Assembly (NCBI RefSeq): GCF_016612505.1
Contig: NZ_JAENRR010000010.1
Coordinates: 1 to 64,000 of the forward strand
Origin: Carboxylicivirga marina
GTDB taxonomy: Bacteria > Bacteroidota > Bacteroidia > Bacteroidales > Marinilabiliaceae
DNA length: 64,000 nt
Direction of reading: 5' to 3'
Position 1 is the stretch's first letter, and each line of letters begins with the position of its first letter. The notes under the pieces were generated by a model that worked only from the letters and a program-made list of their open reading frames with translations, made no database searches and was not told where the DNA came from. The position numbers and the translations under genes were made by a program. Positions 1-64,000 of the stretch are shown in pieces.

Positions 1-3000
1 CATTGGAAAGTACGAAATAACACTATTACAAATATTCGAAACAGAGGCCTAAATGTGCAAGGTACTGGTGGTTTGTACACGCATAACACTGTCAATGGTG
101 TTGTGGCTGGCGATGGTATCAACATAACCGCCAATAATGCCACAGTCACTGAAAACCGCTTTTTGAATATTCAGGCTGGAACAGGCATTATTGTCAACGG
201 TGCCGATAACCTGGTGGCCAATAATTTTGTGGAAGCCGAAGGGGTTGGCATTGCCAAGGGAATTTGCTTGCAGGAAAAAGGTTCCGGTTCGCAAATCGTT
301 TTTAACTCCATTAATATTACCGGTACGGATGTGGTCAATGGTGTTGGTCTGGAAGTATTGGGAGGTAGTAACTACACGGTTAAGAATAATATTTTTGCCA
401 ATAATGGTGGAGGGCTGGCGGCTAAATTGGGTGTTAGTATCGCTGGTTCTGATTGGGATTACAATGATTTTTACAGTTCGGGTGATGAGTTCGGAGAGTA
501 CTTAGGTACACTGTATTCTGATTTGGAATCCTGGGGTTCAACCATCAATGCAGACGCCAACTCAAAAGTGCTCAATCCATTCTTTTTGAGTGAAACAGAT
601 TTACGTCCATCGCAGCGCTCAATAAATGGGGCTGGTATAGCAGCGGCAGACATCGCTCTCGATATTGATGGAGAGCTTAGGAATCAAGCTGCGCCCGATG
701 TTGGTGCGGATGAATACCTGGTGGATTTTGGTATTACTCAGCTGGTAAGTCCTACTTTACATTGCGGGTTAAGTACAAGTGATTCTGTTACCGTTCTCTT
801 AAAGCAGTTTGGCGATATTCCATTTGTTGATTTGCAGATTGCCTACCAGGTAAATGGTGGACCGGTTGTTAAGGGAACCGTGCCGGGACAAATTAGTAAT
901 GACATTCAATATACTTTCGATACCAAGGAAAACCTGGCAGGACATGGTTCTTATGAATTTAAAATCTGGTTGATTGGTACGCACGATGATAATATTAACA
1001 ATGACACCTTAAGAGTTACCCGTTTTAGTAGTGACGTGCCGGAAGTGAATTTCAATTTCTCTGCTGATTGTGCGGGAAGTGAAATTCCTTTCGCCGGAAG
1101 TGCCAGTGTATCAAGTGGAGCTATCACTGCCTATGAGTGGATGTTTGATGATGGAGATACGACATACGTTCAGAATCCTACTCATATCTATGAAACCTCA
1201 GGTATTTATAATGTAACGCTTCGTGCTTATTCTGATGTAGGTTGTTATGGTGACACGACTAAGCAGGTAAATCTACTGTCTACGCCTCATGCTTCATTCA
1301 GCTTTGAGGATGCCTGTTACGGTGAAGCTGTTACTTTCACAAATAACAGTAGCATTGAAAGCGGCACAATGACTTATAACTGGGATTTCGGAGACGGCAT
1401 GGTATCTGATTCAGAAAATCCTTCGCATAAATATACAGACGCAGGTATGTTTGAAGTGGAACTGACAGCAACTGCTCCTTCGGGATGTTCACATACGGCG
1501 ATAGACACCGTGATGATGAATAGTCAGATTTTTGCTAATCTGTTCACTTCAATTGATACTGCCTGGGCTAAGCCAGCTGGAGGTATTGAACCTTACTTAT
1601 ATCATTGGCAAAATGGAAGCAAAGATGCGATGGCAACAGGCTTAAGTAATGGATATCATTCTGTAACGATTACGGATGCAAGCGGCTGTAGCATTATTGA
1701 CAGCATTGAAATCAACATACCAGAATTAAAGTTGGCCGTGAGTGGCACAGACGCCTCTTGTTCTTCATGCACAGATGGTACGGCTACTGTAACTGTCACA
1801 CAAGGTGTAGCGCCGTATTATTACCAGTGGTCCAACGGAGCAACAACTGCTTCAGTTGATAACTTGACCAAAGGTTGGCATTATATTACTGTGCGGGATG
1901 CCTACCTGAATGCAAAGAAAGACAGTGTATATATAGATGGTGTTGATAACCTTGTTTTATCACTTCAAGCCACAGATATTTCCTGTTTTGGTGGAAGTAA
2001 CGGAGCCATTGATTTGGCGATAACAGGAGGCATGGCACCATATACAATTCTATGGTCTAATGCTGCAACAAGTGAAGATTTAACAGATCTTGCGGCTGGT
2101 ATCTATTCAGTTACTGTGACGGATGCCAATGCATTAAGCGAAACAACGGAAGTTACTTTGGTAGAGGCTGAATTGTTGGCTGTAACAGCTAGTGTTCAAC
2201 AAACAACATGTGCTGATGGAAATGATGGTGCACTCACATTATCAGTTACCGGCGGTACTGAACCGTATGACTATAGTTGGTCAAACGGAGCTGCAACAAA
2301 AGATATCAATGCATTAACAGAGGGTGATTATACAGTGATGATAACTGATGCCAATGGCTGTTCAGTGGAGGAAACCTATACGGTGACCACTTCATCAACA
2401 CTATCTGTTGTCATGGATAATTACGATGTCAACTGTGCCGGCCAGTGCGATGGAGTTGCCATGGCTTCGGCTAGTGGTGGAGCAGCGCCATATACCTATA
2501 GTTGGAGCAATGGAGCAACTGGTACTTTCCAGTTTAACTTATGTCAGGATACATACACCGTAACCGTAACAGATGCCAATGGTTGCAATGCAGAGTCTAC
2601 CTTTACGATTAATGAGCCGGAAGCTATGGCCATAAGTTTAACACCAACAGATGTCACTTGTGGTGCAGCTGCCGATGGTGGGATTAGTACTGAAATTTCG
2701 GGAGGAATAGAACCTTATGCGTACAGCTGGGATCATGGAGAAACAAGCAAAGACGCTGCTAACTTGTCTGGTGGATTTTATTACCTGACCGTTACTGATG
2801 CCAATGGTTGCGTGGAAAATGAGATAGCCCAGGTAGAAGAACCGGATGCGATTGTGGTAACCTCATTGCTAAATGAACCAACTTGTACTGGAAATAATAA
2901 TGGTTCCATTGACCTGACCGTATCAGGAGGAACAGGGCCATATACTTACAATTGGAGTAATGGAGAGACAACAGAAGATATTTCTGCGCTTACTGCTGGA

Positions 3001-5829
3001 AACTATAGTCTGACTGTAGTGGATGCCATGAGTTGTTCACAAACGCTAGATGTTGAATTAGCTGATCCGCAAGCTTTGCTTGTGAGTGTGACAACGATTA
3101 ACCCTGGCTGTTCGGATGCTAACAATGGCTCGGCATCGGCAAATGTAACGGGGGGGCGCGCACCATACACTTACAGCTGGTCAAACGGCGCAACAGAAGC
3201 CAGTATTGATGAGCTGGCTGAAGGAACTTATTCAGTAACGGTCACGGATGCCCTGCTGTGTTCAGTCACAGAAACAGTAGAGATTGTTAGTCCTGAGCCA
3301 TTGGCGTTAAGCCTGACAGCTACACAGCCTACATGTGAGAGCCTGAGCAATGGAGCATTGGTGCCAGTGCTTAGTGGAGGTGTGCAACCATACACTTACA
3401 GTTGGTCCAATGGCGCATCATCAGCTGATATTTCTGATTTAATTGCCGGTAGCTATACTTTAACAGTGACCGATGCTGGTGGTTGTTCAGCTACAGTGAG
3501 TTCGGAGCTCAACTATCTGACCACCATAAGCGGCAGTATAAATCTTTCAGCTATTACTTGTGCCGATATGTGTAATGGTTATGCCATTGCACAAGGAACT
3601 GGTGGAGATGGTACCTATTCTTATTCATGGAGTGATGGTGGTAGTGCCCCATTCCGAAATAATTTATGCGCCGGTGAATACAGTGTCACTATTACCGACG
3701 GACAAGGATGTGCTGTTGAGTTGGCAGAAACCTTAACTGAACCAGAGGCATTACTAGTGAGTGGTGTTGCCACTGATGCCACATGTAAAGGCGAAGCCAA
3801 TGGTAGTATTGTGTTAGAAGTGAGTGGTGGTAAAGAGGCTTACGCTTATGAATGGAATACGGGTAGTGCCGAGAAGGACTTATCAGGTGTAGCAGCAGGA
3901 TACTACAGAGTAAATGTAACGGATGCCAATGGCTGTAGTTCATTAGCCGACTTTACTTTGACTGAGCCATCAAGTTTAATATCTGTTGAATCGTCTATTA
4001 ATGATGTAAGCTGTGCCGGAGATGCGAACGGTAGTATCGTATTATCAGTAAGTGGTGGTTCAGGTGATTATACTTATTTATGGAGCAATGGAGCAACCAA
4101 CAAAGACTTGGTTAATGTAGGCGGTGGCTCGTACGATGTAGCTATCACAGATATTAACGGATGTACCATTTCTGAGTCATACGTAGTTACAGAGCCATCA
4201 AGTTTAATATCTGTTGAATCGTCTATTAATGATGTAAGCTGTGCCGGAGAATCAAACGGTAGTATTGTATTATCAGTAAGTGGCGGTTCGGGTGATTATA
4301 CTTATTTATGGAGTACTGGAGCGTCAAGCAAAGACTTGGTTGATGTGAGCGGAGGTTCGTATGATGTAGCTATCACTGATATTAACGGGTGTACCATTTC
4401 TGAGTCTTATGCGGTAAATGAGCCATCAGGTGCTATTGCAACTTTAGGAACAATCAAAGATGTGACCTGTGCTGGTGAATCCAACGGAAGTATTGTCTTG
4501 TCTGTAAGTGGCGGTTCAGGTGATTATAGTTATTTATGGAGTAATGGGGAAACAAGCAAAGACCTGGTTAACGTAAGTGGTGGTTCGTATGATGTAGTTA
4601 TCACAGATGTTAATGGATGTACGGCTACTGAGTCTTATGTAGTAAATGAACCTCTAAGTGCTATAACAATTAGTGGTATTTCATCAAACGCTTCTTGTAA
4701 TGGAAATGCCTCGGGTGCCATATCAATTAATATTGAAGGAGGAGTTGCTCCTTATACTTACGATTGGTCAAATGGTTCAGTTGAACAGAATCTTACAGCC
4801 CTGAGTGCAGGCACATATGATGTTGTTGTAAGGGATGTTAATGGTTGCTCGGGCAGCTGGTTAACCACAGTAGAGGAAGAAGGTAAAGCCTCTTTATCAG
4901 GTACGGCTTCGTATAGTAAAGGTACTGTTGATGCTGATGATGCCGATGTGGTGTTGTTAGATGTAACAGATCATCCTTATAGAGAAGTGGCGTCAGTTAG
5001 AATGCAGGGTAATGGTTATTTTAACTTTACTAATATTGAAGAAGGTGTTTATATCGTGTATGTTAAGTTGGATGATCATGCCAAACAAAAGTATCCTGGT
5101 GTAATGCATAGCTATTACAATATGACTCATAAATGGCAAGAGGCGGAATTTATTACTTTGGCTTGTTCTGAAAGTCGTAGTATTGAGTTAGATATGTTTG
5201 AAATTCCAGCTGCTGATAAGGTGGGTAATGGAAAAGCAAAAGGTCAGATAACCTATGATAATGGTTCTTTAAAATCCACTCAACCACCAGTAGTTGGAGC
5301 TGTGGTAATGTTGATCGATGAAGTTAGTGGATTGCCTGTTGATTATGTAACAACTGATGCAAATGGCTATTACGAAATAAGTAACATTGCAAACGGAAAT
5401 TACTCTATTTATGTTGATGTTGCAGGCTTAACTTTGGTTTCAACACATGAGTTACTAATAACGGAATTGGCGTTCAATTATGAACATGTTGATTTTGAGG
5501 TTGATGCTATAGTGGATATGGATATTGTTAAAATCGAGACGGTTCCTACTGATTTAGAGCAAGCAGATCTTTATGCGAGTACTCGAGTTTATCCGAATCC
5601 TGCTGCTAATTATGTATTTATTGAGTCGGCTTTATTTGGGGATAAAGAAGTGTCAGTTGTACTACTTTCTCAATCTGGTAGTATAGTAAGGGAGTATCAA
5701 GCTGGTGAGCTCGAAAAAGAAGGAGATAAAATAAGAATTGATCTGCCAGATCTGGGGAGTGCCTTTTATATGATTAGAACAGAAGTGGCGGGAGAAGTAA
5801 TGCATCATAAGGTGATGATGAGAAAATAG
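1..5829 (+). CDS. T9SS-exported SprB-repeat/PKD adhesin-like protein (5' end outside window)
   Basis: The frame is open from base 1, so the N-terminus lies upstream; a GTG at 55 is only an internal codon. The visible part begins with an Asn/Gly-rich right-handed beta-helix (about nt 1-720) that closes with the familiar DIDGELR...DVGADEY segment. Two PKD domains follow (about 1030-1275 and 1280-1510; WMFDDGDT and WDFGDG cores). Then come about 15 SprB-type repeats of 72-77 residues (about 1552-4881; core GG..PYTY.WSNG...Y.VTVTDANGC), two carboxypeptidase-regulatory-like beta domains (about 4890-5500), and a type A T9SS sorting domain starting with VYPNPA near 5587 and ending KVMMRK. Proteins of this build are secreted through the T9SS and attached to the surface; SprB itself is a gliding adhesin. 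A role in adhesion or gliding is inference. Repeats 12-14 are nearly identical, which points to recent tandem duplication. Confidence 0.93.
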   Translation, partial: HWKVRNNTITNIRNRGLNVQGTGGLYTHNTVNGVVAGDGINITANNATVTENRFLNIQAGTGIIVNGADNLVANNFVEAEGVGIAKGICLQEKGSGSQIVFNSINITGTDVVNGVGLEVLGGSNYTVKNNIFANNGGGLAAKLGVSIAGSDWDYNDFYSSGDEFGEYLGTLYSDLESWGSTINADANSKVLNPFFLSETDLRPSQRSINGAGIAAADIALDIDGELRNQAAPDVGADEYLVDFGITQLVSPTLHCGLSTSDSVTVLLKQFGDIPFVDLQIAYQVNGGPVVKGTVPGQISNDIQYTFDTKENLAGHGSYEFKIWLIGTHDDNINNDTLRVTRFSSDVPEVNFNFSADCAGSEIPFAGSASVSSGAITAYEWMFDDGDTTYVQNPTHIYETSGIYNVTLRAYSDVGCYGDTTKQVNLLSTPHASFSFEDACYGEAVTFTNNSSIESGTMTYNWDFGDGMVSDSENPSHKYTDAGMFEVELTATAPSGCSHTAIDTVMMNSQIFANLFTSIDTAWAKPAGGIEPYLYHWQNGSKDAMATGLSNGYHSVTITDASGCSIIDSIEINIPELKLAVSGTDASCSSCTDGTATVTVTQGVAPYYYQWSNGATTASVDNLTKGWHYITVRDAYLNAKKDSVYIDGVDNLVLSLQATDISCFGGSNGAIDLAITGGMAPYTILWSNAATSEDLTDLAAGIYSVTVTDANALSETTEVTLVEAELLAVTASVQQTTCADGNDGALTLSVTGGTEPYDYSWSNGAATKDINALTEGDYTVMITDANGCSVEETYTVTTSSTLSVVMDNYDVNCAGQCDGVAMASASGGAAPYTYSWSNGATGTFQFNLCQDTYTVTVTDANGCNAESTFTINEPEAMAISLTPTDVTCGAAADGGISTEISGGIEPYAYSWDHGETSKDAANLSGGFYYLTVTDANGCVENEIAQVEEPDAIVVTSLLNEPTCTGNNNGSIDLTVSGGTGPYTYNWSNGETTEDISALTAGNYSLTVVDAMSCSQTLDVELADPQALLVSVTTINPGCSDANNGSASANVTGGRAPYTYSWSNGATEASIDELAEGTYSVTVTDALLCSVTETVEIVSPEPLALSLTATQPTCESLSNGALVPVLSGGVQPYTYSWSNGASSADISDLIAGSYTLTVTDAGGCSATVSSELNYLTTISGSINLSAITCADMCNGYAIAQGTGGDGTYSYSWSDGGSAPFRNNLCAGEYSVTITDGQGCAVELAETLTEPEALLVSGVATDATCKGEANGSIVLEVSGGKEAYAYEWNTGSAEKDLSGVAAGYYRVNVTDANGCSSLADFTLTEPSSLISVESSINDVSCAGDANGSIVLSVSGGSGDYTYLWSNGATNKDLVNVGGGSYDVAITDINGCTISESYVVTEPSSLISVESSINDVSCAGESNGSIVLSVSGGSGDYTYLWSTGASSKDLVDVSGGSYDVAITDINGCTISESYAVNEPSGAIATLGTIKDVTCAGESNGSIVLSVSGGSGDYSYLWSNGETSKDLVNVSGGSYDVVITDVNGCTATESYVVNEPLSAITISGISSNASCNGNASGAISINIEGGVAPYTYDWSNGSVEQNLTALSAGTYDVVVRDVNGCSGSWLTTVEEEGKASLSGTASYSKGTVDADDADVVLLDVTDHPYREVASVRMQGNGYFNFTNIEEGVYIVYVKLDDHAKQKYPGVMHSYYNMTHKWQEAEFITLACSESRSIELDMFEIPAADKVGNGKAKGQITYDNGSLKSTQPPVVGAVVMLIDEVSGLPVDYVTTDANGYYEISNIANGNYSIYVDVAGLTLVSTHELLITELAFNYEHVDFEVDAIVDMDIVKIETVPTDLEQADLYASTRVYPNPAANYVFIESALFGDKEVSVVLLSQSGSIVREYQAGELEKEGDKIRIDLPDLGSAFYMIRTEVAGEVMHHKVMMRK
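1552..4881 (+). repeat. Array of about 15 SprB repeats (coding)
   Basis: In-frame repeat units of roughly 225-231 bp. Two units (about 2400-2625 and 3520-3750) are a variant type with CDG/CNG in place of the usual C..xNG and an FxxNLC segment, spaced five units apart. Units starting near 3964, 4192 and 4420 are almost identical; the first two share an identical DNA stretch at their starts (3964 and 4192, exact 228-bp period = 76 codons). Confidence 0.85.
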
Positions 5830-5856
5830 AATAATAAGTAGAATCGCGATGAAATT

Positions 5857-5890
5857 AGAGGCTTGCTTTTTACGGCAAGCCTCTTTTGTT
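5857..5890 (+). terminator. Rho-independent terminator after the SprB-repeat gene
   Basis: A perfect 10-bp stem, agaggcttgc (5857-5866) with gcaagcctct (5875-5884), followed by a T-rich tail, 27 bases after the stop codon. Confidence 0.85.
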
Positions 5891-6182
5891 GAGTGTGTAC
5901 TGTTAAAGGACGATAAGGTGTATTAATGGTATGCAATACTAACTATTGGATGTGTTATTTATGTAGCGATGCCATATTAGCTTGCATTAAGTACGTTCAT
6001 TATGCCTATCAAAAGGTGTAAAATTGGATATATGATGAGTTTTATCCATTCTAGAGGTTATGAAGTATTTGTTAGGATGATGCTAATCATGAAGTAGGAA
6101 ATAATCTGCTATCGCCAAGGTAAAACTTGCATGTGAGGGTTGTGGCAATTTCTTGGATGAGGGTATTCAAAAGGAGATATTA
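5891..6182. other. Intergenic spacer, nothing recognised
   Basis: Together with its flanking terminators this is a gene-free stretch of about 400 bases between the T9SS cargo and the convergent FadL gene. I see no tRNA-like fold, no plausible ORF and no clear repeat. Confidence 0.5.
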
Positions 6183-6217
6183 AAACAAAAACAGCCGACT
6201 ATAAATAGCTGGCTATT
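6183..6217 (-). terminator. Probable terminator of the FadL-like gene
   Basis: Read on the minus strand, an imperfect hairpin (AGCCAGCT ... GTCGGCT) is followed by a run TTTTTGTTTT. It lies just downstream of the FadL-like stop codon. Confidence 0.6.
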
Positions 6218-6238
6218 GAATAACATAAGATTGTTTAT

Positions 6239-7507
6239 TTAAAAGGTGAATGCAATTTCTAATTCAAATTGATTCATTTCTAATTCAATAGTCTGTGCAG
6301 GATCCATCGGATTCATTCCTGATACTGATGCAGGTAGAGCATATACCATTGCTAAATGGAGAGCTTTGCCCGATTCTCCAAAAGCTTTGGAGCAGCCTAA
6401 AGTAATATGGTCTTCGATTACGCCAGGTGCTAAGATGTTAAACATGACTTCGCTTTCCGGTATAGGCTGATCGTTATGTGAGAATCCACCACGGAATACC
6501 CAGCTATTTCCTTTGTCAAATTCAAGACCAATTTTGTATACATTAATATCGTTCCATCCAAAACCAGAACCGCCATCTGCTCCAAGTGGTGCAAAATCCG
6601 GATTCATTGAACCATCAGGAAGCATTGGAAGAATCATTTGATTCCCAATTGATGCCACTTCAGAATAATTGACGCGTTTGAAATCGAACATGGCAGTCAG
6701 CTTGTCACTCAAATGGTAGGCAGCGCCAATGGTAAAGTTTGACGGGATATCAAAGTCTCCCTGCTCGGCAAATAGGCCTGCATATTCATCAAATTTGCTC
6801 ATGCCCATTTTGGGCTGGTAACTCGCGCCAACTGACAAAGCATCGGTTAGCTGGCCTAAGTAACCCAGTTTGAACCCAATGCCATAAGAGTTATCGTGAC
6901 CATTGCCTGTTAATTTAGTATCATCCATTGACATCATACCAAACATAGCCAGTCCATTCGCTTCAAAATACTGAAACGCTCCAAGTATTGTTATACCTAA
7001 ACTGTGTTTTTCCCCCAGCATTCTGGAATAGGTTAAGCCCAAAAACATCTGTCCCAAATTAACCCCTGTTGTAGATGAAGTAGGGTCATGGAATGTTGCA
7101 GCCGGATAATCCGTATTCATACCACCATTGCCAAATAGTGTTGCCGAAAAGCTACTTTTCTCATTTATCATCCAGTTAGCACCCATGCTAGGCATGACAA
7201 ATAATTTAGAATCACTCTCTACGGTACCTGGCATTAAACCAAATGCTGGTTGAGGAGATGGATTACCTGTAACAGTATACTGACGATTTGGATTAAAGAA
7301 GCCAACGCCAACTTGGTATTGTTTGCCTAAAAATACCTTACCAGCAGGGTTGCCATTCATTAGTGAGTACTTGTACCAGGCTACGCCAGCACCCGCTAAA
7401 CCTTTATTTTGTGCTCCATAGCCTACCCCAAAGTAGCCATCGGTAGCATGGGTTATCGATGGAAATAACATTCCGATAACCAGCGTAATTACATAGATTT
7501 TTTTCAT
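6239..7507 (-). CDS. OmpP1/FadL family outer-membrane transporter
   Basis: 422 residues with a cleavable signal peptide (MKKIYVITLVIGMLFPSITHA). The mature start ATDGYFGVGYGAQNKGLAGAG matches the FadL/OmpP1/TodX pattern, in which the N-terminus forms a hatch inside the barrel. The rest is beta-strand rich, with a C-terminal Phe (EIAFTF) as usual for barrels handled by BamA. Members carry long-chain fatty acids or other hydrophobic compounds across the outer membrane; the substrate cannot be read from sequence. The gene is monocistronic, convergent with the upstream cargo gene, and has its own terminator. Its upstream region is very A/T rich with a perfect 20-bp palindrome. Confidence 0.88.
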   Translation of the reverse strand: MKKIYVITLVIGMLFPSITHATDGYFGVGYGAQNKGLAGAGVAWYKYSLMNGNPAGKVFLGKQYQVGVGFFNPNRQYTVTGNPSPQPAFGLMPGTVESDSKLFVMPSMGANWMINEKSSFSATLFGNGGMNTDYPAATFHDPTSSTTGVNLGQMFLGLTYSRMLGEKHSLGITILGAFQYFEANGLAMFGMMSMDDTKLTGNGHDNSYGIGFKLGYLGQLTDALSVGASYQPKMGMSKFDEYAGLFAEQGDFDIPSNFTIGAAYHLSDKLTAMFDFKRVNYSEVASIGNQMILPMLPDGSMNPDFAPLGADGGSGFGWNDINVYKIGLEFDKGNSWVFRGGFSHNDQPIPESEVMFNILAPGVIEDHITLGCSKAFGESGKALHLAMVYALPASVSGMNPMDPAQTIELEMNQFELEIAFTF

Positions 7508-7559
7508 AGAACCGTAATTTTATATGTAGATATAAATACATAGATATATTCATGTATAA

Positions 7560-7579
7560 ATATAGAAATATTTCTATAT
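7560..7579. promoter_or_regulatory. 20-bp perfect A/T palindrome upstream of FadL-like gene
   Basis: The sequence atatagaaatatttctatat is a perfect palindrome 53 bases before the FadL-like start. A second partial symmetry (tatgta...tacata, about 7521-7541) lies between it and the start. It could be an operator, but A/T-rich palindromes occur readily by chance here. Confidence 0.35.
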
Positions 7580-7670
7580 ATTGGTTCTTAGACTTATTCT
7601 AAACTAGGTGTTTTTCTCAAGACAAAAGGGAAATGTGTTTGGTATAATATATTCAAAGCTGTAAATCAAA

Positions 7671-7707
7671 CTTCCCCATGGGGAAGTGGCGCAAGCCGAT
7701 GGGGGAA
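7671..7707 (-). repeat. GC-rich hairpin element downstream of the plug gene
   Basis: An 18-bp perfect palindrome (acttccccatggggaagt, 7670-7687) is joined to ggcgcaagcc and then atgggggaa. On the minus strand, arms TTCCCCCAT and ATGGGGAA can pair around an inner GGC-TTGC-GCC hairpin. It may act as a transcription stop for the plug gene (stop at 7730) or be a short dispersed intergenic element; the T-run expected of a terminator is weak. Confidence 0.5.
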
Positions 7708-7729
7708 ACTCAAAACACATAACCCGCCA

Positions 7730-9070
7730 TCATTTTTTCATGCTATACTTCAACGAATTGGAAATATTAACCCCAATCAAGCGCTCGTAATTATCGCCCA
7801 CACTTTGGTAATAAACGTATATGATATAATCATTTTCGGTTTGACCAAAACTGCCTTCGAATCGCTCTACTTCTGCTTTGGTGAAGTTGTTTTCTAAAAA
7901 GTGATATTGATAGTTGTAAAAACCTTGCTTAAGAAGCATGCTTAGCTCATACATACGTGTAGTAAAGTTATACTCCATGCGGTTAGCATCGTTCAGTTGC
8001 CAGTCATTCAATCCACCAGTTACATAGATGTGTCCATCAACATAAGGCGCCTTCACCGGGAATTTAAAATGCACATAGGTGTAATCGGCCTCAATCATCG
8101 GGTCACGATTTTCTTTTACCTCAATGTAATATTTGCCATTAAAGTCCTCTCGATAGAAATAGGGTTTTTGACTCAGGTATTTATCCGGAAACAGGGTGAA
8201 ATGATAATGAGGATCGAAAAAAGAGATGCCTTCAACATGTTCAGGAGCAAAGCGGGTGCTTCTTATGTCGAGCCAGCGATATTCATTACCGCCATCAAAT
8301 AAATTCTCGCGATTATAGGAGTAATCCAACTCTTCGTGGCGAATAAATAAGGGTTTTAAATCATCAATTTGATTATCCCATCGACCATTTTGCTGCAGCA
8401 CCACTTTTATTTCATCACGCGGATTATTTATTCTGAAATTAGGATGTTCAATGGTGAAATTCACCTCTTGCATTGATGCTCTGAAATTAGAGTTGGAGGT
8501 GTATTTGATACGGGGTAATATGCTCACTAACGATTCAGAAACATAAAACGGACGAACCAGAATCGGGTTATCTTCATTGCCTAGCTCAAATACCTTTATG
8601 ATGTAGTTGCCTGATAATAACAGTTTTATATCTCTGTTCGGAAAATCCAATGTGTAATGGATATAGTCAAACGTGGTATTGAATGAATATTGGTAATCCT
8701 GAATGGCATTGGGCATAAAACCATCGACATATTCTGTTTGCATCAGGTTTGATTCTTCCCAGTTTGAGTTGCAATGAATGATGCTGTACTGGTAGTTTTT
8801 TGAATCGTAAGCAAAGTCGTCAAATTCTAAAGTGAGTTGCTCTTGAGGGTAAAGGTTAATGATGGGATAGGACATACTCCATCCTTTTTTGTACAACTGA
8901 ACGGTTTTAATATTTGAGGCAGTTTGTACAGGGTTGTTGCTCCAAACGTACTGACCACCAATGATTGAAATGGCAATAAAGGCAATAGACAGCCTTTTTG
9001 TATTTGGTATATAAGAGAAAAAAATCTCAAATAAAGTATCTAGATAGTTGAATTTGTAAAAATAAACCAT
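7730..9070 (-). CDS. Type IX secretion system plug protein (DUF5103 family)
   Basis: The product fits the DUF5103 family, whose N-terminal domain is now named the T9SS plug protein; it seals the periplasmic side of the SprA translocon when PorV is absent. Visible features are a hydrophobic N-terminal stretch (RLSIAFIAISIIGG), a beta-rich body with the family-like HCNSNWEES and FEDA/FDDFAYD stretches, and a C-terminal segment (VTGGLNDWQLNDANRMEYN) resembling a carbohydrate-binding E-set fold. The frame stays open to 9184, but that would run over the nqrA promoter, so I prefer the ATG at 9070, giving 446 residues. A still shorter start near the hydrophobic segment is possible. It transcribes divergently from nqrA. 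Its presence agrees with the T9SS cargo at the window start. Confidence 0.82.
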   Translation of the reverse strand: MVYFYKFNYLDTLFEIFFSYIPNTKRLSIAFIAISIIGGQYVWSNNPVQTASNIKTVQLYKKGWSMSYPIINLYPQEQLTLEFDDFAYDSKNYQYSIIHCNSNWEESNLMQTEYVDGFMPNAIQDYQYSFNTTFDYIHYTLDFPNRDIKLLLSGNYIIKVFELGNEDNPILVRPFYVSESLVSILPRIKYTSNSNFRASMQEVNFTIEHPNFRINNPRDEIKVVLQQNGRWDNQIDDLKPLFIRHEELDYSYNRENLFDGGNEYRWLDIRSTRFAPEHVEGISFFDPHYHFTLFPDKYLSQKPYFYREDFNGKYYIEVKENRDPMIEADYTYVHFKFPVKAPYVDGHIYVTGGLNDWQLNDANRMEYNFTTRMYELSMLLKQGFYNYQYHFLENNFTKAEVERFEGSFGQTENDYIIYVYYQSVGDNYERLIGVNISNSLKYSMKK

Positions 9071-9122
9071 TGAATTATGAGTTTTGCAAACGCAATATAG
9101 ATGGATTAGTGATAAAAATAAG

Positions 9123-9130
9123 TACATTTG
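9123..9130 (+). promoter_or_regulatory. Promoter -7 box for the nqr operon
   Basis: TACATTTG followed by C matches the Bacteroidota -7 consensus TAnnTTTG exactly and lies 31 bases before the nqrA ATG. The -33 element is not obvious (ttag near 9107). Confidence 0.65.
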
Positions 9131-9161
9131 CGCGTAAAAATAAAAAAACCGTTTTTCAAAC

Positions 9162-10511
9162 ATGTCAGAGGTAATAAAAATCAAAAAAGGTCTTGATATC
9201 CAACTTATCGGTAAAGCCGAGAAAGTTTTTGGTCAGGCTGAATTACCCGAGCTTTTTGCTGTGAAACCTACCGATTTCCATGGTGTGGTTCCTAAAATGG
9301 CTGTAAAAGTTGGGGACAAGGTGAAAGCGGGTACAGTTTTATTTTTCGACAAAACACGTCCTGAAATAAAATTTGTGTCTCCTGTTAGTGGAGAGTTGGC
9401 TGCGATTAACCGTGGCGAGCGCCGTAAAATCCTTGAAGTAGTTGTAAAGGCTGATGGTTCAGATGAAAATGAAACATTTGAAACAGCTAAACCAGCCGAC
9501 TTATCAAAAGAACAAATCGTTGAGAAATTGCAAGCTGCTGGTCTGTGGCCATTCATCCGCAAGCGTCCTTATGATGTTATTGCCGATGCCACTGAAACAC
9601 CAAAGGCCTTCTTCATCTCAGGTTTCGACAGTGCTCCTTTAGCACCCGATATGGATTTCATCCTTTCAGGTCAGGAAGAGGCATTGCAAGCCGGTATTGA
9701 TGTGGTAAAGCAATTGTGTGACAATGTTCAGGTAGGTGTTCAGAACGACGCTGCTTCAAAGGTATTTAATAACTTAAAAGGTGTAACTGTAAATGCATTT
9801 GACGGCCCACACCCGGCTGGTAATGTAGGTGTTCAGATTCATCATACCATGCCTATTAACAAAGGCGAAGTAGTATGGGTAGCTCAGCCGCAGGAGATTG
9901 TAGCTATTGGTAAGTTATTTACTGAAGGTATTTATGATGCAAACCGCATTGTAGTGCTAGCAGGAAGTGAAGTTGAAAAGAAGGGTTATTACCGCACAAA
10001 ATTAGGCGCCAGCATCTCTACATTGGTGAAAGACAATGTTAAAACGGAAGATAAACTTCGTTTCATTAGTGGTAACGTATTAACCGGATCACATATTGAT
10101 GAAGATGGGTATTTAGGTACTTATCATTCACAAGTAACAGTTATTCCTGAAGGTGATTATTATGAGTTTATGGGATGGGCCATGCCTGGTTTCGGTAAAT
10201 TCAGTATGTCGCGTTCATTCTTTAGCTGGATGTGTAAAAAGAAAGAATACAAATTAGATGCAAATATGCATGGTGGTTTGCGTTCTTTTGTTGTATCAGG
10301 TCAGTATGATCAGGTATTACCAATGGATATCCTTCCTGAATTTTTGTTCAGAGCTATTTTGGTTGAAGACATCGACAAAATGGAGCAGTTAGGTATTTAT
10401 GAATTGGCCGAAGAGGACATCGCTCTTTGTGAGTTTGTGTGTACTTCAAAGCAGCCATTGCAAGCCACATTGCGTAAGGGTATTGATTTAATGATTAAAG
10501 AGTTAAGTTAA
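9162..10511 (+). CDS. nqrA: Na+-translocating NADH:quinone reductase subunit A
   Basis: 449 residues, the usual length of NqrA. The start MSEVIKIKKGLDIQLIGKAEK and the conserved segments KVGDKVKAGTVLFFDK, FIRKRPYD and HPAGNVGVQIHH are typical. NqrA is the cytoplasmic-side subunit involved in quinone binding of the six-subunit NQR complex, which couples NADH oxidation to Na+ export. It is the first gene of nqrABCDEF, preceded by a matching -7 box. The gap to nqrB (81 bp) holds a long hairpin. Confidence 0.97.
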   Translation: MSEVIKIKKGLDIQLIGKAEKVFGQAELPELFAVKPTDFHGVVPKMAVKVGDKVKAGTVLFFDKTRPEIKFVSPVSGELAAINRGERRKILEVVVKADGSDENETFETAKPADLSKEQIVEKLQAAGLWPFIRKRPYDVIADATETPKAFFISGFDSAPLAPDMDFILSGQEEALQAGIDVVKQLCDNVQVGVQNDAASKVFNNLKGVTVNAFDGPHPAGNVGVQIHHTMPINKGEVVWVAQPQEIVAIGKLFTEGIYDANRIVVLAGSEVEKKGYYRTKLGASISTLVKDNVKTEDKLRFISGNVLTGSHIDEDGYLGTYHSQVTVIPEGDYYEFMGWAMPGFGKFSMSRSFFSWMCKKKEYKLDANMHGGLRSFVVSGQYDQVLPMDILPEFLFRAILVEDIDKMEQLGIYELAEEDIALCEFVCTSKQPLQATLRKGIDLMIKELS

Positions 10512-10571
10512 ATTAGTCAGTAGTCAGAAGACAGTAGTAGTTAGTGATTCAACTACTGAGCACTGACTAAT
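10512..10571. repeat. Long interrupted hairpin between nqrA and nqrB
   Basis: Outer arms attagtcagt (10512-10521) and actgactaat (10562-10571) pair perfectly over 10 bp; inner arms agtagtt (10536-10542) and aactact (10551-10557) close on an 8-base loop. There is no T-tract, so it is not a standard terminator. The text is built from small repeats (agtcag, cagtagt), like short dispersed elements often met in Bacteroidota intergenic regions. Confidence 0.7.
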
Positions 10572-10592
10572 AACTATTAAACTAAAAATACA

Positions 10593-11750
10593 TTGAAAGC
10601 GTTAAGAAATTTATTAGATAACATCAAACCTCACGTTCAGAAGGGCGCGAAGTTTGAGAAATTTCATTCGACCTTCGATGCCTTGGAAACCTTGTTTTTT
10701 GTACCTAATACGACAAGCAAAAATGGTGTTCATGTGCGCGATGCAGTTGATTTGAAACGTACCATGGCCTTGGTTGTGAAAGCATTGATTCCGGCCTTGC
10801 TATTTGGTATATGGAACACCGGTTACCAGCATTTCCTGGCAATGGGTGTTGATGCTTCATTTTGGGCCGAAGTTGGTCATGGAGCCTTAAAAGTATTACC
10901 AATAGTCATTGTATCATACGGTGTTGGCTTAGGTGTTGAGTTTATGTTTGCTCAAATGCGTGGTCACGAAGTACAAGAAGGATTCCTGGTTTCAGGTATG
11001 TTAATTCCTTTGGTATTGCCGGTTGATATTCCATTGTGGATGGTGGCTGTGGCAACTGTTTTTTCAGTAGTGATTGGTAAAGAAGTATTTGGTGGTACAG
11101 GTATGAATATCTGGAACCCAGCTCTAGTGGCACGTGCCTTCCTATTCTTTGCTTACCCATCTAAAATGTCGGGTGATCAGGTTTGGATTTCTGGTTTAAC
11201 CAAAGGAGAAGGTGTAGTAGATGGTTTCTCAGGAGCCACTCCACTGGGTGAGGCTGCTTCAAATATGGCACCGAGTCATTCAATTATTGAGAGCTTTATC
11301 GGTATGATTCCTGGTTCAATTGGTGAAACATCAACATTAGCCATTTTAATTGGTGCAGCAATATTAATCTATACAGGTATTGGAAGCTGGAAAATCATGG
11401 TATCAGTTTTTGCTGGTGGTTATGTAATGGGCTTATTATTCAACCTATGGGGTGCAAATGCCTTAATGCAGGTTGATGCTTTACATCACATCTGTTTAGG
11501 TGGATTTGCCTTTGGAGCTGTGTTTATGGCAACCGACCCGGTTTCGGCAACACGTACCGAAAGAGGTAAGTGGATTTACGGATTCCTGATTGGCTTCTTA
11601 GCCATCATGGTTCGTGTATTCAACCCGGCTTATCCTGAAGGCGTGATGTTAGCCATCTTATTGATGAACACATTCGCACCGTTAATTGATCACTATGTGG
11701 TACAAGGAAATATCAAACGACGTTTAAAAAGAGCTAAAGTAGCTGCCTAA
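10593..11750 (+). CDS. nqrB: Na+-translocating NADH:quinone reductase subunit B
   Basis: 385 residues, multi-pass membrane subunit. The N-terminus KALRNLLDNIKPHVQKGAKFEKFH is the expected NqrB start, and the only codon that delivers it is TTG at 10593, so a TTG start is likely. The FMN attachment motif SGAT is present with Thr at about residue 216 (DGFSGATPLGEA); this Thr carries phosphoester-linked FMN added by ApbE. NqrB also holds riboflavin and is central to Na+ movement. It is co-directional with nqrA and 12 bases from nqrC. Confidence 0.97.
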   Translation: MKALRNLLDNIKPHVQKGAKFEKFHSTFDALETLFFVPNTTSKNGVHVRDAVDLKRTMALVVKALIPALLFGIWNTGYQHFLAMGVDASFWAEVGHGALKVLPIVIVSYGVGLGVEFMFAQMRGHEVQEGFLVSGMLIPLVLPVDIPLWMVAVATVFSVVIGKEVFGGTGMNIWNPALVARAFLFFAYPSKMSGDQVWISGLTKGEGVVDGFSGATPLGEAASNMAPSHSIIESFIGMIPGSIGETSTLAILIGAAILIYTGIGSWKIMVSVFAGGYVMGLLFNLWGANALMQVDALHHICLGGFAFGAVFMATDPVSATRTERGKWIYGFLIGFLAIMVRVFNPAYPEGVMLAILLMNTFAPLIDHYVVQGNIKRRLKRAKVAA

Positions 11751-11762
11751 ATAATTAGTAAA

Positions 11763-12461
11763 ATGGATAGACAAGGAAATACTTATACTTTTCTGTACGC
11801 ATCTGTTATGGTGATTGTGGTAGCGGCCATTTTGGCCTTCTTAGCACAATCGTTAAAACCAATGCAGGATAAAAATGCGGCTGTTGCCAAAAAAATGGAC
11901 ATCCTGAAGTCGGTGCAGATTGAAAGTACAGCAGCAGATGCTGAAGTGAAATTTGAAAAATACATCGGTTCTAATGCCTACGTGTTAAACATCAATGGTG
12001 AGAAGCAAAGTGGAATGGAAGCTTTTACGGTTGATTTGGCCAAAGAGGTGAAAAAGAGCGATGCTGAGCGTGCTTACCCTATTTATGAGTGTAAGCTTGA
12101 CAATGGTTCAGTAAAATACATCATTCCTGTTCGAGGAAAAGGCCTTTGGGGTCCAATCTGGGGATATGTATCATTGAACGATGATAAAAACACTGTATTT
12201 GGAGCCATCTTTGGTCACAAAGGTGAGACACCTGGTTTGGGTGCTGAAATTACAACGCCTATGTTCCAGGATCCTTTCAAAGGCAAGCAGTTGTTTGACC
12301 AGGGCGGATCATTTGCTTCTATTGAGGTAGTTAAACAAGGACAGTCACAGGGCGACCTTCACAAAGTGGATGGTATCTCAGGTGGTACCATCACCAGTGT
12401 TGGTGTGGGTACGATGTTAGAAGACTGTCTCGTAGGATATGAAAAGTTTTTAAAGAACTAA
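11763..12461 (+). CDS. nqrC: Na+-translocating NADH:quinone reductase subunit C
   Basis: 232 residues with one N-terminal membrane helix (about 9-30) and a periplasmic FMN-binding domain. The flavinylation motif is SGGTITS near the C-terminus, with Thr about residue 209, against SGAT(L)T in Vibrio. The segment GLWGPIWGYVSL and GAEITTP fit the FMN_bind family. It is flavinylated by ApbE, a copy of which is encoded at 23303. It lies 13 bases before the nqrD ATG. Confidence 0.96.
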   Translation: MDRQGNTYTFLYASVMVIVVAAILAFLAQSLKPMQDKNAAVAKKMDILKSVQIESTAADAEVKFEKYIGSNAYVLNINGEKQSGMEAFTVDLAKEVKKSDAERAYPIYECKLDNGSVKYIIPVRGKGLWGPIWGYVSLNDDKNTVFGAIFGHKGETPGLGAEITTPMFQDPFKGKQLFDQGGSFASIEVVKQGQSQGDLHKVDGISGGTITSVGVGTMLEDCLVGYEKFLKN

Positions 12462-12474
12462 AAATATTGTGACG

Positions 12475-13134
12475 ATGAGTAGTGAAAAAGAACCATTGTT
12501 CTCAGCCAAGAATCTGAAGCTGATTACAACTCCTCTGGGAGCACAAAACCCTATTACCATTCAGGTATTGGGTATCTGTTCTGCTTTGGCAGTAACAGTG
12601 AAGTTAGAACCGGCAATTGTATTGTCTATTTCTGTAATGTTTGTAACGGTATTCTCTAACCTGATTATATCACTTCTGCGTAATACGATTCCTTCACGAA
12701 TTCGTATTATCGTACAATTAGTAGTGGTGGCATCATTGGTAATTATTGTTGACCAGGTGCTGAAAGCCTTTGCCTACGAAGTGAGTCTGCAGTTATCGGT
12801 ATTTGTTGGATTGATTATTACCAACTGTATCATCATGGGACGTTTGGAAGCCTTTGCTTTGGGTAACAAACCATGGCCAGCCGTATTGGATGGTATTGGT
12901 AATGGTGCTGGATATGGCTTTATCCTGATTGTTGTGGCTTTCTTCCGTGAGTTATTCGGCACCGGAAACCTGACATTACCAGGACTAGGAGCGATACAGG
13001 TTATTCCTGATGTATTTTACGAGTGGGGATATGCCAACAATGGATTTATGATTTTACCTCCAATGGCTTTGGTTGTGGTAGGTATCATCATTTGGGTACA
13101 GCGTTCTCGAGATAAAGATTTGATAGAATCGTAA
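12475..13134 (+). CDS. nqrD: Na+-translocating NADH:quinone reductase subunit D
   Basis: 219 residues from the ATG at 12475; an upstream GTG at 12469 would add only two residues and is less likely. Six hydrophobic segments and the conserved NPITIQVLGICSALAVT and VDQVLKAFAYEVS stretches identify NqrD of the NqrDE/RnfAE family. It pairs with NqrE in the membrane to bind an intramembrane iron-sulfur centre. Its Cys in LGICSALAV and TNCIIMGR correspond to the family's conserved Cys positions. Confidence 0.96.
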   Translation: MSSEKEPLFSAKNLKLITTPLGAQNPITIQVLGICSALAVTVKLEPAIVLSISVMFVTVFSNLIISLLRNTIPSRIRIIVQLVVVASLVIIVDQVLKAFAYEVSLQLSVFVGLIITNCIIMGRLEAFALGNKPWPAVLDGIGNGAGYGFILIVVAFFRELFGTGNLTLPGLGAIQVIPDVFYEWGYANNGFMILPPMALVVVGIIIWVQRSRDKDLIES

Positions 13135-13152
13135 TTAGAAAAAAGCAGAAAA

Positions 13153-13788
13153 ATGGATTATATAAATATATTTATCCGGTCAATCTTTATTGATAACATG
13201 GTATTCGCTTACTTCTTTGGTATGTGTTCATACCTGGCAGTATCAAAAACCGTGAATACCTCTTTAGGCTTAGGATTGGCTGTAACTTTTGTATTAAGTA
13301 TCACCGTGCCGGTAAACTACTTGCTTAATGACTATGTATTGAGCGAAGGTGCTTTGGTATGGTTAGATAATTTATTAGGTGTGCAGGAACCGCTATTCGC
13401 GGAATATGATTTAAGTTTCTTGAGCTTTATCATGTTTATCGCAGTTATTGCATCTATGGTGCAATTGGTTGAGATGGTTGTTGAGAAGTTTGCACCTACA
13501 CTATATACTCAATTGGGTATCTTCTTACCGCTGATTGCAGTAAACTGTGCCATCTTAGGTGGTTCTTTATTTATGCAAGAGCGCGAATATGCCAACCTTG
13601 GTGAAGCCACTGTATTCGGTGTTGGTTCCGGTATTGGATGGTTATTAGCTATTGTAGGTATTGCTGCTATCCGCGAAAAGATTCAATATTCTGATGTACC
13701 TGCTCCATTGCGAGGTTTAGGTATTACTTTTATTGTAACCGGACTGATGGGTGTGGCATTTATGAGTTTCATGGGTATTCAGTTGTAA
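13153..13788 (+). CDS. nqrE: Na+-translocating NADH:quinone reductase subunit E
   Basis: 211 residues, six hydrophobic segments. The family markers [21 protein letters not shown] and [17 protein letters not shown] are present, including the two Cys that with NqrD ligate the membrane Fe-S centre. Located 18 bases after nqrD and 18 before nqrF. Confidence 0.96.
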
Positions 13789-13806
13789 AAAGTAAAACTA
13801 AGAGAA

Positions 13807-15069
13807 ATGACATTATTAGCAATAAATAGTACAATGGTCATTCTTACCAGTATTGTGATATTCCTGGTGGTTATCCTGGCTCTGGTATCGATATTATTGT
13901 ACGCTAAGAAAAAACTGATGCCATCAGGCGAAGTGACAATCAACATTAATGATGGTGAGAAAGAATTGGTAGTAGACCCGGGTCAGACATTACTTTCGGC
14001 ATTGGGTGATAATAAAATTTTCCTTCCATCAGCTTGTGGTGGAGGTGGTACATGTGCTATGTGTCGCTGTCAGGTAGATAGCGGTGCCGGTTCAATATTA
14101 CCTACCGAAACAGGTTATTTTACACGTAAAGAGCAGGCCAATAACTGGCGTTTAGCTTGTCAGGTAAAGGTGAAGGAAGACATGGCCATGCAGATACCTC
14201 AGGAAATTATGGGTATCAAGAAGTGGGAGTGTGAGGTGGTATCTAACGATGGTCAGGCTACCTTTATTAAGGAGTTTGTGGTGAAGTTGCCAGATGGTGA
14301 AATCTTAGACTTTAAATCGGGTGGTTACATCCAGATTGATGTGCCTAAGATTGATGTTGACTTCAAGGACATGGACATCGAAGAAGAATACCGTGGCGAA
14401 TGGGAGAAATTCGGCATGTTTGACCTAACGATGAAAAATCCAGAACCAACATACCGTGCTTACTCAATGGCTAACCACCCTGCAGAAGGAAACATTGTGA
14501 TGTTGAACATCCGTATTGCAACTCCACCTTGGGATAGAGTTGCAGGTGGGTTCCAAAAAGTAAATCCAGGTATCTGTTCTTCATTTATCTTCTCGCGTAA
14601 GCCAGGTGATAAAGTGACGGTTTCAGGACCTTATGGTGAATTCTTCATTAAGGAAACTGAGCGTGAGATGATGTTTATTGGTGGTGGTGCTGGTATGGCG
14701 CCAATGCGTTCACACATCTTCCACTTATTCCATACATTAAAGACTGGTCGTAAAGCGACGTTCTGGTATGGAGCTCGTTCACGTAAAGAGATTTTCTACG
14801 AAGATCACTTCCGTGCGATTGAGAAAGAGTTCCCGAACTTTAAATTCACCATTGCCTTGTCTGAACCATTGCCAGAAGATAACTGGGAAGGTTCAACAGG
14901 ATTTATCCACCAGGTGATTCATGACGAGTACTTAAGCAAACATGAGGAGCCGGAAGATATCGAATACTACTTATGTGGACCTCCAATGATGAACGATGCA
15001 GTAACACAAATGCTGTACGATTTAGGAGTACCAGATGAAATGGTTGATTTCGATGATTTCGGATCGTAA
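13807..15069 (+). CDS. nqrF: Na+-translocating NADH:quinone reductase subunit F (NADH input)
   Basis: 420 residues. An N-terminal membrane helix (about 8-32) is followed by a 2Fe-2S ferredoxin domain with ligands Cys77, Cys83, Cys86 and Cys118 (ACGGGGTCAMC and LACQ). A ferredoxin-reductase module follows with the FAD motif RAYSMANHP and the NADH-binding GGGAGMAPMRSH, and ends in YLCGPPMMNDA...DDFGS. NqrF takes electrons from NADH at the cytoplasmic face and starts the chain. Last gene of the operon, followed by a terminator. Confidence 0.97.
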   Translation: MTLLAINSTMVILTSIVIFLVVILALVSILLYAKKKLMPSGEVTININDGEKELVVDPGQTLLSALGDNKIFLPSACGGGGTCAMCRCQVDSGAGSILPTETGYFTRKEQANNWRLACQVKVKEDMAMQIPQEIMGIKKWECEVVSNDGQATFIKEFVVKLPDGEILDFKSGGYIQIDVPKIDVDFKDMDIEEEYRGEWEKFGMFDLTMKNPEPTYRAYSMANHPAEGNIVMLNIRIATPPWDRVAGGFQKVNPGICSSFIFSRKPGDKVTVSGPYGEFFIKETEREMMFIGGGAGMAPMRSHIFHLFHTLKTGRKATFWYGARSRKEIFYEDHFRAIEKEFPNFKFTIALSEPLPEDNWEGSTGFIHQVIHDEYLSKHEEPEDIEYYLCGPPMMNDAVTQMLYDLGVPDEMVDFDDFGS

Positions 15070-15078
15070 ATAATACTA

Positions 15079-15112
15079 AAAGGTGTGGATTTCTAATCTG
15101 CACCTTTTTTAT
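15079..15112 (+). terminator. Terminator of the nqr operon
   Basis: Stem aggtgtggat / atctgcacct with one mismatch and a G-T pair, closed by a short loop and followed by a run of six T. It starts about ten bases after the nqrF stop. Confidence 0.85.
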
Positions 15113-15119
15113 TCAATAT

Positions 15120-15165
15120 AAGGATCGCATCTTTAACTTGTATTTATCGCAAGGATGCGATCCTT
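15120..15165. repeat. Inverted repeat with 12-bp perfect arms
   Basis: aaggatcgcatc (15120-15131) and gatgcgatcctt (15154-15165) are perfect complements with 22 bases between. The right arm is part of a near-palindrome of its own (caaggatgcgatccttg). It lies between the nqr terminator and the TPR-HTH gene; no T-tract follows. It could be an operator, a cruciform or a dispersed intergenic element. Confidence 0.6.
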
Positions 15166-15207
15166 GCTGTATATGTTGAAAACGTTGCTTAATTATACCA
15201 GTCATTT

Positions 15208-16758
15208 ATGAAGCGTATCCTACTGTTTTTTTCATTTTTGTTAGTATATGTGGGTGTTGATAGCCAAACGGTAAATCAACAGCTTAAAACCGCTTCAAAA
15301 ATGCAGGAAAGCATGCCCGATAGCTGCATTCTGATATCTCAAAAGGTTCTCACAAAGATAAGCGACACCGACATTAAGGATAAAGGCTATGCCTATTGGA
15401 ATCTGGCACAATCCTACCTGTACAAGCATCAATATCACACAGCCCTGTTTTATGCACTAAAAGGCAACGAATTGTTTGCTAAAAGCGACACCAGTCGCCT
15501 TTATCAGGATATTCAGGCCACCATCGGATGGATATACTTTGATATCGGTAATTATCAATATGCCGTACCATATCACCAAAAGGCACTCGAAATTGCTCAA
15601 TTGCGCGCTAATTTATCAGAAGAGGTGTTGTACACCAATGCCTTGGGGTTAAATGCACTTTCTTCTAATCATTACCAACGGGCACTTGGTTTTTTTCAAA
15701 AGGCCCTGTTTATTCTCAATAGTAGTGAGGAGCAGAATCGGTCATTACTATCAACCGTTCAAAATAATATGGGTATTATCTATATTCATTATGAAGATTG
15801 GGTGAAAGCTGAAACATTTTTGCATCAATCGCTCGAGAATAGTTCAGGTGTTGCTTCAGGATTGTTAGAAACATATTCGCTTCTCTCAAGAGTGTATTTG
15901 AATACTCTTGATTACGAAAAGTGCAAAGCTTATTTGGATAAGGCTGAAAATGTCAGTTATAAAACATCTTACAGTTTTAGCCTGATTGAATATTATAAAG
16001 TGCGCTATGAGTATGAACGCGTTATAGGCAATTTAAAAAGTGCTTATCGTTATCAGAATAAGTACATTCAACTTTACAAGAAAATTAATAATCGGAATGT
16101 GCAAGGGGTCATGAACTACCTGATTGAGGTACAAGATGAAAAAATAAAACAAGATAAGCTCTTGATTGAGCAAGCACAAAAAATTGCCTTAAACCGTCAA
16201 ATATTAGTCTTTGTGGGTATTACATTAGCGATAATTGTGATTGGTATTTTGTACTATGTATTTAAATCAAAAGCCGAACGCTCATTGCTACGACAAAAGC
16301 TGTTAAAGCAAGAGCTTGATGAAAAAGAGGAGCTACAAGCTGAGTTAAGCAGTAAGCTGGCTTATAAAAATGAGGCGATAGAAACATTGGCATTAACCAT
16401 GTCGAAACGTAATGAACTGGTTAAAAAAGTTGCTGAAGATGTTAGTAAATCTTCTTCGGCTGATGTGAAGAAGGCCTGGCGTAAATTCGAACAAGCTTTC
16501 AATCAGTATTCCGACTCCAGCATTTTATCCGATAAGTTTATCAAGGATTTCAAGTACCGGGTACAATCCCAATTTCCCGATTTAACCAATAAGGAATTGC
16601 AATTACTAGTTGATATTCGCAATGATTTAACATCCAAAGAACTGGCTGAAAAATACCACGTTGAAGTCAAATCTATTGAGATGAGTCGCTATCGATTGCG
16701 TAAAAAATTACACCTCGAAAAAGGCGTACAGCTTAAAGATTTCATTATGAAACTCTAG
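15208..16758 (+). CDS. Membrane-anchored TPR protein with C-terminal LuxR-like HTH
   Basis: 516 residues: signal peptide or N-terminal anchor (about 1-19), a run of TPR motifs (about 45-310; YAVPYHQKALEIAQ, ALGFFQKALFIL), one membrane helix (about 330-350, VGITLAIIVIGILYYVF), a coiled coil (about 355-400) and a C-terminal HTH of the LuxR/GerE type (FPDLTNKELQLLVDIRNDLTSKELAEKYHVEVKSIEMSRYRLRKKL, given here only as boundaries about residues 455-500). This architecture, sensing TPRs outside and DNA binding inside, is common in Bacteroidota. It stands immediately upstream of a GH63-GH2 unit, so it may control it; that is inference from position only. Confidence 0.85.
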   Translation: MKRILLFFSFLLVYVGVDSQTVNQQLKTASKMQESMPDSCILISQKVLTKISDTDIKDKGYAYWNLAQSYLYKHQYHTALFYALKGNELFAKSDTSRLYQDIQATIGWIYFDIGNYQYAVPYHQKALEIAQLRANLSEEVLYTNALGLNALSSNHYQRALGFFQKALFILNSSEEQNRSLLSTVQNNMGIIYIHYEDWVKAETFLHQSLENSSGVASGLLETYSLLSRVYLNTLDYEKCKAYLDKAENVSYKTSYSFSLIEYYKVRYEYERVIGNLKSAYRYQNKYIQLYKKINNRNVQGVMNYLIEVQDEKIKQDKLLIEQAQKIALNRQILVFVGITLAIIVIGILYYVFKSKAERSLLRQKLLKQELDEKEELQAELSSKLAYKNEAIETLALTMSKRNELVKKVAEDVSKSSSADVKKAWRKFEQAFNQYSDSSILSDKFIKDFKYRVQSQFPDLTNKELQLLVDIRNDLTSKELAEKYHVEVKSIEMSRYRLRKKLHLEKGVQLKDFIMKL

Positions 16759-16974
16759 TTTTATTGTAGAGTTTTACCTCTACATCAATTAAAAAACTGA
16801 TAGCGTTAATTTAGCAGTAGTGTTATCTAATGTGCTGTGGGATAGTTTAATATGTAATATTGGTTATTGTCCTTTTAATTGTATAGTTGGTATAGAGGTC
16901 TTACACTTCACTTTTCAAATAATACTTTAGACATTAGCATTGTAAAAAAATGTTTCACTGTTAATCGTTCTACA

Positions 16975-18981
16975 ATGAAAAAGTTAATTCTTGGTTATGT
17001 CATTACCATACTGTTTGTATCGTGTCAGGAGCAAGTTCAGCAAAATAAAGGTGTTGATCGGTATGATTACCCTGATGTACTCAACTTAAAAGGCACAATC
17101 ACCGTTCCACAACAATATGGAGTATCTTCTTTTTCCGATTTGGGAACATGGCATTCATTTAGCCTTAATCAAGAAGCAGAGAATGGTCAGCTTGGGAATT
17201 TCGCAGGTCCATACTTAATGCGTCAGCAGCAAAGCTTTTGGTTGAGCCCTTCCATTCTTGGTTTGCAAATTAAGGATGTTGTCAACAATGAAATACTGAA
17301 CCTTTCCGAAGCTGAGAATATAGCCAATGTTTTTTACCCAGGTTTATTAAAACAAAGCTTTGAACTTAATGATTTACAGGTTGAACTTTATTTATTTAAT
17401 GTTAATGAACGGAGCACCGTTATTACTGCAGATGTAACAAATAAAGGTAGTAATCAGGAAGTTCAGCTAGGTTGGAACGGGAGTGTTTTTGGTAAACTGA
17501 ACGCATCTATGCAAATTAGTGGAAATGCCTTACAAATTGACATCAATGAGAATGAGTCAGCACAATTATTATTCAATGGTAATAATATTCAAAAAGCTGA
17601 TACGACTTATGCTTATATCGATGAAGAATTGCAACTAAAAAGTGGTGAGCGTACAACAATAACAGCGGTGTTTTCATATACTTTTAATGAAACTGAGCGA
17701 GCACAATATACCAATGCCAACCAGGTATTTATTAAGGATGTAAAGCCAGCTTATACAGCAAATGAAGAACGTTGGAATAAGTATATTAAAACCTTATTTC
17801 AAGGTTCAGGGGCCGGATTATTAGATGTTAATAAATACGATAAGTTAGCCGTAAAATCTTTACTAACATTGATGCACAACTGGCGCAGTGCTGCAGGCGA
17901 CATCTATCACCAGGGGATAGTTCCATCGTATGCGACGCCATACTTTCAGGGCTTATGGGCCTGGGATTCGTGGAAACATGCAGTCGCCATTGCTCCTTTT
18001 GAAGGACAGCTGGCAAAAGACCATATACGTGCCATGTACGATTATCAGAATGAAGAAGGAATGATTGCGGATTGTTTCTTCAGAGACTTAGATATCGAAG
18101 GGGTTAACTGGCGTAATACCAAGGCTCCTTTATCAGGGTGGTGTATATATGAAGTATACGAGCAAACTAAAGATATTGAATTTCTAAAGGAACTATATCC
18201 AAAGTTGTTAAAGTATCACGAGTGGTGGTACATCAATCGTGATCATGACCAGAATGGCTTATGCGAATACGGTTCTACCGATGGAACCCGTATTGCTGCA
18301 GCATGGGAGAGTGGTATGGATAACGCTGTTCGATTTGATGAAGCAGTTATCATTGAAAATAGCAAAGGGGCTTATTCTATTAATCAGGAATCAGTCGATT
18401 TAAATGCCTATCTGGTTCAAGAGAAATTATATATTCAAAAAATAGCCGAGCTGCTGAATGATAAGGCAGTTGCTGGAAAGTATGCCAATGATGCCGAAGT
18501 ATTAAAGGCGCAGATTCAAAACGTAATGTATTCTGAAGAGGACGGATTCTTTTATGATGTGGAGTTAAAAAGTCAGGATAAAATACGCATACAAGGTCCC
18601 GAAGGATGGGCACCGCTTTATAACAATGTAGCGACTCAAGACCAAGCTAAGGAAGTGGTAAAAGTCATTATGGATGCAAGCCGATTTAATACACCAATGC
18701 CATTTCCAACATTAAGTGCCGCCCACGAGAAGTTTAATCCACAAAAGGGTTACTGGCGTGGTCCTGTGTGGCTCGATCAGGCATACTTCGGTATTGTTGG
18801 GATGAATAATTATGGCTTTGAAGCTGAAGCACGACAGATGGCTCAAAAAATGGTGGAGAGTGCCAAGGGGATGGCTTATACTCAGGAACCAATACGCGAA
18901 AACTACCATCCCTTAAGCAAAGAAGGGTTAAATGCCTTTCATTTTAGCTGGAGTGCAGCCCACATAATAATGTTGTTTTAG
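16975..18981 (+). CDS. GH63-like (MGH1-type) glucosidase lipoprotein
   Basis: 669 residues from the ATG at 16975, chosen because it starts a clean lipoprotein signal (MKKLILGYVITILFVSC, lipobox Cys about 17); the open frame reaches further up to 16879. An N-terminal beta domain is followed by an (alpha/alpha)6 barrel. Motifs ATPYFQGLWAWDSWKHA, AAWESGMDNAVRFD (the Asp fits the GH63 general acid) and YWRGPVWLDQAYFGIVGMNN match the GH63/trehalase-like clan GH-G. Members cleave alpha-linked glucose from oligosaccharides or glycosides. It is 24 bases before a GH2 gene, which suggests joint processing of a mixed alpha/beta glycan outside or in the periplasm. Exact substrate unknown. Confidence 0.8.
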   Translation: MKKLILGYVITILFVSCQEQVQQNKGVDRYDYPDVLNLKGTITVPQQYGVSSFSDLGTWHSFSLNQEAENGQLGNFAGPYLMRQQQSFWLSPSILGLQIKDVVNNEILNLSEAENIANVFYPGLLKQSFELNDLQVELYLFNVNERSTVITADVTNKGSNQEVQLGWNGSVFGKLNASMQISGNALQIDINENESAQLLFNGNNIQKADTTYAYIDEELQLKSGERTTITAVFSYTFNETERAQYTNANQVFIKDVKPAYTANEERWNKYIKTLFQGSGAGLLDVNKYDKLAVKSLLTLMHNWRSAAGDIYHQGIVPSYATPYFQGLWAWDSWKHAVAIAPFEGQLAKDHIRAMYDYQNEEGMIADCFFRDLDIEGVNWRNTKAPLSGWCIYEVYEQTKDIEFLKELYPKLLKYHEWWYINRDHDQNGLCEYGSTDGTRIAAAWESGMDNAVRFDEAVIIENSKGAYSINQESVDLNAYLVQEKLYIQKIAELLNDKAVAGKYANDAEVLKAQIQNVMYSEEDGFFYDVELKSQDKIRIQGPEGWAPLYNNVATQDQAKEVVKVIMDASRFNTPMPFPTLSAAHEKFNPQKGYWRGPVWLDQAYFGIVGMNNYGFEAEARQMAQKMVESAKGMAYTQEPIRENYHPLSKEGLNAFHFSWSAAHIIMLF

Positions 18982-22128
<3,147 letters not shown>

Positions 22129-22141
22129 GCGATTAACGAAT

Positions 22142-22408
22142 ATGGAGACCTTGTTATTTTTAGGCGGAGGGATTCTGCTAGGCTTCCTATTGCGGAAAAA
22201 CAGCAATTGGCGAAGTGGAGTAGAGAAAAGTATCACTGTAATGATATGGGTATTGTTACTTTTTTTGGGTATCTCAATTGGTGCCAATCAGCAAGTGATA
22301 GATAACATTCATGTGATTGGAGGAAAGGCTGTGGTGTTAACCTTTGGAGGCATAGCTGGAAGTATAGCTTTATCATACATTGTTTATCGTCAATTTTTTA
22401 AAGTATGA
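22142..22408 (+). CDS. LysO-type exporter, N-terminal half (DUF340)
   Basis: 88 residues with three hydrophobic segments (METLLFLGGGILLGFLLR; ITVMIWVLLLFLGISIGAN; VVLTFGGIAGSIALSYIVY). It matches the first half of LysO/DUF340, a lysine exporter in E. coli. The stop overlaps the next start as ATGA (22405-22408), so the two halves are translationally coupled. Splitting LysO into two ORFs is a known arrangement in Bacteroidota rather than a fresh frameshift. Confidence 0.75.
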   Translation: METLLFLGGGILLGFLLRKNSNWRSGVEKSITVMIWVLLLFLGISIGANQQVIDNIHVIGGKAVVLTFGGIAGSIALSYIVYRQFFKV

Positions 22409-22998
22409 AAGGAACACTGATTACCGTAATGTTTTTTGTTGTGGGGTGTTTATTGTCCATATACAATTTTACACCAAAAGTATTGTTGGAAAATGATTTA
22501 AGTACTTATGCATTATATGGCCTTATGGCCTTGGTGGGAGTGAGTCTTGGTATGGATGAATCATCAATAAACATATTGAAAAAAGCCAACCTGGGCTTGT
22601 TGTTGGTGCCGATATCAATTGGTGCAGGCAGTATCATCGGGTCAGGAATTGCTTACTGGACTATATCAGAATCTTTTAAAGAAGGAATGGCTGTGGGAGC
22701 CGGATTTGGTTACTACAGTCTCTCAAGTATTATCATATCAAACACCTACGATTCAATATTGGGTGTTATTGCATTACTCTCTAATATTTCCCGTGAGTTA
22801 CTGTCATTGTTGTTAGCTCCGGTTCTGGTCAAGGCATTCGGCAAAATGTCACCAATAGCCAGTTCGGGCGCCACATCAATGGATACAACATTGCCGGTTA
22901 TTACAAAGTTTTCAGGAAAAGAGTATGCTGTTGTTGCACTGTTTAGTGGTATCGTACTAACCATTCTAGTCCCTATTCTTATCCCAATGATATTGTAA
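22405..22998 (+). CDS. LysO-type exporter, C-terminal half (DUF340)
   Basis: 197 residues with about five membrane segments. The conserved FGYYSLSSIII and ISRELLSLLLAPVLVK segments and the SGATSMDTTLPVITKFSG loop are typical of the LysO transmembrane C-terminal domain. It works with the preceding 88-residue partner. Lysine or a related cationic amino acid is the likely substrate, based on E. coli LysO. Its placement behind two glycoside hydrolases is odd for a lysine exporter. Confidence 0.78.
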   Translation: MKGTLITVMFFVVGCLLSIYNFTPKVLLENDLSTYALYGLMALVGVSLGMDESSINILKKANLGLLLVPISIGAGSIIGSGIAYWTISESFKEGMAVGAGFGYYSLSSIIISNTYDSILGVIALLSNISRELLSLLLAPVLVKAFGKMSPIASSGATSMDTTLPVITKFSGKEYAVVALFSGIVLTILVPILIPMIL

Positions 22999-23302
22999 TA
23001 AAAGGCCAGAGCAAGTTTTTAAGTAAATCATTTGTCTAAAACATAACATTGAGTCATTGACAGTAAGTTATTTTGATATGGAGCTTGATGCGTGTGTGAC
23101 ATGTTTCATTTACGACAAGAAATTCAGTAAAATAATTCAGTAGGTTCTGCAACGGGTTTCTAAATGCCATTACTCAGATTAATGTATGCCCTGCTCACAC
23201 TTTCCCCTTGTGAGCAGGGTATACATTTTTAAGACCTTAATATTCACTCCTGATTAGGAAAATACAACAGGCTTTTTCACCTTTGCCAAAAAGAATACAT
23301 CC
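22999..23302. other. Intergenic region before apbE
   Basis: 304 bases without a gene. The only structure is the strong terminator at 23182-23230. Close to the apbE start, cacctttgc (about 23277-23285) misses the -7 consensus TAnnTTTG by one base and could be its promoter. Confidence 0.5.
23182..23230 (+). terminator. Strong rho-independent terminator
   Basis: An 18-bp stem (atgtatgccctgctcaca with tgtgagcagggtatacat, one G-T pair) with an 8-base loop and a T5 tail. It closes the GH63-GH2-LysO unit about 180 bases after the last stop. Confidence 0.88.
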
Positions 23303-24310
23303 ATGAAGATATATCAAGTTTTAATCGCATTTGTATTTGTAGTTTTACTTTTACTTCAGTCTTGCCAGCCTAATAAAGAATTCATCCGCACCGAAGGTCT
23401 TATTTTTGGTACTATTTATCACATGACCTATGAGTGCAACCAAGATTTATCTGATACCATTCAAAGTACCTTAAATGCATTTGATTGGTCCATGTCAACC
23501 TATAAAGAAGAGTCGGTAATTAGTAAAATTAACCGTAACACCTCTAATGAAACGGATATCTATTTTAGAAAGGTTTTTAATACGGCAAAAGAGATAACTG
23601 CCGCCACAGGTGGGGCTTTTGATATGACGGTGGCACCATTGGTCAATGTCTGGGGCTTTGGTTTTTCAAAGAAAGATAGTGTCACCGACGCTCAAATTGA
23701 TTCAATAATGAATTATGTAGGCATGGATATGCTAAGTCTGAGTAACGGCCGTATCGTTAAGGAGAAGCCGCAAATAATGCTTGATGGCAGTGCAATTGCT
23801 AAAGGCTTTGCCGTAGATGTTGTGGCTGAAGTATTAGAGTCATTCGATGTTAAAAACTACATGGTGGAAATTGGTGGCGAAATGCGTGTAAAAGGTCACA
23901 ATCCAAAAGCTTCTGCATGGCGTGTCGGAATTGATAAACCCATTGATGATCCAGAAGTTTTAAATCGTCAGTTACAAGAGATAATTGCTATTTCAGATAT
24001 TGCCTTGGCCACATCGGGTAATTATCGCAATTTTTATGTCAAAGACGGTCAGAAGTACGCACATACCATAAGTCCTTTTACGGGTTACCCGGTTAACCAT
24101 CGCTTGCTTGGCGTCTCTGTTTTAGCGCCAGATTGCATGTCGGCTGATGCTTACGCCACAGCTTTTATGGTGCTGGGTTATGAAAAAAGCAAGGTTATAG
24201 CTGGACAGGTAAACGATCTGGAAGCCTACTTTATATTGGATGGAGAAGATGAAGATTACGAAATAAAAATGACCGAAGGTTTTTCTAAATTCATTATTGA
24301 CAAGCACTAA
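23303..24310 (+). CDS. apbE: FAD:protein FMN transferase ApbE, lipoprotein
   Basis: 335 residues with a lipoprotein signal (VVLLLLQSC, Cys about residue 22), so it acts in the periplasm. ApbE hallmarks: TGGAFDMTVAPLVNVWGFG, the LDGSAIAKGFAVD segment and VEIGGEMRVKG, then the C-terminal TSGNYRNFY and SADAYATAFMVLG (Mg2+/FAD site). It transfers FMN from FAD to Thr in S/D-G-x-T motifs; NqrB (about Thr216) and NqrC (about Thr209), encoded 8 kb upstream, are the obvious targets. Followed by an unknown lipoprotein gene after 70 bases. Confidence 0.95.
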   Translation: MKIYQVLIAFVFVVLLLLQSCQPNKEFIRTEGLIFGTIYHMTYECNQDLSDTIQSTLNAFDWSMSTYKEESVISKINRNTSNETDIYFRKVFNTAKEITAATGGAFDMTVAPLVNVWGFGFSKKDSVTDAQIDSIMNYVGMDMLSLSNGRIVKEKPQIMLDGSAIAKGFAVDVVAEVLESFDVKNYMVEIGGEMRVKGHNPKASAWRVGIDKPIDDPEVLNRQLQEIIAISDIALATSGNYRNFYVKDGQKYAHTISPFTGYPVNHRLLGVSVLAPDCMSADAYATAFMVLGYEKSKVIAGQVNDLEAYFILDGEDEDYEIKMTEGFSKFIIDKH

Positions 24311-24380
24311 ATCTCGCTTTAACTTGCAACTTCAATGAGAAAATGAATCAAATTTGAAGACCAAATTAAACCGAGTTCCT

Positions 24381-25514
24381 ATGAAAAAAGTTGCAAGTTT
24401 ATGGTGGATATTAGTAATAGCCGCCATTTTAATTAGTGGATGTGAGAAATCAAATCAAGGCCCGGAGCAAAATCCTGAATCACTTTCTTTAGAAGAGGCT
24501 GTTAACAAAGCAGCATTAAATATCGATAATGCGGTAGAAGCCATTGAGGCTTCAAATGCGTATGAATTATTTAATCGAACTTCAACTACAAAAGCTACAA
24601 CTACAGATGATGCTCCTGCTCATAGCATTTATCTTGAAGATATTGCCGGTGTTTATGAATATGATCCAGTTGAGGATGTTGATGAAAGTGCTGCAAAATT
24701 AAAGGCGGGCTGTAAGTGGTATTTTAAGTGGTTAGAAGACAGTGATCTTCTGATACTTCATCTGCCTTTTGAAAAAGTAAAAAAGCCGGCTTCGCTTTTT
24801 AAATATGATCCAGAGGAAGAATGGACCAATAATCTTAAAATAACAACGTCACAGTTTTTATATGAAGCCGACAAAATGCGTACAGGCCATAATTATGAAT
24901 TGGCCACCCGTTTTGATGTTGATGAGGAATACGCCGGCGAATTATGGGTGAATGAAACCCGAAGTAACTATTTTAAAACGAAGAGTTCGTCAAAGTTTGG
25001 TTTTACTGAAGAGTACTTTATTAAAGTGATTAGACAATTTGGTGATACTATTATGCTGAGTTATTCTTTAGAAAATGCCGAAGGTGACACTCTATACAGT
25101 GAAAAAGTTTCGTTAAGCATTAATATGGTTGATGATAAACCTAAACCACAATTCGAATACGAAATACAGGTTGGCGATGTGCGAATTGTAAAAATGCTTG
25201 ATGAGGATAATAAATTCGTTTATGTGGTATATAAAGGAGGAGAACTGCGCGAAGATGCCATTGTTAATGTCATCATATTAGATGGTGAAGAGCCAACAAG
25301 TATCGACTGCATGTTTATGCATAAGAATAAAGATTTACAGATAATGCTCAGTGATGAACCCCCAATACAACTATCTGAGTTAATTGGTGATTCTCAGGAG
25401 GTTTTAGCTGATTTATTCGCATCAATGAAAGAACTATACTTGTCAAAACAAGTTATTAACAAACTGGCTTGGCAAATATACCGTGAAGAAATGTGTGATG
25501 AGCTTGAAGATTAA
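24381..25514 (+). CDS. Lipoprotein of unknown function
   Basis: 377 residues from the ATG at 24381, which gives a clear lipoprotein signal (WWILVIAAILISGC, Cys about residue 21); an alternative upstream start at 24354 would spoil it. The body is acidic, with long beta-prone stretches, and has no domain I recognise. Similar large lipoproteins with a helical start (EEAVNKAALNIDNAVEAIEA) occur in Bacteroidota. It follows apbE in the same direction and precedes a bidirectional terminator, so the two may be co-transcribed. No function assigned. Confidence 0.8.
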   Translation: MKKVASLWWILVIAAILISGCEKSNQGPEQNPESLSLEEAVNKAALNIDNAVEAIEASNAYELFNRTSTTKATTTDDAPAHSIYLEDIAGVYEYDPVEDVDESAAKLKAGCKWYFKWLEDSDLLILHLPFEKVKKPASLFKYDPEEEWTNNLKITTSQFLYEADKMRTGHNYELATRFDVDEEYAGELWVNETRSNYFKTKSSSKFGFTEEYFIKVIRQFGDTIMLSYSLENAEGDTLYSEKVSLSINMVDDKPKPQFEYEIQVGDVRIVKMLDEDNKFVYVVYKGGELREDAIVNVIILDGEEPTSIDCMFMHKNKDLQIMLSDEPPIQLSELIGDSQEVLADLFASMKELYLSKQVINKLAWQIYREEMCDELED

Positions 25515-25577
25515 TGGCTCAATTATATAATTGACATATACGAAATAATATGTGTTGGGTTTGGGTGCAAATAGTTG

Positions 25578-25620
25578 AATTAAAAAGAGGTTTTCAAATT
25601 TTGAAAACCTCTTTTTAATT
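25578..25620. terminator. Bidirectional terminator
   Basis: A near-perfect 43-base palindrome: arms of about 20 bp built on aaaaagaggttttcaaa and tttgaaaacctcttttt. It has A-runs on one side and T-runs on the other, so it can stop both the lipoprotein gene and the convergent small membrane-protein gene. Confidence 0.9.
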
Positions 25621-25654
25621 TATGTCAAGTCTTGTCAGCTTTTTATTATTCAAA

Positions 25655-25897
25655 TCAACAACTGGTTGTTTGGCTTTCAAAATCGCCATCCAGTTTAAGC
25701 GGTTTAATTTTAATCGCTTCTTTACGAGCTAGCTTATCTTGTGTGGTAGCACAATAAATACCTTTGTCGTTTAAAGCCTTATTTCCTCCAATATGAGAAT
25801 TCGGAAACTTACCGTTTTTCTGCAATAAAATACGGATTGCCATCAGCACAAAAACGATTCCCATCAATGCAATACTCAATAATAATACAGGCCACAT
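25655..25897 (-). CDS. Small single-pass membrane protein
   Basis: 80 residues: one N-terminal helix (MWPVLLLSIALMGIVFVLMAI) followed by a basic tail with HIGGNKALNDKGIYC and two Cys (one near mid-tail, one C-terminal). The start is supported by AAAAAGGAG a few bases before the ATG and by a -7 box at 25921-25928. It resembles the short Bacteroidota proteins annotated only as membrane or secreted protein. The neighbourhood of apbE makes a role in NQR or flavoprotein maturation conceivable, as for NqrM in Vibrio, but it lacks the four Cys of NqrM. Function unknown. Confidence 0.78.
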   Translation of the reverse strand: MWPVLLLSIALMGIVFVLMAIRILLQKNGKFPNSHIGGNKALNDKGIYCATTQDKLARKEAIKIKPLKLDGDFESQTTSC

Positions 25898-25920
25898 AAT
25901 TTCTCCTTTTTAATTCGGTA

Positions 25921-25928
25921 CAAAACTA
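25921..25928 (-). promoter_or_regulatory. -7 box of the small membrane-protein gene
   Basis: TAGTTTTG on the minus strand matches TAnnTTTG, 24 bases before the ATG at 25897. Confidence 0.5.
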
Positions 25929-26155
25929 CTAAAATTTATACAAAACTGATTTGCAGTATCAAACTTCATTGAAATGAAGATGGAATTCCATAATCAGTAA
26001 ATTTTATTCACGCGATAAAATATGAACAGGCTATGTAAATCAGCTCTTTATTTCAAACTGAGTTTTAGAATTTCTATCATCTCAGTTTATAAGGCAAACA
26101 AACCACCTCTTTCATATGTTTGATAGATGCCCAATAAAATATGAGACATTCTCGT

Positions 26156-26163
26156 TAGATTTG
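26156..26163 (+). promoter_or_regulatory. -7 box of the E1 gene
   Basis: TAGATTTG matches TAnnTTTG, 36 bases before the ATG at 26200. No clear -33 element is seen. Confidence 0.55.
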
Positions 26164-26199
26164 TGTCGAAGCAACTAAAAACAGTAAAAATTCATTTAT

Positions 26200-28623
26200 A
26201 TGTCAGTTGAAGAAAGTGAACTCAGTTTTACTGAGTTTAAGAAAGAAGTAATTACCGACTATAAAATTGCATGTGTAAGCCGTAATATGAGCTTATTGGC
26301 CCGTAAAGAAGTGCTTGGAGGAAAAGCAAAATTCGGAATATTTGGTGATGGCAAAGAAATCCCCCAGATTGCCATGGCCAAGCAGTTTAAAAATGGCGAT
26401 TGGCGCTCGGGTTATTATCGCGATCAAACCTTTATTTTGGCCGCTGGAATGACAACGCCAAAAGAATTTTTTGCCCAATTATATGGAGAAACACGAACAG
26501 AATTAAATCCCGATAATGGAGGACGTTCATTTAATAACCATTTTGGTACGCGTATTATTGATGAGCAGGGGAATTGGAAGCGCCTCACTGATATGAAGTG
26601 TACTTCGTCAGATATTTCACCTACAGCTGGTCAAATGCCGCGTTTGGTTGGTTTGGCAATGGCCTCTAAGCTGTATCGTAATAATCCTGAATTAAAACAA
26701 TTTGACCAGTTTAGTATTAATGGCAACGAAGTAGCCTTCGGAACAATTGGTGATGCCAGTACATCGGAGGGGCACTTTTTTGAAACGCTCAATGCTGCCG
26801 GAGTATTACAAATACCAATGGCCGTTTCGGTGTGGGACGATGGTTATGGTATTTCAGTACCCAAGAAGTTCCAAACAACCAAAGAAAGCATCAGTAAAGC
26901 CATGAATGGCTTTGAAAAAGGTGCCAAAGATAAAACCGGGATGTTAATTTATACAGCCAAGGGCTGGGATTATGCAGGCCTTTGCCAGATGTATGAAAAA
27001 GGTATAAAGCGATGCCGTGAAGAACATGTTCCTGTTTTGTTTCATGTTGAAGAGTTAACGCAACCGGTAGGCCATTCAACCAGTGGATCTCACGAACGTT
27101 ATAAATCTGAAGAGCGTTTGCAGTGGGAAAAAGATTACGATGGCTTAGTGCAAATGCGTCAATGGATGATTGATAGTAATTTGGCATCTGTTGAAGAATT
27201 GGATACGATAGAAGAGGAATCAGCACTTGAGGTCAGAACGGCGCAAAAAGAGGCTTTTAAAGAGTTTAATGAAGCTTTTAAAGCTGAGCGTAAGGAGCTG
27301 TTGGATAATATTACCCGTAAAAATTGTGTGTGTAGTGAGATAAAGCAAGATAAAATTGATGCCATTGTGGCTGAATTGAAATCGAGTTTATCCTTAAACA
27401 GAAAAGAAATTCTGAGTGCTGCGCGCAAAGTGCTACGCCATTACTGTGCTGCCTGCGAAAAGCCTGATACGATGAAATCGCAGCTTAAGGCATGGGTTAA
27501 AAAATACTTTGATGAAGGTTGGGAGAATTACAGCAAGTGGCTGTATAGCGAAGATGATCATTCAGCCCTGAAGGTCACACCTGTGCAGCCTGTTTTTGAT
27601 GAAGAATCAACAAAGGTGCCAGGTCGTGAGATATTACGTGATAACTTCGATCATATTTTCGCAACAAATCCCAAGGTGGTTACTTTTGGTGAAGATACGG
27701 GCTTTTTAGGAGGTGTTAATCAGACGCTTGAAGGGATGCAGGCCAAGTATGGCGAATTGCGAATTAGAGATACAGGCATACGTGAAACCACCATCTTAGG
27801 TAAAGGAATTGGAATGGCTCTACGCGGGCTTCGTCCGATTGCTGAAATTCAATATTTTGATTATTTATTGTATGCCTTGCAAACGATGAGCGATGACTTG
27901 GCAACAACACGCTATCGTACTAAAAATGGGCAGAAAGCACCGGTTATTGTGCGCACTCGCGGTCACCGATTAGAAGGTATCTGGCACAGTGGTTCACCAT
28001 TGAGCATGGTTATTAATTCAATTCGTGGTGTTTATGTATGTGTGCCACGAGATATGACACGAGCTGCAGGTTTCTACAATACACTATTGGCAGCCGATGA
28101 TCCGGCTTTGGTTATTGAGCCCTTAAATGGCTACCGCTTGCGCGAAGAAAGGCCTTCAAATATTGGCGAATTCAAAGTGCCATTAGGTATACCAGAGATT
28201 ATCACTGAAGGTAAGGATGTCACATTGGTTACTTATGGTTCCTGTGTGCGCATTGCCGAAGATGCAGTAAAACAATTGGCTGAAATTGGTATTTCGGTTG
28301 AACTGATTGATGTTCAAACACTATTGCCATTTGATATCAATAAAGCAATCCTTGAATCAATTAAGAAAACAAATCGCGTGGTATTCTTTGATGAAGATGT
28401 ACCGGGAGGTGCAACTGCATATATGATGCACAAGGTAGTTGAAGAGCATGGAGGCTTTTACCACCTCGATGCGTCGCCAAAAACAGTGACAGCCAAAGAT
28501 CATCGACCAGCCTATGGAACAGATGGGGATTATTTTAGTAACCCAAATGCGGAAGATGTGTATGAGGCCATTTATGCGCTAATGGCAGAGTCGGAACCGA
28601 TGCGTTTCCCTGCGATTTATTAG
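26200..28623 (+). CDS. 2-oxoacid dehydrogenase E1, alpha and beta subunits fused
   Basis: 807 residues. The first half is the E1-alpha fold with the thiamine-diphosphate motif GDASTSEGHFFETLNAAG...DDGYGIS (about 185-225). The second half, from about 475, is E1-beta (GEDTGFLGGVNQTLEG, EIQYFDYLLYALQ, and the C-terminal transketolase domain LVTYGSCVRIAEDA...DEDVPGG). The joining region (about 370-420) contains Cys376, Cys378, Cys416 and Cys419. It decarboxylates a 2-oxoacid, most likely a branched-chain one, and passes the acyl group to an E2 partner. No E2 or E3 gene is in the window. Own promoter and terminator, so monocistronic. Confidence 0.9.
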   Translation: MSVEESELSFTEFKKEVITDYKIACVSRNMSLLARKEVLGGKAKFGIFGDGKEIPQIAMAKQFKNGDWRSGYYRDQTFILAAGMTTPKEFFAQLYGETRTELNPDNGGRSFNNHFGTRIIDEQGNWKRLTDMKCTSSDISPTAGQMPRLVGLAMASKLYRNNPELKQFDQFSINGNEVAFGTIGDASTSEGHFFETLNAAGVLQIPMAVSVWDDGYGISVPKKFQTTKESISKAMNGFEKGAKDKTGMLIYTAKGWDYAGLCQMYEKGIKRCREEHVPVLFHVEELTQPVGHSTSGSHERYKSEERLQWEKDYDGLVQMRQWMIDSNLASVEELDTIEEESALEVRTAQKEAFKEFNEAFKAERKELLDNITRKNCVCSEIKQDKIDAIVAELKSSLSLNRKEILSAARKVLRHYCAACEKPDTMKSQLKAWVKKYFDEGWENYSKWLYSEDDHSALKVTPVQPVFDEESTKVPGREILRDNFDHIFATNPKVVTFGEDTGFLGGVNQTLEGMQAKYGELRIRDTGIRETTILGKGIGMALRGLRPIAEIQYFDYLLYALQTMSDDLATTRYRTKNGQKAPVIVRTRGHRLEGIWHSGSPLSMVINSIRGVYVCVPRDMTRAAGFYNTLLAADDPALVIEPLNGYRLREERPSNIGEFKVPLGIPEIITEGKDVTLVTYGSCVRIAEDAVKQLAEIGISVELIDVQTLLPFDINKAILESIKKTNRVVFFDEDVPGGATAYMMHKVVEEHGGFYHLDASPKTVTAKDHRPAYGTDGDYFSNPNAEDVYEAIYALMAESEPMRFPAIY

Positions 28624-28648
28624 TCGCTCTGATATGATAATGATAAAA

Positions 28649-28690
28649 AAAGCTATCAGCGATTTTCTGTTTGCTGATAGCTTTCTTTTT
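28649..28690. terminator. Bidirectional terminator between E1 and NhaC genes
   Basis: Stem aaagctatcagc / gctgatagcttt (28649-28660, 28673-28684) preceded by seven A and followed by a T-rich tail. It serves the two convergent genes; its end touches the nhaC stop codon. Confidence 0.88.
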
Positions 28691-30609
28691 TAGATTAATT
28701 TTCCTTTTAAGCGGATAAAGGCCAGTAAAATACCAGCAGCTAATAAGTAGGATAGTATAACTGGAAAGCCAAAGGCCGATGGAAGCGTGCCAACAATTAC
28801 GGCCGTACTTCCAACCAATAAAGCGTATGGCATTTGAGTTCTGACATGGTAAATATGGTTACACGAACAAGCCAGTGAACTTAATATGGTCGTATCAGAT
28901 ATAGGAGAGCAGTGATCGCCTAAAACCGATCCCGCTAAAACACAAGAGACAGCATTGTAAAACAAGGGCAGAATTTCTTCGGTATTCATGCCTGCTTCTA
29001 ATCCAATTTTCCAGATGGCTGGTAAAATCAATGGATAGATAATGGCCATTGTACCCCAGCTGGAACCAGTACTAAAAGCAATGGCTGCTGCAAACACAAA
29101 GGTTAGTGCAGGTATAAATTGCGGGCTAATGTTGATGGCCGTTAATAGACCGGTTATAAACTCAGCTGTATGCAAATGGTCTGTCAATAAAGCCAAAGAC
29201 CACGCAAGTGACAAAATAAGTATGGCATGAAACATGGTTTTAAAACCATTTATCAGTCCTTCAATGCTTTCTTTTAGGTTTAGGATGCGTTGTGAAGTTG
29301 TAAGTATTAAAGCAGCAAATACACCTGCCAGTGATGACCAGATAAGCGCGTTAAAAACATCTGCATCGCCTATTGTTTGAGACAATTTAGTGGTAAAATT
29401 AAGAGATGAATTTCCCCATACATTTACGTCCCAACCTGTATAAATAAGGCCGGCAAGTGTGCCAATGACTACAATTAGTACTGGAATAGCAGCATTAAAC
29501 CAGCGAGGTATAACATCATCGGCTAATTCCAATTCCTTCATTATTTGTGGCGACCGTTTCTTTTTATCAAAATCGCCTGGCTTTGCTTGTATGGCTTGTT
29601 TTTCAGCTTTGAGCATCGGACCAAAATCACGTTTCTGCCAAATGAGCAAGGGCACAAATAATAAAGTTAACAAAGGATAAAAGGAGTACTTAAGCGATTG
29701 AAGAAATACTGAATAGGCAGAAGCATCAAGCCCAATTTCGGCAATTCCTTGTTGAATGTAGCTTAGCTCGGCACCAATCCAGGTAGTAATAAAAGCAATT
29801 GCAGCAATGGGAGCTGAGGTTGAATCCACAAGATAGGCGAGCTTTTCCCTTGATATTTTCAGTTTATCTGTCACAGGGCGCATGGTGTTACCCACAACCA
29901 ATGTGTTGGCATAATCATCAAAGAAAATTAACAAGCCCATCAAATAAGTAATCATCTGCCCCGAACGCCGATTATTAGCATATCTGGACAAGATATTGAC
30001 GATACCTCTCATGCCACCATTGAGTGAGATGAGTGTCACCATTCCCCCAATGAGCATGCTAAAAATAATAATTGATAAATGCTCGTGACTTAAAAGAGCT
30101 TGCATTAAATAGGTGTCAATAATAGCAAAGGCACCCTTGAATATGGCGACAAAAAAGCCAATGCCCGAATATTTATAGATGACTGTTGTGCCAATTAATA
30201 GTCCAATAAATAAGGATGAAAAAACCTCTTTGGTTATAAGTGCCATTAGTATGGCGATTAAAGGCGGTAAAATCGATAACCATAGAGGAATTGGTGTGAT
30301 ATCTCTTCGTTCAATATGGTTTTGCTGAATTAGTTGGAGTTCAGTTTTTTCACTAAAGGTGTATTTAATAAACAATCCGTTTTCATTACTGTCTAATTCT
30401 TTTTTAATGCCATTGATAAGTAAAATTGGTTCGATGAAATCCGATGAATGGCCGCCTTTTATCTGGATTGTAGTTTCAATATTTTTCATGATGGCAGGTG
30501 GTAAAACCAAGTGTTCCTGCTTAAAATCATTGGCGTAACCTGCAATAGTTGAGGTAAATAAAAATGAAATCAGAAGATAAATAAATGCTTGAAATTGCTT
30601 ACGATTCAT
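28690..30609 (-). CDS. nhaC: NhaC-family Na+/H+ antiporter with exported N-terminal domain
   Basis: 639 residues from the ATG at 30609; the frame is open up to 30738 but 30609 begins a good signal peptide (FQAFIYLLISFLFTSTIAGYA). About 90 exported residues follow, then roughly 12 membrane helices from about residue 113. NhaC markers are the FFDDYANTLVVGNTMRP segment, the DSTSAPIAAIAFITTWIGAEL segment and SVLGDHCSPISDTTILSS. It would exchange Na+ and H+ across the inner membrane and so interacts physiologically with the Na+-pumping NQR. The signal-plus-domain in front of NhaC is the unusual part. Confidence 0.85.
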   Translation of the reverse strand: MNRKQFQAFIYLLISFLFTSTIAGYANDFKQEHLVLPPAIMKNIETTIQIKGGHSSDFIEPILLINGIKKELDSNENGLFIKYTFSEKTELQLIQQNHIERRDITPIPLWLSILPPLIAILMALITKEVFSSLFIGLLIGTTVIYKYSGIGFFVAIFKGAFAIIDTYLMQALLSHEHLSIIIFSMLIGGMVTLISLNGGMRGIVNILSRYANNRRSGQMITYLMGLLIFFDDYANTLVVGNTMRPVTDKLKISREKLAYLVDSTSAPIAAIAFITTWIGAELSYIQQGIAEIGLDASAYSVFLQSLKYSFYPLLTLLFVPLLIWQKRDFGPMLKAEKQAIQAKPGDFDKKKRSPQIMKELELADDVIPRWFNAAIPVLIVVIGTLAGLIYTGWDVNVWGNSSLNFTTKLSQTIGDADVFNALIWSSLAGVFAALILTTSQRILNLKESIEGLINGFKTMFHAILILSLAWSLALLTDHLHTAEFITGLLTAINISPQFIPALTFVFAAAIAFSTGSSWGTMAIIYPLILPAIWKIGLEAGMNTEEILPLFYNAVSCVLAGSVLGDHCSPISDTTILSSLACSCNHIYHVRTQMPYALLVGSTAVIVGTLPSAFGFPVILSYLLAAGILLAFIRLKGKLI

Positions 30610-30943
30610 TGGGTAGACAGTATGACTTATAAATAATGCTCCATCTGTATTTGAACAGAAGAAAGCATCCAAGTTAATAATATTAATAATACAATTCCTG
30701 ATAATAATGCTATAGAATTTGTATTGAAATTCAATCATTTAATAAAAAATGAGTGCTCTAATGGTGATTGAATTGGGCTTGAAGAAAAATTAAAGGTTAA
30801 TTTTCATAAGCACAATTATTAGAAAATGAGCGTGTTAAATTGCTGTTTCTTTTGGCGAATAGCCTGTTTTTATTGAGGAAAGAACAAAGTGAGGTGTACA
30901 ACCTTTAATTAAAAGTGTTACATTTAAACAAGATGTTTTAGAT
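30610..30943. other. Divergent intergenic region
   Basis: 334 bases between the nhaC and UPF0301 starts, A/T rich. The nhaC frame is open through part of it but without protein-like content. No clear promoter box or repeat was identified. Confidence 0.4.
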
Positions 30944-31537
30944 ATGAAAAGTTTAGATTTTGACATATTTAAAGGCCAGAAGCCGGGTTTGAAACCAGCC
31001 AGGGGACGAATATTGATTGCAGAACCATTTCTTCAAGGTCCTTACTTTAATCGTTCAATTGTAATACTGACCGAGCATGGGGAAGAAGGAGCTGTGGGCT
31101 TTGTGCTAAATAAATCATCGGAGTTATATCCTGATGAAGTCATTGAGGACTTATTTAATTTTAAAGGTGAGCTCTATGTTGGCGGGCCTGTTGCTTCCAA
31201 TACTTTATATTTTATTCACAGCTTGGGTGATAAAGTGCCTGATTCGGTGAAGATAACAGATAACTTATATTGGGGAGGAGATTTTGAGGTTATTAAGGAC
31301 TTGATAAATACTGGAGTTGCCGATCATACCCAAGTCAAATTTTTTGCAGGATATTCTGGTTGGTCACCGGGACAATTAGAAAATGAAATTGAAGAGGAAT
31401 CGTGGATAGTTGCTGATGTAGACGATGACTTAGTGATGAATGATGATATTGACCATATCTGGAAACAAGCTATGGAGAACTTAGGAGATGTATATAAGGC
31501 CTGGACTAATTTTCCTGAAAATCCGACATATAACTAG
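30944..31537 (+). CDS. UPF0301/YqgE (AlgH) family protein
   Basis: 197 residues, the family's normal size. The N-terminal LKPARGRILIAEPFLQGPYFNRSIVILTEH and the GAVGFVLNKSS, YVGGPVA and FAGYSGWSPGQLENEI motifs identify the YqgE/AlgH family. The structure is a known alpha/beta fold but the biochemical role is unsettled. The last 32 bases overlap the end of the convergent aminotransferase gene. Confidence 0.92.
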   Translation: MKSLDFDIFKGQKPGLKPARGRILIAEPFLQGPYFNRSIVILTEHGEEGAVGFVLNKSSELYPDEVIEDLFNFKGELYVGGPVASNTLYFIHSLGDKVPDSVKITDNLYWGGDFEVIKDLINTGVADHTQVKFFAGYSGWSPGQLENEIEEESWIVADVDDDLVMNDDIDHIWKQAMENLGDVYKAWTNFPENPTYN

Positions 31538-32384
31538 AGGCATCTTCATTCAGTAAGCGACTGATAGCCTTACTGAGCTTACAGTAATAGCGTTTATCTT
31601 TTAATCCTACTACCCATTGAATGCCCTGAATAGCATTGCTTAAGAATATTTCATCAGCCTGATGCAAAGTGTCATAATTAGTGCCGCTAACTTCCTGCAC
31701 AACATACTGATGCTCTCGTAATATCCGTATAAGTTGCTTGCGCATTATACCATCCACACAAGCACTCGAACGCATGGGAGTGAAAATAATATTATCTTTT
31801 ATCCAGAACAGGTTGGAAGCCAGTCCTTCTATAATTTGATTGTTAGTATTCACAATTAAGACATCATCCTTTTTCTGTTCTTGTTTGAACAAGCCAGCCA
31901 TAACAAACAATAAAGCATTGGCCGACTTATAATGGCACCATCGATTTGTTGGTTTTCTTTCTTCCTCATAAATGTCAAGCAATAAACCTTTAGGGTTGAG
32001 CTGGTAGCCATTACTTGACAGGGGAGATACTTCTATGAGGTAGTTTATTTTATTACTCAGTGGAGTGTACAGGCCACCATCTTCGCGAAAGATGGTGAGC
32101 CTTGTTCTGACATCTCCAAATAATTTGTTTTTCTGGATTAATGAGGTGATTTGCTCCTCAATAATTGATGCAGGCGGCAAGCTTTTGATATCCATTTTTA
32201 GTAAGCTCATACCATTTATGAGCCGTTGATAATGGTCGTGAAACCACATTGGCTTCTGATGCATACAGCGAATGGTTTCAAATAGGGCATCACCAAATTT
32301 GAAGGCCCGATTGCTGGCCTTAAAAATGGCTTTGTCGCCAGATATTCGATTGCCGTTAAGTAATATGTAAAGGCTTTCGTTCAT
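31506..32384 (-). CDS. Class IV aminotransferase (PabC/branched-chain type)
   Basis: 292 residues from the ATG at 32384. That start overlaps the preceding stop as TAATG, which favours it over the one at 32408. Fold-type IV PLP enzyme: FGDALFETIRC, the PLP lysine in HYKSANALLFVMAG, and the phosphate-binding TNNQIIEGLASNLFW. The family includes aminodeoxychorismate lyase (PabC, p-aminobenzoate for folate) and branched-chain or D-amino-acid aminotransferases; length and motifs leave PabC-like as my preference. Last gene of the minus-strand run from AMP nucleosidase. Confidence 0.82.
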   Translation of the reverse strand: MNESLYILLNGNRISGDKAIFKASNRAFKFGDALFETIRCMHQKPMWFHDHYQRLINGMSLLKMDIKSLPPASIIEEQITSLIQKNKLFGDVRTRLTIFREDGGLYTPLSNKINYLIEVSPLSSNGYQLNPKGLLLDIYEEERKPTNRWCHYKSANALLFVMAGLFKQEQKKDDVLIVNTNNQIIEGLASNLFWIKDNIIFTPMRSSACVDGIMRKQLIRILREHQYVVQEVSGTNYDTLHQADEIFLSNAIQGIQWVVGLKDKRYYCKLSKAISRLLNEDASSYMSDFQEN

Positions 32385-32881
32385 TAAAGCTTGGCAATGT
32401 TTTGGCACACAGAAACGATGGAGCTGTTTTTTTCCACTTTAAAACATTCTTTTAAACTGGCTGCATTACCTGCTTCAATATCTCTGTCGGAATCACCAAT
32501 TAAATAAGACGCTTTTTTGTCAATTTGGTGCTCGTCAATGGCTTGCTCAATCATGCCTGGTTTAGGCTTGCGACAGTCGCAGTCTTCAACCGAATCATGA
32601 TGCGGACAATAATATATATCAGTAATACGAATATCATTATCGAACATCATTTGAAGGAAGTGACCATGGATTATTTCAACATCATCTTCGGTATATTCAC
32701 CTTTGGCAACGCCACTTTGGTTAGTTATTACAAACAGTTTGTAACCGGCATCCTGCAAGGTTTGTAATCCTTCAATAATGCCTGGATTTAGTTTGAAATC
32801 CTTCACTTTATAAATGTAATAATGGCCTTCGTCATTGTTAATAACACCATCTCGGTCGATAAATACTGCTTTATTCTTCAT
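32384..32881 (-). CDS. HAD-IIIA phosphatase, GmhB-like (heptose bisphosphate phosphatase)
   Basis: 165 residues. It opens with the HAD nucleophile motif FIDRDGVIN (Asp9, Asp11), then VITNQSGVAKG, the zinc loop CPHHDSVEDCDCRKPKPGM and GDSDRDIEAG. This pattern is GmhB, which removes the 7-phosphate (C7) of glycero-manno-heptose 1,7-bisphosphate in the route to LPS heptose; histidinol-phosphate phosphatases share it. Coupled to the next gene by TAATG and separated from the rhomboid gene by one base. Confidence 0.85.
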   Translation of the reverse strand: MKNKAVFIDRDGVINNDEGHYYIYKVKDFKLNPGIIEGLQTLQDAGYKLFVITNQSGVAKGEYTEDDVEIIHGHFLQMMFDNDIRITDIYYCPHHDSVEDCDCRKPKPGMIEQAIDEHQIDKKASYLIGDSDRDIEAGNAASLKECFKVEKNSSIVSVCQNIAKL

Positions 32882-32882
32882 A

Positions 32883-33494
32883 TTAGAAAATTGATAATAA
32901 CTCTTTAAAAAAACGCACTAATAATGATGGGTTAAGAAGTATCGGAAATACAAATCCATATACAGCTCCCCAAAAATGGGCATCATGACCAATGTTGTCA
33001 GCATTACGCTCTGCCATTACTCGCGAATAGATTAAATATCCAATACCTAATAATATGCCGGGAATTGGAATAAAATACAAGTAAATGATGCGAAATGGAT
33101 CGTATAGAATGCTGGCAAAAACAACTGCCGACACAGCGCCTGAAGCACCAATTGCATTATAGTTATAATTATTTTTCTCTTTAAGGTAAGAGTATATACT
33201 TGATATCACAATAGCCGAAAAAAAGAAAAACAGGAATACAATACTGCTATTGCCAGGTAAACTTTGCATGAAGTACATCCGAACAGGTCTGCCAAATGAC
33301 CACAAAACGAACATGTTAATAAATAGGTGCATCCAACTGCCATGAAAAAAACCATGGCTAATCCATCGAATGTACTCTTTGCGGTTTTTAATTTGCCAGG
33401 CGTTAAATTGGTACTTGTAGATTAGCTCTGCCTGGTTAAAGCCAGCGATACTAACCAAAACAATCACGATTATAATGATAAATGAAATATCCAT
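32883..33494 (-). CDS. Rhomboid-family intramembrane serine protease
   Basis: 203 residues, about six membrane segments. Family marks: HGSWMHLFINMFVLWSFG in loop 1/helix 2, GASGAVSAVV containing the catalytic Ser, and HDAHFWGAVYGF supplying the catalytic His. It should cleave membrane-spanning substrates near the membrane surface; targets are unknown. It lies one base from gmhB and about 100 bases after holA, with a hairpin element between. Confidence 0.9.
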   Translation of the reverse strand: MDISFIIIIVIVLVSIAGFNQAELIYKYQFNAWQIKNRKEYIRWISHGFFHGSWMHLFINMFVLWSFGRPVRMYFMQSLPGNSSIVFLFFFFSAIVISSIYSYLKEKNNYNYNAIGASGAVSAVVFASILYDPFRIIYLYFIPIPGILLGIGYLIYSRVMAERNADNIGHDAHFWGAVYGFVFPILLNPSLLVRFFKELLSIF

Positions 33495-33499
33495 GATAA

Positions 33500-33582
33500 T
33501 GATTAATTGTTAGTGAATAATGATTAATGTCCAACTTTAGGTGCTGGTTGCTATTGATTATTAATCATTTATCATTAATAAT
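33500..33582. repeat. Imperfect long inverted repeat between holA and the rhomboid gene
   Basis: Two arms of about 26 bp made of attaatgatt-like text (about 33500-33528 and 33553-33579) can fold into one hairpin with a small inner stem (caac/gttg). It contains many short tandem motifs (aatgattaat), the same style as the element between nqrA and nqrB though of different sequence. No T-tract. Confidence 0.55.
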
Positions 33583-33590
33583 AATAAAAG

Positions 33591-34592
33591 CTAATGCATT
33601 ATTTTAAAAACTAATTCTTTCAATAGCTCTCCCGATTCGGTTGTTGAACTCCCAAAACCTTTGGATTTCATATCATACTCACGAATCAAACTAATGATTT
33701 GAACGACCTTTCGAGCAGGATAATTTCGTGCTCCGGTTGTGTAATCGGCCACAAAGAAAGGATTAATTTTTAAAGCAGAAGCTACAGCGTTTTTGGATTT
33801 ATCGGGCAAGTAATAAAAAGCCAATAGTTTTTGAAAATACCCAAACAGCGTAACTGTGGTCATCTGAATAGGATAGGCCTTTGGATTTTTGCCAAAAGCA
33901 AGAATTATTTTATTGGCTCTTGCGACATCTTTGTTTAAAACAGCTTTTTGAAGTTCAAAATTATTGTAGTCTTTACTTACGCCAATATTTTTCTCGATAT
34001 GGCCCGAATTTATTTGCTGTACAGAACTGCCAATGGCTAATTCAAGCTTATCGAGTTCATGTGATATTTTTGATAGGTCGCTACCCAAAAACTCAGTCAA
34101 CAAAGCAGAAGCTTTCGGTTCTATAGATTTACCTTTAGATTTTAAATAATTGCTAATCCATTGAGGTACTTGGTTGTCATATAGCTTCTTGGCTTCAAAT
34201 AAAACACCGTTTTTGGCAACGCTTTTATAGAATTTCTTACGCTTGTCGAGTGTCTTATAGCGATAGTTAATGACTAAAATAGTTGATGTTAGCGGGTTAT
34301 TAGCATAAACCTCCAAATCTTCAATCTTAGGTATGTTTTGAGCTTCTTTTACAATAATAACCTGATGTTGTGACATCATCGGGAAGCGTCGGGCGGCATG
34401 GATAACTTCCGTTGTATCCACATCTTTGCCATACAATACTGTTTGGTTAAAGCCTTTCTCTTGTTCTGTTAATACATTATTGGCAATGTAATTAGTAATT
34501 TCATCAATAAAATAGCCTTCATCGCCCATTAAAAAATAAATCGGACGATAGGTTTTTTGTTTTAACTCTTGTAATATTTGCTCAAAGGTCAT
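33591..34592 (-). CDS. holA: DNA polymerase III subunit delta
   Basis: 333 residues, normal length for HolA. The N-terminus PIYFLMGDEGYFIDEITNYI and the segments DVDTTEVIHAARRFPMMSQHQVIIVKEAQN and FLGSDLSKISHELDKLEL match the delta subunit of the clamp loader, an AAA+ related protein that opens the sliding clamp. It follows the AMP nucleosidase gene by 11 bases. Confidence 0.92.
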   Translation of the reverse strand: MTFEQILQELKQKTYRPIYFLMGDEGYFIDEITNYIANNVLTEQEKGFNQTVLYGKDVDTTEVIHAARRFPMMSQHQVIIVKEAQNIPKIEDLEVYANNPLTSTILVINYRYKTLDKRKKFYKSVAKNGVLFEAKKLYDNQVPQWISNYLKSKGKSIEPKASALLTEFLGSDLSKISHELDKLELAIGSSVQQINSGHIEKNIGVSKDYNNFELQKAVLNKDVARANKIILAFGKNPKAYPIQMTTVTLFGYFQKLLAFYYLPDKSKNAVASALKINPFFVADYTTGARNYPARKVVQIISLIREYDMKSKGFGSSTTESGELLKELVFKIMH

Positions 34593-34603
34593 TTATGTAT
34601 CTC

Positions 34604-35380
34604 TTAACTTTCAAACTGCAGGTGCTTCACCGATTTGCCATTGTTCATAATGGTTGATAGGGCTTTGATACCTAGTTGTATGTGCTTTTCAACATAGTTC
34701 TCAGTAACTACCTTATCGCTGGCCGATGTTTTAACGCCTGTTGAGATCATCGGCTGGTCTGAAACAAGTAATAAAGCACCAGTTGGTATGTGATTGCAAA
34801 ATCCGACTGTAAAAATAGTAGCTGTTTCCATATCAATAGCCATCGCTCGTGTTTTTTCCAAATATTTTTTGAATCGTTCGTCGTATTCCCACACACGCTT
34901 ATTCGTTGTAAACACTGTTCCTGTCCAGTAATCCAGTTCATTGTCACGTATGGCACTTGAAACGGCGCGCTGCAAACTAAAGGCTGGCAAGGCCGGTATC
35001 TCAGGTGGTAAATAATCATCAGAGGTACCATCGCTTCTAATGGCCGCAATAGGAAGTACAAAGTCACCCAGTTCATTCTTTTTCTTTAAGCCACCACATT
35101 TGCCTAAAAATAGTACAGCTTTAGGTGAAATAGCACTTAATAAATCCATCATGGTTGCCGCATTAGGACTTCCCATACCAAAGTTAATTATGGTAATGCC
35201 GTTGGCACTGCAATTAGGCATGTTACCATTTTTACCCAAAATTGGTGCATCAAACCATTCTGAGAATAGCTCGACGTAATGATTAAAATTGGTCAATAGA
35301 ATATAGGGAGTGAAGTCTTTAAGTGGCCTTTCGGTATAACGGGGTAACCAATTGTCTACAATTTCTTTTTTGGTTTTCAT
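34604..35380 (-). CDS. amn: AMP nucleosidase (short form)
   Basis: 258 residues, matching the phosphorylase-like domain of AMP nucleosidase without the extra N-terminal domain of the E. coli enzyme (484 residues). Motifs: GMGSPNAATMMDLLSAISPKAVLFLGKCGGL, MAIDMETATIFTVGF and LVSDQPM. It hydrolyses AMP to adenine and ribose-5-phosphate in the cytoplasm. First gene of a minus-strand run with holA. The short form is usual in Bacteroidota. Confidence 0.9.
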   Translation of the reverse strand: MKTKKEIVDNWLPRYTERPLKDFTPYILLTNFNHYVELFSEWFDAPILGKNGNMPNCSANGITIINFGMGSPNAATMMDLLSAISPKAVLFLGKCGGLKKKNELGDFVLPIAAIRSDGTSDDYLPPEIPALPAFSLQRAVSSAIRDNELDYWTGTVFTTNKRVWEYDERFKKYLEKTRAMAIDMETATIFTVGFCNHIPTGALLLVSDQPMISTGVKTSASDKVVTENYVEKHIQLGIKALSTIMNNGKSVKHLQFES

Positions 35381-35518
35381 CTAGATAAATTTTAAGGTTA
35401 AGTGCAAAAGTTCAGTGGCAGACACTGTAGAATAAAGTGCACAAATAGGGTTTTATTCTTCATGCTAAGGTAAGTTTTTCTAATGAAATTGATTTATTTT
35501 GTTGAAAAAAAGGGGAGC

Positions 35519-35974
35519 ATGCAAACGCTTAATCTGCCGCCTGTAAAGTTCAGGACGAAACAATCAGGAGGTAAGCTTCAAATATTTGATGAGGTTCGAA
35601 AAAAATATGTGGTTTTAACACCTGAAGAGTGGGTGCGGCAACATTTTATTCATTATCTGATGAGCGGATTAGGCTATTCGGCCGGTTTAATAGCGGTTGA
35701 AATGCTTGTTAAGGTAAATGGTCTGAGTCAACGGGCCGATATTGTGTTGTATGATAAAAAGGGTTGTGCCAGAGTTATTGTTGAATGTAAAGCACCAGAA
35801 GTGAATGTTAGCCGCGCGGTGTTTAATCAGGCGGCACGCTATAATACCAGGTTAAATGTAGATTACCTGATTGTTACCAATGGCTTGCAACACTATTGTG
35901 CTCAATTATTGGATGAAGAGGGGAATTATGAGTTGCTTAAAGTCATTCCGCGAGCCGAAGAGCTGTATGGTTAA
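35519..35974 (+). CDS. Type I restriction HsdR N-terminal-like nuclease-fold protein
   Basis: 151 residues from the ATG at 35519, preceded by AGGGGAG; an upstream ATG at 35483 adds 12 residues. The core RADIVLYDKKGCARVIVECKAPEV carries the PD-(D/E)xK nuclease signature (D...ECK) found in the N-terminal domain of HsdR. It is far too short to be a restriction subunit and there are no hsdM/hsdS genes nearby. This is the stand-alone HSDR_N protein common in Bacteroidota; its role is unknown. Confidence 0.85.
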   Translation: MQTLNLPPVKFRTKQSGGKLQIFDEVRKKYVVLTPEEWVRQHFIHYLMSGLGYSAGLIAVEMLVKVNGLSQRADIVLYDKKGCARVIVECKAPEVNVSRAVFNQAARYNTRLNVDYLIVTNGLQHYCAQLLDEEGNYELLKVIPRAEELYG

Positions 35975-35994
35975 TTTATAGCTTCGAATGGAGC

Positions 35995-36507
35995 TTATTT
36001 TAGCATCTGATACATACACTCGTCGACAAAACCATCCTTTGTTTTACGCCACTTTCTTTTGATGCCAATTCTTTCAAAACCAATTTTCTCGAAAAGGGCA
36101 ATACTCGCATTATTGTTGATTGAAATATTGGCATAAAGCTGGTTGAGAGCCAGATTGTTAAAACAATACTGGGTAAAGAGTTGAAGTGCTTCAAAAGCAT
36201 AACCCTTTTGGCGATAATCCTGGTGAATAATGATACCAACACCACCTCGTTGATGGAAGGCATCAAAATCAAAAAGATCAATCATACCAACTACTTGTTT
36301 TGATACTTCCAATTCGATGATCAATCGGAGTTGTTTGGTTTGGAATACATCCAGCTGCGATTGCTCAATGTATTTTACAAGTTGGTGCTTAGAAAAAGGG
36401 GTGAGCGTATTGCTCACCTCCCATATCTTCATATCATTTTCCCACTTATATAGCAGGTCTATATCTTCTGGTTCAAGAGCTCTTAATACCAGTTCTTCTT
36501 TTGCCAT
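35995..36507 (-). CDS. GNAT-family N-acetyltransferase
   Basis: 170 residues of the RimJ/SpeG-like GNAT group: LVLRALEPEDIDLLYKWEND at the start, the acetyl-CoA pyrophosphate loop YRQKGYAFEALQL, and ANISINNNASIALFEKIGF. It moves an acetyl group to an amine; spermidine or ribosomal protein N-termini are the substrates of the nearest known types. Its start overlaps the upstream stop as TAATG, so it is translated with the TPR-PD40 gene. Confidence 0.85.
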   Translation of the reverse strand: MAKEELVLRALEPEDIDLLYKWENDMKIWEVSNTLTPFSKHQLVKYIEQSQLDVFQTKQLRLIIELEVSKQVVGMIDLFDFDAFHQRGGVGIIIHQDYRQKGYAFEALQLFTQYCFNNLALNQLYANISINNNASIALFEKIGFERIGIKRKWRKTKDGFVDECMYQMLK

Positions 36508-38423
36508 TATTCTGCAGGTGTGTCTTCTGTCAAGTTATTATATTGCTCAATGTTTCTAACAAAGCTATCTAACCACAAACCGGTTTGTAACACTTTGTCT
36601 TTACCTTTTAATGCTGCTTTAAACCCTTTGAAAGCTCCATACGAATAACGGTAGAAACCATCGTTACATTTGTATTCAGTAATTTGCTCGTGTTCTAAGT
36701 CAACAAATATATCGTATGTCGTAATTGGCTTTTTAAGAGATAGAATTTGCACTGTATAATAAGGAATACCATCTGATGTATCGTACACATTTTCTGATTC
36801 TGTTGCTTCAGGCTCTGGTTCTGCTACAGCTATCATCATCACGTCATCAAGATTACTAGTCTGGCTAGTGCCCTTGTAGGTCATCTCTCGCGTTACATCA
36901 ATGGTTTTTGATTGACCATCAAAACCTTCACCAGAATACTCAATGTTATATTTACCATCAGCTTCAAGTATAAGAATGTATTTGCCGGTCCCAGGATGAG
37001 GCTTGTAATGACCAATCACTTCGTTTTCTCCCTGGCGTGTTACTTTAATATCCACATTCTCGATTGGGGCATCATCAGTAGCGTTAATACAACCTTTGAT
37101 AACAGCCAGGCGATTAATTTCTGGCTCTTCATATTCAATCAAATAAAGGTCTGACCCACCATAGTTGTCGTCGTATCTTGCCGAAGCATAGTACGCAATG
37201 TTCGGGGTAGTGGTCGGAACAAAGAAGAAATCATCATCAGGTGTGTTAATTGGGTAACCCATGTTTTGGACTGGTCCCCAATTACCTTCATCGTCCATGA
37301 CACTGTAAAAGATGTCAAATTGTCCCATTGAGTTATGACCTTCAGAACTAAAATACATGACTTTGCCATTGGGGTGAAGTACTGGTGTTTCCTCATCGTA
37401 AGGCGTATTGAAGGCAGCCATGTTTTCAGCTTTGCCTAATTCGCCATTGGGCAATTCTCTAACTCGATAGATGTCATAACCACCAAGGCCTCCTGGGCGA
37501 TTACTTGTAAAGTACAATGTTTTTTTATCAGCCGTTGCTGTAGCATGTGTTTCTTCGTATTTCGTATTAATCGGGCTTCTCATTTTTACAGGCTCACTCC
37601 ATGTCGAACCATCATAGGAGCTTACATAAAGGTTAGCACCATCAACGTCGTGACGATAAATAATCAATTCAGTTGCTTGTGCCGATAGAGCAACACCCGC
37701 TTCGTGTCCCGGTTTATTGAATAATTCCTGCAGCGATTTAGCCTTTTTCCATTCTGCTTCTTCTTTCGAAGATGAATAAATACGCTCAGCATACTGTCCG
37801 TCAAATAACAATTCGCTATAACTGGATGCCCGTCGAGATGTGAAGAATAACATGCTTTGATCGGCCGAAATCATCGGACTGTGATCATCGTATTTTGAAT
37901 TAATGGTAGGCCCAAGGTTTTTAACCTTTAAGGTTACAGGTGATTGCATGAGTTCAATAGCATTTTCACATACTTCAATTTCACGCAAGGCTTCCAAACG
38001 CAATAATTCATCTTCGGCAGGTAAAATGGCAATTAGCTCTTCATACTCAGTAATTGCTTTTTCGTGTTCTAATAAGTATTGATGAGATTTACCAATCGAT
38101 AGCTGTATGTCAACACCAACATCTCCAATTTTCTCATCTTCCTGAAGTAAGTCGTAGGCTTCCTGGAAGTACACAATGGCCGTATCAGGTCCGTCCGACG
38201 TATTAAGGTAACAATTACCAATATTGTATAATGCTGGTATGTTTTGAGGATCATTTTCCAGTATCTCAGAAAATAATTGGATGGCTTCTCCAAAGGCTTT
38301 ATCATCTGCTAATTTAACAGCTTCATTGAATTTCTTATTATCAACTTTTGTGTCAGATTGTGCCGAAGCAATTTGAGTGATAAACAGTAATAGTGCAACG
38401 ATTAGTGCGTTCGGTTGTAACAT
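36507..38423 (-). CDS. TPR-PD40 beta-propeller protein with C-terminal SPOR-like domain
   Basis: 638 residues: signal peptide (LIVALLLFITQIASA), TPR repeats (about 30-165), a PD40/TolB-type propeller (about 180-430; repeats such as FFTSRR, YFTSNRPGGLGGYDIYRV, YFSSEGHNSMGQFDIFYSV), a carboxypeptidase-regulatory-like beta domain (about 435-530), then YYTVQILSLKKP...GFYRYSYGAFKGFKAA, which resembles a SPOR peptidoglycan-binding domain. The familiar Bacteroidota form of this architecture (PorE) ends in OmpA; here SPOR takes that place. A cell-wall-linked envelope role is therefore likely. Coupled with a GNAT gene; a paralogue lies directly upstream. Confidence 0.82.
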   Translation of the reverse strand: MLQPNALIVALLLFITQIASAQSDTKVDNKKFNEAVKLADDKAFGEAIQLFSEILENDPQNIPALYNIGNCYLNTSDGPDTAIVYFQEAYDLLQEDEKIGDVGVDIQLSIGKSHQYLLEHEKAITEYEELIAILPAEDELLRLEALREIEVCENAIELMQSPVTLKVKNLGPTINSKYDDHSPMISADQSMLFFTSRRASSYSELLFDGQYAERIYSSSKEEAEWKKAKSLQELFNKPGHEAGVALSAQATELIIYRHDVDGANLYVSSYDGSTWSEPVKMRSPINTKYEETHATATADKKTLYFTSNRPGGLGGYDIYRVRELPNGELGKAENMAAFNTPYDEETPVLHPNGKVMYFSSEGHNSMGQFDIFYSVMDDEGNWGPVQNMGYPINTPDDDFFFVPTTTPNIAYYASARYDDNYGGSDLYLIEYEEPEINRLAVIKGCINATDDAPIENVDIKVTRQGENEVIGHYKPHPGTGKYILILEADGKYNIEYSGEGFDGQSKTIDVTREMTYKGTSQTSNLDDVMMIAVAEPEPEATESENVYDTSDGIPYYTVQILSLKKPITTYDIFVDLEHEQITEYKCNDGFYRYSYGAFKGFKAALKGKDKVLQTGLWLDSFVRNIEQYNNLTEDTPAE

Positions 38424-38554
38424 GCCTTATAGTACTTAATGTTTGGTTTAAAATTGACTTCGCAAAATAGTTAAAAAAGTGTAGCTAATGCCCGATGTTA
38501 TTCACTTTTTTATGAATGTATTACTTCTAATGACAGATGTGCTGCCATTGTATA

Positions 38555-40150
38555 TTAATCGCTTTCATTTTTTATGACCATTGGATCAAGGTAACTGGCT
38601 CTTGTTTTTGATTTATAGTTGGCTCTATATGGGATAATAACCTCCTTTGAAATACTAACCTTGCCTGGAGTTTCAATGGTCATGATGTACTGCACTCCAG
38701 TTGATAATATCATGGTGTATTTGCCTGAATGAGTCTGAGGTTTGTAGGTACCTACTAATTCGCCACTTACTTTATTTATAATGGAAATGGTTGAACTATC
38801 TGAAGTTAAGCCGGATTCAGTAAATAAAAAGCCCGAAACAACAGCTAAAGAACGTTCATCTGACTCTGGAAATTCAATGATGTATATATCAGATCGGCCA
38901 TATCCACCGTTTCTTTCAGATGCAAAATAAACTCTCTGACCATCGAAGGTAGGAATGTAGAATAAGTCGTCACCAGGCGTGTTTATCGGATAGCCGATGT
39001 TAATGGCTTCCTGCCACTGTCCGTTAATATCTTTTTCTGACATGAATATATCAAATCCACCCATCGAATTATGACCTTCAGATGCAAAAAATATCGTTTG
39101 TCCATCGTGCGATAAAAAGGGACTTTCTTCATTAAATGGAGTATTAACTTTTTCGTTCAATAAAGTCACTTTACCCCAGTCGCCATTAGGCAACTTATGT
39201 GCCATGTAAATATCTTTGTTGCCAACGCCTCCTGGGCGATCGCTTGTAAAAACAATGGAATTACCATCTATCGATAAGCCGGCATGAGACTCTTCGTGAG
39301 GAGAATTTATAGGCTTGGGTAACTTTACCGGTTTTCCCCATTTATCGTTACTAAGCTTTGAGATGTATAAATCCCCATTTCCATTATTCCGGTACAAAAT
39401 CATGGTTTTACCATCGGAACTAAGGCTGCACGTGGCATCATATCCACTTGTGTTGATTGAGTTGCCAACATTTGTTGCGGGTAGCCAGGCTCCATCGCGC
39501 CATTTGCTTGAATAAATATCTTCAGGATATAAAAGAGTGCTTTTGCCTTGCTTACTATGGCCTTGTTTATTGGATGTAAACATCAATAGGTTCTCATCAC
39601 CTGAAATAATTGGGCTATGTTCATCGTATTCAGAATTGATGGCTTGTCCCAAGTTGGTAATTCTGAAATCGACCGGATCTTGCTTGAGTGAAATGGCATT
39701 CTCGCAGTAATCAATCTGCTGCTTTAATTGCTGATGTATGGATTCTCGTTTAGCGGGAATTGTATCTTGCAATTGCGTAAAAAGATCTAGGGCATCTTCA
39801 AACTGATAGTTTAAATGGTATGCCAGACCCAGGTAATAATTGGCCTCAATGGCATTGTTGTTTTTCTTAGAATAAAGGCCGTAATGCTCTTGGGCCAATA
39901 ATAATGGTTGGATAGCTTCTTTTGTTTTTCCGTCGATATTTAAAAGACAAATGCCTTCTAATAAATACAAATACGAATCTTCAGGATACTTTTTTTGTAG
40001 TTTATCGATTAATTCTGATGCTTTCAGATAATCATCGGCTTGCATCAGGTTTTCAATGGGGACAAAATCTTTTTTACGTGGCTTTTTTCGCGATGCCTCG
40101 GCAATTATAAAAAAACAGCAAAAAAGAAGAATCAATAGATTTCTTATCAT
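38555..40150 (-). CDS. TPR-PD40 beta-propeller protein, paralogue without wall-binding domain
   Basis: 531 residues from the ATG at 40150, which heads the signal peptide (IRNLLILLFCCFFIIAEA); an ATG at 40168 is also possible. TPR repeats (about 30-160) are followed by a PD40 propeller with the same repeat text as its neighbour (FTSDRPGGVGNKDIYMA, FFASEGHNSMGGFDIFMS, INTPGDDLFYIPTFDG) and a short beta domain. It stops where the neighbour's SPOR-like region would begin. The two genes arose by tandem duplication and may form a complex, with only one partner bound to peptidoglycan. That pairing is inference. Confidence 0.82.
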   Translation of the reverse strand: MIRNLLILLFCCFFIIAEASRKKPRKKDFVPIENLMQADDYLKASELIDKLQKKYPEDSYLYLLEGICLLNIDGKTKEAIQPLLLAQEHYGLYSKKNNNAIEANYYLGLAYHLNYQFEDALDLFTQLQDTIPAKRESIHQQLKQQIDYCENAISLKQDPVDFRITNLGQAINSEYDEHSPIISGDENLLMFTSNKQGHSKQGKSTLLYPEDIYSSKWRDGAWLPATNVGNSINTSGYDATCSLSSDGKTMILYRNNGNGDLYISKLSNDKWGKPVKLPKPINSPHEESHAGLSIDGNSIVFTSDRPGGVGNKDIYMAHKLPNGDWGKVTLLNEKVNTPFNEESPFLSHDGQTIFFASEGHNSMGGFDIFMSEKDINGQWQEAINIGYPINTPGDDLFYIPTFDGQRVYFASERNGGYGRSDIYIIEFPESDERSLAVVSGFLFTESGLTSDSSTISIINKVSGELVGTYKPQTHSGKYTMILSTGVQYIMTIETPGKVSISKEVIIPYRANYKSKTRASYLDPMVIKNESD

Positions 40151-40246
40151 GATGAGGTTATTTGTCAACGGCTAAAATACTTCGCATTAAAAATGCAAAA
40201 ATCATTGCTGACAGACAAATGAATTGGGGATAAAGGTGTTTGACAC

Positions 40247-41017
40247 TTAGTCAAATATAGTGATGTGATGTTTTTTCCAAAAATACAATAGTGCCTTAAA
40301 GTGTTTGAATAGAGTTGGTAATTGTGTAATTTGATAGGAGCGTCTTTGGTATGAATGTGTCATTCTTGCATTAGGCAGGCAGACAATATCAAAATTCGAC
40401 GCTCTAACCCTCATGCAAAAATCGGCATCTTCCGGACCGTAGAATATTTTTTCATCAAGTAAACCAACTCTATTGAATATGCTTCTTTTGGTAAGTTGAA
40501 CTGCTCCAATTAAATAGCCTGGTTGATATGCTTCTTTAGTAAGTATTTGTTTTTCATATTTGTTAGGGCGATGTAGTTGGAGTAATTTGTTTAAAACCCT
40601 TTTGAGTTTGTTTTTAAATGTAGGAACTTCTAATCCATTATATTGTATGGAACCATCGGGGTTTTCCAATTGAGGCCCCACCACACCTGTGTTTTCATTA
40701 TTTTTAATGAAGTTAAGAAGCATTTTAATAGAGTTGTTTTGTACAATAACATCATCATCAAGAATAAGAATGTATTCACCGCTCGAATATTGAATGCCAA
40801 TGTTACGAGCCTTAGCAACTCCTTGGTTGGTGCAGTTTTGGATCAGCTTTACAGTGGGGAATTTTTTGACAATAATTTCCTTTGTAGAATCAGAAGAGTT
40901 ATTATCAACTACAATAATTTCTGATTGCATGGAAGAACACTCATTCAAAACTGATTCAAGGCAGGGTTGAATACAGAGTTCTGAGTTATATGTCAGAATG
41001 ATAATGCTTAATGACAT
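40247..41017 (-). CDS. Family 2 glycosyltransferase
   Basis: 256 residues of GT-A fold: LSIIILTYNSELCIQPCLESV, VVDNNSSDST, GVAKARNIGI and the metal-binding LILDDDVIV. It resembles the rhamnosyl-transferase-like GT2 group (PEDADFCMRVR). No membrane anchor is visible. Its start overlaps the stop of the radical SAM gene (TAATG), so the two are coupled. Acceptor and donor are unknown; no polysaccharide cluster surrounds it. Confidence 0.88.
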   Translation of the reverse strand: MSLSIIILTYNSELCIQPCLESVLNECSSMQSEIIVVDNNSSDSTKEIIVKKFPTVKLIQNCTNQGVAKARNIGIQYSSGEYILILDDDVIVQNNSIKMLLNFIKNNENTGVVGPQLENPDGSIQYNGLEVPTFKNKLKRVLNKLLQLHRPNKYEKQILTKEAYQPGYLIGAVQLTKRSIFNRVGLLDEKIFYGPEDADFCMRVRASNFDIVCLPNARMTHSYQRRSYQITQLPTLFKHFKALLYFWKKHHITIFD

Positions 41018-42456
41018 TAGCCAAAAAATTTGATTTTAAGTGCTTTAAAAGCACTAGTTAAGTCTTTTAATGATCTAAATTCTTTAATATGCCTCCAAAT
41101 AATGGAAGAGCGCAAGAAGAAAAGCAAATTCGATTTGAATAAAATTCTTTCCATTTCTTCAGCACTTATATGTGGGTATTCAAGAATAGAGTGTCGTTGC
41201 ACATCTGTTGGTCGATATTCGCCTTCCTTTAACCAACCGTTTTCTTTAGCTATTGAATAAAACTTAGTACCAGGGAAGGGAGATACGATATTGAACATTA
41301 TCTGGCTTACCTTTAGTTTTTTGGCTTCTCGTATAGTTTCCTTAATAGTTTCTTTAGATTCTAAGGGACTAGTGCCAATTAAAATATTCAGTTTGACCGG
41401 AACCTTGTATTTATTAAGTAATTTAATCGCATTGTATATTTGCTCTCGGTTTAATCCTTTTCGAATAAATTTCAATATTTCATCGTTAAATGATTCAACA
41501 CCAAGATCGATGTAATCGCATTTTGAATTACCCAAAATCTGAGCTGTTTCTTCATCTATGGCGTCAGCTCTGGCCTGACAACCCCAATGGAAATCATATT
41601 TATTTAAAGCATCTACGATGGCTCTTAGTCGATTGGTATTAAAGATGAAATTATCATCAACAAATGCAATGCTTTTGTATCCCTTTTCAGCTAACAGTTT
41701 TAGTTCTGATTCTACATTTTCAGGTGTTCTGAAATAAATGGGGGGTTTACTTCCTTTACTATCCTTAGACTCTATTTCGCGAGCGAAAGTCAACGAGCTG
41801 GGTACGCAATATATACATTGGAAAGGACAGTTTCGGGATGTGACTACCGAAGTATAAGGAGAGCGCTTTAGTTTAGGATTTCTATATGTGACACTTTCGA
41901 TATGATGTCTTGCAGGAAAAGGTAAGTCATCCAGATTTTTAATTAATGTCTGAGTCTGGTTTTTTTTGATTTCATTATCAATCGATAAGTATGATATACC
42001 TTTAACCTCTGATAATGGTGTATTGTCTTCTATTGCTTTTACAACTTGGAGTACACTAAAATCAGGCTCGCCTCTAACAATGATGGTTTGTTTGTCAAAG
42101 AGTAATTTGTCAGTAAAATATGTTCCTGCCGGGCCCATAAAAAGAATCCAGGCATTCGGGTGGTATTTTCTTATAACAGAGAATGCTTCAGTATCTGTTT
42201 CTATAGATAAGTTAACGCTCCAAAAACAGAAAATATCAGCGCTAAGGGTTTTGATTTTATCTTCAAATTCAGTTGGAGTTGCATTCTTTATTACAAAATC
42301 AAAGTAATCAACCTTGTAGTTTTCTTTTTCGAATATTGCTGCAATGGTCAGTTCATAAATATTCGGCATGGGGTAAACCATTCTCGTGCAACCTGCTGAG
42401 CGTTCGGCTGGCATGTTGTCATCAAAAGAAGGGGGGACTATAAATGATATTTGCAT
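41017..42456 (-). CDS. B12-binding-domain radical SAM protein
   Basis: 479 residues: an N-terminal cobalamin-binding-like Rossmann domain (about 30-145), then a radical SAM barrel with the 4Fe-4S ligands Cys210, Cys214, Cys217 (SRNCPFQCIYC) and a C-terminal extension. This class carries out methylations or rearrangements on lipids, sugars or peptides. I see no clear DxHxxG base-off motif in the N-terminal domain, so cobalamin binding is uncertain. It is coupled to a GT2 gene, which hints at work on a glycolipid or polyprenyl-linked sugar. Confidence 0.85.
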   Translation of the reverse strand: MQISFIVPPSFDDNMPAERSAGCTRMVYPMPNIYELTIAAIFEKENYKVDYFDFVIKNATPTEFEDKIKTLSADIFCFWSVNLSIETDTEAFSVIRKYHPNAWILFMGPAGTYFTDKLLFDKQTIIVRGEPDFSVLQVVKAIEDNTPLSEVKGISYLSIDNEIKKNQTQTLIKNLDDLPFPARHHIESVTYRNPKLKRSPYTSVVTSRNCPFQCIYCVPSSLTFAREIESKDSKGSKPPIYFRTPENVESELKLLAEKGYKSIAFVDDNFIFNTNRLRAIVDALNKYDFHWGCQARADAIDEETAQILGNSKCDYIDLGVESFNDEILKFIRKGLNREQIYNAIKLLNKYKVPVKLNILIGTSPLESKETIKETIREAKKLKVSQIMFNIVSPFPGTKFYSIAKENGWLKEGEYRPTDVQRHSILEYPHISAEEMERILFKSNLLFFLRSSIIWRHIKEFRSLKDLTSAFKALKIKFFG

Positions 42457-42528
42457 TGAAATAAACGTCTTTTTAATACTTAATACATAAAACAGATATT
42501 AAAGTATTTTATTGTGTAAGATGTTCAT

Positions 42529-42960
42529 TTACCTGCAAAACAAAGCTTGTAAAAATCCGCACAAAGTTTGCCTTTTGGCCTTCTGGTATTGTTTGTGATA
42601 GTTGTCCTTTTCTGAACTTGAAGCGTCTTTATTAATCCATTGCCAAATTTCACCCCAGCCCATAAAGCCACCCACATTGCGGTCATCGATAAAAACATCG
42701 GCATTTACTTTCCTGCTAATGTTATCACTTGTTTCTTCTTCGGGATGAGTGCGATTAACAGCATAAAATACGATGCCGTTTTTACGACAATACTCAACTG
42801 CTTCATCTAATTCTTTTCCTGTTCTAATGGTCCAAAGTATCAGTAGATGTCCTTTGTCCTGAAGCGATTTTAAAGTTTCAAAGGCAAAAGTTTTTTCCTT
42901 ACCAATTCGGGGATATTTATGGTCAACGATTGTTCCGTCAAAGTCAACTGCTATTATCAT
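42529..42960 (-). CDS. HAD-like hydrolase (BT_0820-type)
   Basis: 143 residues starting with the HAD motif VDFDGTIVDH (Asp6, Asp8), then LWTIRTGKELDEAVEYCRKNGI and VFIDDRNVGGF. Small Bacteroidota HAD proteins of this type have solved structures but no firm substrate. It lies 9 bases after the preceding membrane-protein gene in the recR run. Confidence 0.82.
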   Translation of the reverse strand: MIIAVDFDGTIVDHKYPRIGKEKTFAFETLKSLQDKGHLLILWTIRTGKELDEAVEYCRKNGIVFYAVNRTHPEEETSDNISRKVNADVFIDDRNVGGFMGWGEIWQWINKDASSSEKDNYHKQYQKAKRQTLCGFLQALFCR

Positions 42961-42969
42961 TGTTATCGC

Positions 42970-43422
42970 TTAAAGTTCAGGTTCTGTTATTTCTAATTCA
43001 TCAAATATGTTACTTTTCCTAGGGTAGTTTAGGGCAAGAACAATATAAACCAAGCCAAATATTAATAATTGATTGATACTGCCAATTATTAAATAACTCA
43101 AAAGGCTTAATAGTGAAATCCCCTCAAGTGTAACAATCTTGATGAAGAAACTCATGCGGTATTGAATCAATTTTTGATTGGTAGTCAACTCCTTGTTAAT
43201 CTGTTTTATTTTTCGTGAATGAAACATATAAGAAGCAGGTATGCCTGTTAATGCTAATATGATAATGAGTGACTTTAGGTTGTTTTCATCTGTTGCTTCC
43301 AAAACATAAACAGCGCCATTTAAGGATACGAATGCAAATGAAAGTATGGCGAACACCGCCAAAAGTGATGTTACAACGAAATATATCAGCTTGATTTGTT
43401 TGAGTGCCTTTTTTGAGGTCAT
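42970..43422 (-). CDS. Hypothetical four-helix membrane protein
   Basis: 150 residues from the ATG at 43422, one base after the recR stop; an ATG at 43440 would overlap recR by 17 bases. Four hydrophobic segments are arranged as two pairs (about 14-34, 45-63, 92-110, 112-130) around a basic loop (HSRKIKQINKELTTNQKLIQYR). No family recognised. It is translated with recR and the HAD gene. Confidence 0.72.
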   Translation of the reverse strand: MTSKKALKQIKLIYFVVTSLLAVFAILSFAFVSLNGAVYVLEATDENNLKSLIIILALTGIPASYMFHSRKIKQINKELTTNQKLIQYRMSFFIKIVTLEGISLLSLLSYLIIGSINQLLIFGLVYIVLALNYPRKSNIFDELEITEPEL

Positions 43423-43423
43423 A

Positions 43424-44044
43424 TTATAAAGTTTTTTCAAATGGTAAGCGGTTAATTAAGGAGCGTCCAAGGGTTACTTCATCTGTGTATTCTAATTCAT
43501 CACCAATAGAAACTCCTCGGGCTATAGTGGTGGTAGCTACATTGTATTTTTCAAATTTCTTATACAGATAAAAATTAGTTGTATCACCTTCCATAGTGGT
43601 GCTAAGTGCGAAAATGACTTCTTTAACATCACCCGATTTTATTTTCTCTAATAAAGGTCCAATGGTTAAATCATCAGGACCAATTCCATCCATTGGTGAA
43701 ATAACACCGCCAAGTACATGATAAATACCAGTGAATTGCTGTGTGCTTTCAATGGCCATTACGTCACGAATGCTTTCAACAACGCAAATAAGAGTATTAT
43801 CGCGATTGGCATCAGCACAAATGTGGCAAGTTTCGCTATCAGATATATTGTGGCAGCTTTTACAGTACATAATTTCCTGACGCATATGGTGTATTGTGTC
43901 AGCGAACTTAAATGCCATTTCTTTTTCCTGTCTTAATAAATGTAGCACTAGGCGTAGTGCCGTTTTTTTTCCAATGCCTGGTAACTTAGCAAATTCATTA
44001 ACTGCACTTTCGAGTAATTTAGATGGATATGATGATGTGGTCAT
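43424..44044 (-). CDS. recR: Recombination mediator protein RecR
   Basis: 206 residues, full length. Contains the HhH region ([20 protein letters not shown]), the zinc finger [16 protein letters not shown] and the Toprim segment [15 protein letters not shown]...[19 protein letters not shown], then [25 protein letters not shown]. RecR acts with RecF/RecO to load RecA at gaps. Heads a three-gene run. Confidence 0.96.
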
Positions 44045-44112
44045 TAACGTCTTATTCAGTTTGTGGCTAAAGATAGTAAAGATTGTAAACTACATTGGGT
44101 TTATGAGCAGCA

Positions 44113-44736
44113 TTAAATAATACCATTGTCAATCAATAGTATTATGTGTTCTATCATTTGGTCATCACCATCTTTATGGTATTCCGACTTTAAATTAGAA
44201 CCAAACAAACGGGCAATGCCTTGCCAAAAAAAAGCTGAAACACCTCCTTTATATTGTTTTATTAACTCATATGTAGTGTCACCAGTTTCACGATTTATCA
44301 ACTTTATCAATAATCGACCTTGCGAAAAAGTGAGCTTGCGCAAAGGTCTTTCGAACTCATTAAAGAGCTCTTCTTCAGCTTCGTTTAGGTAGTCTTTCTT
44401 TTCTTTTTCAGAACTAAGCGTTGCTAAATGTGCATTAATATCGTTTATTCTTTCGCCGGCACTTCTTGCAAAAGGTAAAACTTTTTTAATGTTTCGGACT
44501 AACTTGCCATAGCGTCGTTTGTGTCGCTTATTTTTGAATTTATATGGTGGAATGATTGGTATTTCTTTAAGATTAACATGTGGAATAGTATCATTTTCAA
44601 CAATCCGATGCTGCAAAACGAGGTTAATGGAGTCTGCTAACTCTTGCCCTTCTGTCGTCTGTACTTGGAAGGAAATAATTAGCCCAAGACTCATTATTTT
44701 TAAAATATGTTTAGTCAATAATTTAACCTTTTGCAT
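44113..44736 (-). CDS. DUF4294 protein, exported
   Basis: 207 residues from the ATG at 44736, which gives a signal-like N-terminus (LLTKHILKIMSLGLIISFQVQTTEG); the open frame extends to 44772. The body matches DUF4294 of Bacteroidota: RYGKLVRNIKKVLPFARSAGERI, LRKLTFSQGRLLIKLINRETGDTTYELIKQYKG and FWQGIARLFGSNLKSEY. The function is not known to me. Confidence 0.85.
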   Translation of the reverse strand: MQKVKLLTKHILKIMSLGLIISFQVQTTEGQELADSINLVLQHRIVENDTIPHVNLKEIPIIPPYKFKNKRHKRRYGKLVRNIKKVLPFARSAGERINDINAHLATLSSEKEKKDYLNEAEEELFNEFERPLRKLTFSQGRLLIKLINRETGDTTYELIKQYKGGVSAFFWQGIARLFGSNLKSEYHKDGDDQMIEHIILLIDNGII

Positions 44737-44877
44737 ATGACAAAAATATAACGGAATGCCCTTGTTGAGCAAATTAATCTTGCGATTGCCAGTATTTATT
44801 ATTCTAATACGATTGAAATGCTAATCTTTGGCCGAATAATTGATAGTAGGAGAAACTGTAAATTTTAATAAGAAAGT

Positions 44878-45660
44878 ATGAGAGTTGTTGAAAGTCTTGG
44901 TGTACTGTTGATTAGCATCGTGTTGTTTTCTGCTTGTGATACAAATTGTGTCAAGGGAATAGGGGATAATATAACAGAAACAATTGTGGTGGATGATTTT
45001 AGCAGTATTGTGGCCTATGGTGACATGCAGGTAAATATCCAATATGGAGAAACGCAGAAAGTAATGGTTACGGGACAGGCTAATATTATTGACTTATTAC
45101 GGACCAAAGTGAAAGATGAGGTTTGGAGTATCGATTTTGAGGCCGATTGTGTCACAAATTTAGCCTTACAGGTTGATATAATAATTCCTGAAATTGAAGG
45201 AGCTGTTATGCTTGGTTCAGGTCATGTGAGAATTAATGAATTTGCCAATCAAAATGAAATGAAATTAGAAGTTATTGGTTCGGGTGATATTGCTTTTAAT
45301 TCATTGCTTGCTAATTCTCTGATTGTTAATTTAGAAGGTAGTGGTAAAATTCAGGCAACCGGCGAAATGTCTGCTGTTGACTTGTATGATGTAACTATAG
45401 AAGGCAGTGGGGTTGTTGATACTTATAATGTTATTAGTGAGGTTTGTACATCTTCTGTTGATGGTAGTGGAGAGTTTAATGTAACTGTCAATAAAACACT
45501 TGATGCCCATATAATTGGTTCTGGAGAAATAAACTACAAGGGGCAGCCGGAAGTTCAGCAGTCAATTAGTGAAAGTGGTTCGGTAAATAACCGTAATTGT
45601 TTATTCAATAATATTAAAATCGGCACTAAGAATGTTTTGGGGTGTGATATTGACACCTAA
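44878..45660 (+). CDS. Head-GIN-domain (DUF2807) lipoprotein
   Basis: 260 residues with a lipoprotein signal (LLISIVLFSAC, Cys about 20). The rest is the beta-helical head-GIN domain with a run of GSG-type turns (MLGSGHVRI, IGSGDIAF, EGSGKIQA, EGSGVVDT, DGSGEFNV, IGSGEINY) at about 22-residue spacing. Such proteins are envelope-located; the autotransporter-adhesin label in databases is not evidence of adhesion. Its last 60 bases overlap the convergent next gene. Confidence 0.88.
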   Translation: MRVVESLGVLLISIVLFSACDTNCVKGIGDNITETIVVDDFSSIVAYGDMQVNIQYGETQKVMVTGQANIIDLLRTKVKDEVWSIDFEADCVTNLALQVDIIIPEIEGAVMLGSGHVRINEFANQNEMKLEVIGSGDIAFNSLLANSLIVNLEGSGKIQATGEMSAVDLYDVTIEGSGVVDTYNVISEVCTSSVDGSGEFNVTVNKTLDAHIIGSGEINYKGQPEVQQSISESGSVNNRNCLFNNIKIGTKNVLGCDIDT

Positions 45661-46014
45661 GAAACGAAGAGCTGAACCAGGTGTACTGTAAATTTGTACT
45701 TTTTTATCAAAGAATTCATCATTTTTAATAAGCATTGATAAAGCAGTGGTATTGGGTTTGTTGGAAACAATAGCCCACCTAAATGGCTTTTTCGACATAA
45801 TAGACTTTAGCTCATTGATGTAGTTCGTAAGTTTATTAAGGCTAACAACTATTTCGGCACTTCTAATGTCAGAATAAGTGCGAATTAAACTGTTAAAATT
45901 CTGATTAAGAGCTTGCTGTTGAACTATTCTTTGCAAGTCTTGAAGTGATAATTGGCCATAAAACGCCTCTGCCAATAGCTTATCATCTGGATAGAACTTA
46001 TACTTTGCCTTCAT
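45601..46014 (-). CDS. Hypothetical protein, possibly STAS/SpoIIAA-like
   Basis: 137 residues, soluble, no signal. The layout MKAKYKFYPDDKLLAEAFYGQLSLQ... then a central SDIRSAEIV and later RWAIVSNKPNTTALSMLIK resembles the small Bacteroidota proteins with an alternating alpha/beta STAS-like fold. The last 60 bases lie antisense within the 3' end of the GIN-domain gene. Both frames have protein-like content, so I keep both. Confidence 0.68.
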   Translation of the reverse strand: MKAKYKFYPDDKLLAEAFYGQLSLQDLQRIVQQQALNQNFNSLIRTYSDIRSAEIVVSLNKLTNYINELKSIMSKKPFRWAIVSNKPNTTALSMLIKNDEFFDKKVQIYSTPGSALRFLGVNITPQNILSADFNIIE

Positions 46015-46170
46015 ATATTTGGTTGCTTAGCAAAATCCTAACGAACATGCAGTAGAAAAGTTTCAATTAATATGTTGATATAGAATAAATTAATACTTGT
46101 TAAGGTTTAATAACGATAAAGGAGAAACCTTGCTTTTGTCATCAATGGAATTATGATGAACTATACTTTG

Positions 46171-46210
46171 AAAACAAAACTCCCCATTAGCCACGAGAGC
46201 TTACAGGGAG
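46171..46210 (-). terminator. Probable terminator of the 74-codon gene
   Basis: On the minus strand CTCCC ... GGGAG arms with an inner AGC/GCT pair are followed by TTTTGTTTTC. It starts about 30 bases after the stop of the small gene. Confidence 0.5.
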
Positions 46211-46238
46211 CGTAGAGTAATTAAAAAAAAAGGAGATG

Positions 46239-46463
46239 CTATTGTTTATGCAGGTTGGGAACATACCAACCAAGTTGTTTAAGTTGCCTTAATATTTCAG
46301 CGAGTTCAACTTTAATCTTTCTTATTTGTGTAGGAGCCTCAAAAATAGGACTGGCAATAATTTTCTCAATTCTATTGATCCTAAAGCGATACGACATAAG
46401 AATAAAAACCAACTGATCTTCATGATACTTTTTAGTCGAGGGGTGTTTCAGTTTTCTTGTCAT
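46239..46463 (-). CDS. Small basic hypothetical protein
   Basis: 74 residues, basic, mostly helical by eye (MTRKLKHPSTKKYHEDQ; RINRIEKIIA; IRKIKVELAEILRQLKQLGW). No family recognised. Three things argue it is real: a -7 box TAGTTTTG 31 bases upstream, a pair of 13-bp direct repeats further upstream, and a downstream hairpin with a T-rich tail. It could be a regulator-controlled small protein. Confidence 0.5.
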   Translation of the reverse strand: MTRKLKHPSTKKYHEDQLVFILMSYRFRINRIEKIIASPIFEAPTQIRKIKVELAEILRQLKQLGWYVPNLHKQ

Positions 46464-46494
46464 CTGTCTTGATTTTTAATGGTTAATCACATTA

Positions 46495-46502
46495 CAAAAC
46501 TA
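46495..46502 (-). promoter_or_regulatory. -7 box of the 74-codon gene
   Basis: TAGTTTTG on the minus strand matches TAnnTTTG and is placed 31 bases before the ATG at 46463. Confidence 0.5.
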
Positions 46503-46527
46503 TACGTCTTTGGTATGATGTTTTGCT

Positions 46528-46561
46528 CCAAAAGGCTCATTGGATATGCCAAAAGGCTCAT
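46528..46561 (-). promoter_or_regulatory. Pair of 13-bp direct repeats, likely activator site
   Basis: ccaaaaggctcat occurs at 46528-46540 and again at 46549-46561: exact copies with a 21-bp period, two turns of DNA. They lie just upstream of the -7 box for the small gene. Direct repeats at a 21-22 bp period are how LytTR-type response regulators bind; the assignment is inference. Confidence 0.55.
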
Positions 46562-46638
46562 CAGTATTTAAAGAATTAAAAAAACTTATAATACTTGTTA
46601 AGCTAATATTATATGTAGTTCGATTTCAGTAGTCTAAC

Positions 46639-48462
46639 CTATCGTTGCATGTAAAGTAGTGCAATAGACTTTTGTTTCACCACAACGTCTTTGAATTTTA
46701 GATAGGTAGCATTGCTTATTATCTCAGTACATGAATTAAAGCCCTTAATAACGGATGAGTACTCGTCTTCTATTAAGTGATATGATTCATTATTTGAGTT
46801 GTTAATTATAACCATAAGCACTTCATCATTCATAATGCGTGCATAGGCATACACCTCATTTTGAGGATAAAAGTGAATAAATTCGCCTGATAATAATTCA
46901 GAATGGTCTTTTCTCCAGTTTAGTAAAAGCTTAATCAAGCGATGAAATTGTTTCTGACTGTCATTCATACCTCTGCCGGTAAAACCATTTCGCTCATCGT
47001 CATGCCATCCGCCGGTAAAGTCCTGAGCCAGGTTACTCAAGCCTTTTCGTTTAATGCCATTCATCTTCAATTCTGTACCGTAATATAGAGAGGGGATGCC
47101 GGGCGAAGTAAACAAGTGTGCCATCATCATTTGCAATTGCTTGTTGTCATTATCAGCATTTGTGTAGGCTCGGTTAAGAATATGGTTATCCAGCATGATA
47201 ATGTTGGAATTCATTTGACTACTAGTCAAATTTAAGTGGTATTGATACAATTTATTTATGCCGCTTCCTTTATCTTCATACGGTGAGAAAGCATCCTGAA
47301 GTATGGCCGGATATTGATAATTAACACGTATTGTAGGAATATCTTTATCTAAAGTTTGCTCTCTGCCACTTGAGTTGCTTGCATGATTATCAGCAACAAT
47401 AGTTAAATCGTTATATTCTTTTGATAATGCCTTGTATAACTCATCAATAAATAGAGGTGTATTATTGTGTGCTTGTTCAATTTTAATATACTGTAATCCG
47501 GTTGTTTCTGTCCACCAGATCAAGTGCTGTATCAGTAATTGTCTTACCAATGGATTTTCTTGATTTAGAGTTGGGAAATTACTATGACTCCAATGTTTTC
47601 TAATTTGACTCTTAATAGACTCCGGAATGTATGGATCAGCTAATATATTTGGATGAGGTTCAGGGCTGTTGAAGTCATAAATAATACTATTGAAAAACTC
47701 GGTGTCAATCATGTTTTGGAAGTAAGGATGCTTATTGCCGAGTTGATGAAGTGTAAAAGTTTGGATGAACTTAAGGTTTAACTCCTGGCAGCTATTTATA
47801 AGTGTTTTATAAGTGTTAATTTCGCCAAGACGTTTATCTACCGTATAAAAATTAGTTGGAGCAAGGCGCTTATAGGAATTCATCATTAAATTACTTTCTA
47901 ATATTGGCATAAGCTCCAGCGTAGTACAGCCAAGTTGTGATATATAATCTAATTGCGAGATAATGCCATCAATATCACCTCCATGGATGCCGGTGGGATT
48001 TAAACGATCCTTTTTTTCAAAGTATACCTCTATGTTATCATTTTCGCTGCTTCCATTACAAAAACGATCGGGAATCACTTGATAAATAACATCTCCAGCA
48101 CTAAGGTTTGTTTTTGAAAAGCGTTCTTTTCGTTCTTCAATTCTGAAGGGTTTCTTAATTGGAGGAAGATGCTCAAACTCGAAGGTGAAATAAACAAGTT
48201 GAGGCCTTGCATTTTTTGAAACTTCTGCCTCAATAATATGGAATTGTTTATTAGCGGCTGGGTAATGCTGTATGATATGAAGGCTTGAGTCGTTGACTGA
48301 TATTTTTTTAAGACCAATGGGCGTATTTTCAACAATAATAACAATGTTATTATTTTCCATGTGAGTCCACCAATTTTCAGGCGTAATTTTTAATTCATTA
48401 GCAATGCTAATGACACTTGTAAAAACGAACAGTTTAAGCAATACGATGGTACGACTTTTCAT
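46639..48462 (-). CDS. SusA/neopullulanase-like GH13 protein with altered active site
   Basis: 607 residues, signal-like N-terminus, a starch-binding-like N-domain (about 22-115) and a GH13 barrel. Homology to cyclomaltodextrinase/neopullulanase is plain: IYQVIPDRFCNGS, GIHGGDIDGIISQLDYISQLG, SPGIPSLYYGTEL. The four GH13 motifs are not. Region I reads LKFIQTFTLHQ (canonical Asp is Thr235, Asn-His is His-Gln). Region II reads GLQYIKIEQ (Arg to Lys327, nucleophile Asp to Glu329). Region III reads IVADNH (acid Glu to Asp358). Region IV reads LDNHI (transition-state Asp to Ile428). The frame is intact over full length, so this is not decay. Probably a binding or sensing protein, or a strongly altered enzyme. 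Separated from the maltose phosphorylase gene by a terminator. Confidence 0.85.
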   Translation of the reverse strand: MKSRTIVLLKLFVFTSVISIANELKITPENWWTHMENNNIVIIVENTPIGLKKISVNDSSLHIIQHYPAANKQFHIIEAEVSKNARPQLVYFTFEFEHLPPIKKPFRIEERKERFSKTNLSAGDVIYQVIPDRFCNGSSENDNIEVYFEKKDRLNPTGIHGGDIDGIISQLDYISQLGCTTLELMPILESNLMMNSYKRLAPTNFYTVDKRLGEINTYKTLINSCQELNLKFIQTFTLHQLGNKHPYFQNMIDTEFFNSIIYDFNSPEPHPNILADPYIPESIKSQIRKHWSHSNFPTLNQENPLVRQLLIQHLIWWTETTGLQYIKIEQAHNNTPLFIDELYKALSKEYNDLTIVADNHASNSSGREQTLDKDIPTIRVNYQYPAILQDAFSPYEDKGSGINKLYQYHLNLTSSQMNSNIIMLDNHILNRAYTNADNDNKQLQMMMAHLFTSPGIPSLYYGTELKMNGIKRKGLSNLAQDFTGGWHDDERNGFTGRGMNDSQKQFHRLIKLLLNWRKDHSELLSGEFIHFYPQNEVYAYARIMNDEVLMVIINNSNNESYHLIEDEYSSVIKGFNSCTEIISNATYLKFKDVVVKQKSIALLYMQR

Positions 48463-48647
48463 AATCCCGATAATTTGTAAGATAGGTCTAAGTAGCTTAT
48501 TTACAAAATAAAGAAAGTAAACTACTAATGCAAGTTGGTGATTGGTTATTGCGTTAAACCTAAAGAGGAAGATAAGAAACCTTCAAATTTGTAAAAGCAG
48601 AATATGGAGAAAATTGAGGGCTGCTTGCAGATACAAGTTATTCAACA

Positions 48648-48675
48648 TAAAAAAAGGAGCCCTTAAGCTCCTTTC
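48648..48675 (-). terminator. Terminator of the maltose phosphorylase operon
   Basis: Minus-strand stem AAAGGAGC / GCTCCTTT with a TTAAGG loop, followed by seven T. It sits 24 bases after the GH65 stop and so separates the MFS-pgmB-GH65 operon from the GH13 pseudoenzyme gene. Confidence 0.85.
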
Positions 48676-48698
48676 TTCAGTTTATTAAGATGTTGTTT

Positions 48699-51011
48699 TT
48701 ATTTCGCATCAATGCTTGTTGATTGACCCGGTGATACTTTAACTTCTTGCTCAAATACATTTAACGTTATATCATTCTGAGCATGAGAGATGATACTTAT
48801 CTCTTTATTATTGACAACAACCTCCAAATCATTGCCCATAAAAGAAATACGGAACGAATACTCTTGCCATTGTTGTGGAATAATAGGGTTTAGAAAGAGC
48901 TGTCCGTCATGAACACGCTTGCCACCAAATCCTTCAACGATTGCCATCCACGTACCGGCCATACTTGTGATGTGCAAACCTTCGTGCGCTTCGTGGTTGT
49001 AATCGTCAATGTCAAGGCGCGATGTGCGTAAATACATCTCATAGGCTTTGTCGTAATCGCCTATTTTTGCCGCTAATACAGAGTGTACACAAGGTGATAG
49101 CGATGATTCATGAACGGTACGAGGCTCGTAGAATTCGAAGTTTCGCTTGATGGTTTCAAGGTCATATTCCTCTTCAAAAACATAGATGCCCTGTAAAGTA
49201 TCAGCCTGCTTAATGTAACAGCTGCGTAATATACGATCCCACGACCAGTACTGGTTAATTGGACGTTCGGCAGGGTTTAAGTCTTTAACAAGAATTTGCT
49301 CTTTGTCCATAAAGCCATCTTGTTGCATAAATACATTCAGTTTTTCGTTGAACGGGAAATGCATATTGCCAATAATATCTTCCCACCTTGGTATTTCTTC
49401 ATGGTAGTTGAAAGAAGTTTTGGCTATTATCTCATTATAACGAGTTTCATTCATGGCTTTTACTTTAGCCAATGCTTCAATGGTGTATTTCAAACACCAA
49501 ACCGCCATTTTATTTGTATACCAGTTATTGTTGATGTTGTTTTCGTATTCGTTTGGTCCGGTAACACCAAGCATCACGTACTTCTGTCGTTCTTCGGAGA
49601 AGGTAACGCGCTGACTCCAGAATCGAGAAATGCCCATCAATACCTCCAATCCATATTCAGCCAGGTAAGCCTCGTCGTTGGTATGGCGTATATAATTATG
49701 AATAGCGAAAGCAATAGCGCCATTACGGTGAATCTCTTCAAATGTTATTTCCCACTCATTGTGACACTCTTCACCATTCATGGTGACCATAGGGTAAAGA
49801 GCAGCACCGTTTTTAAATCCTAGCTTTTCAGCATTTTTAATGGCATTTTCCAAGTGCTTATAGCGATAGACCAGAAGGTTACGTGTTACTTCAGAAGGTG
49901 CCGTGGCAATGTAGAAAGGAACGCAATATGCTTCTGTATCCCAATATGTTGAGCCGCCATATTTTTCGCCGGTAAATCCTTTGGGTCCTACATTTAAACG
50001 TTCGTCTTCGCCCGTGTAAGTCTGATTGAGGTGGAAGATGTTAAAGCGTATACCTTGTTGTGCTGCAACATCACCTTTAATACGGATGTCGCTTAGTACC
50101 CATTTATCGGCCCACATTTTAATGTGTTCAAGCAATAAGGCATCAAACCCTTTATTGAAACCAGCGGCAGTCACTTTCTTAGTCGCCGAAAGTAATTCAT
50201 CTTTTGAGTAATTATGCGAACTACATACACCGGCAATTTTATCAATTGTGAAGCATTCGCCTTCTTTTACTGTTCTTTCAATGCGATTAGCTACCCAACT
50301 TTCCTTTTTTAATACCTCCGGAGAAATATTAAGCTTAGAATCGCCGATACTGGCAGCTATTTTCATTCCAAAGGCGGCCCTAAAACCTAGCTTTTTTGTT
50401 TCTGTTACTAAATACGCTTCGCCATTGTGTGCTTCCATCTCAATGATGTTCCAGAACTTCTCGTCATAGTTAGAGTCTTCATTCTCAACATCTCCATCCA
50501 GGTAGGCAGTAAAGGCTATCTTGCCATCGAAATTAAGCGGCGTTACCGAATAGCGGATAGCTCCATTTTCGGTGTCGGCCATGCTTACAAAGCGCTTGGC
50601 TGAAATTTCCACTTTTTTGCCGTCGTCCATGGTCGCTGTGAACTCACGAAGCAAATACCCTTCTTTCATGTTAAGGGTACGCTTGAAGTTTTCAGTTTTA
50701 CAGGTGTATAAGTCAAGGTAATGACCATCAACCTGTACGTCAATTCCAATCCAGTTTGGACTGTTTAATACTTTGGCAAAATACTCTGGATAACCATTTT
50801 TCCACCAGCCAACACGTGTTTTATCAGGGTAATAGATTCCAGCTACATAGCTGCCTTGTAAAGATGGTCCGGAATAGGTTTCTTCAAAATTGGCTCGTTG
50901 TCCCATCTTACCGTTTCCGAGGCTAAAAATACTCTCGGAAGACTGATGGTTATCAGGGTTGAAGCCCTCTTCTATGATGCACCACTCATCGTGTTTTAAA
51001 TACTCCTTCAT
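48699..51011 (-). CDS. mapA: GH65 maltose phosphorylase
   Basis: 770 residues, usual for GH65, no signal peptide, so cytoplasmic. It contains the N-terminal beta-sandwich and an (alpha/alpha)6 barrel with YGGSTYWDTEAYCVPFY and the general-acid Glu in HNEWEITFEEIHRNGA, then the phosphate-site HESSLSPCVHSVLA and HEGLHITSMAGTWMAIVEGFGG. It splits maltose with phosphate into glucose and beta-glucose-1-phosphate. The next upstream gene encodes the matching beta-phosphoglucomutase, which supports maltose rather than trehalose or kojibiose as substrate, though those GH65 variants cannot be fully excluded. Confidence 0.92.
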   Translation of the reverse strand: MKEYLKHDEWCIIEEGFNPDNHQSSESIFSLGNGKMGQRANFEETYSGPSLQGSYVAGIYYPDKTRVGWWKNGYPEYFAKVLNSPNWIGIDVQVDGHYLDLYTCKTENFKRTLNMKEGYLLREFTATMDDGKKVEISAKRFVSMADTENGAIRYSVTPLNFDGKIAFTAYLDGDVENEDSNYDEKFWNIIEMEAHNGEAYLVTETKKLGFRAAFGMKIAASIGDSKLNISPEVLKKESWVANRIERTVKEGECFTIDKIAGVCSSHNYSKDELLSATKKVTAAGFNKGFDALLLEHIKMWADKWVLSDIRIKGDVAAQQGIRFNIFHLNQTYTGEDERLNVGPKGFTGEKYGGSTYWDTEAYCVPFYIATAPSEVTRNLLVYRYKHLENAIKNAEKLGFKNGAALYPMVTMNGEECHNEWEITFEEIHRNGAIAFAIHNYIRHTNDEAYLAEYGLEVLMGISRFWSQRVTFSEERQKYVMLGVTGPNEYENNINNNWYTNKMAVWCLKYTIEALAKVKAMNETRYNEIIAKTSFNYHEEIPRWEDIIGNMHFPFNEKLNVFMQQDGFMDKEQILVKDLNPAERPINQYWSWDRILRSCYIKQADTLQGIYVFEEEYDLETIKRNFEFYEPRTVHESSLSPCVHSVLAAKIGDYDKAYEMYLRTSRLDIDDYNHEAHEGLHITSMAGTWMAIVEGFGGKRVHDGQLFLNPIIPQQWQEYSFRISFMGNDLEVVVNNKEISIISHAQNDITLNVFEQEVKVSPGQSTSIDAK

Positions 51012-51072
51012 TGTAATTGGTTTAAGATTCTCAGTTAATGGCAGAAGCCACTTCTCATCAAAAACGTAAATA

Positions 51073-51726
51073 CTAGTTTAGTTCCATTAATTTCTCAAAG
51101 CTCATCTGGTGTAAGCCATCAATAACCATATTTGCTTTGCCAAGTACATCAGGCGATCCAATGCCTATGCACTTCATATTACCTGCCAAGGCAGCTTCAA
51201 CGCCCGCTTCGGCATCTTCAAATACAACACACTCATCCGGTTTAACATTTAAAGCTTCTGCGCCTTTTAAGAATACCTCAGGATCAGGTTTTGCTTCTGA
51301 TACTTTAGTGCCATCAATAATGGCTTCGAAAAGATGTGTTAATTGCAAACGATCTAAGATCGTCATGGCATTTTTACTAGCTGAACCCAAAGCAATTCTA
51401 ATTCCTTTGGCCTTTAACTCTTTTAAGAATGCTTCTGCACCATCCAGTATTTCATCTGGTTGCATTTTCAAAATGAATGTACGATAGTTTTCATTCTTCT
51501 TTTCTGCGAGTTTTAGCTTATCTTCATCACTTAATGTCACGCCTCCAATCTCAAGAAGGATGTTTAGTGAAGTCATGCGGCTAACACCTTTCAAACGTTC
51601 ATTATCTTCTTCGGTAAACTCAAAGCCAAGCTCTGCGGCCAGTTCCCTCCAGGCTATATAATGATACTTGGCAGTATCAACAATAACTCCATCTAAATCA
51701 AATAAGCAAGCTTTAATTTGTCCCAT
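51073..51726 (-). CDS. pgmB: Beta-phosphoglucomutase
   Basis: 217 residues of the HAD superfamily with the beta-PGM pattern: LFDLDGVIVDTAKYHYIAWRELA (nucleophile Asp and the His/Trp cap start), LKGVSRMTSLNILLEIGG, ALGSASKNAMTILDRL and KPDPEVFLKGAEAL...FEDAEAGVEAA. It converts beta-glucose-1-phosphate to glucose-6-phosphate. Middle gene of the MFS-pgmB-GH65 operon, 12 bases after the MFS stop. Confidence 0.95.
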   Translation of the reverse strand: MGQIKACLFDLDGVIVDTAKYHYIAWRELAAELGFEFTEEDNERLKGVSRMTSLNILLEIGGVTLSDEDKLKLAEKKNENYRTFILKMQPDEILDGAEAFLKELKAKGIRIALGSASKNAMTILDRLQLTHLFEAIIDGTKVSEAKPDPEVFLKGAEALNVKPDECVVFEDAEAGVEAALAGNMKCIGIGSPDVLGKANMVIDGLHQMSFEKLMELN

Positions 51727-51738
51727 AAGTAAAAGTAA

Positions 51739-53094
51739 TTAAGACTGTTCCTGAGTTTTTGTATTAACAAACAATACGGTTATAGAGCCGATAAGCATTA
51801 ATGAACCAGCCAGTACCATTATGTAAATACCATTGCCGTTGAATACGTTTTTTAATATTGGGCCACCAAATACGCCACTTAATATCTGAGGTATTACAAC
51901 AGTAAGGTTGAATAGTCCCATGTAAATTCCTATACGCTTTGCTGGAATTGCTCCTGACAAGATCATATAAGGCATGGCCAAAATACCGGCCCAGGCAATT
52001 CCGATACCTATCATTGAAACGACAAGCATGTTTTTGTCATCGAATAAATACATGGACAGTAAACCAAGGCCACCAGCTAATAAAGAAAAGGCATAAATGG
52101 TTTTTCTATTGGTAAGGCTAATAAGCTTTGGTAGTACGATTGAGAACAAGGCGGCTGTTAAACTATAAATGGCAAAGCACAAGTTAACCCAGTCGCCTGC
52201 ATTATTAAAAATAGCTCGTTCAGCATCGCTAGCTGTTTCTGCATTAAAATCAACAGCTACACCATAATAATGCTGCGAAATGGCTGTAGTGGCATACACC
52301 CACAATAAGAAAAATGGAAACCATGAGAACAACTGAACGACTGCCAATTGTTTCATTGTTTTAGGCATATTCATTAATAAAGTGAAAAAGCCTTCTTTCT
52401 TCTCTTTATCTTCTTGTGTAATGTTTTTATAAGCCTCAAATTCTTTAGGTGGGTATTCTTTTGTTTTAATTACAGTGACTAAAACACTAAGCAAAAGTAG
52501 TGCGCCGCCAATATAAAACGACCAAATAACCGATGGTGCTACTTGACCTGCTTCCGGGTTGTTTTCGATTCCACCCATTGCCAAAATAAAAGGCAAAGCA
52601 GAACCAATAACAGCTCCTGCATTAATTAAGAAGCTTTGAACAGAATAGCCAAGGTTACGCTGTTCTTCGGGTGTCATATCTGCAACCAGTGCCCTAAAAG
52701 GCTGGAAGGTGACATTAAAAGAACCATCCATTAGGGCGAGCATAGCCACACCAAAAAACAATACACCAGCACCACCTGCTTTCATTATTAAAGGCGCATT
52801 AGGCATAAAAAACATGGCAATCATCGAAACAATAGCTCCTCCTAATATATAAGGAGAACGACGCCCGATGCGTGTCCAGGTTTTATCACTGGCAGCACCA
52901 ACAACCGGTTGTACAATAAGCCCCATTATTGGAGCAACTAACCAAAAGAATGACAAATTATGCGGGTCAGCTCCCAGGCTTGTTAAAATACGACTGGCAT
53001 TGGCATTTTGCAATGCAAAGCCAAACTGTACTCCTAAAAAGCCGAAGCTTAAATTCCAAATTTGCCAAAATGATAACTTTGGTAATTGTTTCAT
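51739..53094 (-). CDS. MFS transporter, SLC45/GPH-like, probable maltose importer
   Basis: 451 residues, 12 membrane helices. The first segment SFWQIWNLSFGFLGVQFGFALQNANASRILTSLGADP and the loop SDKTWTRIGRRSPYILGG (RxGRRxP) are typical of the sucrose/maltose SLC45-like MFS group used in Bacteroidota maltose loci. It heads the operon with pgmB and mapA. It would carry maltose or short maltodextrins across the inner membrane with H+ or Na+; specificity is inferred from the operon. Confidence 0.88.
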   Translation of the reverse strand: MKQLPKLSFWQIWNLSFGFLGVQFGFALQNANASRILTSLGADPHNLSFFWLVAPIMGLIVQPVVGAASDKTWTRIGRRSPYILGGAIVSMIAMFFMPNAPLIMKAGGAGVLFFGVAMLALMDGSFNVTFQPFRALVADMTPEEQRNLGYSVQSFLINAGAVIGSALPFILAMGGIENNPEAGQVAPSVIWSFYIGGALLLLSVLVTVIKTKEYPPKEFEAYKNITQEDKEKKEGFFTLLMNMPKTMKQLAVVQLFSWFPFFLLWVYATTAISQHYYGVAVDFNAETASDAERAIFNNAGDWVNLCFAIYSLTAALFSIVLPKLISLTNRKTIYAFSLLAGGLGLLSMYLFDDKNMLVVSMIGIGIAWAGILAMPYMILSGAIPAKRIGIYMGLFNLTVVIPQILSGVFGGPILKNVFNGNGIYIMVLAGSLMLIGSITVLFVNTKTQEQS

Positions 53095-53229
53095 AACTAC
53101 GATGTTTTCTTTGTAAAATACCTAATAAGCGGCAACTATTCAAGAATAGCAGACCGGCTTATGCTGGTAACAAAACTTAATAGTGGTAAATCACACCTAT
53201 TCTCTTGTAAAGAATCTACAAGCAGTATA

Positions 53230-53272
53230 AAAGGTATTAACAGGTAAGTCTCTTTTCAATTAAATCCACAAC
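53230..53272 (+). repeat. Copy 1 of a susC-leader-like segment
   Basis: aaaggtattaacag (53230-53243) followed by a segment like ctcttttcaattaaatccacaac. It recurs in the same orientation at 55192-55231 in the susC leader. Here it lies antisense in the 5' region of the MFS operon. Confidence 0.6.
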
Positions 53273-53279
53273 AAACTTA
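53272..53279 (-). promoter_or_regulatory. -7 box of the MFS-pgmB-mapA operon
   Basis: TAAGTTTG on the minus strand matches TAnnTTTG. It implies an untranslated leader of about 170 bases before the MFS ATG at 53094. Confidence 0.5.
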
Positions 53280-53360
53280 AGGGAAAAATTACAAAACGGC
53301 CAGCGAAAGTCGTTGCGGTGATTGGTTGTATCTTGATTGGAATCATTGTATTTACCTATT

Positions 53361-53372
53361 GCAAACGTTTGC
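53361..53372. promoter_or_regulatory. LacI-type operator O1
   Basis: The 12-bp palindrome gcaaacgtttgc has the CG-centred symmetry of LacI/CcpA-family operators. It is about 80 bases upstream of the MFS-operon -7 box. Confidence 0.75.
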
Positions 53373-53427
53373 GGAAATACTTTTAATGCACAGAAGAAAA
53401 AGTGGAAAATATTGTTGTAATATTTCT

Positions 53428-53439
53428 GCAAACGTTTGC
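53428..53439. promoter_or_regulatory. LacI-type operator O2
   Basis: A second gcaaacgtttgc, 67 bases from O1 and in line with it. Between the two lies a further symmetric stretch (aaatatt gttgt aatattt). Confidence 0.75.
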
Positions 53440-53656
53440 GGTGCGTTTCAGTTTGAAAGCAGATTGTTGCAATAACACTATTCAAATCAGCCTTAAACTT
53501 CCTGAATAGCCTTTAAGCATTAAATAGTATGCTATTCTACTTCATTGAAAAAAATGTGAGGTTCATTAGAGACAGCCAAATAATAGATTGTAACCAGGCT
53601 AATACCTTTGTTGGTATAAACACACATTTAATACTTAGTAAGTTAACATTAAAGCT

Positions 53657-53688
53657 ATATTAAATTCGATTCAATTCGAATTTAATAT
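53657..53688. repeat. A/T-rich perfect hairpin
   Basis: atattaaattcga (53657-53669) pairs perfectly over 13 bp with tcgaatttaatat (53676-53688) around a 6-base loop, in the 791-base gene-free stretch 53095-53885. No T-tract follows. Apart from the operators, the leader-like segment and the lacI terminator nothing else was recognised in this stretch. Confidence 0.55.
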
Positions 53689-53780
53689 GAGTTTAGTATG
53701 ACTTAAATATGAGATTACTATGTGTTTAATAACTGCTTGATATCATCATGGTAACTCGCTTAAAGCGATAAGACGTTTTA

Positions 53781-53816
53781 CATTAAAAAGCCATTATCTA
53801 TTGCGGATAATGGCTT
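53781..53816 (-). terminator. Terminator of the LacI-family gene
   Basis: Minus-strand stem AAGCCATTATC / GATAATGGCTT with a 7-base loop and a TTTTTAA tail, about 70 bases after the regulator's stop codon. Confidence 0.8.
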
Positions 53817-53885
53817 GATATTATGATTTTGATAATTATTGAAATGCGATATATTAGCAGTTAAGGCTTTACGAAGTGTTAGCCG

Positions 53886-54917
53886 TTATCGTACGTTATG
53901 TCCCAATTGCGACGATGTGCGTTCAACCAGTTCAGGAGTAAATATCTTTGTTTCGAATTCTTCATCTTCAACCGTGCCTTCAATATGGCCAATTAATAAG
54001 CGCATGGCAGCCTGACCAATATCGTATCCTTTTTGCTCAACCGTAGTAAGTGGTGGATAGGCAATGTTGGCATTTGGCCCATCTCCAAAACCTGCTACTG
54101 CGATGTCTTTCGGAATTGAATAACCATTGCGTTGTAGTACCTGCATAGCTGCTATAGCAGTGCTGTCGTTAACCGCAAATATGCCATCTATTTCCGGTGC
54201 CAAACGAATAATGTCATCAGCCTTGGCAAACACAGCTTCGCGCGTGTCACATTTAATAATATAGCGATCATCACTTACGAGTTTATGCTCCTTTAAGGCA
54301 CTGGTAAAGCCTTCTTTGCGGTTTTTTCCTATTAATAAATGTTGCGGGGCTGCCAGGTGCATTATTTTCTTACAACCTTTACCGATTAGGTGCTTTGTGG
54401 CAATGCGGGCACCTTCGAAGTCATCTGCAATTACACGATCAGAGCTAATCTGTTCACAAATCCGGTCAAAAAATACCACTGGAACGCCATTCTCACGCAA
54501 GTTTTCAAAGTGTGTAAATTCATGGGTGTTTTTGCTCATTGATACTAAAATGCCATCTACTCTGTTGTCAACTAATGCTTGCAGGTCAATGACTTCGCGC
54601 TGGTAGTTTTCGTTGGTTTGGCATATGATAGCATTGTAGCCACGGCCGTAAGCGACATCTTCAATACCACTAATTACTGATGAGAAAAAATGGTGTACAA
54701 TTTCTGGTATGACTATGCCTATCGTATTGGTTTTACTGCTTCGCAAACTTAATGCTAAGGCATTGGGCCTGTAATTAACTTTCTCGGCAAATGTTTGGAC
54801 TAACTGTTTGGTTTTAGGGCTGATATCAGGGTGATCTTTTAGGGCACGAGAAACAGTTGATGGGGAAATGCCAAGTATTCTGGCTATATCTTTTATTGTG
54901 ATAGGTTGTGACTTCAT
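53886..54917 (-). CDS. LacI-family transcriptional regulator of the maltose locus
   Basis: 343 residues. The N-terminal HTH ITIKDIARILGISPSTVSRALKDHPDIS and hinge NYRPNALALSLRSSKTNTIGIVIPEI are standard LacI, followed by a periplasmic-binding-like sugar domain (VDGILVSMSK, FDRICEQISSDRVIADDFEGARIATKHLI, GFGDGPNANIAYPPLTTVEQ). It lies between the two arms of the locus and palindromes with core GCAAACGTTTGC flank it, so those are its likely targets. The operators lie upstream of the -7 boxes rather than over them, which suits activation better than repression. Inducer probably maltose or a derivative. Confidence 0.9.
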   Translation of the reverse strand: MKSQPITIKDIARILGISPSTVSRALKDHPDISPKTKQLVQTFAEKVNYRPNALALSLRSSKTNTIGIVIPEIVHHFFSSVISGIEDVAYGRGYNAIICQTNENYQREVIDLQALVDNRVDGILVSMSKNTHEFTHFENLRENGVPVVFFDRICEQISSDRVIADDFEGARIATKHLIGKGCKKIMHLAAPQHLLIGKNRKEGFTSALKEHKLVSDDRYIIKCDTREAVFAKADDIIRLAPEIDGIFAVNDSTAIAAMQVLQRNGYSIPKDIAVAGFGDGPNANIAYPPLTTVEQKGYDIGQAAMRLLIGHIEGTVEDEEFETKIFTPELVERTSSQLGHNVR

Positions 54918-55048
54918 ACTTCAATTATGGATTCATTCTTTGCTGATAAAAACTAAAGATAATAAAATCACATTAACTGAAGGTGAAAATTAAAAAACAA
55001 CAAAAAGTGTAAAATTTTAAAACATGTTTTATAACAGGTGTTTTTATT

Positions 55049-55086
55049 GCAAACGACACCGCAAACGACACCGCAAACGTTTGCGG
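55049..55086. promoter_or_regulatory. Operator O3 with two tandem half-sites, upstream of susC
   Basis: The direct 12-bp unit gcaaacgacacc occurs at 55049-55060 and 55061-55072 and runs in phase into a full 16-bp palindrome ccgcaaacgtttgcgg (55071-55086). So three gcaaacg half-sites are spaced exactly 12 bases apart. It lies about 65 bases upstream of the susC -7 box, within the 439-base gap between lacI and susC. Confidence 0.75.
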
Positions 55087-55150
55087 TAATTTTTCTGCAA
55101 AAGAATGTATTTGAGTGTTAATAAATGTTTATACTTCATGATAATTTGCA

Positions 55151-55158
55151 TATGTTTG
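55151..55158 (+). promoter_or_regulatory. -7 box of the susCDE-amylase operon
   Basis: TATGTTTG matches TAnnTTTG. It implies a leader of almost 200 bases before the preferred susC start. Confidence 0.55.
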
Positions 55159-55191
55159 TAGCATTCTTAGTGGTGAATTAAGCATAGTTTT

Positions 55192-55231
55192 AAAGGTATT
55201 AACAGAGTCACTTCTCAATTAATCCACAATT
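55192..55231 (+). repeat. Copy 2 of the leader-like segment (susC leader)
   Basis: aaaggtattaacag (55192-55205), then cttctcaattaatccacaatt, which parallels the copy at 53230-53272 with a few changes and short indels. It falls inside the predicted untranslated leader of susC. Confidence 0.6.
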
Positions 55232-55356
55232 AAAAAATCCTTTAAAACGGATAACGGATGTTTAATTAATGAAATGCAATTGCAAGTTTTGCTATTTGTA
55301 ATTTGTTTCAGATGATAAATAAAAATGTTTTATCAACACATGAAAATCTAGTTTTT

Positions 55357-58300
55357 ATGAAAAGACAGTCAAATCTTTTTAAGTTACTGTTTATTATTGT
55401 TGCCCTTTTTAGCTTTTCAGCTATTAATGCGCAACAAATAACAGTGTCAGGTACAGTAACTGACTCAGTTGATGGTATGCCATTACCTGGCGTAACAGTT
55501 GCAGTAAAAGGTACCACCACAGGTACAATTACTACACCTGACGGAAATTATTCTTTAAATGTAGAAAGTGGGCAAACATTAGTTTTCTCATTTATCGGTT
55601 ATAAATCACAAGAGATTGTAGCTGCTAATACAACTATTAATATCGCATTGGAAGAAGATGTGATTGGAATGGAAGAAGTTGTGGTTATCGGTTACGGTAC
55701 AGTTAAAAAAGAAGATGCTACAGGCTCTGTAACTGCAATTTCAACAAAAGACTTCAATAAAGGAGCAATTACATCTCCACAGGAATTACTCGTAGGTCGC
55801 ACACCTGGTGTTCAAATTACAAGTGCCGGTGGTGAGCCTGGCGCAGGAGCAACAATTCGTATACGAGGTGGATCGTCTCTTTCTGCAAGTAATGATCCTT
55901 TAATCGTAATTGATGGAGTCCCTGTTGATAATAGTATTGCAGGTATGAGAAATCCACTGACGACAGTTAATCCAAATGATATTGAAACATTTACAGTTTT
56001 AAAGGATGCTTCTGCAACAGCTATTTACGGTTCTCGTGCGTCAAATGGCGTTATCATTATCACTACCAAAACAGGACGTGAAGGTGCTCCATTAAGTATC
56101 TCATATGCAGGAAATATGTCTGTTTCTACAAAGGCTAATAGCATTGATGTATACGGAGCAGACCAATATGCAAGTTTAATTCGCTCTTATTATGGAGAGA
56201 ACAGTGATGCCGCCAATGCTCTTGGATATAATGGAGAAATCTACAATACAGATTGGCAAGATCTTATTTATACGACAGCTGTAAGCCAAGACCACAATGT
56301 TGGTTTTACAGGTACTGCCGGAAGCTTCCCTATTAGAGCATCAGTCGGTTTTACAGATCAAAATGGTATTTTAGAAGGCGATAACATGCAACGTTTCACA
56401 GGTTCTGTTGGTTTTAACCCTTCATTCTTCAATAAGCATTTAAAAGTAAATTTAAATGCAAAAGGTATGCTTCTTGACAATACGTTTGCTAATAAAGGAG
56501 CCATAGGTACAGCTGTCTATTTTGATCCAACAAAACCAGTTCGAGTTGATGAGGCTGCTTATGAGCAGTTTGGTGGTTATTATACCTGGTTAGCAAATGA
56601 TGGAACTCGTATGACATTGGCTCCGTCAAACCCAATTGGGCAATTAGAACAGCAATCTGATGAGAATACAGTTAATCGTTTTATTGGTAATGCACAATTT
56701 GATTATAAATTTCATTTCCTTCCTGAGTTAAGAGCTAATTTGAATGTTGGTATAGACTATGCAGACACTAATGGGGAAGTGAATACTGATAATACTGCAG
56801 CATGGACCCAGACTACGTTTAATGATTTACCAGTTAGTGGTTTCTATAGGGATTACAACGAAGAGAAGACGAACAAATTGTTAGATTTTTATTTAGAGTA
56901 TGCCAGAACAATTGGTGACCATGATATAAAAGCTATGGGAGGATATTCTTGGCAGCATTTTCATACGGAGGGTTATACTCATGAAATGAACTTTTTTGAA
57001 GATGGAACTGAGAATATCACAAAAGATAAAACGAAAGATGGACGATATGCATCAGAGTATTATTTAGTGTCACTTTTTGGACGTTTGAATTATACATTCC
57101 AAAATAAATATTTATTTACCGCGACTGTGCGTCAGGATGGTTCTTCGCGTTTTCATGAAGATCAACGTTGGGGCTTATTCCCATCTTTGGCTTTTGCATG
57201 GAAAATAAAGGAAGAGAGCTTTTTACAAGATGTAAATTCATTAAGCGATTTAAAACTACGTCTTGGATATGGTATAACTGGTCAGCAAGATATTGGTTCG
57301 AATTACCCATATATGCCACGTTATACAATTGGAGACGAGCGTTCGCAGTACCTGTTCGGAAACCAATATTATACCACACTACGTCCAGAAGGATATGATG
57401 CTGAAATTAAATGGGAAGAGACAACGACTTACAATATTGGTCTTGACTATGGTTACTTAAATGGTCGTATTTATGGTACAATGGATTTTTACCATAGAGA
57501 AACAAAAGACTTATTAAACTTTATTCCGGTTCCTGCCGGAACCAACCTTACTAACGGTATTTTTACAAATGTAGGATCTCTAGAAAATACAGGTTTCGAA
57601 TTTGCAGTTAATGTTAAACCAATTTCAAGGGCAGACTTTATGTGGGATATTGGATTTAACTTGACAACGAACAAAAATGAGATTACCAAGTTAAATAATA
57701 ATGAAGATCCAAATTACAAAGGCGTTGAAACCGGAGGAATTGCTGGTGGTGTAGGTAATACGATTCAGCGCCATGCTGTTGGTCAACCTGTATCTTCATT
57801 CTTTGTTTACGAACAAGTGTATGATGATAATGGAAAGCCAATTGAAGGATTATATGTTGATAGAAATGATGATGGTGTAATTGATATTAATGATCGGTAC
57901 TATTATAAAGATCCTGCCGCCAAGATGTTTATGGGTATTAATTCTCGTTTAGAGTATAAAGATTGGGATTTTAGCTTCGCAGGTCGTCTTAATTTAGGCA
58001 ACTATGTATACAATAACGTAAACTCTGAGCGAGCACGCTACAATAACTTATTCGTCAATCCTGGATTTTTGAACAATTCAAATACTGAATTAAGTTTCAG
58101 TCAATTTACAGAAGCACAATATTATTCAGATTATCATGTCAAGAATGCATCATTCTTCAGGATGGATAATATTTCATTAGGATATACATTTAAAGGATTG
58201 GTTAAAGATAATACGACATTGCGTGTATCGTTTACTGCTCAAAATGTATTTGTGATAACTGACTATGATGGATTAGATCCTGAAGTATCAGGGGGTATTG

Positions 58301-58359
58301 ATAATGATCTTTACCCACGTCCGCGTACGTTTATGATTGGTGCTAATTTCAACTTTTAA
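55357..58359 (+). CDS. susC: SusC-family TonB-dependent outer-membrane transporter
   Basis: 1000 residues from the ATG at 55357, which begins a good signal peptide (NLFKLLFIIVALFSFSAINAQ); upstream starts (55312 ATG, 55303 TTG) are possible. A carboxypeptidase-regulatory-like domain (ITVSGTVTDSVDGMPLPGVTVAV) comes first, followed by the TonB-box-like MEEVVVIGYGTVKKEDATGSV, the plug with RIRGGSSLSASNDPLIVIDGVP and ATAIYGSRASNGVIIITTK, and a 22-strand-type barrel ending in Phe (FMIGANFNF). It imports starch oligosaccharides with the help of SusD. First gene of the plus arm; susD follows within 12 bases. Confidence 0.95.
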   Translation: MKRQSNLFKLLFIIVALFSFSAINAQQITVSGTVTDSVDGMPLPGVTVAVKGTTTGTITTPDGNYSLNVESGQTLVFSFIGYKSQEIVAANTTINIALEEDVIGMEEVVVIGYGTVKKEDATGSVTAISTKDFNKGAITSPQELLVGRTPGVQITSAGGEPGAGATIRIRGGSSLSASNDPLIVIDGVPVDNSIAGMRNPLTTVNPNDIETFTVLKDASATAIYGSRASNGVIIITTKTGREGAPLSISYAGNMSVSTKANSIDVYGADQYASLIRSYYGENSDAANALGYNGEIYNTDWQDLIYTTAVSQDHNVGFTGTAGSFPIRASVGFTDQNGILEGDNMQRFTGSVGFNPSFFNKHLKVNLNAKGMLLDNTFANKGAIGTAVYFDPTKPVRVDEAAYEQFGGYYTWLANDGTRMTLAPSNPIGQLEQQSDENTVNRFIGNAQFDYKFHFLPELRANLNVGIDYADTNGEVNTDNTAAWTQTTFNDLPVSGFYRDYNEEKTNKLLDFYLEYARTIGDHDIKAMGGYSWQHFHTEGYTHEMNFFEDGTENITKDKTKDGRYASEYYLVSLFGRLNYTFQNKYLFTATVRQDGSSRFHEDQRWGLFPSLAFAWKIKEESFLQDVNSLSDLKLRLGYGITGQQDIGSNYPYMPRYTIGDERSQYLFGNQYYTTLRPEGYDAEIKWEETTTYNIGLDYGYLNGRIYGTMDFYHRETKDLLNFIPVPAGTNLTNGIFTNVGSLENTGFEFAVNVKPISRADFMWDIGFNLTTNKNEITKLNNNEDPNYKGVETGGIAGGVGNTIQRHAVGQPVSSFFVYEQVYDDNGKPIEGLYVDRNDDGVIDINDRYYYKDPAAKMFMGINSRLEYKDWDFSFAGRLNLGNYVYNNVNSERARYNNLFVNPGFLNNSNTELSFSQFTEAQYYSDYHVKNASFFRMDNISLGYTFKGLVKDNTTLRVSFTAQNVFVITDYDGLDPEVSGGIDNDLYPRPRTFMIGANFNF

Positions 58360-58371
58360 TAATTGATGGAC

Positions 58372-59970
58372 ATGAAAAGATATATCAAATTTAATATACT
58401 TGCATTTCTTATTGCAACATTTGGAATGGTGTCTTGTACAGGAGATCTAGATACTCTTCCAATAGACCCGAATGAATCAACACCAGATATTATTTATGCT
58501 GATAAAGGTGCTTATAAGCAGGTTTTAGCTAAGTGTTATGCAGGTTTGGCCGTTAGCGGACAGCAAGGACCTGCTGGTAAACCTGATATTTCAGGTATTG
58601 ATGAAGGTTTCTCAACATATCTGCGTCAATATTTTAAAGCGCAAGAACTTTCTACCGATGAAGCTGAGTGTGCATGGGGTGATGCAGGTTTGAGTGATTA
58701 CCATGATCAAAACTGGACATCATCAAACCCATTTATAACAGCGATGTACAATCGTATTTTTTATCAGATAACTTTAGTAAATGAATTTTTACGTGAAGCA
58801 ACTGATGCAAAGCTAGATTCACGTGGACAAAGTGACATTAAAGCTGAAGTAGCTGAATATAGAGCTGAGGCCAGACTCTTAAGGGCATTAAGTTACTTAC
58901 ATGCATTAGATATGTATGGAAATGTCCCTTTTGTAACAGATGAACATGTAGTTGGAGGAACTTTCCCTCAGCAGATTATGCGTGCTGATCTATTTAATTT
59001 TGTAGAAACAGAACTTTTAGAATCAGTTAATGATTTAAAAGAACCACAGGCTAATGAATATGGTCGTGTAGATAAAGCTGCTGCATGGATGCTTTTGGCT
59101 CGCTTATATCTTAATGCTGAAGTCTATGCAGGAACAGCTCGTTATGCAGATGCTGCCACTTATGCTAAGAGAACAATTGATGAAGGTGGATATAATTTAT
59201 CACCAGAATATGCACACCTATTCATGGCAGATAATGATGTATCAGGTGCAGCTCAGGAAGTAATTTTTCCAATAACTTTCGATGGACAGAGAACTCAGAC
59301 CTGGGGAGGAATGACCTATTTAATTGCCGCTGGTATCGGTGGAGATATGCCAAAAGATCAATTTGGGACTAACCAGGGATGGGGTGGTAATAGAACTACA
59401 TCGGCTTTTGTAGATAAATTTGCGGATATTTCTGGTGACACTGATTCAAGAGCTATGTTCTTTACAACTAATCAGAGCCTTGATATCGTTGATCGTACAC
59501 GATTCCAGGATGGATATGCCATTTCGAAGTGGAAAAACCTTACGTCTGATGGAATGGCTGGTTCAAATGGAGATTTTATGGATACTGATTTTCCGATGAT
59601 TCGATTAGCAGAAGCTCATCTTATTTATGCAGAATGTGCTGTAAGAGGTGGTGCTGATCGTGTTATTGCTTTGGGTTATATTAATGACCTTCGATTAAGA
59701 GCTTATGGCGATAATTCCGGGGATTTAACTGACGCTGAAATGACAGAAAGCTTTATTTTGGACGAAAGAGCCCGTGAACTATATTGGGAAGGTCACCGAA
59801 GAACTGACTTAATTAGATTTGGACAGTTTACCGACGGTACCTATTTATGGCCATGGAAAGGTGGCGTTGCAGATGGTAAAACGACTGAAAGTTTCAGAAA
59901 CTTATTTCCATTACCTGCAGCAGATGTAGGCGCCAATACGAATTTAAAACAGAATGAGGGTTACAACTAA
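58372..59970 (+). CDS. susD: SusD-family starch-binding lipoprotein
   Basis: 533 residues from the ATG at 58372 (58366 is nearly as good). Lipoprotein signal with Cys in GMVSCTGDLDTLPIDP. The TPR-like SusD fold shows AEVAEYRAEARLLRALSYLHALDMYGNVPFV, AAAWMLLARLYLNAEVY and the C-terminal FILDERARELYWEGHRRTDLIRFG, then NLFPLPAADVGANTNLKQNEGY. It is the lid of the SusC channel and binds the oligosaccharide. Its last codons overlap an open extension of the next gene, but the preferred susE start is after the stop. Confidence 0.95.
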   Translation: MKRYIKFNILAFLIATFGMVSCTGDLDTLPIDPNESTPDIIYADKGAYKQVLAKCYAGLAVSGQQGPAGKPDISGIDEGFSTYLRQYFKAQELSTDEAECAWGDAGLSDYHDQNWTSSNPFITAMYNRIFYQITLVNEFLREATDAKLDSRGQSDIKAEVAEYRAEARLLRALSYLHALDMYGNVPFVTDEHVVGGTFPQQIMRADLFNFVETELLESVNDLKEPQANEYGRVDKAAAWMLLARLYLNAEVYAGTARYADAATYAKRTIDEGGYNLSPEYAHLFMADNDVSGAAQEVIFPITFDGQRTQTWGGMTYLIAAGIGGDMPKDQFGTNQGWGGNRTTSAFVDKFADISGDTDSRAMFFTTNQSLDIVDRTRFQDGYAISKWKNLTSDGMAGSNGDFMDTDFPMIRLAEAHLIYAECAVRGGADRVIALGYINDLRLRAYGDNSGDLTDAEMTESFILDERARELYWEGHRRTDLIRFGQFTDGTYLWPWKGGVADGKTTESFRNLFPLPAADVGANTNLKQNEGYN

Positions 59971-59983
59971 AACTGAAGTTACA

Positions 59984-61786
59984 ATGAAATATTTAAATAT
60001 ATTCTTAGCATTAATATTAACTGGTGGATTCTTAACATCATGTGAAGATGATATGGATCCTAAAGTTCCGGGAGATGCAGTAAGTCCGGTTCTTGAAGCA
60101 CCTGCTTCAGGAGAAACCTACGTTCTTCAAAAAATAGATGAAGAAAACCAATTAACATCAATCGTATTTTCAGAAGCTGATTTTAAACTAGATGTAGTGA
60201 CTGAGTACACAGTTGAGGTTGATGATGCTGATGGTAGTTTTGAATTTAGCAGAGTGGTTGCAACTGGTGTTAATTCCCCAATCGACTTAAAAGTTGGAAC
60301 TTTCAATAAGTCATTATTAAATCTTGGATATGAGGGTGGTGAAGCTCACAATATTCAATTGCGTGTTGTTGCAGGTAATCACCTTGCATCAGAGCCAATT
60401 ACAATGAATGTTACGACTTATTTCGATGCTGAACCATGGAGTGTTATTGGTAGTGCTGTTGGTGGTTGGGATACTGCTAACGATCAATATATGTCATATG
60501 ATAAGGCTAATGATGTGTATCATATTACACTGGATATGGTTCCTGGAGATTTCAAATTTCGTGCACCTAAGAAAGACGATGGTGGTGATCCCTGGAAATA
60601 TAATTTAGGATTAGAAGGAGGAAGTATAATCATTGATAATGGTGAAAACATTGTTCTTAAGGATGGTGGTGATAATGTTAAATGTTCTGGAGGTAATTAT
60701 ACTATTACTTTGGATGTTACAAACAGTAAATTTACTATTGTACAAAATTCTGCTGGTGAATTTACGAACTGGACTGATGTTGTGCTTGATGCAGTTGGTT
60801 CTGGAGTTAGTGGCGACCATCCGGATGCGATTGCAGACCCAAGTGGATGGGGTTGGGGAAATGTACTCCTTCCTGATAACGAAGGTAAACCTTCAGCAGA
60901 TGGTTCAACTTATACATGGACATGGACTGGTATTATTCTTGAGGCTAATGAAGGCTTTAAGCTTAGAACACAAAATGGAGAAGCCTCTCCGGTGAACGGC
61001 ATGAGTTTTGATGTTGGATTTGGAGCTGTGGATACAGATAATAGTTCTGATAAAGTTGCTGACAATGGAGGGAATATAACTGTAACAGAAAAAGGAGAAT
61101 ATTTAATTACTCTTGTTATTGATGCAGCAACTGGAGATGCAAAAGCAGTGACTATCAAAGAGTATGTGAAGTTTCCTAATGAATTATATTTTGTAGGGAC
61201 AAACAACGGTTGGGATAATGCTGCACCGCATTACATTGGAATTAGCAATGCTGATGAAGGGAAGTATCTAGGTTTCCTTACTCTTGCAGATGATTCAGAA
61301 GTGAAAATATTAACAAACCCTGGTTCATGGGATGGATATGGAGCTGGCGCTAATGCTGGAGAATTGGCTGCTGGTGGCGGTAATATTGTGATGCTTAATC
61401 AACCAGGTTATGATGGTGCAGGCCAATATATCGTTAAATTTGACATCAACTTATTAACAATTGAACTCGTAAAAATAACAAGCGTAGCAATCGTTGGAGA
61501 TGGTGCAAATCCGGGATGGCCAGATGATGGAGCCGGTACTAACCAGGGAGTTGAATTAACCTATGATGAGACGAATAAGAAGTTTACAGGTACAGTTGGT
61601 TTTAATGCTACAGGTGAATGGAAATTCCGATTCAATAATTCATGGGATTACAATCTTGGAAATAATGACAAAGATTTAACTAAATTAACTCCGGGCGGAG
61701 GTAATTTTGATACTCCAGGAGCAGGAGATAAAACAGTTAGCTTATTCCTTGAATCTACAGCGCAATATAACGCCACTGTCGAGTAA
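59984..61786 (+). CDS. SusE/SusF-like multi-module starch-binding lipoprotein
   Basis: 600 residues from the ATG at 59984, which heads the lipoprotein signal (IFLALILTGGFLTSC, Cys about 19). An N-terminal SusE Ig-like domain (about 25-150) is followed by what look like four beta modules with Trp-rich cores (about 155-265, 270-410, 410-500, 500-600; WSVIGSAVGGWD, VGTNNGWDNAAPH, IVGDGANPGWPDDGAGT). SusE of Bacteroides has fewer such modules; SusF has more. It would hold starch at the cell surface for SusC/SusD. Third gene of the plus operon, followed by a terminator. Confidence 0.87.
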   Translation: MKYLNIFLALILTGGFLTSCEDDMDPKVPGDAVSPVLEAPASGETYVLQKIDEENQLTSIVFSEADFKLDVVTEYTVEVDDADGSFEFSRVVATGVNSPIDLKVGTFNKSLLNLGYEGGEAHNIQLRVVAGNHLASEPITMNVTTYFDAEPWSVIGSAVGGWDTANDQYMSYDKANDVYHITLDMVPGDFKFRAPKKDDGGDPWKYNLGLEGGSIIIDNGENIVLKDGGDNVKCSGGNYTITLDVTNSKFTIVQNSAGEFTNWTDVVLDAVGSGVSGDHPDAIADPSGWGWGNVLLPDNEGKPSADGSTYTWTWTGIILEANEGFKLRTQNGEASPVNGMSFDVGFGAVDTDNSSDKVADNGGNITVTEKGEYLITLVIDAATGDAKAVTIKEYVKFPNELYFVGTNNGWDNAAPHYIGISNADEGKYLGFLTLADDSEVKILTNPGSWDGYGAGANAGELAAGGGNIVMLNQPGYDGAGQYIVKFDINLLTIELVKITSVAIVGDGANPGWPDDGAGTNQGVELTYDETNKKFTGTVGFNATGEWKFRFNNSWDYNLGNNDKDLTKLTPGGGNFDTPGAGDKTVSLFLESTAQYNATVE

Positions 61787-61806
61787 CATAAATTAGTATA
61801 GATGAT

Positions 61807-61837
61807 AAAAAAGCCGCCCCTTGTGGCGGCTTTTTTT
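61807..61837 (+). terminator. Terminator or attenuator between susE and the amylase gene
   Basis: A perfect 12-bp stem aaaaaagccgcc / ggcggctttttt with a 6-base loop and a T7 run. The amylase ATG follows only 13 bases later, so read-through of this hairpin may set the ratio of binding proteins to enzyme. Confidence 0.85.
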
Positions 61838-61849
61838 AAATTAATACCT

Positions 61850-64000
61850 ATGAGCAATAACTACATAAAGTTTTTAAAGAGGATAAGGTGTGTATTGGTC
61901 ACCTTTTTTGTGTTTGGGGCAGCTAATGCTCAGGTAGTGACCTCCGATCCCGCTATACCTATTGAATCCAATCGTGTGACAATTACCTTTTATGCAGATA
62001 AAGGTAATGAGGGCTTGAAGGATTACACCGGGGATGTATATGCTCATACGGGCGTTATTACCGATAAAAGCTCCGGAGGTAGTGATTGGAAATATGCACC
62101 AACTTGGGGTGATAATGATGCCAAATACAAGATGACTCGCACGGCTACAAACACATATACTTTAGAAATTACACCCAATATACGTGATTATTATGGTGTA
62201 GCTGCGGGTGAAGTAATTGAACAAATGGCCTTCGTTTTTCGAAGTCACGATAATTCTAAAGAAGGAAAGGATACAGGTAATAAAGATATTTTTGTAGATG
62301 TATCAGCAGAAGAACTGTCAGTTAGCATTGTAAAACCAATCAACAATAGTATACATGAGAGAGGTTCAACAGTACAGCTGCAGGTTGATGCATTACTGAA
62401 TGATAAGCTTGAGGTTAAAATTAATGGGGATCCAGTAGTAAATGATGCAATTAGCACTTTTACTTATGATATTACCAATGTGCAGCTCGATGAATATGTC
62501 ATAGAAGCTATTGCTACTGGTGGTTCAGATGTGGTAAATGTTTTCAGTACTTTTTTTGTAAAAGGAGATGTGGTGACTGAGCCAATGCCCGACGGATTAC
62601 GCCGAGGTGTGAATGTTATTGACGAATCTACTGCAACCGTAGTTCTTTTTGCGCCAAACAAAGAGTATGTTTATTTAGTTGGTGATTTTAATGATTGGGC
62701 ACCATCAAATGCTGCCATGATGAAGAAGGATGAAGATTTTTTCTGGTTAAGCATTGATAATCTGGATGCCAATGAAGAATATGCTTACCAGTTTTGGATT
62801 GATGGCGATGTTAAAGTCGCTGATCCATATGCTACTAAGGTGCTTGATCCCTGGAACGACAAATACATACCTGAAAGCATATATCCGAATTTAAAAGATT
62901 ATCCTGACGGGCAAGATGAGATTGTGAGCGTGTTCACAACGGCCGATCAAACCTTTAACTGGGAAGTACCTGGCTTTGTAGCTCCAGAACCAGATAAACT
63001 TATTGTTTATGAAGTCCTGATTCGTGATTTTACCGATAATCAGGATATTAAAACCATCACCGATACCTTGTCTTATCTGAAACGACTTGGAGTAAATGCC
63101 ATTGAACTGATGCCTTTTAATGAGTTTGAAGGTAACGATAGCTGGGGCTATAATCCATCATTTTATTTTGCCACCGATAAGGCTTATGGAACGGTTGAGG
63201 ATTACAAAATATTTATTGATGAGTGCCACAAGGAAGGTATTGCAGTGATTATGGACATGGTATTGAATCATTCGTATGGGCAATCGCCATTTGCGCGAAT
63301 GTATCTGGGTGAAGATGGTAAGCCATTAAACAATCCATGGTATAATACAGACCATAATATGGCAGAGCCGGCTGCTCAATGGGGGTACGACTTTAATCAT
63401 GAAAGTATTCATACACAAGAACTGATTGACAGTATTTGTTCTTATTGGATGAGTGAATATAAAATCGATGGTTTCCGATTCGATTTCACAAAAGGTTTTA
63501 CCAATACGCCATATCCGGTTGGGGATTGGGCAAGTAAATATGATGCTGACCGTATTGCTATTTTGAAAAGGATGGCCAGTGCAATTTGGTACAGAAAAGA
63601 TGATGCTTTGGTCATTTTTGAGCATTTATCTGAAAACAGTGAAGAAAAGGAGTTGTCCAATCATGGTAATGGTATTTTATTCTGGGGTAATGCCAATCAT
63701 GACTATAATGAAGCAACCATGGGATATCCTTCGAATCTTAGGTGGGTATCGTATGAAGAACGTGGTTGGGACGTACCTGGCATCATTAATTATATGGAGA
63801 GTCATGATGAGGAGCGCCTGATGTATAAAAACCTTCAGTATGGCAATTCGGAAGGTGACTATTTTGTTCGGGATTTAAAAACGGCATTACGCAGATGTGA
63901 AGCAGCAGCAGCATTTTTCATTCCTGTTCCGGGTCCTAAAATGATATGGCAATTTGGTGAGTTAGGCTTTGACTTAAGTATTAATCGTTGCACCGATGGA
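61850..64000 (+). CDS. GH13 alpha-amylase, exported (3' end outside window)
   Basis: The frame runs from the ATG at 61850 without a stop to the window end (717 codons). A signal peptide (VLVTFFVFGAANAQ) is followed by an N-terminal beta domain (about 26-165), an Ig/CBM-like stretch, an E-set resembling CBM48 (ATVVLFAPNKEYVYLVGDFNDW, about 265-350) and a GH13 barrel from about 390. All catalytic elements are present: MDMVLNH (Asp469, Asn473-His474), GFRFDF (nucleophile Asp545), IFEH (acid Glu591) and SHDEER (His652-Asp653). It cleaves alpha-1,4 glucans outside the cell for uptake by SusC/SusD. Fourth gene of the operon. Confidence 0.93.
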   Translation, partial: MSNNYIKFLKRIRCVLVTFFVFGAANAQVVTSDPAIPIESNRVTITFYADKGNEGLKDYTGDVYAHTGVITDKSSGGSDWKYAPTWGDNDAKYKMTRTATNTYTLEITPNIRDYYGVAAGEVIEQMAFVFRSHDNSKEGKDTGNKDIFVDVSAEELSVSIVKPINNSIHERGSTVQLQVDALLNDKLEVKINGDPVVNDAISTFTYDITNVQLDEYVIEAIATGGSDVVNVFSTFFVKGDVVTEPMPDGLRRGVNVIDESTATVVLFAPNKEYVYLVGDFNDWAPSNAAMMKKDEDFFWLSIDNLDANEEYAYQFWIDGDVKVADPYATKVLDPWNDKYIPESIYPNLKDYPDGQDEIVSVFTTADQTFNWEVPGFVAPEPDKLIVYEVLIRDFTDNQDIKTITDTLSYLKRLGVNAIELMPFNEFEGNDSWGYNPSFYFATDKAYGTVEDYKIFIDECHKEGIAVIMDMVLNHSYGQSPFARMYLGEDGKPLNNPWYNTDHNMAEPAAQWGYDFNHESIHTQELIDSICSYWMSEYKIDGFRFDFTKGFTNTPYPVGDWASKYDADRIAILKRMASAIWYRKDDALVIFEHLSENSEEKELSNHGNGILFWGNANHDYNEATMGYPSNLRWVSYEERGWDVPGIINYMESHDEERLMYKNLQYGNSEGDYFVRDLKTALRRCEAAAAFFIPVPGPKMIWQFGELGFDLSINRCTDG

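Follow-up and report, generated by a model that had tools for sequence, protein, structure and literature searches.

The stretch of DNA analysed here (the window) comprises 64,000 nucleotides of a Carboxylicivirga marina contig (NZ_JAENRR010000010.1) and carries, on its reverse strand, a frame of 607 amino acids with zero internal stops whose product is related to the neopullulanase SusA. Upstream of it, and read in the same direction, lie genes for a GH65 enzyme, a HAD protein, an MFS sugar transporter, and a LacI-family regulator (Table 1). From the gene order we take the GH65 protein to be a maltose phosphorylase and the HAD protein to be a beta-phosphoglucomutase, and we refer to the group as the maltose operon. 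A second GH13 gene, of another kind, runs past the end of the window; its translation contains FRFD, FEH, and SHD, and the genes preceding it are, to judge from their sequences, presumably SusC-, SusD-, and SusE-like.

Three Pfam domains, each above its cut-off, follow one another in the window protein in the order PF09087, PF00128, and PF10438, and provide the domain set of subfamily GH13_46 (a Flavobacterium-type N domain, the barrel, and the C domain). The closest solved relative found by phmmer is the GH13_46 cyclomaltodextrinase 1h3g (253 bits, residues 27-603), and the second is SusA 9fyz (223 bits). The alignment with 1h3g, the three domains, and the lack of stops bear out the original prediction of a full-length, SusA-like GH13 protein in an intact frame. 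Leaders were judged by eye in this protein and in all other members of the 28-member clade described below, and export is to be read as predicted from the leader. Structure prediction gave models of too low confidence for use, both from the single sequence (pLDDT 34) and from an alignment of the window protein with four distant GH13s (pLDDT 37); these four, from Lachnospiraceae (22%), came from a search of genome contigs and were used only in that alignment.

Table 1. Features of the locus, with positions in the window
Feature	Position	Strand	Basis
Gene of a putative pseudoenzyme derived from GH13_46, 607 aa	46639..48462	-	ORF, Pfam, phmmer, clade alignment and tree
Signal-peptide-like N terminus, about residues 1-22, lipobox not apparent	48397..48462	-	Sequence, by eye
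Cyc-maltodext_N, residues 25-112	48127..48390	-	Pfam PF09087
Alpha-amylase barrel match, residues 128-472	47047..48081	-	Pfam PF00128
Cyc-maltodext_C, residues 529-603	46654..46878	-	Pfam PF10438
Motif I, TFTLHQ (235-240) for DxxxNH	47743..47760	-	1h3g alignment and clade comparison
Motif II, KIE (327-329) for RxD	47476..47484	-	1h3g alignment and clade comparison
Motif III, D358 for acid/base Glu	47389..47391	-	1h3g alignment and clade comparison
Motif IV, NHI (426-428) for NHD	47179..47187	-	1h3g alignment and clade comparison
Promoter-like element TTGN-19-TANNTTG, beginning 71 nt upstream of the start codon	48504..48533	-	Pattern match
Predicted intrinsic terminator between the GH65 gene and the gene above	48650..48677	-	Hairpin and T run, custom script
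GH65 maltose phosphorylase-like gene	48699..51011	-	Pfam PF03632
Beta-phosphoglucomutase-like HAD gene	51073..51726	-	HAD match
MFS sugar transporter	51739..53094	-	Domain match
LacI-family regulator	53886..54917	-	Domain match
CBM48-GH13 of another kind, canonical motifs, runs past the window end	61802..64000	+	Domain match, translation; L045 1803-4643

Catalytic residues in the window protein and its clade

In the phmmer alignment with 1h3g, which is gap-free at the motifs, DVVLSH of motif I has become TFTLHQ (Asp to T235), RID of motif II KIE (Arg to K327 and Asp to E329), GEEW of motif III ADNH (Glu to D358), and NHD of motif IV NHI (Asp to I428). All four motifs are rewritten as originally predicted, and the numbering given for T235, H239-Q240, K327, E329, D358, and I428 is correct; sequence alignments of the window protein offered no alternative placement of canonical catalytic residues elsewhere in the barrel. 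We take the -1 subsite to consist, in TAKA-amylase numbering, of H80, Y82, H122, R204, D206, E230, H296, and D297; seven of these eight residues are replaced, the sole unchanged one being H427 (H296). CSR-V reads FPTLN, against MPDLN in the GH13_46 definition, and CSR-II ends in KIEQAHNN, without the two Tyr of that subfamily. The Glu after the proton donor is absent as well (ADNH), a trait that discriminates little, many canonical relatives reading GEA, GES, or GET. Another GH13_46 trait, the adjacent Trp pair before CSR-II, is kept (W316, W317) and occurs in at least 95% of both the clade and the canonical set.

We searched 71 genomes of the window organism's family and read 126 distinct SusA-like proteins of at least 300 bits from loci of the family, order, and class, leaving out matches below 300 bits, duplicates, sub-sequences, and family matches or loci fetched later. 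Sorting by D235, D329, and E358 divided them into 98 canonical and 28 non-canonical proteins, the latter figure being a lower bound because not all lower-scoring family matches were read. That the canonical set has these three residues in 98/98 is by construction, since they define it; the equivalents of R204, H80, Y82, and D297 are likewise present in 98/98. The 28 non-canonical proteins come from 28 genomes and 12 genera of a single family, including 11 of the 14 genomes of the window's genus. All 28 proteins lack the acid Glu and the motif I Asp, so none has the intact triad of GH13_46. A quick tree of 127 rows, built with neither bootstrap nor outside root, places them on one side of a branch with an SH-aLRT of 100 (29 pseudoenzyme rows, the window protein and its genome copy both being included); the program flagged one long branch (G014) and several clade rows of unusual composition. 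An equally quick tree of 52 rows selected from both sets, also without bootstrap or an outside GH13 root, has the same branch at SH-aLRT 100, with 1h3g on the canonical side.

Position by position, the clade has T, S, or N at 235 (21, 5, and 2 members), Q, K, or E at 240 (19, 8, and 1), K, R, or I at 327 (20, 7, and 1), E, D, Y, or C at 329 (16, 10, 1, and 1), and D, A, S, or T at 358 (22, 4, 1, and 1). His stands at 239 in 22/28, and ten different residues occur at 428, the four members with Asp there having A, S, or T at 358. The exchange of nucleophile and acid that had been proposed holds for the window protein itself (E329, D358) but not as a general trait: the combination is found in 11/28 members and Asp329 is retained in 10/28, with both positions acidic in 20/28. 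Position 183 is Trp in the canonical set and acidic in 27/28 clade members, position 159 is Arg in 98/98 canonical proteins and I or V in 28/28 of the clade, and Asp at 298 has a frequency of 1.0 against at most 15%. The clade has lost the canonical W183, Y333, and W360. All its members have D425, which is also found in 81/98 canonical proteins, and scaffold residues are kept in both sets (D132-R133-F134, H160-G161-G162-D163, S196-Y197, W316-W317, Y461-G462, and E464).

The losses concentrate at the active site: among the 123 columns with at least 90% conservation in the canonical proteins, the clade has lost 24, of which 15 fall in the 33 columns of the active-site windows (hypergeometric p ~4e-5, with windows of our own choosing). 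Ten core pocket positions have a mean conservation percentile of 57th in the clade against 99th in the canonical set. Within the clade, positions 183, 235, 239, 240, 327, 329, and 358 lie at percentiles 69-82, and positions 200, 333, 360, and 428 vary freely (percentiles 5-19). The loss of the catalytic residues is thus common to 28 orthologous proteins from 12 genera, and a recent private loss among orthologues with normal motifs is not borne out. A divergent GH13_46 protein at L157 7076-8911 (G029:C3) keeps its triad, with NQ for the NH of motif I and ANHD in motif IV; it may have drifted separately.

Two overlapping draws of genomes, 395 from the class and 393 from the order, were searched with profiles; the best 30 loci of each included no clade member outside the family, all loci from outside the family being canonical. 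On the same draws we ran a DNA pattern for [IV]HGGD, which recovers 24/28 known members and 0/98 canonical proteins, and which could therefore miss a rare outside member. It matched ten genomes of the order draw (4 family carriers and 6 others) and ten of the class draw (2 carriers and 8 others), and the 6 + 8 non-carriers encode no relative at E 1e-3. Among viral contigs, 78 pattern matches included zero relatives.

The ratio dN/dS was usable for two pairs of clade genes, two further pairs not being computable and a third giving 0.075 at saturated dS. For G009/G011 it is 0.10, against 0.053 for the canonical paralogue, 0.030 for GH65, 0.028 for pgmB, and 0.052 for the MFS gene; for G019/G462 it is 0.063, two neighbouring genes giving 0.056 and 0.066. 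These estimates point to purifying selection on the clade gene in both measurable pairs, and the gene is therefore constrained. Its product has a mean identity of 0.457 versus 0.770 for the canonical paralogue over 45 pairs from ten genus members, and is the lower in 45/45. A further clade member (G452, L190 5517-7387, beside elbB) is split over two overlapping frames, through loss or sequencing error.

Gene neighbourhood and predicted transcription

Outside the window's genus, 18 GH65 loci of the family could be compared. A canonical SusA gene follows GH65 in 14 (G032, G021, G027, G019, G453, G455, G467, G034, G029, G015, G462, G463, G014, and G022), the two frames overlapping or lying within about 10 nt of each other in 8/14, and does not follow it in four (G468, G028, G464, and G465). 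One of these canonical SusA genes (L189 5936-7763, in G463) is divided between two frames. The clade gene occupies this SusA slot in the window's genus, and the canonical copy of the window's own genome lies elsewhere (G000:C77). GH65 is found within 1.5 kb in 11/28 carriers, all of this one genus (for G007 the distance in this tally is a start-codon artefact, the true gap being 136 nt). In G022 it lies 2.4 kb away, with SusA between, so that SusA and the clade gene are in tandem, and in G014 the distance is 6.0 kb. The slot beside a maltose operon, to which the original prediction had drawn attention, is thus real in those 11 carriers, but the link is weak, other genera mostly having canonical SusA in it.

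Three carriers, the drafts G023, G456, and G457 (93, 92, and 86% complete), gave no GH65 match, and the last two (92 and 86%) no other SusA-like match either; since these genomes are drafts, the missing genes are not proof of absence. Besides the clade gene, the only GH13 found in G456 is GlgB-like (G456:C214, L234 922-2931) and below NCBIfam cut-offs, and an exported amylase is not visible. Conversely, three of the 14 genus genomes (G004, G008, and G012) have the operon without a copy of the gene, and no relic of it was found in their operon loci; on this distribution the gene is dispensable. With the operon found without the gene and the gene without a GH65 match, the clade gene seems neither needed by the maltose operon nor dependent on it.

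A hairpin followed by a T run stands in the gap between GH65 and the clade gene (136-236 nt) in 11/11 genus members, according to a custom script run without a shuffle control. The same script finds one between SusA and the clade gene of G022, and none in the three GH65-SusA gaps examined; a generic terminator scan gives the hairpin at 48650..48677 for the + strand only. The promoter-like element lies 66-72 nt before the start in 6/6 closest species (6 of the 11 gaps examined), a pattern derived from these same gaps afterwards and occurring six times in the whole window, both strands counted. A sigma-70 scan showed no excess (31 found, 29.2 expected), and a stricter search of the gaps with the Bacteroidota promoter consensus gave no consistent site. 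On these predicted signals, the gene is probably transcribed as a unit of its own in the window's genus.

Downstream of the gene, on the same strand and within 1.5 kb, elbB is found in 14/28 carriers from several subgroups (e.g., L154 8436-9080 and L182 8521-9162), and four of these neighbours are named glyoxalase ElbB by NCBIfam. We considered ElbB as a partner. Since elbB is a general gene and is not found close to the window's copy, in our judgement it is an inherited neighbour. The window has, 1.9 kb downstream (44113-44772), a homologue of a DUF4294 protein (L059 6856-7476), and a number of the other carrier loci likewise have a gene of this type downstream.

Function of the clade and comparison with known systems

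The loss shared by orthologues, together with the constraint (dN/dS 0.10 and 0.063), supports the maintained pseudoenzyme or remodelled enzyme that had been proposed at the outset; we appear to be dealing with a protein that has been maintained, not with a gene that is broken. Our preferred reading, to which we give a probability of roughly 70%, is that of an exported, non-hydrolytic GH13_46 paralogue, a pseudoenzyme with a remodelled pocket that acts by binding rather than cutting. The catalytic residues would have been lost within the family, most simply once, the -1 glucose site being dismantled and the three-domain scaffold retained. After export, the protein would act by binding or partner contact through a rebuilt pocket, with E/D183, T/S/N235, H239, Q/K240, K/R327, E/D329, and the old D425 as its consensus. 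Such a pocket may hold a partner loop or a ligand that is small and polar, with the SusA-type scaffold presenting it in the periplasm. GH13 hydrolysis, we infer, is absent from the clade, and the ligand is probably no longer ordinary maltodextrin. The new pocket consensus, the predicted terminators, and the carriers without a GH65 match also favour this reading. Weighing against it are the carboxylates at both 329 and 358 in 20/28 members, the published activity of a GH13 with one altered catalytic residue (BmaN1), the unremarkable conservation of the pocket as a whole, the small number of usable dN/dS pairs, and the dispensability of the gene.

More tentatively, the scaffold could have been neofunctionalised, its new polar site (acidic 183, T/S/N235, H239, Q/K240, K/R327, E/D329) serving a different chemistry or a non-starch periplasmic ligand independently of starch catabolism. 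New chemistry is possible because two carboxylates persist in 20/28 members and BmaN1 tolerates one triad change. A remodelled enzyme that uses E/D329 and D358 for another glycosidic substrate or a non-hydrolytic step we consider unlikely. The acidic pair in those 20 members would suit it, as would purifying selection, the new residues at 183, 235, 239, 240, and 327 that are common to 22 to 28 of 28 members, and the percentiles of 69-82 at these positions and at 329 and 358. However, 6/28 members have A, S, or T in place of the acid and 2/28 have Y or C in place of the nucleophile, the pocket positions 200, 333, 360, and 428 are free to vary (percentiles 5-19), and no one catalytic set is common to all 28.

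A protein of the maltose operon that binds or senses maltodextrin, as the original prediction had it, is not supported; it now appears less likely than was then proposed, and we give it a small chance. GH65 does lie directly upstream in 11/28, in the slot of the relatives' canonical SusA, and the operon is still nearby in G022 and G014; but a predicted terminator separates operon and gene in 11/11, the three draft carriers have no GH65 match, and the sugar contacts are lost (W183, Y333, and W360, besides the residues we take for H80 and Y82). Plant ISA2 is a non-catalytic GH13 partner of ISA1. By analogy, the clade protein might be a subunit or chaperone of an active SusA paralogue, and the tandem with canonical SusA in G022 would agree with this, as would the oligomer contacts made by the N domain of a homologous enzyme (PMC9781549). 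G456 and G457, drafts at 92 and 86%, nevertheless carry the gene without another SusA-like match, and the two genes are apart in other genomes, so that such a partnership is slightly less probable again than maltodextrin binding. Both of these readings overlap with the preferred one, and the odds do not sum to one. Very improbable is a GH13 hydrolase working with odd catalytic residues in the manner of BmaN1, which is active with His for the third Asp (PMC5347038): one triad residue is changed in BmaN1, whereas in the window protein all three are changed, along with Arg and both the Asp and the His of motif I. Finally, a decaying relic without function would explain the faster evolution (0.457 versus 0.770), the split copy of G452, and the lack of a copy in 3/14 genus members, but is hardly credible against the low dN/dS values and 28 open frames in 12 genera.

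Plain domain searches score the clade as alpha-amylase, which calls for caution in counting GH13 matches as starch-degrading capacity. The 28 species, in one well-supported clade, also offer a natural series on the fate of a glycoside hydrolase scaffold after catalysis, and many of their genomes have an apparently active paralogue for comparison. In the literature on GH13 pseudoenzymes or inactive relatives and on GH13_46, the clade was not described among the matches listed, a set mostly outside subscription papers.

The nearest known system is the cyclomaltodextrinase of Flavobacterium sp. 92 (1h3g, 3edd-3edk), with which the window protein shares the alignment over 27-603, the N, barrel, and C domains, and the WW pair; in the window protein other residues stand in place of the triad, the Asp and His of motif I, the Arg, the MPDLN Asp, and the aromatic contacts. 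SusA (9fyz, GH13_46), matched at 223 bits, is catalytic; in the clade, acid Glu and motif I Asp are missing in 28/28, and in the window's genus a transcription unit of its own is predicted for the gene. SusA is periplasmic (PMC12578637). By sequence, the clade is homologous to GH13_46 yet departs from it in CSR-V, the CSR-II end, and the triad. It would fall outside the subfamily by design, because GH13_46 was defined from sequences for which an intact catalytic triad was an inclusion criterion (PMC9781549). The BmaN1 group (GH13_45) has an 'aberrant catalytic triad' (PMC5347038); BmaN1 is changed in the third residue only and is active. It resembles the window clade in that a non-canonical GH13 triad is common to a whole group, and differs in that all motifs are changed in the window clade. 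Plant ISA2 and the heavy chains rBAT and 4F2hc are likened to the clade by description, not by sequence: they keep the GH13 fold without catalysis, as is proposed for the clade, although they are plant proteins or animal transporter subunits. The two heavy chains are animal non-enzymatic relatives of GH13 (PMC9781549).
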